Positions 1 through 35,210 of a DNA stretch of 35,210 nucleotides are shown piece after piece; position 1 is the stretch's first letter, and the number at the start of each line of letters is the position of its first letter. Source of the stretch: Anaerolineales bacterium (GTDB lineage Bacteria > Chloroflexota > Anaerolineae > Anaerolineales > Villigracilaceae); contig JAGUZU010000071.1 of the NCBI GenBank assembly GCA_020060625.1, positions 1 through 35,210 on the forward strand, read 5' to 3'. A program made the translations under genes and the position numbers. The notes under the pieces are model-generated. The model saw only the letters and a program-made list of their open reading frames with translations, was not told the origin of the DNA and did no database searches.

Positions 1-2
1 TT

Positions 3-68
3 ACCGCCAAGATGCCAAGTACGCCAAGTTTTCAAGGTTTTCTTGGCGGCTTTGGCGCACTTGGCGGT
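3..68. repeat. Long imperfect hairpin with three-unit arms
   Basis: Each arm carries three copies of a CGCCAAG-like unit (CCGCCAAG, TGCCAAG, CGCCAAG) and the other arm is the approximate reverse complement (CTTGGCGG, TTTGGCG, CTTGGCGG) around a short T-rich centre. The element lies downstream of the terminator of the SPFH gene. A hairpin of the same design but different sequence lies at 12971-13028. It looks like an intergenic repeat, not a terminator, because no U-tract follows either arm. Confidence 0.7.
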
Positions 69-105
69 TCGATTTTGTGCGTTTGTACGGTAGCGAGTCT
101 TTGGA

Positions 106-137
106 ATAAAAAGAGGCTTCCACATGGAAAGCCTCTT
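106..137 (-). terminator. Rho-independent terminator of the SPFH gene
   Basis: AAGAGGCTT (111-119) pairs with AAGCCTCTT (129-137) and the inner CC/GG extends the stem. Read on the minus strand, the hairpin is followed by five T residues (106-110). It lies about 30 bases after the SPFH stop codon. Confidence 0.8.
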
Positions 138-140
138 CTC

Positions 141-173
141 CTAACCGCCAACCGCTAACAGCCAACCGCTAAC
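141..173. repeat. Heptad repeat tract at the 3' end of the SPFH gene
   Basis: Perfect 7-nt periodicity: CTAACCG, CCAACCG, CTAACAG, CCAACCG, CTAAC. The stop codon of the SPFH gene (complement of 169-171) lies inside the last unit, so the repeat supplies the end of the reading frame. Similar 7-nt tracts occur at 8769-8803, 9394-9428 and 11731-11786. Confidence 0.75.
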
Positions 174-1206
174 TATTCATAAACGCTTCAAGATTATCCT
201 TGCTGATGCGGAACGCCTTGCCGACCTTCTTCGCCTTCAGGCTTCCATCCTCGATGGCTGCCAGGATATCTTCCTCGGTCACTTTCATGAACTGCGCCGC
301 CTCGGCGGGAGTCATGATGTCGGGCATCTTCGCGCCGGCGGCAGGGGCGCCGCCCGGAGTCTGATACCCGCCCTGCAATGCCTGCCCCATGATATTGCCG
401 ATCCCCATCCCCGCGCCGATACCGGCGGTCAATCCCGCGCCGCCGCCTTCGTTCTGAGCCGCATCGCGCATCGCGTCCGCGGCTTGCAGTTGGGTGTAGG
501 TCGCCATGTCCAGCATGCCCATGTCGCGCAGTTCCTGGGCGGATTTGTCGCTCGGTTTCAGGTTGCCGATGTAGAAAGTCTTGAGCGTCAGCCCGAGCGC
601 GTCGAAATCATCCTGCGCCTTCGCCCGCACAGCCGCGCCCAATTCCTCGGTCAGACCGATCATCTCTGGCACGGAATTCTTTGCGGCGGTTTCGCCGAGC
701 GCATCCTGCAATTTGGAAAGCAGCATGGTGCGCAGCCGCTCTTCGATGTCAGTCGTTCGGTAGGTGTGTTGCACGCCCACGATCTGCGTCACGAATTGCT
801 GCGGGTCCTTCACTTGGAACGAGTAGGTGCCAAATCCCTGCAGCAGCGCCACGCCCAAGCCCATGCCCGGGTTGCGGACGATGATCGGCTGCGGCGTGCC
901 CCACTTCTTGTTTGCAAATTCCTTTTTGGAAACGAAATACACTTCCGCGGGGAACGGCGTGCGGTCGTTGAATGCCTTGCCGATCAGATCGATCAACAAC
1001 GGGATGTTCGCTGTGGCGATGGTGTGTCGCCCGGCTTTGAAAACATCCAGCGCGTTGCCGTCGCGGAAGAACACCGCCCACTGGCTTTCGCGCACGATCA
1101 CCTGCGAACCGACGCGGAAATCGCCGATGCCCTCCTCTGGAAAGCGATGGACGATCTCATCCGACATCTCATTTGCATATTCAATGACGTCAAAAATCCT
1201 GGCCAT
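169..1206 (-). CDS. SPFH/band-7 protein with C-terminal excisionase-like HTH
   Basis: The 345-residue protein has an SPFH (stomatin/prohibitin/flotillin-like) domain at about residues 20-225, of the soluble 'virion core protein-like' type with no N-terminal membrane helix. A Gly/Ala-rich linker follows (about 253-292). Residues 294-345 (MTPAEAAQFMKVTEEDILAA onward) look like a MerR/excisionase-type winged helix (HTH_17). Family members I know usually end in a zinc ribbon, SHOCT or GYF-like module, so an HTH here is unusual. SPFH proteins form oligomeric scaffolds; the partner is unknown. The start is supported by AAGGAG about 9 bases upstream and by a good sigma70-type promoter. The gene is monocistronic with its own terminator. 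Domain calls are made by eye. Confidence 0.85.
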   Translation of the reverse strand: MARIFDVIEYANEMSDEIVHRFPEEGIGDFRVGSQVIVRESQWAVFFRDGNALDVFKAGRHTIATANIPLLIDLIGKAFNDRTPFPAEVYFVSKKEFANKKWGTPQPIIVRNPGMGLGVALLQGFGTYSFQVKDPQQFVTQIVGVQHTYRTTDIEERLRTMLLSKLQDALGETAAKNSVPEMIGLTEELGAAVRAKAQDDFDALGLTLKTFYIGNLKPSDKSAQELRDMGMLDMATYTQLQAADAMRDAAQNEGGGAGLTAGIGAGMGIGNIMGQALQGGYQTPGGAPAAGAKMPDIMTPAEAAQFMKVTEEDILAAIEDGSLKAKKVGKAFRISKDNLEAFMNS

Positions 1207-1238
1207 ATTTTTTTCTCCTTTTTCGCAATAACGGTTTG

Positions 1239-1266
1239 ATTATAGTCCAACTGGACGGCTGGTCAA
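1239..1266 (-). promoter_or_regulatory. Sigma70-type promoter of the SPFH gene
   Basis: On the minus strand, TTGACC (complement of 1261-1266) and TATAAT (complement of 1239-1244) are separated by 16 bases. The start codon is 32 bases beyond the -10 box, with a strong AAGGAG site in between. This is the best -35/-10 pair I found in the window. Confidence 0.75.
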
Positions 1267-1331
1267 GAACCGTTTATCCTATTTCCCTACGATATTCAAA
1301 CCGTTTCGTTTCACGCCTCATCCCCACTGCC

Positions 1332-2123
1332 TCACCCCTTCATCGGTTTCCCCGATCCCTTGTCGCGGACCATCAACACCTCCGCCATAATGCTGACCGC
1401 GATCTCTTCGGGCGTCTCCGCCTCGAGTTCGATTCCCATCGGCGAATGGACTCGCGCGATTCTTTCCTCGGAAACTCCCTTTTCCTTCAATGCTTTGGTG
1501 GTCGTTGCCCAGCGGCGCTTCGAGCCGATCACGCCGATGTAGGCGGCGGGGGAATCTAGAAGCGCGGGCAGTCCTGCCGCATCCACGTTCGAGCCGCGTG
1601 TCGTCAGAATCAGGAACGTCCGCTTGTTGATGGAAATATGCTCGCCGAGTTTCTCCATCGGAACAGCGTGATACGAATCCGCGCCGGGGACGACTTCGGG
1701 CGTGCAGAATTCCTCGCGGTCATCGCAGACCGCCACGCGGAATCCCAGCCACTTCGCCAAATGCGCGACAGCCTTGCCCACGTGTCCCGCGCCGATGACG
1801 ACCACCGTTGGGGTCGGAAGGATCGGTTCCACAAACACCTCCACCTGACCGCCGCACACGCCGGGATCGCCGCGCGAGGGATCAGCCATGTTGTAATGCA
1901 GCAGGCGCGGCTCGCCGTCGCTCATCGCCATCCAAGCCTCATCGAGGACGCGATGCTCCAAATCCCCGCCGCCGACCGTGCCGATGAATTTGCCGTCGGG
2001 ATACACCAGCATTTTGCTGCCCACGTGCCGCGGCGTGGAGCCTTCGCTCTTCACCACTGTGCATAACGCGGCGGAACCGTTGTTCTTTTCGATTTCGGAG
2101 AGGGCTTGGTAGATTGAATTCAT
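1332..2123 (-). CDS. xdhC: XdhC/CoxI-family molybdenum cofactor insertion protein
   Basis: The 263-residue protein has the XdhC layout: an N-terminal XdhC/CoxI domain with GSTPRHVGSKMLV (about 28-40) and a CGGQ motif (90-93), then a Rossmann segment with GAGHVG (111-116). XdhC proteins bind the molybdenum cofactor, favour its sulfuration and hand it to xanthine-dehydrogenase-type hydroxylases. The natural client is the fused molybdenum hydroxylase at 4012-7014, two genes upstream on the same strand. The start codon overlaps the stop of the small membrane protein upstream by four bases (ATGA), so the two are translationally coupled. That coupling is odd because the upstream gene has no evident link to molybdenum. 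Confidence 0.92.
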   Translation of the reverse strand: MNSIYQALSEIEKNNGSAALCTVVKSEGSTPRHVGSKMLVYPDGKFIGTVGGGDLEHRVLDEAWMAMSDGEPRLLHYNMADPSRGDPGVCGGQVEVFVEPILPTPTVVVIGAGHVGKAVAHLAKWLGFRVAVCDDREEFCTPEVVPGADSYHAVPMEKLGEHISINKRTFLILTTRGSNVDAAGLPALLDSPAAYIGVIGSKRRWATTTKALKEKGVSEERIARVHSPMGIELEAETPEEIAVSIMAEVLMVRDKGSGKPMKG

Positions 2124-2506
2124 GAAATTTTAGAATTTTCATCAATTACTTGAATTATTTTGTTGTTTTCAGCGTGCAATTTTTGTAGAGATTCTGGGGT
2201 GAGTTTTCCGTCTGCCAATAACTCTAGGACTCGCACATTAAAGTTTACATAAACAAAAGTTGGAACCATTTTTATCTTTCTACCTTGGTCGGCATGCCTC
2301 TGAAGAATGCTGAGTGTGCTTTCCCACTGTTTGATGCCTAGCTCATGTCCGAGTTGAAGCAGTTGTCTTTTCCATTCCGCTTTTGCATTTATATGCGTAA
2401 CTATCCAACTCCCAAGAAATCCAATTACTCCGCCAACAAGCGCTCCAGCTAATGTCCCAAACGTTGCTATTCTTTGCGCTTCAATTAATGCCTGATTTGT
2501 ATCCAT
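2120..2506 (-). CDS. Small single-pass membrane protein, unknown function
   Basis: I do not recognise this 128-residue protein. One hydrophobic, Gly/Ala-rich helix spans about residues 14-36 (IATFGTLAGALVGGVIGFLG onward). A charged, probably helical cytoplasmic part follows, with no catalytic motif I can name. AAGGAAAA precedes the ATG at a good distance. Its base composition is visibly more AT-rich than its neighbours, suggesting later acquisition. It overlaps xdhC by four bases, so the two are probably co-transcribed. Confidence 0.75.
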   Translation of the reverse strand: MDTNQALIEAQRIATFGTLAGALVGGVIGFLGSWIVTHINAKAEWKRQLLQLGHELGIKQWESTLSILQRHADQGRKIKMVPTFVYVNFNVRVLELLADGKLTPESLQKLHAENNKIIQVIDENSKIS

Positions 2507-2535
2507 AATATTTTCCTTGTGTTGGAAAATTACTT

Positions 2536-3879
2536 TTATCTTTCCAATAAACCCAACACCACAGGCAGCAACTGCTTCTTCCGGGAAACCACGCCGGGCG
2601 CGTCGCGCGTGCCGTCGGGCAGGGGCGGGTAGTGCAGGTCGTTGAGGATGGGCGGGTGATCGGACGAGATCAGCAGGCGGCTGGAACCGCGCACCACATC
2701 GGTCACCAACAGCATGGCAAAATCCAGCCCGCGCTTGTCCCTTAATTCATCGAGGGATTTCATAAGCGGAGTGAGATGTTCGGAAAGCTGCATCAGGTCG
2801 GTCACTTCGGCTTGGGCGATGGCGAGTTTGAAGCCGCCCGCCTCGTAGGCTTTGATATCCGTGCTGACGATCTCTTCCGGTTTGCGATGTGAGAGTCCCG
2901 CGCCCGCCGAAAGCACGGCTTTGCCGTAGGAATCGATTGTCTCGCCCTTAAGCGGACTTCCGCCCACGAACGCCCATCGCGCAAGTTTTTGGGCGGCGGC
3001 ATGGTCGCGCGGCGTGGTCGTGGGAGATGTCAATATAAGGGTATCAGATAAAAGTCCGGCAAGAAGCGCGCCTGCCAGCGCCGGTGGGGCGGAGAGCCCC
3101 GCTTCGGCGGTCTGTTCCGTCACAAGCGTCGAAGTCGAGCCGACCACATCCACCTTGAAGCGGATGGGTTGGTGTGTGTACGGGTTTCCGAGGCGGTGAT
3201 GATCGAGGATTTCGAGCAGTTCCGCCTCTTCGAGTGCGGCAATTGCCTGGCGCGGCTCGTTATGATCCACGAGAATAATTTTCAAGCGCGGCGGGTTGAG
3301 CAGGTTACGCTGGCGGGCAATGCCGAGATACAGCCCGTTTTCATCCACCACCCAGTAATCGTCAATTTCGTCGCGCAGGATGCGGTTGAGCGAATCGCGG
3401 ATGTGCGCGTTGGCGGAGAACTTTGGAATACTCGTGTTCGCCGCATCCTTGCACGGCGCGGACATCATCTCGCGCGCGGTGGCGTCCCCGGGTTGCGGAC
3501 CCAGCGTTTCGGAAAAATACTTGAACAGGCTGAAGCCGTTGATAAGCCCGTAAGGCGTGCCGTCTTCGTTGACGACGGGCGCAAGCCCGCCGGTGCGGCT
3601 GGCAAGATTCCACGCCATGCCGATCTGCGAATCGGGGCGGATGGTGTCGAACCGCTGCATCACGGAATTGAAGCGCGGCGACGCATCCGTCAGCAGAGTC
3701 GGCGCTTCGAGTTCGAGAGTCTTCAACACCCACGAGGTCTGCGCGTTCAACGCGCCCGCGCGCGCCGAGATTGCGTCGGCTCCATCGCGCTCGCGCAGCA
3801 GCCAGGCATACCCCATGGCGGAGGCGATGGAATCGGTATCGGGATTGATGTGACCCACTACAAAAATTTGATCGGACAT
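2536..3879 (-). CDS. ppaC: Mn-dependent (family II) inorganic pyrophosphatase with CBS insert
   Basis: This enzyme hydrolyses pyrophosphate to phosphate in the cytoplasm. The DHH domain is split by a regulatory insert. The N-terminal motif GHINPDTDS (9-17) is followed by a CBS pair (about 65-195), then DHNE (205-208), DHHRLG (226-231) and GSTST (247-251). The C-terminal DHHA2 domain ends with the substrate-binding SRKKQLLP segment. The 447 residues fit a CBS-PPase; in characterised members adenine nucleotides bind the CBS pair and modulate activity. I see no DRTGG domain between the CBS motifs, so this is the shorter type. All metal-binding motifs are present. A TATAAT lies about 38 bases upstream of the start. 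Confidence 0.93.
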   Translation of the reverse strand: MSDQIFVVGHINPDTDSIASAMGYAWLLRERDGADAISARAGALNAQTSWVLKTLELEAPTLLTDASPRFNSVMQRFDTIRPDSQIGMAWNLASRTGGLAPVVNEDGTPYGLINGFSLFKYFSETLGPQPGDATAREMMSAPCKDAANTSIPKFSANAHIRDSLNRILRDEIDDYWVVDENGLYLGIARQRNLLNPPRLKIILVDHNEPRQAIAALEEAELLEILDHHRLGNPYTHQPIRFKVDVVGSTSTLVTEQTAEAGLSAPPALAGALLAGLLSDTLILTSPTTTPRDHAAAQKLARWAFVGGSPLKGETIDSYGKAVLSAGAGLSHRKPEEIVSTDIKAYEAGGFKLAIAQAEVTDLMQLSEHLTPLMKSLDELRDKRGLDFAMLLVTDVVRGSSRLLISSDHPPILNDLHYPPLPDGTRDAPGVVSRKKQLLPVVLGLLER

Positions 3880-3917
3880 TGATTTACGACATCTCCAAAA
3901 TTGCAGGGAACGATATG

Positions 3918-3923
3918 ATTATA
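3918..3923 (-). promoter_or_regulatory. Probable -10 box for the pyrophosphatase gene
   Basis: TATAAT on the minus strand, 38 bases before the ATG. I found no convincing -35 hexamer at 16-18 bases, so the assignment rests on the -10 box and the position just after the terminator of the upstream gene. Confidence 0.5.
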
Positions 3924-3948
3924 TCCCGCCTTATCCGAAAGATGGGAT

Positions 3949-3989
3949 AAAAAGAGACGCGACCGGACAAAAACAGCCGCGCCTCTTTT
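3949..3989 (-). terminator. Terminator of the molybdenum hydroxylase gene
   Basis: Minus-strand GAGGCGCG pairs with CGCGTCTC (one G-U pair), extended by AAAA/TTTT, with a roughly 16-base loop and a T-run after the second arm. It follows the stop codon at 4012 by about 22 bases and separates that gene from the pyrophosphatase promoter. Confidence 0.75.
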
Positions 3990-4011
3990 CTGACCTCGAA
4001 CCTGCTTCTGT

Positions 4012-7000
4012 TTACTGGCGCCTGATCGCCTTCCAGACCTTCTCCGGCGTGGCGGGGATCTCATCCACGTTCACGCCGACGGCATCCAGGATCGCGTTGC
4101 CCACTGCTGGCGCGACGCCGTCCATCGGAATTTCCGCCACCGCCTTCACTCCGAACGGATGGCTCGGCTCGAACGTCTCCACGAAGATGGTCTCCAGTTC
4201 GGGCATCTCGTCTGCGCGGAAGATGTGATAGCGGTCGAAGTCTCGTTCGATGGCGTTGCCTTTTTCATCGTAGCGCATCTCCTCGCAGACCGCGTAGCCG
4301 AGCGCCTGCGTCATGCCGCCTTCGATCTGCCCCGAAGCCGTCAGCGGATTGACGATCACGCCCGAATCCACCGCCATGACGAGTTTGTCCACGGTGACCT
4401 GACCTGTTTCGGTGTCCACGGTCACTTCGGCGAACTGCGCGGCGAACGGCGGCGGCGAGACCGGCGAGACGTAACTCGCCACGCCCATGATCTGCTCCTG
4501 GTTGTTCTTGTGCAGGGTGTCCAATGCAACTTCGGCAAGGGTCACAGAACGTCCGTCGGGAGCGATTGCCTTCCTGTCCGATAATCGAATATTCGAATAT
4601 TCGGACTCCGCAAGTCCGAGCATCGTTGCCGCGCGGATTTTGATCCGCTCCGCCGCGATCTGAGCCGCTTTAGTCGCGGCAGTCCCCGAAATGTACGTCG
4701 TTGAAGAAGCATACGCGCCCTTGTCGAACGGCGTGAAATCCGTATCCGACGAATAGCAGATGATGTCCTCGACGGGAACGCCGAGAACTTCCGCCGCCAT
4801 CTGCGCAAGGACGGTGTCTGAACCTGTCCCCAAATCCGTTGCGCCGACCAGCAGGTTGAACGAGCCGTCGTCGTTCATCTTGATCGAAGCGCCGCCCATA
4901 TCGAGGTAGGGGATGGCGGTTCCCTGCATGACCATCGCAACGCCAATCCCCTTGCGCTTGTAGGACAAGCCTATGGCTTGTCCTTTGGCTTGTCCACGCA
5001 AGTCGGAGATTTGCGGTACATGCCACGCCTCATTCCCAAACTTCTGATCCCAGCCAATCGCCGCCTTGCCCTGCACGACGCATTGCTCCAGCCCAACCGT
5101 GTGGATGATCTCCGGGCGCGGCTCGCGTCCCTCGTTCCATGCCGTCGAGAAGGGGTGATATTCACCAGGGTGGATCGCGTTCTTCAAACGGAATTCAATC
5201 GGGTCAAAACCCATCGCCCGTGCGATCTTTTCGATATGACGATCAAGGGGCCAGTAACCCTGCGGCACGCCATAGCCGCGGAAGGCGCCAGCGGGCGGCG
5301 TGTTGGTATACACGATATCCGCGTAGAAGCGGATGTTAGGACTCTTGCGATACTCCCCGTCGCCGACGTACAACGCCATGGATTTGTGACCTGTGTTGCC
5401 TGTCACGGTCAGCGCATGGCAGCCGTACGCGCCCGTATCCGACAGCGCATACATGGAGTTAGCGGTGATGGTTCCGTCCTTTTTCACGCCCGTTTTCATC
5501 TTGATCCGCATGGGATGGCGCGAGCGCGCGGCGATGAATTCCTCTTCGCGGGTGTACTCGTAAATGACCGGGCGCTTGGTGGCGATGGTCAGGTGCGCAG
5601 GCACGTCTTCCATCAGCACTTCCTGTTTGCCGCCGAAGCCGCCGCCGATGCGCGGCTTGATGACGCGGATGCGCTTCACAGGCAGACCCAGCACGGGCGC
5701 GAGCATCCTGCGCACGTGAAACGGCACTTGAGTTGATGTGCGAATCACAAGACGGTCATCCTCGTCCCAATACGTGACCGCCACGTGCGGCTCGATGTGC
5801 GCCTGCTGTACCTTTGGCACTTCGTATTCGGCTTCGAAAATTTCATCCGCTTCGGCGAAGCCTTTTTCCACGTCGCCGATGTCAATGCGGATGTGCGCTG
5901 CAAGATTTTTGTCGGGATTTGAATCCGCAAAGTTGACATACTCTGGCTCGTCGTGGATTTTCACGGGGTTATCCAGTGCTTCGCGCGAGTCCAGGATGGC
6001 GGGCAGGATTTCGTATTCCACCTCGATCAGCGACAACGCCTTCTCCGCAATTTCGGGCGTCTCCGCTGCGACGAACGCCACACGGTCGCCGACGAAGCGG
6101 ACTTTGTTATCCAATGAAAACGTATCCAGCGGACCGGGAATCGGGTCGGATTGTCCTGCCGTGGAATACACCACTCGCGGAATATCCTGCCACGTCAGCA
6201 CCGCGGCGACGCCATCGAGCGACTTGGCTTTTGTTGTATCGATCTTTTTGATCTTTGCATGTGCGTGCGGCGAATGCAAAACCTTCGCGTGGAGCAATCC
6301 GCGTTTTTCAAAGTCGCCTGCGAAGGCGGGCTTGCCCTGCACCAGTTTGATCGCGTCCACTTTGATCTCGGGCTTGCCGACGGTTTGCCAGGTCTGGCTT
6401 TCGGGTGTGACCACTACTTTTGGTCGAACCAGCACAGAGGTCGGAGAAGAGGCGGGCGCGTCCGTGGCGGGAGAATCAGGCGCGGGCGTCCCGAAATCCC
6501 AATTGATCGAGCGGATGTCAATCGGTTCGTCGCCGCGCATTTCCGCCGCCGCTTTCAACACCGCCTGGACGGGTTTGAGATAGCCCGTGCAGCGGCACAG
6601 GACGCCGGAAATCGCCTCGCGGACCTCCGCCTCGGTTGGGTTGCTGTTTTTCTCGAGCAGACTCTTCGCCGCGAGAATTTGCGCGGGCGTGCAGTAGCCG
6701 CATTGGATCGCACCCGACTCGACGAATGCGCGCTGAAGCGGATGCAAGCCGTCGGTCTTCCTCCAGCCCTGTTCGGGATGTTCGCCGAGCGCTTCGATGG
6801 TGGCGACGCTGTGACCTTCCGCCTGCGCCGCAAGCATCGAACCCGCGTTGACCGGCTTGCCGTCCAGCAGCACCGTATCCGCGCCCGAAAGCCCGTGCTC
6901 ATCGCCGAACTTCACGCCGTGAAAGCCCAGTCCGCGCAGCGCGGCGAGCAGGGTGGCGGATGCGGGGGCGTCCAGTGTGTGTTCAATTCCGTTGATTTTG

Positions 7001-7014
7001 AGGGTGATGTTCAT
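4012..7014 (-). CDS. Fused molybdenum hydroxylase (FeS + Moco domains), first cluster site lost
   Basis: This 1000-residue member of the xanthine dehydrogenase/aldehyde oxidoreductase family has the FAD-less order of Desulfovibrio MOP: ferredoxin-like domain (1-76), helical [2Fe-2S] domain (about 85-155), linker, then the Moco-binding domains. The helical-domain ligands are intact (C105, C108, C140, C142). In the ferredoxin-like domain the four ligand positions (spacing 5, 3, 12) are D38, S43, D46 and G58, so no cluster can bind there in the usual way. The Moco part keeps RIGGGFGGKQE, GAFRGYG, DLGTGSDT and a C-terminal AEIP segment carrying the expected catalytic Glu. The start is the ATG at 7014, with AGGAG directly upstream; the frame is open further but without similarity. 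Residues around 673-684 come from a REP-like palindrome. The substrate is unknown; xdhC lies nearby. No FAD subunit is encoded in the window. Confidence 0.92.
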   Translation of the reverse strand: MNITLKINGIEHTLDAPASATLLAALRGLGFHGVKFGDEHGLSGADTVLLDGKPVNAGSMLAAQAEGHSVATIEALGEHPEQGWRKTDGLHPLQRAFVESGAIQCGYCTPAQILAAKSLLEKNSNPTEAEVREAISGVLCRCTGYLKPVQAVLKAAAEMRGDEPIDIRSINWDFGTPAPDSPATDAPASSPTSVLVRPKVVVTPESQTWQTVGKPEIKVDAIKLVQGKPAFAGDFEKRGLLHAKVLHSPHAHAKIKKIDTTKAKSLDGVAAVLTWQDIPRVVYSTAGQSDPIPGPLDTFSLDNKVRFVGDRVAFVAAETPEIAEKALSLIEVEYEILPAILDSREALDNPVKIHDEPEYVNFADSNPDKNLAAHIRIDIGDVEKGFAEADEIFEAEYEVPKVQQAHIEPHVAVTYWDEDDRLVIRTSTQVPFHVRRMLAPVLGLPVKRIRVIKPRIGGGFGGKQEVLMEDVPAHLTIATKRPVIYEYTREEEFIAARSRHPMRIKMKTGVKKDGTITANSMYALSDTGAYGCHALTVTGNTGHKSMALYVGDGEYRKSPNIRFYADIVYTNTPPAGAFRGYGVPQGYWPLDRHIEKIARAMGFDPIEFRLKNAIHPGEYHPFSTAWNEGREPRPEIIHTVGLEQCVVQGKAAIGWDQKFGNEAWHVPQISDLRGQAKGQAIGLSYKRKGIGVAMVMQGTAIPYLDMGGASIKMNDDGSFNLLVGATDLGTGSDTVLAQMAAEVLGVPVEDIICYSSDTDFTPFDKGAYASSTTYISGTAATKAAQIAAERIKIRAATMLGLAESEYSNIRLSDRKAIAPDGRSVTLAEVALDTLHKNNQEQIMGVASYVSPVSPPPFAAQFAEVTVDTETGQVTVDKLVMAVDSGVIVNPLTASGQIEGGMTQALGYAVCEEMRYDEKGNAIERDFDRYHIFRADEMPELETIFVETFEPSHPFGVKAVAEIPMDGVAPAVGNAILDAVGVNVDEIPATPEKVWKAIRRQ
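4959..4995. repeat. Degenerate REP-like palindrome inside the molybdenum hydroxylase frame
   Basis: GGACAAGCC (4963-4971) and GGCTTGTCC (4975-4983) form a perfect 9-bp inverted repeat around TAT, and GGCTTGTCC recurs at 4987-4995. The left side, TGTAGGACAAGCCTAT, matches TGTAGAACAAGTCTAT of the palindrome at 7025 in 14 of 16 bases. It is translated as an apparent short insertion (GQAKGQAIG) in the host protein. Confidence 0.7.
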
Positions 7015-7024
7015 GGCAGCTCCT

Positions 7025-7054
7025 TGTAGAACAAGTCTATAGACTTGTTCTACA
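7025..7054. repeat. Perfect 30-bp palindrome downstream of the RAYT gene
   Basis: This perfect palindrome has the core CAAGTCTATAGACTTG and outer arms TGTAGAA/TTCTACA. It contains the stop codon of the transposase gene (7050-7052) and abuts the ribosome-binding site of the molybdenum hydroxylase. The same core is in the palindrome at 7718-7747. The arrangement fits a REP/RAYT pair, in which a single-strand Y1 transposase recognises hairpins at its borders. Confidence 0.9.
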
Positions 7055-7703
7055 GCAGGTTGGGATTGATGTAAGTATAAGACCAGTCCTGCCAATTCTC
7101 AACCAGCCCAGCCTTGACGGGGTTATTGGCAATGTACTCAAGGATTCTCATAAATTCCTGTTCATTTCTTACAACATGGTCGTAACTTTCATGCTGCCAG
7201 AATGCGCCTTTACGCCCGAGTAATTTTGCGCAGGCATAACCTGTCCGCCCTTTGAGCAGGCGCATGGCGTGACTTACTGCGGTGTAGTGTTTTTCGTCGC
7301 CTGATGGCGGCGGTTCGGGGATGTCCTGCTGGTTCATCAGCAGATGACAATGATTGCTCATAATGCAGTAAGCATGCAGACAATAAAAATCAGGATGCAG
7401 AGTGTGAAGTTCTCGTACAACAATTTCCGCGAATCGCGGTTCGGCAAGCCAGCGCGGTCCGTCGTTGGGATGGTCGAGCAAAGCGTCGAAGCGGGCGAAG
7501 TGGCGTTTTTGCGCTTTGTAGCGTTCTTCGCGCAGTTCGTTTCCCTTGAACTTTCCAGACAACGAGCGTTTTTCGTTCTCGTATTCCTCTTTTAATTTTT
7601 TCCATACCTCCACAGGCAGGCTGCCTGCCAGCCGAAAGGTGATGAAGTACGCGGCGTTGGGCAAATGATAATGGGGGAGGTTGCGGTGAAAGTATTCGCT
7701 CAT
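7050..7703 (-). CDS. rayT: REP-associated tyrosine transposase (Y1, IS200-like)
   Basis: The 217-residue protein belongs to the Y1 transposase family (HUH nucleases). The metal-binding HUH motif is HCH in MSNHCHLLM (about residues 117-125). A candidate nucleophilic Tyr lies in the helix with LLKGRTGYACAKLLGRKG, followed by the family-typical FWQHESYDHVVR and YIANNPVKAGLVENWQDW segments. Such proteins nick single-stranded DNA at REP hairpins and are usually single-copy, domesticated genes. This copy appears intact and sits between two perfect palindromes that match it as a REP/RAYT unit. It separates the nucleotidyltransferase pair from the molybdenum hydroxylase. Confidence 0.92.
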   Translation of the reverse strand: MSEYFHRNLPHYHLPNAAYFITFRLAGSLPVEVWKKLKEEYENEKRSLSGKFKGNELREERYKAQKRHFARFDALLDHPNDGPRWLAEPRFAEIVVRELHTLHPDFYCLHAYCIMSNHCHLLMNQQDIPEPPPSGDEKHYTAVSHAMRLLKGRTGYACAKLLGRKGAFWQHESYDHVVRNEQEFMRILEYIANNPVKAGLVENWQDWSYTYINPNLL

Positions 7704-7717
7704 GGTTTACTTGGACG

Positions 7718-7747
7718 TGTAACGCAAGTCTATAGACTTGCGTTACA
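7718..7747. repeat. Perfect 30-bp palindrome upstream of the RAYT gene
   Basis: Perfect palindrome with core CAAGTCTATAGACTTG and outer arms TGTAACG/CGTTACA. It ends exactly where the stop codon of the nucleotidyltransferase begins (7748-7750) and lies 14 bases before the transposase start codon. The core is identical to that of the palindrome at 7025-7054; the arms differ but remain complementary, as expected for elements selected for hairpin structure. Confidence 0.9.
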
Positions 7748-8269
7748 TCACTTGATGCGATTCCTCAATTCCTGTAAATGGGCAAGGATGTCTGGGTGGA
7801 AATCGTATTTACCCGCGTGCGTCAAGCCTTCTTGTGTAATGCGCTCCAATTCCTCCAGGGTTATGTGATTTTGTTGTAGTAGAAAAACGAGATCATCCAA
7901 ATCGCGGTCGCTGCCGCGATCCAGTTTACTGAGCGCAATGCTATATGGGTCAAAGACATAAACATGTACATTGCCATATTGACCGATGTGTATCCTGCGT
8001 TGTTCACTTCCTTCTGGCAGCGGTACGAAATGCTCTATGGGTACAGCCTCTATTTCCAATCCAAGTTCCCTGGCAATTTTCTCGATGACGATTTGAAATT
8101 CGTTCTTGTGAATATCATCGCCTGCGTAATCAACATCCAGTGTTTCACGTGAGCTTCCCAGCAGAATCATCGCGCCGCCCCCGAGCAGGGAGAGCGTTGC
8201 ATTTTTGGGGTATTGATTTCCCAATCGTTCAAAAAACTCTTGTATGCTTCGTTTTGATACGGCTTTCAT
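7748..8269 (-). CDS. DUF6036-like nucleotidyltransferase (possible toxin)
   Basis: The 173-residue protein has the start of a minimal pol-beta nucleotidyltransferase fold: GGGAMILLGSSRETLDVDY (about 30-48) gives the GG...DxD signature with D45 and D47 as metal ligands. The later segment DPYSIALSKLDRGSDRDLDD is typical of AbiEii/DUF6036-type proteins. Such enzymes transfer nucleotides to RNA or protein and are often toxins of type IV-like systems. The gene overlaps the upstream partner (8266-8763) by four bases, so the pair is co-expressed. Family and fold are fairly secure; a toxic role is inference from context beside a transposase. Confidence 0.8.
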   Translation of the reverse strand: MKAVSKRSIQEFFERLGNQYPKNATLSLLGGGAMILLGSSRETLDVDYAGDDIHKNEFQIVIEKIARELGLEIEAVPIEHFVPLPEGSEQRRIHIGQYGNVHVYVFDPYSIALSKLDRGSDRDLDDLVFLLQQNHITLEELERITQEGLTHAGKYDFHPDILAHLQELRNRIK

Positions 8270-8763
8270 CCGAATTTTTCCACATATTTGACGAAACGTT
8301 CCGCGCTGTGTTCGTACGTTTCAACCCAGTTTATGATCCGTCCACTCAAAACTTGGTGACGCTTTCCCAAACGGATCAGAGCCTCGTCGAGGTCGGTGTC
8401 AAGCGTGATGCCCAATTTCTCCGAAAACAGATCGGGCAACTGAATTTGCCCGCCAATGACCTTCATCAACCGCTCCTGATATTTTTTTTGAAGCAGTACC
8501 GTGGCAGTGTAGTAGAAGCGGAGATAAAGTTGCTCCGCTGGTGATAGCCGTTCATCCGCCCTAATCACTTCGCTGGAAAATTCAGGGTGACGCAAGAACA
8601 AGGGGATCAATGCCATTCGTATGCGCGCCTCGTTGCTCTGCGCCAGCGACTGAATGAGAGTAGCAGGGTCGAGGAGTGGTTCGGGGTTGGTCTGTTCTCC
8701 CATCAAAAAAGGAACATCCCGCGCCCAGAGTTCGGAAACCAGTTGATCTTCGCTGATCATCAT
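8266..8763 (-). CDS. Partner protein of the nucleotidyltransferase, unknown family
   Basis: This 165-residue, mostly helical protein has no motif I can name. It is translated first in a two-gene unit and overlaps the nucleotidyltransferase by four bases (ATGA), the arrangement expected of an antitoxin or cognate subunit. GAAGG lies about six bases before the ATG. A second ATG follows immediately (MM), so the exact start is uncertain by one codon. It could be an antitoxin, or a housekeeping partner supplying substrate specificity. Confidence 0.75.
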   Translation of the reverse strand: MMISEDQLVSELWARDVPFLMGEQTNPEPLLDPATLIQSLAQSNEARIRMALIPLFLRHPEFSSEVIRADERLSPAEQLYLRFYYTATVLLQKKYQERLMKVIGGQIQLPDLFSEKLGITLDTDLDEALIRLGKRHQVLSGRIINWVETYEHSAERFVKYVEKFG

Positions 8764-8765
8764 AT

Positions 8766-8803
8766 AACCTTCGACTTTTGACCTTCAACCTTCAACCTGT
8801 GAC
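8766..8803. repeat. Heptad repeat tract between partner gene and M16 peptidase
   Basis: Consecutive 7-nt units CTTCGAC, TTTTGAC, CTTCAAC, CTTCAAC, CTGTGAC run from 8769 to 8803. They are the reverse complement of the GTTNNAG units at 11731-11786. The tract fills the 44-base spacer between the stop of the peptidase gene and the start of the partner gene. Confidence 0.75.
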
Positions 8804-8807
8804 GACT

Positions 8808-11717
8808 TTACGCCACCTTTGTCACCGTCAACCCAAGCCCCGCCCCCGCCAGCGCGGACTGGGAACCGACGACCACCACCGCGTCGGAATGTCCTGCTTT
8901 CTCCAGCGCTTCGCCGAAGTGGATGAAATCCTCGCCATTCGTCGAAAGCGCCTCGTCGCGGATCTTCTGCCGCAGTTCGTCGGTGCGCCCTGTGAAATAA
9001 CGCATCATCGAGGTGTAACCCTTCGCGTCGGGTAATTGATAGGCATCCAGGTCGCCGATGGCGGCGATGATGGCTTTCTTTAATTCACTCTCCGAAAGGC
9101 GCGAGGAATCCAGTCCTTTCAGGAAAGCGGCGGCGCTGTCGTAGTTTTTGATCGTGGCGGCAAGGTTCGGGTCGCGGTACGAAAGGAAGGTCAGCACGCC
9201 TGTCGCATCGTCGAACTGCGCGAACGCCCCGTATGCCCCGCCCTGCACGCGGATCTTTTCCCACAGGTGCGTCATTCCCAGATAGCCGATGACCACCTGC
9301 GAAGAACCATCGAATTCATAACCGAGGTCATACAGATTCGCGCCCTTGCCTACGTAATTGACCTGCGCGGGAATTGCCAAGCCTTCCTTCCTGGTTGCAG
9401 GTTGAATGTTGAAGGGCGAAAGTTGAATGTCCTTCACGGGCATGGCAAAGATGAAATTCTCCACGTGCGGCTGAATGCTCTTCCAGTTCGCGGCGTCGAG
9501 CGTGGCGTTGACGGTCAGCGTTTTGCAATTGATGAGCGCCTCGCGCATGGCTTCCAATTTTGCCAGCGCCTTCTTCCAATTCTTGTCCACATCGCGTGCG
9601 AGTTCGCGCAGCGCAAACAAATAACCGATGCCCTTCGTCTGGTCGGTGATCCAGCCCGCGCCGCCGAACTGTCCGCGCAGGCGCATGTTCGCAAAGCGGT
9701 GTCCCGCGGGCGCAAGCGCGGATTCCAACTCCGCTTTTTCCTCCAGCACGATTTGCTTGAAGCGTTCGCGGTCGTCGAATTTTGCCGTGAGGAGGACGTC
9801 TCTCAGGATGTCCAGCATCTCGTTTGTTTGACTCACAGTAGACTTGCCGCGAATCATCAGCATCGCCCGCGTCTCTCTCGACGTTTGAGTTGTCACGCCG
9901 ACCGACGAGCCGTGGATTCCGCCCGTGCTTTTTCCGATCCGCTGCGAGAGTTTTACAAAATCCTCGGTTTCGGTGCCCATCTCGAACAGCGCGCGCGCGA
10001 AGATATCCGTCAGCGGGAGCAGGTCTTGCGGCATGGCGCGCAGGTCGAAGGCAAGATCGAGGTAGAGGATGCCGTTGGTGAAGATGTCGTGATACAAGAC
10101 TTTCGCATCCTGCACTTGAATCTCCTCGATGGGGATGGTCTTTACCCGCTTGTCCAAATCCTGCAAATCGAGCGTGGGGATGCTCGCCAGCGCTTCGGGG
10201 GAATCGGGAGTCTCTTGCAGTTGTTTGAGTTTCCGCGTGTTTTCCACGTGCCTGCGGATGTCGTCTTCGCTCATCGCCTCGCGCGCGGACTTGAGTCGGG
10301 TTTGCTCCTGCTCCTCGAAACGCCGACCAAGTTCGGGGTCGGGTTTGAAGCGGAGGGTCGTCCGATGCGGGTTCTCGATCAAATGAGTCTGGATCATCCT
10401 TTCAAAATAACGCGGGTCCGATGTGAGGCGATCCTTCACTTCCTGGAGCGGGGCTTCGAAGGCGAGCAGCTTGAAGGCATCGTCGTCGTGCAGCCAGGTG
10501 GTGAGGGCGCGCAGCATGAGCGCGATGCCGCGCGGGAACGCGCCCGTGTTGTTTTCGCGCAATGCAAACTCAATGGTGTTGAGCGAGGCGGCGATGGTGT
10601 CGGGGTCCATGCGGTCGCGGACGAGGGCTTGGAGCGTTTCGAAGATGAGTGTTTCGATTTTCTTCGCATGACGCGCGCGTGTGCCTTTGAGTCCCGTCGA
10701 GAAGATCATCTCGCGCAGGTCGCTTTCGAGACCGATCCCCGCCAAATCTTCACCGAGTCCCGAATCCATGAGCGCCTTTTTGAGCGGCGAAGCGGGCGTG
10801 CCGATCAGCGCGTGTGCGAGGATTTGGAAACTTAAATTCAACACAGGGTCGGAGGTATCGGGCAGTTTCCAATTGACTGTGAGATAGTGCTTTTTATCGA
10901 GGTCTTCGCCTTCGCTGGCGATGTAGGCGGTTTCGATCTTCTTCGGACGTTTGAACGGTTTGCCAGGCGGCACCGCCGATTTGACCTTTTTCTTTTTGAA
11001 CGGCTTGAGATAGCCTTCCATCAGTTTCAGGCGTTTTTCGGGGTCGTCGTTCCCGTAGAAGAAAATGAAGGCGTTGGACGGATGGTAGTAACTCTCCCAG
11101 AACGCGTGGAAGTTTTCGTAGGTCAGGTCGGGGATGTTCGCGGGGTCGCCGCCCGAGTCCACGCCGTAAATATGTTTGGGGAAGAGCGATTGTTGAATGG
11201 TACGCGCCAGCAGGTTCTCAGGCGATGAGTATGCGCCCTTCATTTCGTTGAACACCACGCCCTTGAACGTCAGCGGTTCGGACGGGTCGTTGATCTCGTA
11301 ATGCCAGCCTTCCTGCATCAAGGTCTCTTCCGTGATGCGCGGATGCAGCGCCGCGTCCATGTACACGTCAATCAGGTTGTAGAAATCCTTTTCGTTCTGG
11401 CTGGCAACGGGGTAGCAGGTTTTGTCGGGATAGGTGAAGGCGTTGACAAAAGTCGCCAGCGAGCCTTTGAGCAATTCCACGAACGGTTCCTTGACGGGGT
11501 ATTTCTCCGAGCCGCCCAGCACCGAATGTTCGAGGATGTGCGCCACGCCGGTCGAATCTTTTGGCGTGGTGCGGAAGTTGATGCTGAATACTTTATTTTC
11601 ATCGTCGTTGATGACGGAGAGCAGGCGCGCCCCCGTGCGTTTGTGTTCGTACAACCGCGCGAGCGAGTTGATCTCGGGGATTTGCTGTTCTTTGATCAGG
11701 GTGAAGGATTTGGACAT
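8808..11717 (-). CDS. M16C metallopeptidase (presequence protease PreP/Cym1-like)
   Basis: The 969-residue zinc peptidase has the inverted motif HxxEH at H60-E63-H64 (in GVAHILEHSVLGGS), with the third ligand probably E158 in NEMKGAYSSPE. Length and the four-repeat organisation fit the M16C/PreP family, which degrades short unstructured peptides in a closed chamber. There is no signal peptide, so it should be cytoplasmic. AAGGAAA supports the ATG. Residues encoded by 9394-9428 (KDIQLSPFNIQPATRKEG) come from a heptad repeat tract within the gene, apparently a tolerated insertion on the surface. The gene is flanked on both sides by further heptad tracts. Confidence 0.93.
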   Translation of the reverse strand: MSKSFTLIKEQQIPEINSLARLYEHKRTGARLLSVINDDENKVFSINFRTTPKDSTGVAHILEHSVLGGSEKYPVKEPFVELLKGSLATFVNAFTYPDKTCYPVASQNEKDFYNLIDVYMDAALHPRITEETLMQEGWHYEINDPSEPLTFKGVVFNEMKGAYSSPENLLARTIQQSLFPKHIYGVDSGGDPANIPDLTYENFHAFWESYYHPSNAFIFFYGNDDPEKRLKLMEGYLKPFKKKKVKSAVPPGKPFKRPKKIETAYIASEGEDLDKKHYLTVNWKLPDTSDPVLNLSFQILAHALIGTPASPLKKALMDSGLGEDLAGIGLESDLREMIFSTGLKGTRARHAKKIETLIFETLQALVRDRMDPDTIAASLNTIEFALRENNTGAFPRGIALMLRALTTWLHDDDAFKLLAFEAPLQEVKDRLTSDPRYFERMIQTHLIENPHRTTLRFKPDPELGRRFEEQEQTRLKSAREAMSEDDIRRHVENTRKLKQLQETPDSPEALASIPTLDLQDLDKRVKTIPIEEIQVQDAKVLYHDIFTNGILYLDLAFDLRAMPQDLLPLTDIFARALFEMGTETEDFVKLSQRIGKSTGGIHGSSVGVTTQTSRETRAMLMIRGKSTVSQTNEMLDILRDVLLTAKFDDRERFKQIVLEEKAELESALAPAGHRFANMRLRGQFGGAGWITDQTKGIGYLFALRELARDVDKNWKKALAKLEAMREALINCKTLTVNATLDAANWKSIQPHVENFIFAMPVKDIQLSPFNIQPATRKEGLAIPAQVNYVGKGANLYDLGYEFDGSSQVVIGYLGMTHLWEKIRVQGGAYGAFAQFDDATGVLTFLSYRDPNLAATIKNYDSAAAFLKGLDSSRLSESELKKAIIAAIGDLDAYQLPDAKGYTSMMRYFTGRTDELRQKIRDEALSTNGEDFIHFGEALEKAGHSDAVVVVGSQSALAGAGLGLTVTKVA
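9394..9428. repeat. Heptad repeat tract inside the M16C peptidase gene
   Basis: Five contiguous heptads on the plus strand: GTTGCAG, GTTGAAT, GTTGAAG, GGCGAAA, GTTGAAT. They belong to the same family as the intergenic tract at 11731-11786 (GTTGCAG, GTTGAAG units). The frame stays open across them and encodes IQLSPFNIQPAT. Confidence 0.7.
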
Positions 11718-11730
11718 GGGTTTCCTTATG

Positions 11731-11816
11731 GTTGCAGGTTACAGGTTGCAGGTTACAGGTTGCAGGTTTAAGGTTGAAGGTTCTCAAATTGCAACATTCA
11801 ACCTTGATCCTTCAAC
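11731..11816. repeat. Heptad repeat tract between M16C peptidase and ccrM-like gene
   Basis: Seven perfect-phase heptads of the form GTTNNAG (GTTGCAG, GTTACAG, GTTGCAG, GTTACAG, GTTGCAG, GTTTAAG, GTTGAAG) run from 11731 to 11779. A mirrored part with CTTGATC and CTTCAAC (11803-11816) follows. The methyltransferase stop codon (11798-11800) and its last codons lie in the mirrored part. The two opposed orientations could form a weak hairpin. Confidence 0.8.
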
Positions 11817-12874
11817 TTTTTCCTAAATTTCTCTCTCAATTCATTAATGGACTTAAGTTTACCGCGTTCTGCGTACATCCACATCTCCCAGCCGTTGGCG
11901 GGCGCATTGGACAACTCGCTCGCCACCTTATGGATCGAGCCGGTGATTTTGCCGCATTTGATGTGACCGTTCGCCAGGATGACCGCTTCGCGTTTGCCTT
12001 TTGCGAACGTGAGTTTACCCCCGATTTTCAGGTATCCGTTCTCGAGCAACGCCCCAAACGGGACCCGAACCTGCTTCTGTTTCCCCGGCAGGATCAACGC
12101 CTCGGCAGGGGCGGGCGCAACCGCGTCAATCCGCTTCTGCGCGACCTTGATGTATTTCTTATCGCGCTCGATGCCGATGAAATGACGCCCCATCATTTTC
12201 GCGACCGCGCCTGTCGTGCCGCTCCCGAAAAAGGGATCGAGAACCACGTCGCCCGCATCCGTGCTGGCGAGCAGGATGCGGTAGAGGAGCGCCTCGGGCT
12301 TCTGCGTGGGATGAGCCTTTGTCCCGTTGGATTTGATGCGTTCCTTTCCCGTCGCCAGTGGGATGACCCAGTTGCTGCGCATTTGCAGGTCGTCGTTCAG
12401 GGCTTTCATGTCCTTGTGATTGAATTTGTATTTCGCGCCCTTTTGCTTTTGCGCCCAGATCAATGTTTCGTGCGCATTCGTAAAACGAACGCCGCGGAAA
12501 TTCGGCATCGGATTGGTCTTCAGCCAGATGACATCGTTCAAAATCCAAAAGCCCAAGTCCTGCATGACCGCGCCAACGCGGAAGATGTTGTGATACGAGC
12601 CGATGACCCAGATCGTTCCTGTCTCTTTCAATATCCTGCGGCTTGCGCGTAGCCAATTGATTGTGAACTCATCGTATTCGGCAAAACTCGAAAACTTATC
12701 CCAGCGGTCCTTGACCGCATCCACTCTGGTATTGTTCGGGCGATACAGGTCGTTTTGCAACTGCAAATTGTACGGCGGATCGGCGAACACCAAATCCACC
12801 GAATTCTCAGGCAGGGAATTGAGAATCTCGATGCAATCGCCTTGCAGGATTTGATTGAGAGGGAGGGTAGGCAC
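11798..12874 (-). CDS. ccrM: CcrM-type orphan adenine-N6 DNA methyltransferase (GANTC)
   Basis: This beta-class methyltransferase has motif IV DPPYN (32-36) before the AdoMet motif DPFFGSGTTG (213-222). It resembles Caulobacter CcrM along its whole length, including GDCIE, ADPPYNLQL, IWVIGSYHNIFRVG, PMPNFRG.RF.NAHETLIWA and KAHPTQKPEALLYR, plus the C-terminal DNA-recognition domain ending in GSIHK and NGW. I place the start at the GTG at 12874: this gives 358 residues, and the start aligns with CcrM. The open frame upstream runs into a repeat and is not conserved. CcrM methylates the A of GANTC. No restriction gene is adjacent, so it is an orphan enzyme. TATAAT lies seven bases before the GTG with no Shine-Dalgarno site, suggesting a leaderless message. 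Similarity is judged from memory. Confidence 0.93.
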   Translation of the reverse strand: MPTLPLNQILQGDCIEILNSLPENSVDLVFADPPYNLQLQNDLYRPNNTRVDAVKDRWDKFSSFAEYDEFTINWLRASRRILKETGTIWVIGSYHNIFRVGAVMQDLGFWILNDVIWLKTNPMPNFRGVRFTNAHETLIWAQKQKGAKYKFNHKDMKALNDDLQMRSNWVIPLATGKERIKSNGTKAHPTQKPEALLYRILLASTDAGDVVLDPFFGSGTTGAVAKMMGRHFIGIERDKKYIKVAQKRIDAVAPAPAEALILPGKQKQVRVPFGALLENGYLKIGGKLTFAKGKREAVILANGHIKCGKITGSIHKVASELSNAPANGWEMWMYAERGKLKSINELREKFRKKLKDQG

Positions 12875-12881
12875 GAGGAGA

Positions 12882-12901
12882 ATTATACCTGTGGTGGATT
12901 C
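12882..12901 (-). promoter_or_regulatory. ccrM promoter -10 box with GANTC in the spacer
   Basis: Minus-strand TATAAT (complement of 12882-12887) ends seven bases before the GTG start, so transcription would begin at or within a base or two of the start codon. A GANTC site (GATTC, 12897-12901) sits ten bases upstream of the -10 box, where methylation could affect promoter use. I see no good -35 hexamer. Confidence 0.55.
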
Positions 12902-12970
12902 GAAAGGGCTGCGTTGTTTCTGGCGATAAAAAGGTAGTGGCTCAAAGCAAATGGTTACGGTCTGGATATT

Positions 12971-13028
12971 CACCACAGAGGCGCGGAGTTCGCAGGGTTT
13001 TCTCCGCGTTCTCTGCGGCTCTGCGGTG
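12971..13028. repeat. Long imperfect hairpin with three-unit arms
   Basis: The left arm contains CACCACAGAG, GCGGAG and CGCAGG; the right arm contains CTCCGCG, CTCTGCGG and CTCTGCGGTG, around GTTTT. The plan matches the hairpin at 3-68 although the sequence differs. It lies between ccrM and the RRM gene, upstream of the ccrM promoter. Confidence 0.7.
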
Positions 13029-13069
13029 AAAAAATAACCAACATCATTTACGCAAACCCAAGACCGATA

Positions 13070-13102
13070 AAAAATCTTCCACCTTCATGGTGGAAGATTT
13101 TT
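13070..13102 (-). terminator. Terminator of the RRM protein gene
   Basis: A perfect stem (AAAATCTTCCACC against its complement) with a five-base loop TTCAT is followed on the minus strand by a T-run. It lies just after the RRM gene stop codon at 13114. The A/T-rich base would also permit termination in the other direction. Confidence 0.85.
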
Positions 13103-13113
13103 GGTTCTGGAAT

Positions 13114-13455
13114 TTACCAGCTTCGCCCGCGGCTTCCGCCTTTGGGCTTGCGCTTGCGGTCGTTCGAGTAGCCGCCGCGATTGCCGCCCCCAAACCCGCC
13201 CCGTTCCTCGCGCGGACGGGCGATGTTGATGGTGAGCGGGCGGTCTTGAAAGTCCCTGCCGTTGAGCAGGCTGATGGCGTTTTGCATGTCCTGCTCGTTC
13301 CCCATTTCGACGAAGGCAAAGCCTTTGGAGCGCCCGGTATCGCGTTCCTTGATCAGCGCCACCGACTTGACCGCGCCCGCCTGCGCGAACAGGGTTTGCA
13401 GGTCTTCCTCGGTGACTGAGTACGCCAGATTCCCGACATAGAGTTTGTATTCCAT
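13114..13455 (-). CDS. Small RNA-binding protein with one RRM
   Basis: The 113-residue protein has one RNA recognition motif at residues 1-80: RNP2 is LYVGNL (5-10) and RNP1 is KGFAFVEM (about 44-51). A Gly/Arg/Lys-rich tail follows (GGFGGGNRGGYSNDRKRK...), as in the cold-responsive Rbp proteins of cyanobacteria. It should bind RNA in the cytoplasm. The start is the ATG at 13455, with AGGAG eight bases upstream. The open frame continues 57 codons further, but that part is not RRM-like and overlaps a long leader. The region to ftcD (13456-13722) is a divergent 267-bp intergenic stretch, long enough for a regulated 5' leader. Confidence 0.9.
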   Translation of the reverse strand: MEYKLYVGNLAYSVTEEDLQTLFAQAGAVKSVALIKERDTGRSKGFAFVEMGNEQDMQNAISLLNGRDFQDRPLTINIARPREERGGFGGGNRGGYSNDRKRKPKGGSRGRSW

Positions 13456-13722
13456 TTTTTCTCCTGGATGTGCGCAATGTGCCTGTCGGACAACATCACC
13501 GCACGAACGCTCTGCCCGGATCTGTCTCCGCGCAGGTGGACAAGACGATGCATGAGGCTTGCTTGTAAACATCCAGGCGTTGATTCGAGAGGCGCTCTTT
13601 CCGTTTGATGACCCGCCTTTGTTCATGCATGTACTGGGATTGTATCATGGGAACCCCGCTTTTCATCATTTATAATTGCCTTCATCGCTTGCAAACAAAA
13701 AAAAAACTACCCCGGAAACCTC
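13456..13722. other. Divergent intergenic region between RRM gene and ftcD
   Basis: This 267-bp spacer must hold promoters for both flanking genes. I see TATAAT on the plus strand at 13671-13676 (possible ftcD -10), TACAAT on the minus strand near 13638-13643, a GANTC site at 13582-13586 and an A-run at about 13697-13706. No -35 box, tRNA or small gene is convincing. The long leader of the RRM gene may be structured, as in cold-shock genes, but I could not identify a defined fold. Confidence 0.4.
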
Positions 13723-15258
13723 ATGACAACTCCCCTCATCGAATGTATTCCCAACTTCTCCGAAGCGCGCCGACCCGAAGTGATAGACCAGATCGCCGCC
13801 GCCATCCAGTCGGTCGCCGATGTAAAACTCCTCGACCGTTCCTCCGACCTCGACCACAATCGCACCGTGCTGACCTTTGCGGGCAGCGCGGCGGGTGTGG
13901 AAGAAGCCGCCTTCCGCGCAATCAAAACCGCCGCCGAACTGATTAATCTTGACCAGCACACCGGAGCGCATCCGCGCATCGGCGCGACAGACGTGGTTCC
14001 CTTCGTCCCGCTCGGCGGCGCGAGCATGGAAGACTGCATCGCCATTGCCAAGCGACTAGGCGAACGCGTCGGTAATGAACTCAAGATCCCGGTCTATTTA
14101 TATGAAGCGGCGGCAGCCCGACCCGAACGAACCAATCTCGAAAACGTCCGCAAGGGGCAGTACGAAGGTCTGAAAACCGAGATCGAATCCAACCCCGAAC
14201 GCAAGCCCGATTACGGTCCCAGCCAACTTCCCAAAGCGGGCGCAACGGTCATTGGCGCGCGCGCTCCGCTGATCGCCTTCAACGTCTATCTCACCACCGA
14301 CGATGTGGAGATTGCCAAAAAGATCGCCAAAGCCATTCGTCATTCTTCGGGCGGACTGCGTTACGTCAAAGGGCTGGGTCTGCTCGTGGATGGGCGCGCG
14401 CAAGTTTCGATGAACCTGACCGACTTCCATCAAACGCCCATCGCCCGCGTGGTCGAGTTTATCCGCCGTGAAGCGGGACGTTATGGCGTCGGCATTCATC
14501 ACAGCGAACTGGTCGGCTTGATCCCACAGGAGGCGCTGGTGGATGCGGCGGTCTGGTACACGCAATTGGATCAATTCGACAAGGAACAGATTCTCGAATC
14601 CAGACTCTTTTCTTCCTCCAACGCTGCGCCTCATTCCACGCCTCAGCCTGCTTCTTTTCTCGACGAATTAGCCTCCGCCTTGCCCGCTCCCGGAGGCGGC
14701 TCCGCCGCCGCTTACGCGGGCGCAATGGGAGCCGCGCTCGTGGCGATGGTCTCCGGCTTGACGATGGGACGCAAGAAATACGCCGAAGCCGAAGCCGAGA
14801 TGCAAGCCGTGCATGTCATGGCGGAAAAACTTCGCGCCGAAATGACCCAAGCCGTCGAAGACGACGCCGCTTCGTTCGAAGCCGTTATCGGGGCGTTCAA
14901 ACTGCCGAAGGATACCGAAGACCAGCTAACAGCGCGGACGGCGGCGATCCAGGTCGCCACGATGAACGCGGCGCACATTCCGCTTCACTCCGCCGAAAAT
15001 TCCCTCAAGATCATGGAACTCGCTGTCAAATGCGCCGAACACGGCAACCTCAACGCCATCAGCGATGCCATGTCGGGATTTGCCATGGCGCGCGCTTCGC
15101 TCACCGCTGCCGCCTGCAACGTGCGCATCAACGTCAACTCCCTGCCCGATAAGGACGCGGGTCAGCCGTATTTGGACGAACTCGCCGCCCTCGAAAAAGA
15201 AGCGGATAAGATCGAAAAGAAGATCCGCAAAGTGATGAAGGAGCGGGGCGGGATATAA
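13723..15258 (+). CDS. ftcD: Bifunctional glutamate formimidoyltransferase/formimidoyl-THF cyclodeaminase
   Basis: This 511-residue fusion acts in histidine degradation and folate one-carbon metabolism. Residues 1 to about 300 are the formimidoyltransferase (start LIECIPNFSEARR, then DHNRTVLTFAG and HTGAHPRIGATDVVPFVPL). From about 310 comes the FTCD_C cyclodeaminase domain with LPAPGGGSAAAYAGAMGAAL. It moves the formimino group from formiminoglutamate to tetrahydrofolate, then converts it to 5,10-methenyl-THF with release of ammonia. The two-domain order is the same as in the animal enzyme. No other hut gene is in the window. The Shine-Dalgarno site is weak (CCGGAAA). Confidence 0.95.
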   Translation: MTTPLIECIPNFSEARRPEVIDQIAAAIQSVADVKLLDRSSDLDHNRTVLTFAGSAAGVEEAAFRAIKTAAELINLDQHTGAHPRIGATDVVPFVPLGGASMEDCIAIAKRLGERVGNELKIPVYLYEAAAARPERTNLENVRKGQYEGLKTEIESNPERKPDYGPSQLPKAGATVIGARAPLIAFNVYLTTDDVEIAKKIAKAIRHSSGGLRYVKGLGLLVDGRAQVSMNLTDFHQTPIARVVEFIRREAGRYGVGIHHSELVGLIPQEALVDAAVWYTQLDQFDKEQILESRLFSSSNAAPHSTPQPASFLDELASALPAPGGGSAAAYAGAMGAALVAMVSGLTMGRKKYAEAEAEMQAVHVMAEKLRAEMTQAVEDDAASFEAVIGAFKLPKDTEDQLTARTAAIQVATMNAAHIPLHSAENSLKIMELAVKCAEHGNLNAISDAMSGFAMARASLTAAACNVRINVNSLPDKDAGQPYLDELAALEKEADKIEKKIRKVMKERGGI

Positions 15259-15312
15259 AACTACAGATCAAAGCCGCCGGGGACGGCGCATGGAAATGAA
15301 TTGGAGAATCTT

Positions 15313-15558
15313 ATGACCGAAAAGGATGTCAGCGCCGAGGTGCGGGGGTGTATTGTATGTGGAAAACTGTATCAGTTGTACGTCGTGCAGGACGCGCAGG
15401 GGGGGATCATTGACGGCAAAGTCCTAAACACGGAAGGGCGAGTCGTGTCCCATCTCGACCGGATGATGGTGGCTTGCAAACGTCACACGGATGAAGATGT
15501 GGAGGCGGCGGCTGAGCGGGTGTATGGCGATCAAAACGAGGACGAAGAGGACGAATAG
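15313..15558 (+). CDS. Small putative zinc-binding protein (CxxC...CxxH)
   Basis: I do not recognise this 81-residue protein. It has C13-x2-C16 in RGCIVCGKLY and C55-x2-H58 in MVACKRHTDED, a pattern that could bind one zinc ion, with an acidic tail (DQNEDEEDE). The start is the ATG at 15313 with GGAGA six bases upstream; a TTG four codons earlier is in frame but would overlap the Shine-Dalgarno site. It follows ftcD by 54 bases on the same strand and may share its transcript. Confidence 0.7.
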   Translation: MTEKDVSAEVRGCIVCGKLYQLYVVQDAQGGIIDGKVLNTEGRVVSHLDRMMVACKRHTDEDVEAAAERVYGDQNEDEEDE

Positions 15559-15673
15559 CATAGCGCGGCAAGCCGCAGCCAAAGTAAGTCGGATTGCCAA
15601 TCCGACCTACGCGCAAAATCTTCGTGGTAGGCATAGTTTTTACAGAGCAATACTATAAACGAGTTACGGGCTG
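15559..15673. repeat. Convergent spacer with two small hairpins
   Basis: GCGGC-AA-GCCGC (15565-15576) and GTCGGATT-GCC-AATCCGAC (15588-15606) are perfect inverted repeats between the convergent small CxxC gene and rsmD. The second has the look of a dispersed REP-type hairpin but is unrelated to the RAYT palindromes. Neither has a T-run, so termination here is unproven. Confidence 0.6.
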
Positions 15674-16234
15674 TCACTCTTCGATTCGGTCGTAAAAGAC
15701 CAGCAGCGTGCTTCCGTATTTTCTTTGTTCGCCATCCACGAGATTTTTCAACTCAACTTCTTCGTATTCCGTCGGGTCAATTTGCACAATGACCGTCCCA
15801 TCTTCGGTCAGCCAGTCTATATGATCGTCCACCAACTTCAGCGCATTTGACCACATCTCTTTATATTGCGGCGGCGCGATGTAAATATATTCGAACTGCC
15901 TGTCCGCTTTTCCCGCCAGCATGGCGAAAGCGTCGCCGCGCCGGATCTCCGCCTGCGCGCTGAATTTGCAATGCTCCACGTTTTCCCGAATTGTCTCGAT
16001 GGGCGCGCGGTGCAAGTCGGTGAATCGCGCGAACCCCGCGCCGCGGCTCAACGCTTCGATGCCGATTGCGCCCGTGCCTGCAAACAGGTCCCACCAGTTT
16101 GAATCGATGACATCCCCCGCCAAAATATTGAACAACGCCTCCTTCACGCGGTCCATCACCGGGCGCGTCGTATCGCCCGGCACAGATTTCAGTTTTCGCC
16201 CCTTTGCGCTTCCCGCAATGACCCGCAGGCTCAT
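15674..16234 (-). CDS. rsmD: 16S rRNA (guanine966-N2)-methyltransferase
   Basis: The 186-residue enzyme methylates G966 of 16S rRNA in the small subunit. Seen: MSLRVIAGSAKGRKLKSVPG at the N-terminus, RPVMDRVKEALFNIL, and the AdoMet motif DLFAGTGAIGIEALSRGA (about 49-66). Motif IV reads IAPPQY instead of the usual DPPY; I believe this variant occurs in other Chloroflexota and cyanobacteria, so activity is still likely. It overlaps the URO-D-family gene by four bases, as the third of three coupled genes. Confidence 0.92.
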   Translation of the reverse strand: MSLRVIAGSAKGRKLKSVPGDTTRPVMDRVKEALFNILAGDVIDSNWWDLFAGTGAIGIEALSRGAGFARFTDLHRAPIETIRENVEHCKFSAQAEIRRGDAFAMLAGKADRQFEYIYIAPPQYKEMWSNALKLVDDHIDWLTEDGTVIVQIDPTEYEEVELKNLVDGEQRKYGSTLLVFYDRIEE

Positions 16235-17205
16235 TCGACGCTCTTCCTCGCCGCCATGATATTTTCATGCGGCGCGGTGTGGGGGACGACGCATCCCGTG
16301 CCGAGGATGAAACGGTGACGCTTTGTCTTCTCGATGGCATCCTCCGCCTCTTCCCTGACCTGAGCCTGCGTGCCCGAACCAAGCGACTCCTGTCTCAAGC
16401 CGCCGCATACCACGCCCTTGAACAGGCTTTGCGCCTCCGCCAGCGATGGGTAGGTTTCGCGGTCGTGCCAGTTGACAATCGAAAAACCGAGCAATCGCAG
16501 CAGGGAAAAGTAAATGTCCTTCCCATGCAGGTGAAGCATGTTGCACCAGAGGTCTTTGGCAGGCTCGAGCGCCTGATGATCGAACGGCAGGGCAATGGCT
16601 TTGTATTCGTCCAGTTCGAGCAGGCTTCCCTGCGCGTGCTGAACGGCGTAGAAGATGCCGTCGATGCCGGTTTCGCGCGCGGCTCCGATGAATTCGACGA
16701 TGGTTTTCGTGATGGTATCCAGTCCCTTCATTACAGATTCGGGATGGTTTTGAATGTGTTCGAGGAGCAGGTCGTTTCCAGCCAAGTTCTTCGCCTGCGA
16801 CATTGGGTTGAAGATGGTTTGGATGACGGGCGTTTCCGGGCTGAGATTCTGTTTGATTAAACGGAGACAGGCTAACTGTCCGGCGAGATGCGGGGCGGTG
16901 GGGTCGAGCGGTTTGAGAGTCTCCCAGTCTTTCGGGTCATGGATGACGCGCTTTGTATATTCCCGCGAGCCTTCCGGGTTGCCCGCCCATTTGTCTTCCA
17001 CGCCCCAATCCTTGACCGCGAACGACGATGCAGGTGTGACTTTTACAATGTCGAAGTCATACGTTTCCTGGAATTTGAGCGCGGCGGCGGCGAGGGCTTC
17101 GGGGTTTTGGTCTTCTTCGGGAAAGTGACGCCACAATGCGATTGGCGCGCGGTCTGTTTCCTTCCCGGTCAGGCAAGCCTGAATTCGTTCGCGGTGTGTG
17201 ATCAT
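16231..17205 (-). CDS. Uroporphyrinogen decarboxylase (URO-D) superfamily protein
   Basis: The 324-residue TIM-barrel protein starts ITHRERIQACLTGKETDRAP, the family's typical N-terminus, and has the C-terminal segment FILGTGCVVPHTAPHENI. This places it in the broad URO-D superfamily, which includes heme-pathway HemE but also corrinoid methyltransferases (MtaA/MtbA-like). It lacks clear HemE-specific motifs, and no heme genes are near, so I would not call it hemE. Four-base overlaps with the GNAT upstream and rsmD downstream show tight coupling; the functional link is unclear. Confidence 0.85.
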   Translation of the reverse strand: MITHRERIQACLTGKETDRAPIALWRHFPEEDQNPEALAAAALKFQETYDFDIVKVTPASSFAVKDWGVEDKWAGNPEGSREYTKRVIHDPKDWETLKPLDPTAPHLAGQLACLRLIKQNLSPETPVIQTIFNPMSQAKNLAGNDLLLEHIQNHPESVMKGLDTITKTIVEFIGAARETGIDGIFYAVQHAQGSLLELDEYKAIALPFDHQALEPAKDLWCNMLHLHGKDIYFSLLRLLGFSIVNWHDRETYPSLAEAQSLFKGVVCGGLRQESLGSGTQAQVREEAEDAIEKTKRHRFILGTGCVVPHTAPHENIMAARKSVE

Positions 17206-17804
17206 AAAATTTTCTCGATTCTGTGCCGGAGGAATTTCCCCTCTCTAAATGTGTGTTTGATTACAAAGCCGTTCGATTGACACATGCGAATGCTGGCTTC
17301 GTTCCACGTTTCGATGCTGCCCGTGATGCGTTTGTAGCCCGCCTTGCGGCATTCCTCGATGAGCGCCTGCTGAAGCGTGCGCCCGATTCTTTGTCCGCGA
17401 TGGTTTTCGTCCACGGTGAGGTACAGGCTCTCAATGGCGTCGGATTCGTCCTTCATCTGCTCTTTGATGGTCAGGCTCGACACGATGAGTTGAAAAAAAG
17501 CCGGGGGGCGCGTGAAAAGGACTTTGATGATCTCTTTGATGAACCAGACCTTGTCATTCGTCAATTGCGATGTGTGCCAGGCTGGTTCCGGCGATGCGAC
17601 GTTGTACCCGATGAGTTTGCCCGTCTGGTCGTCCACTGCGAAGACGCCGATCATGCGTTTGTCTTGAATCGCGGTCTCGAAGTAGCGACGCGCGAACGGA
17701 TAACCGAGCTGCGAGAGCAACCCGTGATCCTGAAGATGGAGCGTGGACATTTCATTCAGTTGGGAGGCTTTCAGTTCGCTCAAAGGGTGGATGGTGTAAC
17801 TCAT
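17202..17804 (-). CDS. GNAT-family N-acetyltransferase
   Basis: The 200-residue protein has an acetyl-CoA-binding motif A, LYLTVDENHRGQRIGRTLQQAL (about 128-149, with RGQRIG), then a GYKRITGSIETWNEASIRMCQSNGF segment typical of the GNAT C-terminal half. The substrate cannot be told. AGGAG precedes the ATG. It is first of a set of three coupled genes (GNAT, URO-D family, rsmD) and lies 13 bases after the FemAB-like gene. Confidence 0.88.
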   Translation of the reverse strand: MSYTIHPLSELKASQLNEMSTLHLQDHGLLSQLGYPFARRYFETAIQDKRMIGVFAVDDQTGKLIGYNVASPEPAWHTSQLTNDKVWFIKEIIKVLFTRPPAFFQLIVSSLTIKEQMKDESDAIESLYLTVDENHRGQRIGRTLQQALIEECRKAGYKRITGSIETWNEASIRMCQSNGFVIKHTFREGKFLRHRIEKIL

Positions 17805-17817
17805 AAATCTCCTGAAA

Positions 17818-18840
17818 TTATGCGAAGCCGCGAATGACGTATGGACCGACTATATCCACGATGAAGGCGGGCAGTCTCCTCCAAACGGCGATTAGCGCCT
17901 GAAATTTTGGACTTTTTTGATTCAAAGATGGAAGTTCGCGCCCCGGCGCGAGCCAGTACCAATACGCCAGTTGTCGTTTGCGCGGCGCCCACTTGCTTTT
18001 GAAAATGTCGTTGCCAGAGCCGTTGAGGCTGCGCCCCAAATCGAAGGTTTTCAGCCCCTTTTGAATGCCGCGTTCGATGACCGACCAATAGAGAAATTCG
18101 CCCGCATAACTCGAACGGGCAAAACGCAGGATGTTGGCGTGCAGGTTGAATACGGTCCCGCCCTGATGGATGAAAACGCCGCCGCCCGCGATTTTGCCGC
18201 GCGCATCGTAAAGCACGGCAAATTCCATTGTCTCGCCGAGGCGTTCCGCCATTTTGCGCAGGTAGTTCTTCGAGTGATACGGAGAGCCGAGTTCGTGCAT
18301 GCTGCGGGCGATGGCTTTATAGGCGTCGTCCAGCAGGTCGAGCCGACCGAAGCGGATTTGGAATCCCTTTTTGAGCGATTTGCGGATGTGGTTGCGATGG
18401 TCGGATGAAAATCGTTTCATCAGGTCGTCGGGGTCGAGCGGCAAATCTATCAGGTAGGTAAAGTAAACGGGATGTTGTATCCAGTTGTCGGGCGGGGGGG
18501 AGGCGTCGTCTTCAAAGCGGATGGAAACGTGTTCGGCGCGGACGTCTTCTGCGAGGCGGCGGGCTTCATCCAACAACATGTCGCGCGCGGCTGTGTTCTC
18601 GTATGCGAAGCCGCCGTAACTGCCGAAAGGCGCGGTGGCGAGGTAATGACCAAATATGGGATGTTTAACCTCGAGCAGGGAAAGCGCGCCGAGCGGACGG
18701 CCGCCATCGAGAACCGCCCAGCGATGAACGTTATATCCGTAAACATCGCGGATGAAGTCCATCCACAGATCCACGCCGATGTAACTCAATTTATTTTCAA
18801 GCGCGGGGAAACTGAGTGAATCGAGTCGTTGTATTTTCAT
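17818..18840 (-). CDS. FemAB/GNAT-fold aminoacyl- or acyltransferase
   Basis: The 340-residue protein resembles the FemAB-like family with a double GNAT fold. Recognisable are the FSSDHRNHIRKSLKKGFQIRFG segment before the second domain, ELGSPYHSKNYLRKMAERLGE, and GGTVFNLHANILRFARSSYAGEFLYWSVIE with FDLGRSLNGSGNDIFKSKWA. Such proteins add amino acids to peptidoglycan stems or acylate surface glycans. It overlaps the polysaccharide deacetylase by four bases. With that gene it matches gene sets of exopolysaccharide or PEP-CTERM-type clusters, but I see no sorting system here. Confidence 0.85.
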   Translation of the reverse strand: MKIQRLDSLSFPALENKLSYIGVDLWMDFIRDVYGYNVHRWAVLDGGRPLGALSLLEVKHPIFGHYLATAPFGSYGGFAYENTAARDMLLDEARRLAEDVRAEHVSIRFEDDASPPPDNWIQHPVYFTYLIDLPLDPDDLMKRFSSDHRNHIRKSLKKGFQIRFGRLDLLDDAYKAIARSMHELGSPYHSKNYLRKMAERLGETMEFAVLYDARGKIAGGGVFIHQGGTVFNLHANILRFARSSYAGEFLYWSVIERGIQKGLKTFDLGRSLNGSGNDIFKSKWAPRKRQLAYWYWLAPGRELPSLNQKSPKFQALIAVWRRLPAFIVDIVGPYVIRGFA

Positions 18841-19673
18841 TGAAATTTTTCCTTGATGAAATCCTGCATGGTGGAAGTTGGGAAGTTCCTGAGCAGGTTT
18901 TTCAAAAAGGCGGATTTGTTGAGCGTGAAAGGATAGAGCAATGGGCTGCTGAGCATGTCATGCGTGAAGCGCCGGGGCCAGTTCGTGGGAGTGACGATCT
19001 CGTATGGATGCAGGAATATCACGGGACTTAACCCCGCTTTCAATTGATCTTCGATGATGCGGAAGACTGTTTTCGTAAACAATCCACTCATCATGCTGGA
19101 GCCGTAGGGGAATTCGCCGCCAAACACAAGGCGGAAGTCCATGCGGCGCGGGGCATGAAATTCAGACGGCTTTCCAATCAGGGGCAGGGTGCTGACGGGT
19201 ATCTCCCAAATACTGCCTTTGCGCAGGAATGTGCCGGTTGGCGCGTAGAGCGAAGAGCTGTACGTAAAGCCATGTTTTTCAAGCAGCGGATAGACACCTT
19301 CCACGGTGTTTATCATGGGGGCGCGGTATCCGTGCGCGTTGTATTTTTTCCGCCAATCCGCGGAGGCGTTCAAGTCCTTTTCGATCTCGTTGAGGTCGGT
19401 CAGCACGCGGTGTGTCTGGCAGTGAAAACCGATCTCGTGCCCCGCCCTGGAAATCTTTTCCGGCAGTTCGGGATACCAATCAATCAACTCGCCGACCAGG
19501 TAGAACGAAGCTTTTGCATTCCCCAAATGTTCGAGAATTGGGTCAACCGCCCGAAACGCGTAACCGTCATCTAGTTTGCGGCGTGTTTCAGATGGCAAAA
19601 AATCGTATCTGCGCGATAAGGCAACCCAGGGTTCGTAATCAATTGTCAATAACAGGCGGGGGGATGGCGTCAT
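18837..19673 (-). CDS. NodB-type polysaccharide deacetylase
   Basis: The 278-residue protein begins LLLTIDYEPW, matching the motif-1 region where the family has TFDDGP; the Asp is kept. GHEIGFHCQTHRVL carries the metal-binding HxxxH-like pair, and HGYRAPM is motif 3. The C-terminal FLHPYE fits the family. It probably removes acetyl groups from surface or envelope glycan. No signal peptide is visible, so the substrate may be a cytoplasmic or lipid-linked precursor. Promoter: extended -10 (TGCTATAAT) nine bases before the ATG, with no Shine-Dalgarno site. Confidence 0.88.
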   Translation of the reverse strand: MTPSPRLLLTIDYEPWVALSRRYDFLPSETRRKLDDGYAFRAVDPILEHLGNAKASFYLVGELIDWYPELPEKISRAGHEIGFHCQTHRVLTDLNEIEKDLNASADWRKKYNAHGYRAPMINTVEGVYPLLEKHGFTYSSSLYAPTGTFLRKGSIWEIPVSTLPLIGKPSEFHAPRRMDFRLVFGGEFPYGSSMMSGLFTKTVFRIIEDQLKAGLSPVIFLHPYEIVTPTNWPRRFTHDMLSSPLLYPFTLNKSAFLKNLLRNFPTSTMQDFIKEKFQ

Positions 19674-19682
19674 GGTTCACGG

Positions 19683-19693
19683 ATTATAGCATG
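19683..19693 (-). promoter_or_regulatory. Extended -10 promoter of the deacetylase gene
   Basis: Minus-strand CATGCTATAAT (complement of 19683-19693) contains the extended -10 TGCTATAAT. The ATG follows nine bases later, so the leader would be only two or three bases. The same 11-mer serves the lipoprotein gene at 27733. Confidence 0.55.
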
Positions 19694-19701
19694 TGGATTT
19701 T

Positions 19702-21681
19702 TCATTCCCGACAGCCAAGCGAAAGGACTGCATCTGCAGCCGGCTCGACTCCCTTTGATTCCAACTGCTCCCAAACGACGCACACGCCTCGTTTCATGCG
19801 GGCATCCTGTTTCAACACTTCGACGGTTTTTTCTTCCGCCGACGCCGTGTCGCCCGTCATCGCAAGCGCGTCGATATAGATAAGCCATTCGTTCAAGTCT
19901 TCGGGTTCGAAACCAAGCGCTGTGGCTTCATCGAGAAGGGAAATGGTCTTGTCGTAGTTTCCGAGTTGATGGGCAAGTTCCGCTTTGGTGAAGTAGGCGC
20001 ACCAATTGACGGGTCTTTCTTCGTTGAGGAAATAGGGTTGGGCGGGAGTTCGCGGCTCCGCGATGATCAACGATGGTTTTGAGAGGGGGATGGCTTTCGT
20101 CAATTCGTCCGGTGATTTGGAATGGATCTCGAGGTCTCCGCGCGCGGGGTCGAGAACGCGCAAACATCCGTTCACGGGCATGTGGATGACCACCGCCTGC
20201 GAAGTGAAGCCTTTGAACGATGTCGTTCGGTAGATGACAAGGATCGGGGAATCAGGATCAAGCGAAGGCAGGGTCGAGCCGCCGATCCGTTTTTCGGTGA
20301 AGATCAGCGCGTAGGGTAAATCCTGCGGCATGGAAAAATCCGGCGCGTACATCCAGTTGATGGGGGCAGTGTAGGCGAGGTCTGGTTCGTATTCGGTGGG
20401 AAGTTGATAGGTGAGCAGGACGGTGTTCGGCTCCAGCGCGGGGATGCGCGAGGTCAACTGCCAGTACACTTCCTTTTGTTTTTCCCAGTCGCGCCGGAAG
20501 ACGTTGGCAGTGTAGAACTGTTGACCAACGGCGAGAGCGACGAGAGCAATGTAAAGATAAGATCGTATTTTGTCGTTTCGGACAGCCAGTTCGATGATGC
20601 CGATTGCAAAGAATATGCTCCCGATCATCATCGAGACCATGAAGCGGTCGTATCCGGTTTGCAGGCGGAGCGGAAGCCCCGCCGCCAGGGAGGGGATGCG
20701 CCCAAACAGGATGACGATCAAGCCGGTGATGATGAGCGAGACGGCAAATCCCTTGCTTTCGTTGCCGCTCAGAATACGGGGAAGCAGCCGGGTAAGCGCC
20801 GCGAATGAAACTGCGATGACGCCGATGGCGATAAGCGACGTTGGCGCTGTGATGGACTTTGTCAGCAAGGGGATGATCTGAACCCAAATGTAGAAGCAGG
20901 CTTTCCAAAGCGTATCCAGCGCTTCGAGCATCAATCCAGAAACGCCGCTAAATTCGACCGAACCCGCTTCGTATGAGTTGTAAGGTCCGAAGCGATAGTA
21001 ATATACCAGCCAGAGCGCGTTCGATATCCAGACCAGCAGATATGCCCACCAAACTTTCATGGTGGAGGTGAATCGGGTCTGCGGACTGCCTTCAAAGAAA
21101 AAGAAAAACAGCAGGAGAAAACGCAGGCTTTCCAATGGGAAGAAATATTCCGTCGGGTAAATTCCGCAGATTTGCAGAAGCAGGGCAATGACTGTGTAGA
21201 TCGCGGGTTTGCTTGATTTGAGCGCTTTGAACGTGAACCCGAATGAAAGCAGGTAGAAAATGAACGGAATAAGTTCCTGGTTGATGTGAGTCAATGCCAC
21301 CCAATGCTGGCTGTAGCCGGGGAACACAATAAACAACATGGACGCGATGAACACCAGCCGGCTTTTTTGCGGCCATAGTTGTTTCAAACCCCACCAGAAG
21401 GACAGCCCCATGCCAAAACGGATGAACAAGGCAAATATCTGCCAGTAAATCGGGTAGGGCGGAATCAGGCTGGTGGTGGCGTAAAAGATGGGACCGAGAA
21501 ACGGGCGAAACGGCATGAATGCCGGGACGAACTCGGCTGGACCGATGAATTTTGCTATCCACGCAAAGGGCCAGTCGTCCCAGTAGAAGCCGGTATATGG
21601 AAGGAGAAGCCCATAGGCGGCGAGGGTCAGAAGGGCGAGTACGGCGAAGACGAACTTGGGTTCGGGTCGGATTTGTTTCAT
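19702..21681 (-). CDS. Polytopic GT-C-like membrane protein
   Basis: The 659-residue protein has roughly ten membrane helices in its first two thirds, then a soluble region of about 230 residues with a short TPR-like end (AYFTKAELAHQLGNYDKTISL onward). The acidic pair in the first extracytoplasmic loop (GFYWDDWPF, D35-D36) is the hallmark of GT-C glycosyltransferases that use polyprenyl-linked sugars, so it may transfer sugar outside the membrane. I found no closer family name. The ATG at 21681 is used; a TTG three codons upstream is less likely. It follows the GT39-like gene by 16 bases. The gene ends within a spacer shared with the deacetylase promoter. Confidence 0.8.
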   Translation of the reverse strand: MKQIRPEPKFVFAVLALLTLAAYGLLLPYTGFYWDDWPFAWIAKFIGPAEFVPAFMPFRPFLGPIFYATTSLIPPYPIYWQIFALFIRFGMGLSFWWGLKQLWPQKSRLVFIASMLFIVFPGYSQHWVALTHINQELIPFIFYLLSFGFTFKALKSSKPAIYTVIALLLQICGIYPTEYFFPLESLRFLLLFFFFFEGSPQTRFTSTMKVWWAYLLVWISNALWLVYYYRFGPYNSYEAGSVEFSGVSGLMLEALDTLWKACFYIWVQIIPLLTKSITAPTSLIAIGVIAVSFAALTRLLPRILSGNESKGFAVSLIITGLIVILFGRIPSLAAGLPLRLQTGYDRFMVSMMIGSIFFAIGIIELAVRNDKIRSYLYIALVALAVGQQFYTANVFRRDWEKQKEVYWQLTSRIPALEPNTVLLTYQLPTEYEPDLAYTAPINWMYAPDFSMPQDLPYALIFTEKRIGGSTLPSLDPDSPILVIYRTTSFKGFTSQAVVIHMPVNGCLRVLDPARGDLEIHSKSPDELTKAIPLSKPSLIIAEPRTPAQPYFLNEERPVNWCAYFTKAELAHQLGNYDKTISLLDEATALGFEPEDLNEWLIYIDALAMTGDTASAEEKTVEVLKQDARMKRGVCVVWEQLESKGVEPAADAVLSLGCRE

Positions 21682-21697
21682 TGATTCCAAAATGATG

Positions 21698-23242
21698 CTA
21701 CCGGATTTGTTTGATAACGCAAAAGACCGCGCCGCCGCGCCCGACTTCCAGGTAAATCGGCGCGTCCTTTAGGATTTTCACGTCTTCGTTGATGCGCGAG
21801 TTGACGAGGAGGAAATCGCCGGACTGCATTTTATTCGCTTCCATGCGTCCATCGCGGACGGCGATGTCCGGTCTCGTGTAATAGGCGGCGATGTACGGCT
21901 CACGCCGGACAAAAAGAGTCGCGTTTTGCGGCGCGGACGCGTTGAACGCTTCGGCGGCTTCCTTGTAGCAGGTCAGCCAGTAGTCGGTTTCGTACTCGCG
22001 GAAGGCGGTCTTTGTCCCTCCGGCGAAGGTGTTGTAGTAGGCGTATTGATATGGATGCAGCGCTATGTTGTTGTATATTGCCGGCAGGAAGACGGCAAAT
22101 ACAATAATTGCTTTGAACGCCCAATGGCGCGCAGATTTTAGTATTTCATGAATGCCAACTCCTGCAAACAGGAACACAGGCGGAAGGATGAACAGGTAAT
22201 GACGGTAGCCGTCCGAGTTGGGGGGATTCAAGCCGACCAGCAGGGTGATGACGATTCCAAACCAAAGCAGAATGACGATTGGCTTTGCGAACTCTATTTT
22301 TTTACGAAAGGCTTTCAGAAACACCGCAACCAAGCCGATGATGAATAAAATCCACGTGGGTTCGGTGAGGGTGGCGGCGAGAAGGACGGGGAAGTAGCGG
22401 CGCGGCAGTTCGTAGGCGCGGTATTCGTTTCCCATGAAGAGGATTCTTAAATTGGCGGGCGCGCCTGCCATTGCGTCGAGTGTGAGGGTGAATCGTTCGA
22501 TGGGATTTTCCCAAAGGAAGGGCCAGAGCGCGATCATGACACCGATGGCGATCAATCCATAAGGGAGAAACGCCCAAAGGTATTTCCATTTTTTCTTGAT
22601 GAGCAAATAAACGATCAAAAGGATTGCCGCATACGGCGCAATGAAGCGGATGCTTGTCGTAATTCCCAGTAATATTCCCGGCAGGACGGTGGATTTGATA
22701 ATTTCCTTTTTGGTTTTATCTTCCTCCCAGTTGTCCATCATGCGAAGCCCAAGCACGATTGTGATGAGGAAGAAAACCGAAAATGGGCTGTCCTTTGGAT
22801 TGATGAACGCATGATTCCAGAGGACGGGTTGGGCGGCGAAAAAGGCTGTTGAAAGAGCGGCAGGCCACGGGTCCAGCCAGAGGCGCGCGAGGGCGTGGAA
22901 AAATGTCAAGCCGACGAGAAAGGTCAGGAAGTTGGTCAAATGCCAGGCGGATGCGATATCCAGCCCCAGCGATTCGAGGACGCCTTCGACCAATCCTCCG
23001 ATCAGCAGGTAGGCAGGTCCGCGCGTGACGTGATCTGAAGCGGAAGAGCCAAAGGACTCTTCGATGTCGAACGTGCCGTTCAGGCGGGCGGAGGTGGAGT
23101 AGGCGGTTTGGGATGCTTTGCCGTATTCGTAATAAAGCGGCTCGTCCCACGATAGACCATAATCCCGGAATGTTGCCAGACCGATGACCAGCGCGAGGAG
23201 CAGGGTGAGGAGAAGCGGAAATTCCCGAAATTTAATCTGCAT
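21698..23242 (-). CDS. Glycosyltransferase family 39-like membrane protein
   Basis: The 514-residue protein has about ten to twelve membrane helices. The first loop has GLSWDEPLYYEYGK, whose D33-E34 pair is typical of GT-C/ArnT/PMT-type enzymes, with a soluble C-terminal tail. It should transfer sugar from an undecaprenyl or dolichyl-type donor on the outer face of the membrane. It lies between the thioesterase and the second GT-C-like protein in the envelope gene run. The sugar and acceptor cannot be told from sequence. Confidence 0.85.
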   Translation of the reverse strand: MQIKFREFPLLLTLLLALVIGLATFRDYGLSWDEPLYYEYGKASQTAYSTSARLNGTFDIEESFGSSASDHVTRGPAYLLIGGLVEGVLESLGLDIASAWHLTNFLTFLVGLTFFHALARLWLDPWPAALSTAFFAAQPVLWNHAFINPKDSPFSVFFLITIVLGLRMMDNWEEDKTKKEIIKSTVLPGILLGITTSIRFIAPYAAILLIVYLLIKKKWKYLWAFLPYGLIAIGVMIALWPFLWENPIERFTLTLDAMAGAPANLRILFMGNEYRAYELPRRYFPVLLAATLTEPTWILFIIGLVAVFLKAFRKKIEFAKPIVILLWFGIVITLLVGLNPPNSDGYRHYLFILPPVFLFAGVGIHEILKSARHWAFKAIIVFAVFLPAIYNNIALHPYQYAYYNTFAGGTKTAFREYETDYWLTCYKEAAEAFNASAPQNATLFVRREPYIAAYYTRPDIAVRDGRMEANKMQSGDFLLVNSRINEDVKILKDAPIYLEVGRGGAVFCVIKQIR

Positions 23243-23248
23243 GGCGCG

Positions 23249-23722
23249 CTATTTTTGCGAGATGCGTCGCTGTTGGCGTTCCTTTGCCTGTTCCATGCGC
23301 TGTTTTTCCTGCTCGGTTTCGGCTGTCAGGGCGGGCACGCTCGCAGGTCGCCCGTTGTCGTCGAGCGCGACGTAAACGAGGTAGGCGGTGTTGGTGTGCG
23401 TGCATTCGCCTGTGATGGGGTTTTCCGCCGTTACCTGCACTTCGACTTCGAGCGACGTCCGCCCGGTATAGGTGACTTCGGCGTCGAGCGTGACGAGATC
23501 GCCAATTTTGATGGGTTCACGGAAGACAAATGAGTCAACCGCGACGGTGACCACGCGCTTCTGTGCGTGACGCATACATGCCAGCGCTCCCGCTTCGTCC
23601 ACCAGTTTCATGATCCAGCCGCCGTGGACGTTGCCGAGGTTGTTGGCGTGATCCGGCTGCATGAGTTGGGCAAGGGTGATGCGTGAGGCGCTCGGGGTTT
23701 TGGGCGGGGTATTTTCTGTCAT
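23249..23722 (-). CDS. Acyl-CoA thioesterase, hotdog fold
   Basis: The 157-residue protein resembles YciA/BACH: MQPDHANNLGNVHGGWIMKLVDEAGALACMRH has the N...GxVHGG..M..VD motif with catalytic Asp, then VDSFVFREPIKIGDLV. It hydrolyses acyl-CoA in the cytoplasm, usually as a hexamer. The start is the ATG at 23722, just after the spacer from the upstream small gene; longer in-frame starts encode an Arg-rich, unconserved extension. The C-terminal 25 residues are charged (QEKQRMEQAKERQQRR). Confidence 0.92.
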   Translation of the reverse strand: MTENTPPKTPSASRITLAQLMQPDHANNLGNVHGGWIMKLVDEAGALACMRHAQKRVVTVAVDSFVFREPIKIGDLVTLDAEVTYTGRTSLEVEVQVTAENPITGECTHTNTAYLVYVALDDNGRPASVPALTAETEQEKQRMEQAKERQQRRISQK

Positions 23723-23730
23723 TGTCCAGT

Positions 23731-24105
23731 TTAATCCATATCGTCTCTGAATTCGCCGGCGTCGACGGTGTGCAGCCGCTCCGGTTCGTCGAGAAGGACG
23801 TCGATCATCGAGTGGGTAAGTTCCGCCATCAACGGGGCGAGGGGAACGTTCGCCGGGGGGCGGATTTTTGAAGGCATGACGGGAGGCTCGATGCGGGGTT
23901 TGAGTTCCGGCAGCGCGTGTTCGCGGATGATGCGCGGGTCGTTCGTGAGCCTGCCGACGTATTCCCCAAGCACCGAATACACCTCTCTTTGCGGAGTGAC
24001 AAAGCCGATCCATTCTCCAATCCGGTTGAAAACATGGGGATATTGCAGGAACGCGTCAACATCCCCTTTGGTGTTGTATATGGGAATCAAGGTTGCCTGA
24101 CTCAT
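23731..24105 (-). CDS. Small protein, possibly 4-fold beta-flower type
   Basis: The 124-residue protein has an N-terminal half (IPIYNTKGDVDAFLQYPHVF, RIGEWIGFVTPQREVYSVLG, EYVGRL) with repeated short strands around G-E-W/Y-I/V-G, reminiscent of the 4-fold beta-flower domain. A Pro-rich linker and an acidic, helical tail follow. I assign this family with low certainty and know no function. It is eight bases upstream of the thioesterase and probably co-transcribed. Confidence 0.65.
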   Translation of the reverse strand: MSQATLIPIYNTKGDVDAFLQYPHVFNRIGEWIGFVTPQREVYSVLGEYVGRLTNDPRIIREHALPELKPRIEPPVMPSKIRPPANVPLAPLMAELTHSMIDVLLDEPERLHTVDAGEFRDDMD

Positions 24106-24129
24106 GAATGCTTTCCTCGGGAATTGATG

Positions 24130-24585
24130 TCAATCAATGTCATTATACGTCCAATACCTGTTGACGAAATAATTCCATAACATGACGATGCCGATGGCAA
24201 TGGCAAGAGTGAAATTCTTGGCGTAGAACTCGGCGGTGAGATAGGTCGTATGAAACGCCGCTTCGACAAAACGCAACAGCGGCGGTTCGAAAAAATGCAG
24301 GATGGGAATGCGAATCGCAACTCCCGCCGCATTGACCAGGAAGAACATTCCGAGCTGACCGATCAGCGGGCGCGAGCGCGATTCGGGATATGTCCATACC
24401 CGGTTCCATGTGAAGTTGCTGAGGACCGCGCAGATAAATGAGATCGTCCCTGCGGCGACGAGGGAGAGATGAAATATCCAGTGGGAGAGCAGGTTCATGA
24501 CGCCGAAGTCAATTGCCGCGCCGAGCGCGCCCACCAGCGCAAACTTGACGAACCGGTTTCGTTCCTTCGTGTTCGTCAGGATCAT
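24130..24585 (-). CDS. gtrA: GtrA-family membrane protein
   Basis: The 151-residue protein has four membrane helices. The typical motifs are [20 protein letters not shown] (about 14-33), [11 protein letters not shown] (about 56-66) and the C-terminal [10 protein letters not shown]. GtrA-like proteins are thought to help flip undecaprenyl-linked sugars during modification of surface polysaccharides. It overlaps the downstream end of the UDP-glucuronate decarboxylase by four bases, tying it to sugar metabolism. Confidence 0.9.
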
Positions 24586-25541
24586 GCAAGTCCCAGCTTT
24601 TGTTTGAAGAATGGGACGGTACGTTTAATGCCTTCCTCCAGACTGACTTTCGGCTCCCATTTCAGAATTTCGCGCGCGCGGGTGATGTCGGGCTGGCGCC
24701 TTTGCGGGTCGCGTGTGCTGCGCGCATCTTCCATGAACGTGATGCCTGCTTGGTTTCCTGTGATCTTGTTGATGGCTTCCGCAAATTGCAGGATGGTCAT
24801 TTCATCCTGGTTCCCGATGTTGACCGGATAATGTTCGTCGGAGTAAAGCAGTTTGACGATCCCGTCTATCAGGTCGTCCACGTAGCAGAAGGAGCGGGTC
24901 TGACCGCCGTCGCCGTACACGGTGAGCGGCTGACCGAGCAGCGCCTGTTTCAGCAGGTTTGGAAGCGCGCGCCCGTCCTCCAAGTCCATGCGCGGACCGT
25001 ATGTGTTGAAAATGCGCACGATACTGGTATTGACGCCATGAAAACGGTGATACGCCATCGTGAGCGATTCGGCGAAGCGCTTGGCTTCGTCATAGACGGC
25101 GCGCTCGCCGATCGGGTCCACGTTGCCGGGGTAGGATTCGGTTTGCGGGTGGACTTCCGGGTCGCCGTAAATTTCGCTGGTGGAAGCCAGCAGAAAGCGC
25201 GAACCTTCGCGCCGGGCAATGCCAAGACAATTATGCGTGCCGAGCGCCCCAGCCTTCATCGTCTGGATGGGCAGGTTGAAATACCCCGATTTGGACTGAG
25301 GGTTTGGGCTGGCAGGCGAAGCGAAGTGTAAAATGGCGTCCACCTTGCCCGGCACAAAAATATAATTCGACACATCCCGCTTGTAGAACGAAAAATTTTC
25401 GTTATCGGCAAGGTGCGCAATGTTGTCGGGACTGCCGGTGATGAAGTTATCCATCCCGATCACTTCATGTCTTTCCGAAAGCAATCGGTCGCACAAATGG
25501 GAACCGAGAAATCCCGCCGCGCCAGTGATCAATATTCGCAT
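24582..25541 (-). CDS. UDP-glucuronate decarboxylase (UXS), SDR family
   Basis: The 319-residue protein converts UDP-glucuronate to UDP-xylose. The NAD-binding motif is GAAGFLG (7-13). T121/S122-E123 and Y150xxxK154 (YDEAK) form the catalytic set. [20 protein letters not shown] (about 129-148) matches the UXS-specific stretch. The start is the ATG at 25541, with AGAGGAAA about eight bases upstream; the frame is open 13 codons further without support. It is followed by GtrA and lies in the envelope run, so it probably supplies UDP-xylose for surface glycan. Other SDR sugar epimerases are possible but fit less well. Confidence 0.9.
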
Positions 25542-25560
25542 GATATTTCCTCTTGTTTGA

Positions 25561-27144
25561 TTATTTCCAGTCAATTTCACCGATCAGCCCATCTCCGGTG
25601 ATCTGGTTTGCATCGCCGTTTTCGCCATCCACCAGCCAGAGATTGCCTTGATAAACAATTGCTATAAAGTTTCGACCCGCCTCCCCGGATGCCGGCGACC
25701 AGACGGGAACCTGCGGCTCGATGCCGTTCGCATCCACGGGCGGGAAAAGCATTCTCCGGTTCGAGCCGTCGCGGTCCATCACCATCAGACGGTAGCGGCT
25801 GGTATTGCTTTGCTCGATGAATATGGATTGTAAAAACGCCACTTGGAAGGAATCTTCCTGTCCGATTGAGCGGATGGGTGACACGGAAGGATAGGAGAAC
25901 ATCCCCGCCGATTCGACAATGGACACTGACGCCTCATTACTAAACGAGACGGCTGAGAGGTCGAAATAAGGCGACTCCTCGCCGGAAATGGGCGCCGGAG
26001 CCGGGGCATGGCTGACGAAGTATAAACTGTTTCCATCCGCGCCCCAGGCGATGGGGGGAATCCACGCCCAGTCGCTGTGGGTGTTGAAGGGCGTGATCTC
26101 CAGCATGGGCTTGAGATAGCCGCCATCCTGATCCACCAGACCAATGCCATCGGGTCTTGCGTATGCCAGCCTGCCGTCGGGCGCATAAGCGAAGGACATG
26201 CCCCACCATCCATACACGCCGCCGCTGTTCGGATGCAGCAGCCTGCGCGGAGCGCCGCCTGTGATGCTGACGCGGTACAGGTCGTTATTTGCCTGCCAGC
26301 CGGGCGCGGCGCTGCGCGGCTCGACGGTGGAATACGCCACCGAATTCGAGCCGGGAATCCACGCCGCAAAATGGACGACATTCTTTGCCTGCAACGAGAT
26401 CAACTTCGGGTCGAGGTTTCTCGTTCGCACTGCCCAAAGCGTGTTGATTTCCTGATCGGCGGGTTTGGTTGATTTGCGTGTAAAGACCAGGTATTCGCCG
26501 TTGGGCGAAAGCGTGAAGATGCGCCCGTCCAGATCGCCCGTGCCGACGATGACGCGGCGGTTTGCTGTCGAGCCTTCCATGATCCATGCGTTGCCGCCCG
26601 AAAGATATGCCAGCGTGCCGGGAATATCCAGCGGCGCATAGGCGGATTGCGCGCCAACCATGACGATTTCCGGCAGCGCTTCCTTCAAAACAGCCGATTT
26701 TACAACCGTTCTGCTGATTTCCACGCCGTCTTCGAGAATGATTCTGTAGGTTATATCTTCCAGTCCGTTCACGCCGGATTGGACAAGCCTTGTTTCACCT
26801 TCGGGCAGGGTTTCATTGCGGATGACCTGCCGTTCGGATGGGATGATCTTTTGCTCGGTCTCGAACTTTTCTTCGACGCGCGTGAGGGCGATGGTGTCGC
26901 CGTCGTTGACGATTGCGTAGAAGGGAGGTTCGGCGCGGTCAAGATTCCCTGCCGCGATGCCGGCGCTTTGCAATGCCTGCGAGACTGTGCTTCCCGATGG
27001 CACATCGGTTTGCTGGCTTGTTCCGTCCGCGATGATGGTGACGGTGATGTCGCTGCCGATCTGCGGGGAGCGGCAGGAAGCAGCCAGCGAGGCAACAAAT
27101 ATAATGGCGGCAAACAGGCGCGGGCGGAGTCCGAGGCGGGGCAT
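25561..27144 (-). CDS. Lipoprotein with DUF348, G5 and beta-propeller repeats
   Basis: The 527-residue protein has a signal peptide with lipobox LAASC (lipidated Cys at 24). Residues 30-90 look like a YabE-type DUF348 module and 93-165 are a clear G5 domain ([20 protein letters not shown], then [18 protein letters not shown]). The rest has TolB/PD40-like repeats ([45 protein letters not shown]). G5 domains bind cell-surface glycans; the propeller suggests protein contacts. It is likely anchored to the outer face of the membrane. The G5-plus-propeller combination is unusual as far as I know. The next lipoprotein gene lies just upstream. Confidence 0.88.
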
Positions 27145-27163
27145 GTCGGGTATAATCCAGCCG

Positions 27164-27733
27164 CTATTTAATGCGTCCCGTCAATGTCATGATTCCGTCT
27201 GCGATGGAGATCGCTTCCAAACGAAAGCCGACAGCGACCGGACCAAGCGTGCCTGTGAATGCCTCGTCTATGATGGCGGTCATGGCGGAGTTGATGCCCT
27301 CTGGCGCGGGGAAGGGACCGAAGTCGGCGGATGCGATCTCGATCTTTGGCTTTCCGGTTGTCTCATCCACGCCGACGTTCATGGTGATGAGCATGTTTGC
27401 AGTGAACCAGCCGCGTGTGATTTTGCCGTACATTTGCATTTGACCGTTGCGCAGGATGATCTGCGGGTCGGTGAATGGCGGGTTGGCTTGCTGCGCCATT
27501 TTATCCGCCAGGTAGGATGTGAGCTGGCTTTCCGTGATCTGCAAGGTGACGAAGCCTGTTTCGGCTCCTGCAATGAGCGCCTGTTCGATCTGCTCGCGCA
27601 TGGTCAACACTTCCTCGCCGGAAACGGATACGGTTTGGGCAGGGTACTCCGGTCCGCCGGCGAATATGGAACACGCCAGCGATGCAAGCGCGAGCGACGC
27701 AATGAGAAGGTAAAAGCTTGATTTTTTTGTCAT
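27164..27733 (-). CDS. Small lipoprotein, unknown function
   Basis: The 189-residue protein has a signal peptide with lipobox LASLAC (lipidated Cys at 21). A beta-rich domain without known motif follows (LQITESQLTSYLADKMAQQ and GFRLEAISIADGIMTLTGRI). It looks like an LPS/lipid-binding 'LolA-shaped' or DUF-type exported protein, but I do not assign a family. It is divergent from scpB; its extended -10 overlaps the scpB start. Confidence 0.75.
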   Translation of the reverse strand: MTKKSSFYLLIASLALASLACSIFAGGPEYPAQTVSVSGEEVLTMREQIEQALIAGAETGFVTLQITESQLTSYLADKMAQQANPPFTDPQIILRNGQMQMYGKITRGWFTANMLITMNVGVDETTGKPKIEIASADFGPFPAPEGINSAMTAIIDEAFTGTLGPVAVGFRLEAISIADGIMTLTGRIK

Positions 27734-27773
27734 AATTTATGTCTTGGGTCTTCCAAACTTTTTAAGCGGAGCA

Positions 27774-27784
27774 ATTATAGCATG
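27774..27784 (-). promoter_or_regulatory. Extended -10 promoter of the small lipoprotein gene
   Basis: Minus-strand CATGCTATAAT (complement of 27774-27784) gives an extended -10 element about 40 bases before the lipoprotein ATG. On the other strand the same bases contain the scpB start codon (27782-27784), so the two genes compete for this site. Confidence 0.55.
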
Positions 27785-28351
27785 AGCGACTCTCAATCCC
27801 TTTCGAATAATGAACTGAGCCTTGCGGCGAAAATCGAGGCAATGTTGTTCGTTTCTGCGGAGCCTGTGCCTGTTAATCAACTGGCGCAGGCGTTGGATGT
27901 GACTCCTTCGGTGGTGGAGCGCGGGCTCAAGGAACTCGGCGATTCACTCCTGACCCGGGGGCTGCGTCTGCAACGAAATGCCGGGCGCGCGCAGTTGACC
28001 ACCGCCGCCGAACTCGCAGCGCTTGTGGAGAAATTCCTCGGCTTGGAGGCGGTGACGCATCTCAGCCGCGCCGCATTGGAGACGCTTGCCATCATTGCGT
28101 ATCAACAACCGGTCACACGTCCGCAGGTGGATTCGGTGCGCGGCGTGAACAGCGACGGTATGATGAAGAGCCTGCTGAGCAAGGGTTTGATTCAAGAGGC
28201 GGGGCGGGCGGATGGTCCGGGTCGCCCGATTTTGTACTCTACCACGCCGGAGTTTTTGCAACATTTCGGTTTGAATTCAATCATGGAACTGCCCCCGCTT
28301 GCCGTCCCGACGGAGCCGGAGCAGGAACAATCGGAACTTTTGAAAGGATAG
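27782..28351 (+). CDS. scpB: Chromosome segregation/condensation protein ScpB
   Basis: The 189-residue ScpB (kleisin partner) of the SMC-ScpAB condensin has two winged-helix domains: LAAKIEAMLFVSAEPVPVNQ at the N-terminus and LAIIAYQQPVTRPQVDSVRG (about 104-123), the family signature. It acts in the cytoplasm with SMC and ScpA; scpA is not in the window. It is followed by a pseudouridine synthase gene 8 bases later, the common scpB-rluB pairing. GGAG lies 11 bases before the ATG, a rather long spacing. Confidence 0.95.
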   Translation: MSDSQSLSNNELSLAAKIEAMLFVSAEPVPVNQLAQALDVTPSVVERGLKELGDSLLTRGLRLQRNAGRAQLTTAAELAALVEKFLGLEAVTHLSRAALETLAIIAYQQPVTRPQVDSVRGVNSDGMMKSLLSKGLIQEAGRADGPGRPILYSTTPEFLQHFGLNSIMELPPLAVPTEPEQEQSELLKG

Positions 28352-28359
28352 CGCTTGTA

Positions 28360-29115
28360 ATGCAGGAACGATTGCAGAAATTGCTGGCTCAGGCTGGATA
28401 CGGTTCGCGCCGCGCGTGCGAGGTCTTTATTACTGAAGGGCGCGTGCGCGTGAATGGCAAGGTTGCGGCGCTGGGGCAGAAGGCAGACCCGGCTGTGGAC
28501 AAGATCGCAGTGGACGGAAAGCCTCTCGCAAAAAAGGAGTCTTTGACTTATATCGCGTTGTACAAGCCGCGCAACGTGCTTTCCGCGGCAGAGGGACAGG
28601 ACGACAGGCGTGTTGTGCGTGATTTGATTCCGCTTGAAGGGCATTTGTATCCCGTCGGGCGGCTGGATTACGACTCGGAGGGATTGATTCTGATGACCAA
28701 CGATGGCGAGTTGACAAATAAGCTGACTCACCCCAGATATGGTCACGAAAAGGAATATCGGGTGCTGGTCGCGCGCCGCCCGGACGAGGAACAGCTTGGA
28801 GCGTGGCGGAGAGGCGTCGTGTTGACGGATGGAAGCAAGACCGCGCCCGCAGACGTCCGCTTCCTGTCCGCTTCCGGCAAAGGCGCGTGGATACAGGTCA
28901 TCATGGGGGAGGGGAAGAAGCGTCAGATTCGCGAAGTGGGTAAACTGTTGGGGTTGCCCGTCGTACGCATCATCCGAATGCGGATCGGGACATTAAAGCT
29001 GGGGAATCTGAAACCGCGTCAATGGCGGTATTTGACGGAAGAGGAAGTGCGCGAGTTAAAGGGAGGAAAGACCCCGAAGATCGAACAAAAGGCGCGTACA
29101 AAAAGACCGAAATAA
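28360..29115 (+). CDS. rluB: 23S rRNA pseudouridine synthase, RluB/RsuA family
   Basis: The 251-residue protein has an S4 RNA-binding domain (1 to about 60: LQKLLAQAGYGSRRACEVFI) and a pseudouridine synthase domain with YPVGRLDYDSEGLILMTNDG (98-117); the catalytic Asp is D103. The C-terminus is Lys/Arg-rich. By similarity it modifies 23S rRNA near U2605, though RluE/RsuA specificities are possible. It forms a unit with scpB and ends before a bidirectional terminator. Confidence 0.92.
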   Translation: MQERLQKLLAQAGYGSRRACEVFITEGRVRVNGKVAALGQKADPAVDKIAVDGKPLAKKESLTYIALYKPRNVLSAAEGQDDRRVVRDLIPLEGHLYPVGRLDYDSEGLILMTNDGELTNKLTHPRYGHEKEYRVLVARRPDEEQLGAWRRGVVLTDGSKTAPADVRFLSASGKGAWIQVIMGEGKKRQIREVGKLLGLPVVRIIRMRIGTLKLGNLKPRQWRYLTEEEVRELKGGKTPKIEQKARTKRPK

Positions 29116-29184
29116 CGTAAATTGTCACCTTGGATTGGAGAATCTTCCCAATTTGTTGGAATGCAGTAACTTGGGTGAAATAAT

Positions 29185-29217
29185 AAAAAAAACCGTTGCA
29201 TGGCGCAACGGTTTTTT
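29185..29217. terminator. Bidirectional terminator between rluB and the CBS gene
   Basis: AACCGTTGC (29191-29199) and GCAACGGTT (29205-29213) form a perfect 9-bp stem with the loop ATGGC. A-runs and T-runs on either side lengthen the stem and give T-rich tails on both strands. It lies between convergent genes. Confidence 0.9.
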
Positions 29218-29225
29218 GGTTTGTA

Positions 29226-29867
29226 TTAACTCTGGCGGATATCCCAGAACTTCTTTACGACCTTCGATAATGCGTTGGTGACGCTGTTTTTCGTCATACC
29301 TTCAACCTTGAAGGTAATGATTCGGGTGCCGGAATCCGGTCCTGAGAACATGCCAAAAGCGATGAAGTTTCCGCCAGCCTGGGCAATGGCTTTGGTGACC
29401 TTTGCCAGCTGCCCGGGCTTTTCTTCGATCAGCGCGGTCACGCGGAGCGCTTTGGTGCGCGCGCCCATCAACTCGAAGAAAATTTTGAACAGATCCGTTT
29501 CTGTGATCATGCCCGCCACTTTTCCGGAGCGCATCACCGGCATGCCGCCAATTTTCTTGTCTGCCATGATGCGGGCGGCTTCCTCGATGGGTGTATCCAC
29601 GTCAACGGTGATGACTTTTTTCGTCATGACGTGCTTTACCAATACCTTGCTCAGCAGGTAGTTCATTTCCCAAACGCTCAGGCTGGTGGCGGGGGAGGGA
29701 GAGGCGTTCAATAAGTCGCTCTCCGAGACGATGCCGAACATTTTCCCATTCTTTACAACCGGCGCGCGGCGGATGTTTTCCTTTCGAAACATAGCCAGCG
29801 CGTCGTGGACGGGCGTATCCGGCGAGACGGTAATAACCGGGTGGGACATTCTTTCACCGACAAACAT
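29226..29867 (-). CDS. CBS-pair plus ACT domain protein (AcuB-like)
   Basis: The 213-residue protein has two CBS domains (about 1-55 and 78-135: IRRAPVVKNGKMFGIVSESD and KKIGGMPVMRSGKVAGMITE). A C-terminal ACT domain follows (VTALIEEKPGQLAKVTKAIA and the rest to about 205). It resembles AcuB-type proteins and should sense adenine nucleotides (CBS) and perhaps an amino acid (ACT). The start is the ATG at 29867, preceded by GGAGG; an upstream TTG codon is less likely. A perfect inverted repeat overlaps its -10 box, suggesting a repressor site. Confidence 0.9.
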   Translation of the reverse strand: MFVGERMSHPVITVSPDTPVHDALAMFRKENIRRAPVVKNGKMFGIVSESDLLNASPSPATSLSVWEMNYLLSKVLVKHVMTKKVITVDVDTPIEEAARIMADKKIGGMPVMRSGKVAGMITETDLFKIFFELMGARTKALRVTALIEEKPGQLAKVTKAIAQAGGNFIAFGMFSGPDSGTRIITFKVEGMTKNSVTNALSKVVKKFWDIRQS

Positions 29868-29902
29868 GGTTACCTCCAAATGGTATGAAACTTAGTTAGT
29901 GA

Positions 29903-29924
29903 AATTTGTTACAAACAAATTATA
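29903..29924 (-). promoter_or_regulatory. Promoter -10 and operator-like inverted repeat of the CBS-ACT gene
   Basis: Minus-strand TATAAT is the complement of 29919-29924. AATTTGTT (29903-29910) and AACAAATT (29914-29921) form a perfect 8-bp inverted repeat with a three-base spacer, overlapping the -10 box by three bases and the likely start site. A bound regulator here would block transcription. I found no -35 box at the usual distance. Confidence 0.5.
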
Positions 29925-29969
29925 CGCACAAGAGTAAAAAGGGGTGTCATGATTTTGGAGTGTAAAAGG

Positions 29970-31328
29970 TCACTTGGCAAACTCCTTGATCACGCGCGCT
30001 GTGTGTTTGGCGTGCTGCAAGTATAAATCAATTCGGATATTTTCGTTGGGCGCGTGGGCTTTTGTGTCGGGGTAGCCCAAACCCATGGTCACGACGGGCA
30101 AGCCCAGGTCATGTACGAACGGGTAGCTGGGTCCCGATCCTCCCACCATCGGCACGATCTCCATCGGCGTATCGTAAACGTCTTCGGCAGTATCCACAAC
30201 GATCTTCACGAACGGACCATCTGGGTTGGTGCGCGCGGCAGGTTCGCCTCCGAGGAATTCGATCTTTACATCGCTGAACCCTTCGGCGTCGAGATGCGCG
30301 CGCAGTTTTTTTAAAATGTCTTCGGGCATTTGATTTGGCACGAGCCGGAAATCCACCTTTGCCGAAGCGAAGGCTGGCTGAACGGTTTTCGAGCCGGGTC
30401 CCTGATAGCCGCTGGTCAGCCCGCAGATGGTGCAGGTTGGCGTGAAGACCTCCTCCATTTTCAAATCCACGCCGCCTTTCAATCCTTTGATGAAGTCTTG
30501 AACGCCGTAACGCGATTTGTATTCCTCTTCCACATCGGGAAGTTTTGCCATCAGTTCGCGGTCTCGTTCAGAGGGCTGGACGATGTCATCGTAGAAGCCG
30601 GGGATGCGAACCGCCTCATCCTGACCTTTGAGGCTGTTCAACGCCCAGACAAGCCTCCACGCCGCATTCGGGAAGATGCTGCCGCCCAGCCCTGAGTGGA
30701 CATCCGTGCCGAGCGAAGTCACTGAAAGTTCCACATAGCAAATTCCGCGCAGACCGAGATATTGCATGGGTTTGTCGCGGTGATCCACGCCGCCGAATTC
30801 CCAGATGCAGGCGTCGGCTTTGAGTTTGTCCTTGTTTTTGCGGATGAAGTCATGCAAATGGACGCTTGCCGTCTCCTCCTCGCCTTCGATGATGAACTTG
30901 ATGTTACACGGAAGATCGCCTTCATCGTTTAAAATCGCGTCAATCGCATGCAGGCGGGACGTGAGATGCGCCTTGTCATCACTGACTCCGCGCCCAAACA
31001 TCCTGCCGTCCCGAATTTCTGGCTCGAAAGGCGGGCTTTCCCACAATTCCAGCGGTTCCGGCGGCTGGACATCGTAGTGGTTGTAGATAAGCAGGGTTTT
31101 GTCGCTTTTGCCTTTTCGTTCTGCAAACACAACCGGCGCTCCGTCCGTCGCCATGATCTCGGTCTTGAAGCCGCGCTTTTCCAGCATCTCCTTTACGAGA
31201 TTGGCGCATTCCTTCAATCCCAAATTCTGCGCGCTGATACTCGGTTGCGCGACGTAGCGTTTAAGTTCTTCGAGGTTTTGGTCGAGCATTTCATCTATAT
31301 AGGTGTCGATTTTTTCATACCCTTTCAT
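29970..31328 (-). CDS. M20 family dipeptidase
   Basis: The 452-residue zinc peptidase of the M20 (carnosinase/CPG2-like) family has HYDVQP with H84 and D86, GRGVSDDKA with bridging D117, and EGEEE (148-152) with the catalytic and metal-binding Glu. It has the inserted dimerisation domain, matching the longer dipeptidase type. It cleaves dipeptides in the cytoplasm. The start is the ATG at 31328, with AGGAG eight bases upstream. It follows the VTT gene after a hairpin. Confidence 0.93.
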   Translation of the reverse strand: MKGYEKIDTYIDEMLDQNLEELKRYVAQPSISAQNLGLKECANLVKEMLEKRGFKTEIMATDGAPVVFAERKGKSDKTLLIYNHYDVQPPEPLELWESPPFEPEIRDGRMFGRGVSDDKAHLTSRLHAIDAILNDEGDLPCNIKFIIEGEEETASVHLHDFIRKNKDKLKADACIWEFGGVDHRDKPMQYLGLRGICYVELSVTSLGTDVHSGLGGSIFPNAAWRLVWALNSLKGQDEAVRIPGFYDDIVQPSERDRELMAKLPDVEEEYKSRYGVQDFIKGLKGGVDLKMEEVFTPTCTICGLTSGYQGPGSKTVQPAFASAKVDFRLVPNQMPEDILKKLRAHLDAEGFSDVKIEFLGGEPAARTNPDGPFVKIVVDTAEDVYDTPMEIVPMVGGSGPSYPFVHDLGLPVVTMGLGYPDTKAHAPNENIRIDLYLQHAKHTARVIKEFAK

Positions 31329-31358
31329 GGTCGTCGCTCCTTTTTCTGATGATATGCA

Positions 31359-31387
31359 ACAGGTCACGCCTCAAAAGCGTGACCTGT
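31359..31387. repeat. Perfect hairpin between the VTT gene and M20 peptidase
   Basis: ACAGGTCACGC (31359-31369) and GCGTGACCTGT (31377-31387) form an 11-bp perfect stem with the loop CTCAAAA. It starts five bases after the VTT stop codon on the minus strand. No T-run follows, so it may shield the transcript end or act as a weak terminator. Confidence 0.7.
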
Positions 31388-31391
31388 CCGA

Positions 31392-32072
31392 TTATTCGTA
31401 AAAACCTGCGATCCACTCGATGGAATACGCGCCCGCGTAAGCGAACAGCGCCATCTTGATGACCTGACCGATCCAGCAGAAGAGCAGGAAACGCCAGAGT
31501 TTCATCTTTGCAATTCCCGCTGCCACCCCTGCAATGTCAAAAAACGGATTCGGGATGGCGGAAAGAATCAAAATCGCCCAGCCGCCGTACTTGTCTATCC
31601 ACGGACTGATCCTTTCATAGACATGTGTGCGTTCCACAACCGCCTGTCCGCTGAAGCCAGCCAGATAGCCGGATAACTCGCCAAGCGCGCCGCCTGTCCC
31701 TGCCGCGAGCGCAACGCCGATGGGATTGAACACGCTTCCCATCGCAAAGACAACCGCCACGCCCGGAGCCGGGAGGAAGACAGTCGCATTCGCCATCAAC
31801 GCCACAAGGAAAATGCCGGGATACCCGTAAACCGCAAATTCCTCCACCTGGTCACGGATGCTGTAAATGTACACCGTGATCCCGATGACGGCGGCAATCG
31901 CCAGAATCCGCAGGATATTTGTGGTCAGGTTTGTGACTGGCTTGAAGGTATGCAGGTTTGAAGTTCGCGGGCTGTCTTCTTTCTTCTTTCTTTTAACATA
32001 TTGCCCTTTTGCCGCCTTTGAACCTTTCAACCTGTCAACTTTGGAGCCTTTAACTTTCTTCGACGGTGACAC
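31392..32072 (-). CDS. VTT/DedA-like (TVP38) membrane protein
   Basis: The protein has up to 226 residues and about five membrane helices. The VTT (SNARE-associated/DedA) core is [20 protein letters not shown] followed by the Gly-rich [18 protein letters not shown] re-entrant region and [19 protein letters not shown]. Such proteins transport or flip lipid carriers. The N-terminal 45 residues ([18 protein letters not shown]...) come from a periodic repeat, so the GTG at 32072 is uncertain and the true start may be later. The frame overlaps the cyclophilin gene by 23 bases. Confidence 0.85.
32016..32054. repeat. Periodic tract at the cyclophilin/VTT junction
   Basis: 8-nt units CTTTGAAC, CTTTCAAC, CTGTCAAC, TTTGGAGC and then CTTTAAC. 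The unit is one base longer than the heptads elsewhere (8 against 7). The cyclophilin stop codon (32050-32052) lies in it, and it encodes the [12 protein letters not shown] stretch of the VTT protein. Confidence 0.65.
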
Positions 32073-32559
32073 GGATGATCTTTACCGCGGGCGCATTCGC
32101 GTTGTTTGGGTCGCGTTCGGGAATGGACATCAATACATCCTCTCCCTCGACGATTTGACCGAAAACGGAATGCCTGCCATCCAGATGCGGCGTGGGCAGG
32201 TGGGTGATGAAGAACTGCGAGCCGTTTGTGCCGGGTCCGGCATTTGCCATCGAAAGGACGCCGCGCTTGTCATGCTTGAGGCTGGGGTGGAATTCATCCT
32301 GAAAGCGGTAGCCGGGTCCGCCCCTGCCGGTGCCGGTCGGGTCGCCGCCCTGTGCCATGAAATTGTTGATGACGCGGTGAAAGATGACGCCGTCATAAAA
32401 CCCCTCGCGCGCGAGGAACACAAAATTATTCACGGTCACGGGAGTCTTGTCCGCAAATAAGTCGATCACCATGGTTCCGTTGTCCGTTTCCATGCGCGCT
32501 TTATATTTCTTTTTTGGGTCTATCTGCATTTCGGGCGGGTTGCTCCATTGTTTTGTCAT
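32050..32559 (-). CDS. Cyclophilin-type peptidyl-prolyl isomerase
   Basis: The 169-residue cyclophilin has FHRVI (60-64), [12 protein letters not shown] (70-81), SQFFIT (114-119) and [10 protein letters not shown] (125-134). These include the active-site Arg62 and the hydrophobic pocket residues. Without a signal peptide it is cytoplasmic and accelerates proline isomerisation. The start is the ATG at 32559, with AGGAGAG about seven bases upstream. It lies 13 bases after udk, so they are co-transcribed. Confidence 0.95.
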
Positions 32560-32572
32560 TATTCTCTCCTTT

Positions 32573-33196
32573 TTATTTGAGCAGGGTTTCAATTCTTGCA
32601 ACGACCATATCCAGCGCGGCAGTGTTGTGACCGCCCTCAGGGATGATCACATCCGCATAGCGCTTGGAAGGTTCCACAAATTCCAAATGCATCGGGCGAA
32701 CCGTCTGCATGTATTGCTTAATGACTGATTCAGTGCTGCGTCCGCGCTCGGTAATATCCCGGTAAAGGCGGCGGATGAAGCGGATGTCCGCATCGGTATC
32801 CACAAAGATTTTGACGTCGAAAAGCTTTCTCAATTCCGGCTCGGCAAAGATCAAAATCCCCTCCACCACAATAACGTTTCTGGGTGAAACGGTAAACGTC
32901 CTGCTGGTGCGGCTGTCGGTGGAGAAATCATAGATCGGCACCTCGATCGGTTTTCGCTCCCGCAGGGCAATGACGTGTTCGATCAACAGCCCGGTTTCAA
33001 GCGAATTTGGGTGATCGAAATTGATCTCCAAATGCTGTGTCGGCGGGAGCCCGCTTAAATCCTTGTAATATGAATCGTGTTGAAGATAGGCAATTCGATC
33101 CGCTCCCACTCGTTTCAGAATTTCCTGCGCGACGGTTGTTTTCCCGGACCCTGAGCCGCCCGCGATGCCGATGACGAGTGGAGTTTTTTGACTCAT
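32573..33196 (-). CDS. udk: Uridine kinase
   Basis: The 207-residue enzyme phosphorylates uridine and cytidine with ATP/GTP in pyrimidine salvage. The Walker A motif is GGSGSGKT (13-20), then [14 protein letters not shown] and [13 protein letters not shown] (typical Udk), and [10 protein letters not shown] in the lid region. No Shine-Dalgarno site; TATAAT is seven bases before the ATG, so the message is probably leaderless. It heads a udk-cyclophilin-VTT unit. Confidence 0.95.
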
Positions 33197-33203
33197 GAGC
33201 GCG

Positions 33204-33209
33204 ATTATA
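33204..33209 (-). promoter_or_regulatory. udk -10 box, leaderless arrangement
   Basis: Minus-strand TATAAT ends seven bases before the ATG of udk, the same spacing as for ccrM. The terminator of the thioredoxin gene lies just upstream, so this must be an independent promoter. Confidence 0.6.
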
Positions 33210-33220
33210 GCCGATGAATG

Positions 33221-33249
33221 AAAAAACGGCTCCGGGCAGACCCGAAGCC
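33221..33249 (-). terminator. Terminator of the thioredoxin-DUF2892 gene
   Basis: Minus-strand GGCTTCGGG and CCCGGAGCC pair (one G-U) around TCTG, followed by GTTTTTT. It lies 20 bases after the stop codon at 33269. Confidence 0.8.
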
Positions 33250-33268
33250 TGTTTCGCCTCCATGAATT

Positions 33269-33769
33269 TTATCTCCGCTGGAACATGCCCGTGAGCATCC
33301 TCCAAACTGGACAGCGGTCATACACTCCCATAAATGCGAGAATGCCGCCGACACCCGCCGCTACCCAATTCCCGGTCGAGACTCCGATCATAAAAAAGAG
33401 TGCGCCCGCGCCAAGCCGCAGCAAACGGTCGAACGGCGTCATGGGGATGTTTACAGTCCCGCCCTCCGAAAGCGATTGAAAAAACTTGCGGTAGCCGGTT
33501 TCGTTTTGCGCGCCCGTAATCCTGCCAGCCTCTTTTCCATCGCGGATCGCAATGACGGTTGGGATTCCGAAAACCTTGTATTGGCGCAGAATCTCCTGCG
33601 ACTCATCCGCATTGACGGGGATGAATTCAACAGTATCCGCAAATTCTTTCGCGAGTTTGTCCAGGATTGGCTTTGTCATCATGCACGGAGCGCACCACGT
33701 CGCCCAGAAATCAACAATGACAGGCTTTTCGGTCTCTGAGATTTTTTTCTGAAATTCTGAGTTATTCAT
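33269..33769 (-). CDS. Thioredoxin fused to DUF2892 membrane domain
   Basis: The 166-residue protein has a thioredoxin domain (1 to about 105) with WCAPC (C26, C29) and cis-Pro70 in FGIPT. A DUF2892/YgaP-like C-terminal domain follows (IPMTPFDRLLRLGAGALFFM and on), with two membrane helices (about 115-132, 134-151) and a conserved RCPVW. The active site would face the cytoplasm if the N-terminus is inside. CAPC is a known thioredoxin variant. The free DUF2892 gene lies 45 bases upstream. The start (ATG at 33769) lacks a Shine-Dalgarno site; an ATG 13 codons earlier lies in a hairpin and seems less likely. Confidence 0.9.
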   Translation of the reverse strand: MNNSEFQKKISETEKPVIVDFWATWCAPCMMTKPILDKLAKEFADTVEFIPVNADESQEILRQYKVFGIPTVIAIRDGKEAGRITGAQNETGYRKFFQSLSEGGTVNIPMTPFDRLLRLGAGALFFMIGVSTGNWVAAGVGGILAFMGVYDRCPVWRMLTGMFQRR

Positions 33770-33781
33770 GATGGATGGCTG

Positions 33782-33806
33782 GGGCGGGCAATTCTTTTGC
33801 CCGCCC
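33782..33806. repeat. Perfect hairpin before the thioredoxin gene
   Basis: GGGCGGGCAA (33782-33791) and TTGCCCGCCC (33797-33806) form a 10-bp stem with the loop TTCTT, between the DUF2892 gene stop (33815) and the thioredoxin start (33769). No T-run follows. It could limit expression of the second gene or be a dispersed repeat. Confidence 0.7.
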
Positions 33807-33814
33807 ATTCAAGG

Positions 33815-34015
33815 TCAATTCTTATTGGTGCCGAATTTGAACAATGCGTATATCGGGCAAAACGAAACAACCGATGTGAGCAGGAAGATGACGCCCAGCG
33901 CCGCCAGTACAATGCCCAGCGTCCCGGTTACAATTCCGCCGAAATACAAATAGGCGAAGAGCGCGGCAACGACAACGCGGACAACCCGGTCGATATCAGA
34001 CATATTGCGTTTCAT
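33815..34015 (-). CDS. DUF2892 (YgaP-like) small membrane protein
   Basis: The 66-residue protein MKRNMSDIDRVVRVVVAALF... has two membrane helices (about 10-30 and 32-50) and FCPIYALF at the end, the DUF2892 pattern also found as the C-terminal domain of the next gene's product. AAGGAG precedes the ATG by eight bases. The family is often fused to rhodanese (YgaP), thioredoxin or SirA-like domains; it may assist sulfur or redox chemistry at the membrane. The role is inferred. Confidence 0.88.
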   Translation of the reverse strand: MKRNMSDIDRVVRVVVAALFAYLYFGGIVTGTLGIVLAALGVIFLLTSVVSFCPIYALFKFGTNKN

Positions 34016-34155
34016 GAGATTTTCTCCTTGTGAAAATGGATGAATTTGGATCCGTTTGTAGGACGAGTTGTGAAAAGAATATTTTACGAGTGAACCACTA
34101 AATATGACAGATATAGTCGTAATAAATTGTAAATATCTTATGGACAAAAACGAAA

Positions 34156-34177
34156 GCCCTTCCGCAAAAGGAAGGGC
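34156..34177 (-). terminator. Terminator of the degV gene
   Basis: GCCCTTCC (34156-34163) and GGAAGGGC (34170-34177) form a perfect 8-bp stem with a six-base loop. On the minus strand a T-rich stretch (TTTCGTTTTTG) follows. It lies 25 bases after the degV stop codon. Confidence 0.85.
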
Positions 34178-34202
34178 ATTGGAAATAATGCGAGTATTGC
34201 GA

Positions 34203-35054
34203 TCAGTCGAACATAAACGCCAAACCGACTGTCCCTGGTCCGGCGTGTGTGCCAACCACAGGGCTTACTTCTGTGAACACGGTTTCGACGGGCGAGAGTT
34301 CGGCGGTGGCGCGATCCAGCAGTTTCCTGGCGTCGTCCGCGGCGTTTGCATGGAGTGTGGAAAGCCGGATATTGGCTTTCCCTTTTACCTGTTCGGTAAC
34401 CAGTTCAATGATGCGGTCGTGCGCCTTGCTTTTCGTGCGGATGCGGTCCACGCCTTCCACCTTCCCCTCTTTCAGCGCGAGGATCGGCTTCAGGTTCAGC
34501 GCCGAGCCGATGAAACGCTGGGCGCCGCCGATGCGCCCGCCGCGATGCAGGAACTCCAGCGTGTCAACCGCGAAGAATACCCCGGTCCTTTCGTGCGCTT
34601 TCTCCGCAAGCGCGGCGCATTCCTTCACGTTCGCCCCTCCTTCCATTGCGCGTGCCGCGGCGAGAACCTGGAATCCAAGCGCCATTGCCGTGGATTGGCT
34701 GTCAACCAGCGTCACCTTCCCTCCCGCGCTTCCCATCATATCCTTTGCCTGGATTGCCGATTGAAGCGTTCCTGAAAGTTTCGATGAAATGAAGATCCCC
34801 AGAACATCCTGTCCCTGGTCCACCAGTTTTTGAAAGGTTTCCTGCATGGTAGCGGGGGTAACCTGGGACGTGGTCGGCATTACTTTTGCCGATTTAAGCC
34901 GCGTGTAGAATTCATCCGGCTGAATGTCAACGCCGTCGCGGAATGTTTCGTTGTCCCAGATTAGAATCTGGGGTGTCACAGTGATGTTGTATTTGCTTAG
35001 ATATTCCCCCGGAATATAGGCTGTGCTGTCTGTAACGAGCGTGAATTTGGACAT
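34203..35054 (-). CDS. degV: DegV-family fatty acid-binding protein
   Basis: The 283-residue protein has the DegV fold: LVTDSTAYIP (N-terminal DST motif), TTSQVTPATM (about 60-69) and FISSKLSGTLQSA, with the C-terminal GTHAGPGTVG that closes the lipid pocket. DegV/FakB proteins bind a fatty acid; with the kinase FakA they deliver acyl-phosphate. No fakA is visible here. GGAGGAG precedes the ATG. Confidence 0.93.
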   Translation of the reverse strand: MSKFTLVTDSTAYIPGEYLSKYNITVTPQILIWDNETFRDGVDIQPDEFYTRLKSAKVMPTTSQVTPATMQETFQKLVDQGQDVLGIFISSKLSGTLQSAIQAKDMMGSAGGKVTLVDSQSTAMALGFQVLAAARAMEGGANVKECAALAEKAHERTGVFFAVDTLEFLHRGGRIGGAQRFIGSALNLKPILALKEGKVEGVDRIRTKSKAHDRIIELVTEQVKGKANIRLSTLHANAADDARKLLDRATAELSPVETVFTEVSPVVGTHAGPGTVGLAFMFD

Positions 35055-35210
35055 ATCTCCTCCGAAAACCTGAAAATGATGATTTTCTATTTTACCCTCT
35101 CTATGGGGTTGTCAGGGCAATCGCATCTAAATTTTGACACCCTATATATGGGCATCATTGCCGTAATTGCGCCTTACTGCCCATATATGGATTTCCACAT
35201 TTGGGCAGAA
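35055..35210. other. Region upstream of degV with an 11-bp inverted repeat
   Basis: ATATATGGGCA (35144-35154) and TGCCCATATAT (35178-35188) are exact inverted copies 34 bp apart centre to centre. A partial TTGGGCA follows at 35200-35206. They lie 90-134 bp upstream of the degV start. TAAAAT near 35091-35096 (minus) could be a -10 box. No gene is seen in this stretch, which runs to the window edge. Confidence 0.55.

Follow-up and report, generated by a model that had tools for sequence, protein, structure and literature searches.

Loss of the N-terminal [2Fe-2S] cluster ligands in an XdhD-like molybdenum enzyme of a Chloroflexota bacterium, and its recurrence among relatives

The xanthine oxidase family is the textbook example of an intramolecular electron wire, made of molybdenum, two [2Fe-2S] clusters and FAD. 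In the 35,210-nucleotide stretch of Anaerolineales contig JAGUZU010000071.1 analyzed here (the window), one gene encodes a member of this family that lacks every cysteine ligand of one of the two clusters, raising the question of how electrons pass to or from its molybdenum centre. The clusters are named by their arrangement in solved structures: cluster II is the N-terminal ferredoxin-type cluster and cluster I the helical-domain cluster beside Mo. The relevant features of the window are the following.

4012-7014, minus strand: xdhD-like gene for a fused [2Fe-2S]/Moco subunit of 1000 amino acids (best NCBIfam model TIGR03313; 36% identity to E. coli XdhD)
6775-7014, minus strand: N-terminal domain with a ferredoxin-like (beta-grasp) fold, residues 1-80, lacking cluster ligands (predicted strands and helix, block pLDDT 77-93; median dN/dS 0.115)
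6841-6903, minus strand: loop that formerly held the ligands of the N-terminal cluster (II) (translation, ortholog alignment)
6559-6777, minus strand: helical [2Fe-2S] domain (Fer2_2) of cluster I, with C105, C108, C140 and C142 kept (Pfam PF01799, alignment)
6004-6339, minus strand: a/b hammerhead domain (Ald_Xan_dh_C) (Pfam)
5176-5916, minus strand: Moco-binding domain 1, with Q429 at 5728-5730 (Pfam, alignment)
5131-5133, minus strand: E628, aligned with E606 of E. coli XdhD, a proposed substrate-orienting residue (alignment; PMC12507026)
4201-4971, minus strand: Moco-binding domain 2 (Pfam)
4132-4134, minus strand: E961, just after Moco-binding domain 2, in the column of the xanthine oxidase family's catalytic glutamate (alignment)
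2536-3879, minus strand: DHH/DHHA2 phosphoesterase (inorganic pyrophosphatase-like), a recurrent neighbour (L064, L065, L094, L098) (family models, Pfam, neighbourhoods)
1332-2123, minus strand: XdhC/YqeB-type Moco maturation factor, a recurrent neighbour downstream of orthologs (family models, Pfam, ortholog neighbourhoods)

Translation of 4012-7014 gives 1000 residues and a terminal stop with no internal stops; the 1027-residue open reading frame at this gene corresponds to a start at an upstream TTG. Codons 38-58 run from 6903 down to 6841 and, aligned with cluster-keeping relatives, the four cluster II ligand columns read D38 (6901-6903), S43 (6886-6888), D46 (6877-6879) and G58 (6841-6843) in an intact frame (GVKFGDEHGLSGADTVLLDGKPVNAGS). 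These are the replacements that an earlier note on this DNA had proposed, and alignment and Pfam likewise agree with its statement that the second cluster and the Moco residues are intact, all four cluster I cysteines being present. Pfam scores PF02738, PF20256 and PF01315 above their cut-offs in this protein and gives no match to the N-terminal ferredoxin domain (Fer2) at an E-value of 0.001. Judged by these residues and domains, the protein lacks the four-cysteine ferredoxin-type [2Fe-2S] site expected of the xanthine oxidase family and retains the four-cysteine helical domain, the Moco domains and the hammerhead domain. By prediction, the N-terminal fold is retained despite the missing ligands: AlphaFold2, run on 29 aligned rows (mean pLDDT 83.8), places beta-grasp strands at residues 2-7, 10-15, 47-50, 53-56 and 69-71. 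Foldseek matches the predicted fold to 1sij (E 5.8e-78), and the best solved matches, 1sij and 1dgj, both Desulfovibrio MOP, have TM scores by query of 0.78 and 0.79.

The altered loop is fixed across the bacterial family to which the genome belongs. Ortholog searches covered 400 genomes of the phylum and 100 of the same family, 88 of which carry the gene; 85 family orthologs, in batches of 24 and 61, have a readable N-terminus, leaving out G431 (matched only from residue 89, with one stop reported) and the partial G406 and G418. None of the 85 keeps any of the four cluster II cysteines. D38 and D46 are invariant in all 85, and position 43 is serine or threonine in 84, with alanine in L269. 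Because orthologs share this state, including those of the single-contig genomes G005, G104 and G332, resequencing is very unlikely to restore the cysteines, and a sequencing or frameshift artefact is rejected. Median dN/dS across 11 family members falls from 0.115 in the N-terminal domain to 0.072 in the loop, 0.063 in the helical domain and 0.050 in the Moco part; the values are rough, coming from 42-51 usable pairs of 55 with a median dS of 0.96-1.59. The low loop value indicates that the altered loop is maintained under purifying selection, and the same ratios reject a pseudogene.

Cluster I is less uniform within the family. All four of its cysteines are found in 80 of the 85 orthologs, and the five exceptions all belong to genus g241 (five of its eight readable members), where the positions read S-C-D-E (L239, L264 and L266) or G-Y-S-A (L235 and L238). 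Within the family, these residues suggest that cluster I was lost after cluster II, in g241. Separately, four family genomes contain a second copy, about 50% identical (L076, L270, L271 and L272), in which all eight cysteines are kept; the E628 equivalent is present in the three copies that were looked at.

Beyond the family, 144 rows were sorted by motif: 142 loci, the window protein and E. coli XdhD. Two of the loci are paralogs of about 33% identity that serve as the outgroup, and six partial or Moco-only matches were left out. Both clusters are kept in 77 rows, II is lost in 38, both are lost in 28 and only I is lost in one, proportions that are not those of nature, since the loci are the best matches listed (the best 80 in one search). 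"Lost" here means that the motif is broken, and some both-lost rows still have one cluster I cysteine. With the ligand regions removed, a tree of 913 columns (quick method, LG+G4) requires at fewest nine changes for cluster II and six for cluster I, counts that are approximate because several branches are weakly supported (23 to 55); the cluster I losses of g241, whose rows the tree does not include, come in addition. With the outgroup as root, the window protein falls inside a clade of 34 uniform II-lost rows with an SH-aLRT of 100, so that the D/S/D/G set does form a clade, as the earlier note had envisaged. The change count itself gives no direction, and we read the changes as losses because the regain of four spaced cysteines is implausible. 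On this reading of the tree, cluster II was lost about nine times in the XdhD enzyme type, and some lineages, including E. coli XdhD, lost both clusters. The reverse pattern is also seen: L165:9905-12961, and L066 with the same residues, keep cluster II and have S, D, S and E in place of the cluster I ligands.

The residues that replaced the cysteines of cluster II are convergent. Eight of the nine loss lineages have aspartate at ligand 1, eight have serine or threonine at ligand 2 and seven have aspartate at ligand 3, with the full D-S/T-D set in six. Two mixed lineages are scored in these counts by their D-S/T-D members: one has L176 (S-T-D) beside L153 (D-S-D), the other L175 (D-S-S) beside L170, L173 and L174 (D-T-D). 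The E. coli XdhD row reads D-A-D in a loop one residue longer, and the large both-lost clade differs, with mostly S-T-A or S-T-S followed by D or E at ligand 4. A change from cysteine to aspartate takes two base changes, and aspartate in eight of nine lineages has a chance of about 3e-11 under a BLOSUM62 null, a null that ignores structure and takes lineages as independent. The same null gives a probability of about 1e-7 that C142 is replaced by aspartate or glutamate in every one of the six cluster I-loss lineages on the tree; the G-Y-S-A rows, a later loss outside the tree, have alanine there. The four former cluster II positions carry a net charge of -2 in 42 of 66 rows and of -1 in the remaining 24. 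For the former cluster I positions the charge is -2 in 23 of 29 rows and -1 in six; the G-Y-S-A rows are uncharged at site I. By these counts, charge preservation is only partly true, and it was rejected as a strict rule. We infer that the convergent replacements form a plug that restores charge and hydrogen-bond acceptors at the vacated cluster site.

The identity of the enzyme bears on which way its electrons flow. The protein scores 675.7 bits against TIGR03313, the E. coli XdhD model, under its curated cut-off of 1101.9, and is therefore filed as XdhD-like and not as a member of that model; the XdhA model NF043082 is a close second (674 against a cut-off of 780). The full-length alignment with E. 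coli XdhD shows 36% identity. In the passages of PMC12507026 that concern this residue, E606 is proposed to be present in XdhD and absent from XdhA. Its equivalent, E628, is present in the window protein, and both E. coli XdhA and an XdhA-like paralog from the same genome have a gap at this position. Of the rows with a cluster loss, 67 of 67 have E628, as do 55 of the 77 that keep both clusters. The other 22, which are not independent by descent, have all eight cysteines; 20 are in-group rows less than 50% identical to the window protein, two are the outgroup, and five of the 22 lack E628 by alignment gap. Because losses occur only in rows with E628, the sample shows cluster loss in the XdhD type only. 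The rows in the state of the window protein keep the residues of the molybdenum site, with Q429 in 38 of 38, E628 in 38 of 38 and E961 in 37 of 38, the remaining one being an X.

Gene neighbourhoods supply a candidate for the flavin subunit. The earlier note had advised looking for conserved partner proteins, and a YgfM homolog is present in all 24 family genomes searched; in 21 of them it lies 0.02-10.6 kb upstream in the same orientation, and in G000 (the genome of the window), G055 and G361 it is on another contig. No flavin subunit is labelled in the window contig; the genome's own YgfM lies at G000:C21:63201-63935 (PF00941, 80.8 bits) and its SsnA on C47. SsnA, SelD and YqeB (on C92) score over their family cut-offs in this genome, and YgfM over Pfam's. 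Among 61 family genomes, SsnA is over cut-off in 53 and SelD in 54, and in at least seven family genomes (G382, G037, G104, G248, G005, G018 and G240) SsnA lies about 8-28 kb from the gene on the same strand. The presence of SelD and YqeB is a weak sign of a Se-dependent molybdenum hydroxylase system, as SelD also serves selenocysteine and YqeB lies beside another XDH-like enzyme. That enzyme, at G000:C92:20956-24031, is a separate two-gene unit (an FAD-FeS fusion and a Moco subunit) with a YqeB-type gene nearby, and none of the eight cysteines is missing from its FeS domain.

In another family of the order (L064 and L095-L098), the operon order is SsnA, F420:NADP oxidoreductase (Fno), CofE, CofD, a luciferase-like protein, YgfM, the XdhD-like enzyme and XdhC. 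SsnA is seen in L064, L095, L096 and L098, the L097 stretch starting after it. In L064 and L098, XdhC follows a DHH gene. After XdhC the operon continues with a second FAD-FeS and Moco enzyme, and L095-L097 have YqeB with MocA or YqeC beyond that second enzyme where the stretch reaches. According to the passages of PMC12507026 on these clusters, a putative F420-dependent luciferase-family enzyme replaces YgfK or UacX in SsnA clusters of Chloroflexota. Judged by these neighbourhoods, the XdhD-like window protein probably belongs to the SsnA/F420 reductive purine (urate) pathway of Chloroflexota and reduces urate.

A REP-associated tyrosine transposase-like gene at 7050-7703 (76.5 bits against a cut-off of 80) sits between the xdhD-like gene and an upstream M16 protease gene, flanked by perfect palindrome copies at 7032-7047 and 7725-7740 (region 7029-7745); the 16-mer has nine sites in the genome and none in a reversed control. 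At 7748-8763, overlapping small genes encode a DUF6036 nucleotidyltransferase-like protein and a 165-residue protein without a Pfam match.

There is no support for the idea that YgfM was lost along with the clusters. Counted over those of loci L041-L100 and L127-L206 whose ortholog has at least 50% identity, YgfM lies upstream in the same orientation in 36 of 52 with both clusters kept, 22 of 33 with II lost, none of one with I lost and 20 of 27 with both lost, counts taken over flanks of differing length. A whole-genome search with the YgfM profile matches all ten of ten genomes of mixed state, with best scores of 172-322 bits and others of at most 138. The best match is beside the gene only in G397, G139 and G264, and in the other seven it is a candidate YgfM or the flavin subunit of another enzyme. 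The flavin site of YgfM itself varies. At loci in the state of the window protein, 21 of 22 YgfM proteins retain the first FAD motif, and all 22 have A-G in place of G-G in the second ([TS]xGG in 0 of 22), so that flavin binding may be altered. The A-G variant was rejected as a mark of cluster loss, as 11 cluster-kept rows share it. Seven loci with all eight XdhD-like cysteines (L064, L098, L151, L154, L156, L168 and L169) have a YgfM whose second motif is gone, the first being altered in at least five. The YgfM of the both-lost L170, L173, L174 and L175 has no second motif and GGA as its first. All ten YgfM proteins scored, including those of L098, L169, L170, L173 and L175, have FAD_binding_5 above the Pfam cut-off (31.1-101.3 bits against 27).

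These neighbourhoods recast the claim of the earlier note, which saw a hydroxylase whose electrons lack their usual exit. Its premise stands, in that the usual chain cannot be complete. Its wording on the exit is not supported: an oxidative hydroxylase with a blocked exit was set aside for the XdhD context, because relatives' neighbourhoods form a reductive purine cluster and the E. coli counterpart is reported to reduce urate with NADH, so that electrons probably enter. In the E. coli work (PMC12507026, in its passages on XdhD), XdhD purified with a protein of about 30 kDa, putatively YgfM, formed yanthine from urate and NADH (10 uM enzyme, 1 mM substrates); the stated controls omit enzyme or substrate, and a no-NADH control is not spelled out. 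The same passages report that yanthine built up in a urate-fed xdhA deletion. A commentary (PMC12990295) gives, in the passage concerned, an AlphaFold3 ipTM of 0.94 for the E. coli XdhD-YgfM pair.

At the level of sequence, cluster II is lost with cluster I and the Mo site kept, YgfM co-occurs and is linked, and the loss recurs with mostly the same acidic or hydroxyl replacements. The explanation we favour, at somewhat better than even odds, is that the protein is the XdhD-type Mo subunit of the Chloroflexota reductive purine (urate) pathway, working with a separate YgfM by a long hop from flavin to cluster I, with D-S/T-D(-G) as a plug. The reaction would be removal of the oxygen at C6 of urate, yielding 2,8-dioxopurine (yanthine), the product reported with E. 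coli XdhD-YgfM. Electrons would enter at the YgfM flavin, which must reach cluster I directly as cluster II is absent, and would pass to cluster I and on to Mo in a single long hop, or in a hop after the flavin subunit moves. The replacement set would plug the empty site by charge and hydrogen bonds, keeping the domain folded. A longer hop may be affordable for a slow reductase, which would make the distal cluster dispensable and allow its repeated loss. For assumed hop distances, the Moser-Dutton ruler, at zero driving force and 0.7 eV, puts transfer at about 10 to 2500 per second over 16-20 A and about 0.01 per second over 25 A. A long hop is thus plausible for the state of the window protein. 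It cannot explain all relatives, because enzymes without either cluster would need perhaps 25 A or more, at about 0.01 per second; for these, a mobile flavin subunit, a different donor or the absence of any chain would have to be invoked. Points against the favoured reading are the TIGR03313 score under cut-off, the A-G motif of YgfM, the position of YgfM and SsnA off the window contig, and the loss of I with II kept in L165 and L066.

Electrons could instead come from an external one-electron carrier (ferredoxin, flavodoxin or an F420-linked protein) that docks on the helical domain and feeds cluster I, leaving YgfM structural or vestigial. We consider this unlikely. It would account for the varying FAD motifs of YgfM, including the A-G motif in 22 of 22 loci of the window's state and the missing second motif at seven eight-cysteine loci, and would suit the F420 genes (Fno, CofE, CofD, luciferase-like) of the operon in the other family; fused Fe-S/Moco enzymes without FAD also exist, among them D. 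gigas MOP, the best fold match. However, YgfM is present in all 24 family genomes and linked in 21, FAD_binding_5 is above cut-off in ten of ten YgfM proteins scored, and no conserved adjacent ferredoxin gene was identified among neighbours that were mostly labelled against chosen references only. Such a route also fails in lineages without cluster I.

A somewhat less likely alternative dispenses with the electron chain: a redox-neutral Mo centre would couple C8 hydroxylation of one purine to C6 dehydroxylation of another, as a transhydroxylase does, converting xanthine to yanthine overall with urate as intermediate or co-substrate. At that same low probability, XdhD-type enzymes would be becoming Moco-only, through redox-neutral transhydroxylation (xanthine + urate to urate + yanthine) or direct Mo reduction, with the window's family a one-cluster intermediate and several members of one genus without either cluster. 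Dismantling of the chain piecemeal and in varied order (II only, I only, both, or the FAD motif only) with the Mo site kept would fit this, as would the confinement of losses to E628 rows and the state of L170, L173, L174 and L175, in which both clusters and the second YgfM motif are gone and the first motif is GGA. Yanthine formation from urate and NADH by E. coli XdhD and its accumulation in the xdhA deletion (PMC12507026, same passages) suggest net reduction instead, and YgfM is retained, with FAD_binding_5 still above cut-off for L170, L173 and L175. It is very improbable that D38, S43 and D46, together with backbone atoms, hold a different metal ion or a cluster with oxygen ligands. The near-invariance of Asp-S/T-Asp in the family and its convergence elsewhere speak for such a site, but the largest both-lost clade, mostly S-T-A/S-D/E, looks poor for metals, and charge with hydrogen bonding is the simpler explanation. 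That the protein is an inactive remnant, or that its cysteines were lost by sequencing error, has nothing in its favour beyond the missing ligands and is barely credible against median dN/dS of 0.05-0.12 in four stretches, the agreement of 85 of 85 orthologs and an intact Mo site.

Among characterized systems, the closest is E. coli XdhD-YgfM (TIGR03313, Se_sel_red_Mo), the urate reductase of the reductive uric acid pathway. It shares the fused Fe-S/Moco architecture, E606 as the counterpart of E628, the glutamine and glutamate of the Mo site and, in the genome, a YgfM-type partner with SsnA, SelD and YqeB. It differs in having none of the eight cluster cysteines, whereas the window protein lacks only the four of the N-terminal cluster, and in YgfK, which gives way in Chloroflexota clusters to F420-type genes and a luciferase-like protein. 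The Desulfovibrio aldehyde oxidoreductase MOP (1sij, 1dgj), the best fold match, is a fused Fe-S/Moco chain with both [2Fe-2S] clusters and no FAD domain; the window sequence is without the N-terminal cluster. Canonical xanthine dehydrogenases (E. coli XdhABC, R. capsulatus XDH) have both clusters and work in the oxidative direction. They share the Mo domains, the helical [2Fe-2S] domain and the FAD-binding part; E. coli XdhA, unlike the window protein, has an alignment gap in place of E628. Pyrogallol-phloroglucinol transhydroxylase performs redox-neutral Mo chemistry and belongs to the DMSO reductase family, with another fold and substrate, and serves as an analogy only.

The main text of PMC12507026 contains neither "2Fe-2S" nor "cysteine", and its sole "iron-sulfur" concerns YgfK. 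Loss of clusters in XdhD is not discussed in the relevant passages of that paper, PMC12990295, PMC2276186, PMC2997495 or PMC11448449, and no title or abstract start among the literature matches listed deals with it. A passage of PMC11448449 notes that the molybdenum hydroxylase loci of C. difficile differ in their FAD and FeS subunits, which may tune redox chemistry.

The loss described here is real, fixed and recurrent, and it occurs in an enzyme type that is already known and for which a function has been reported. It bears on E. coli XdhD, in which the reported NADH-dependent urate reduction would proceed without any cluster to carry electrons to Mo. A branch of the xanthine oxidase family that has repeatedly removed parts of the wire, in varied order, with the Mo site and as a rule the flavin-subunit gene kept, offers a set of natural experiments on which parts are needed.
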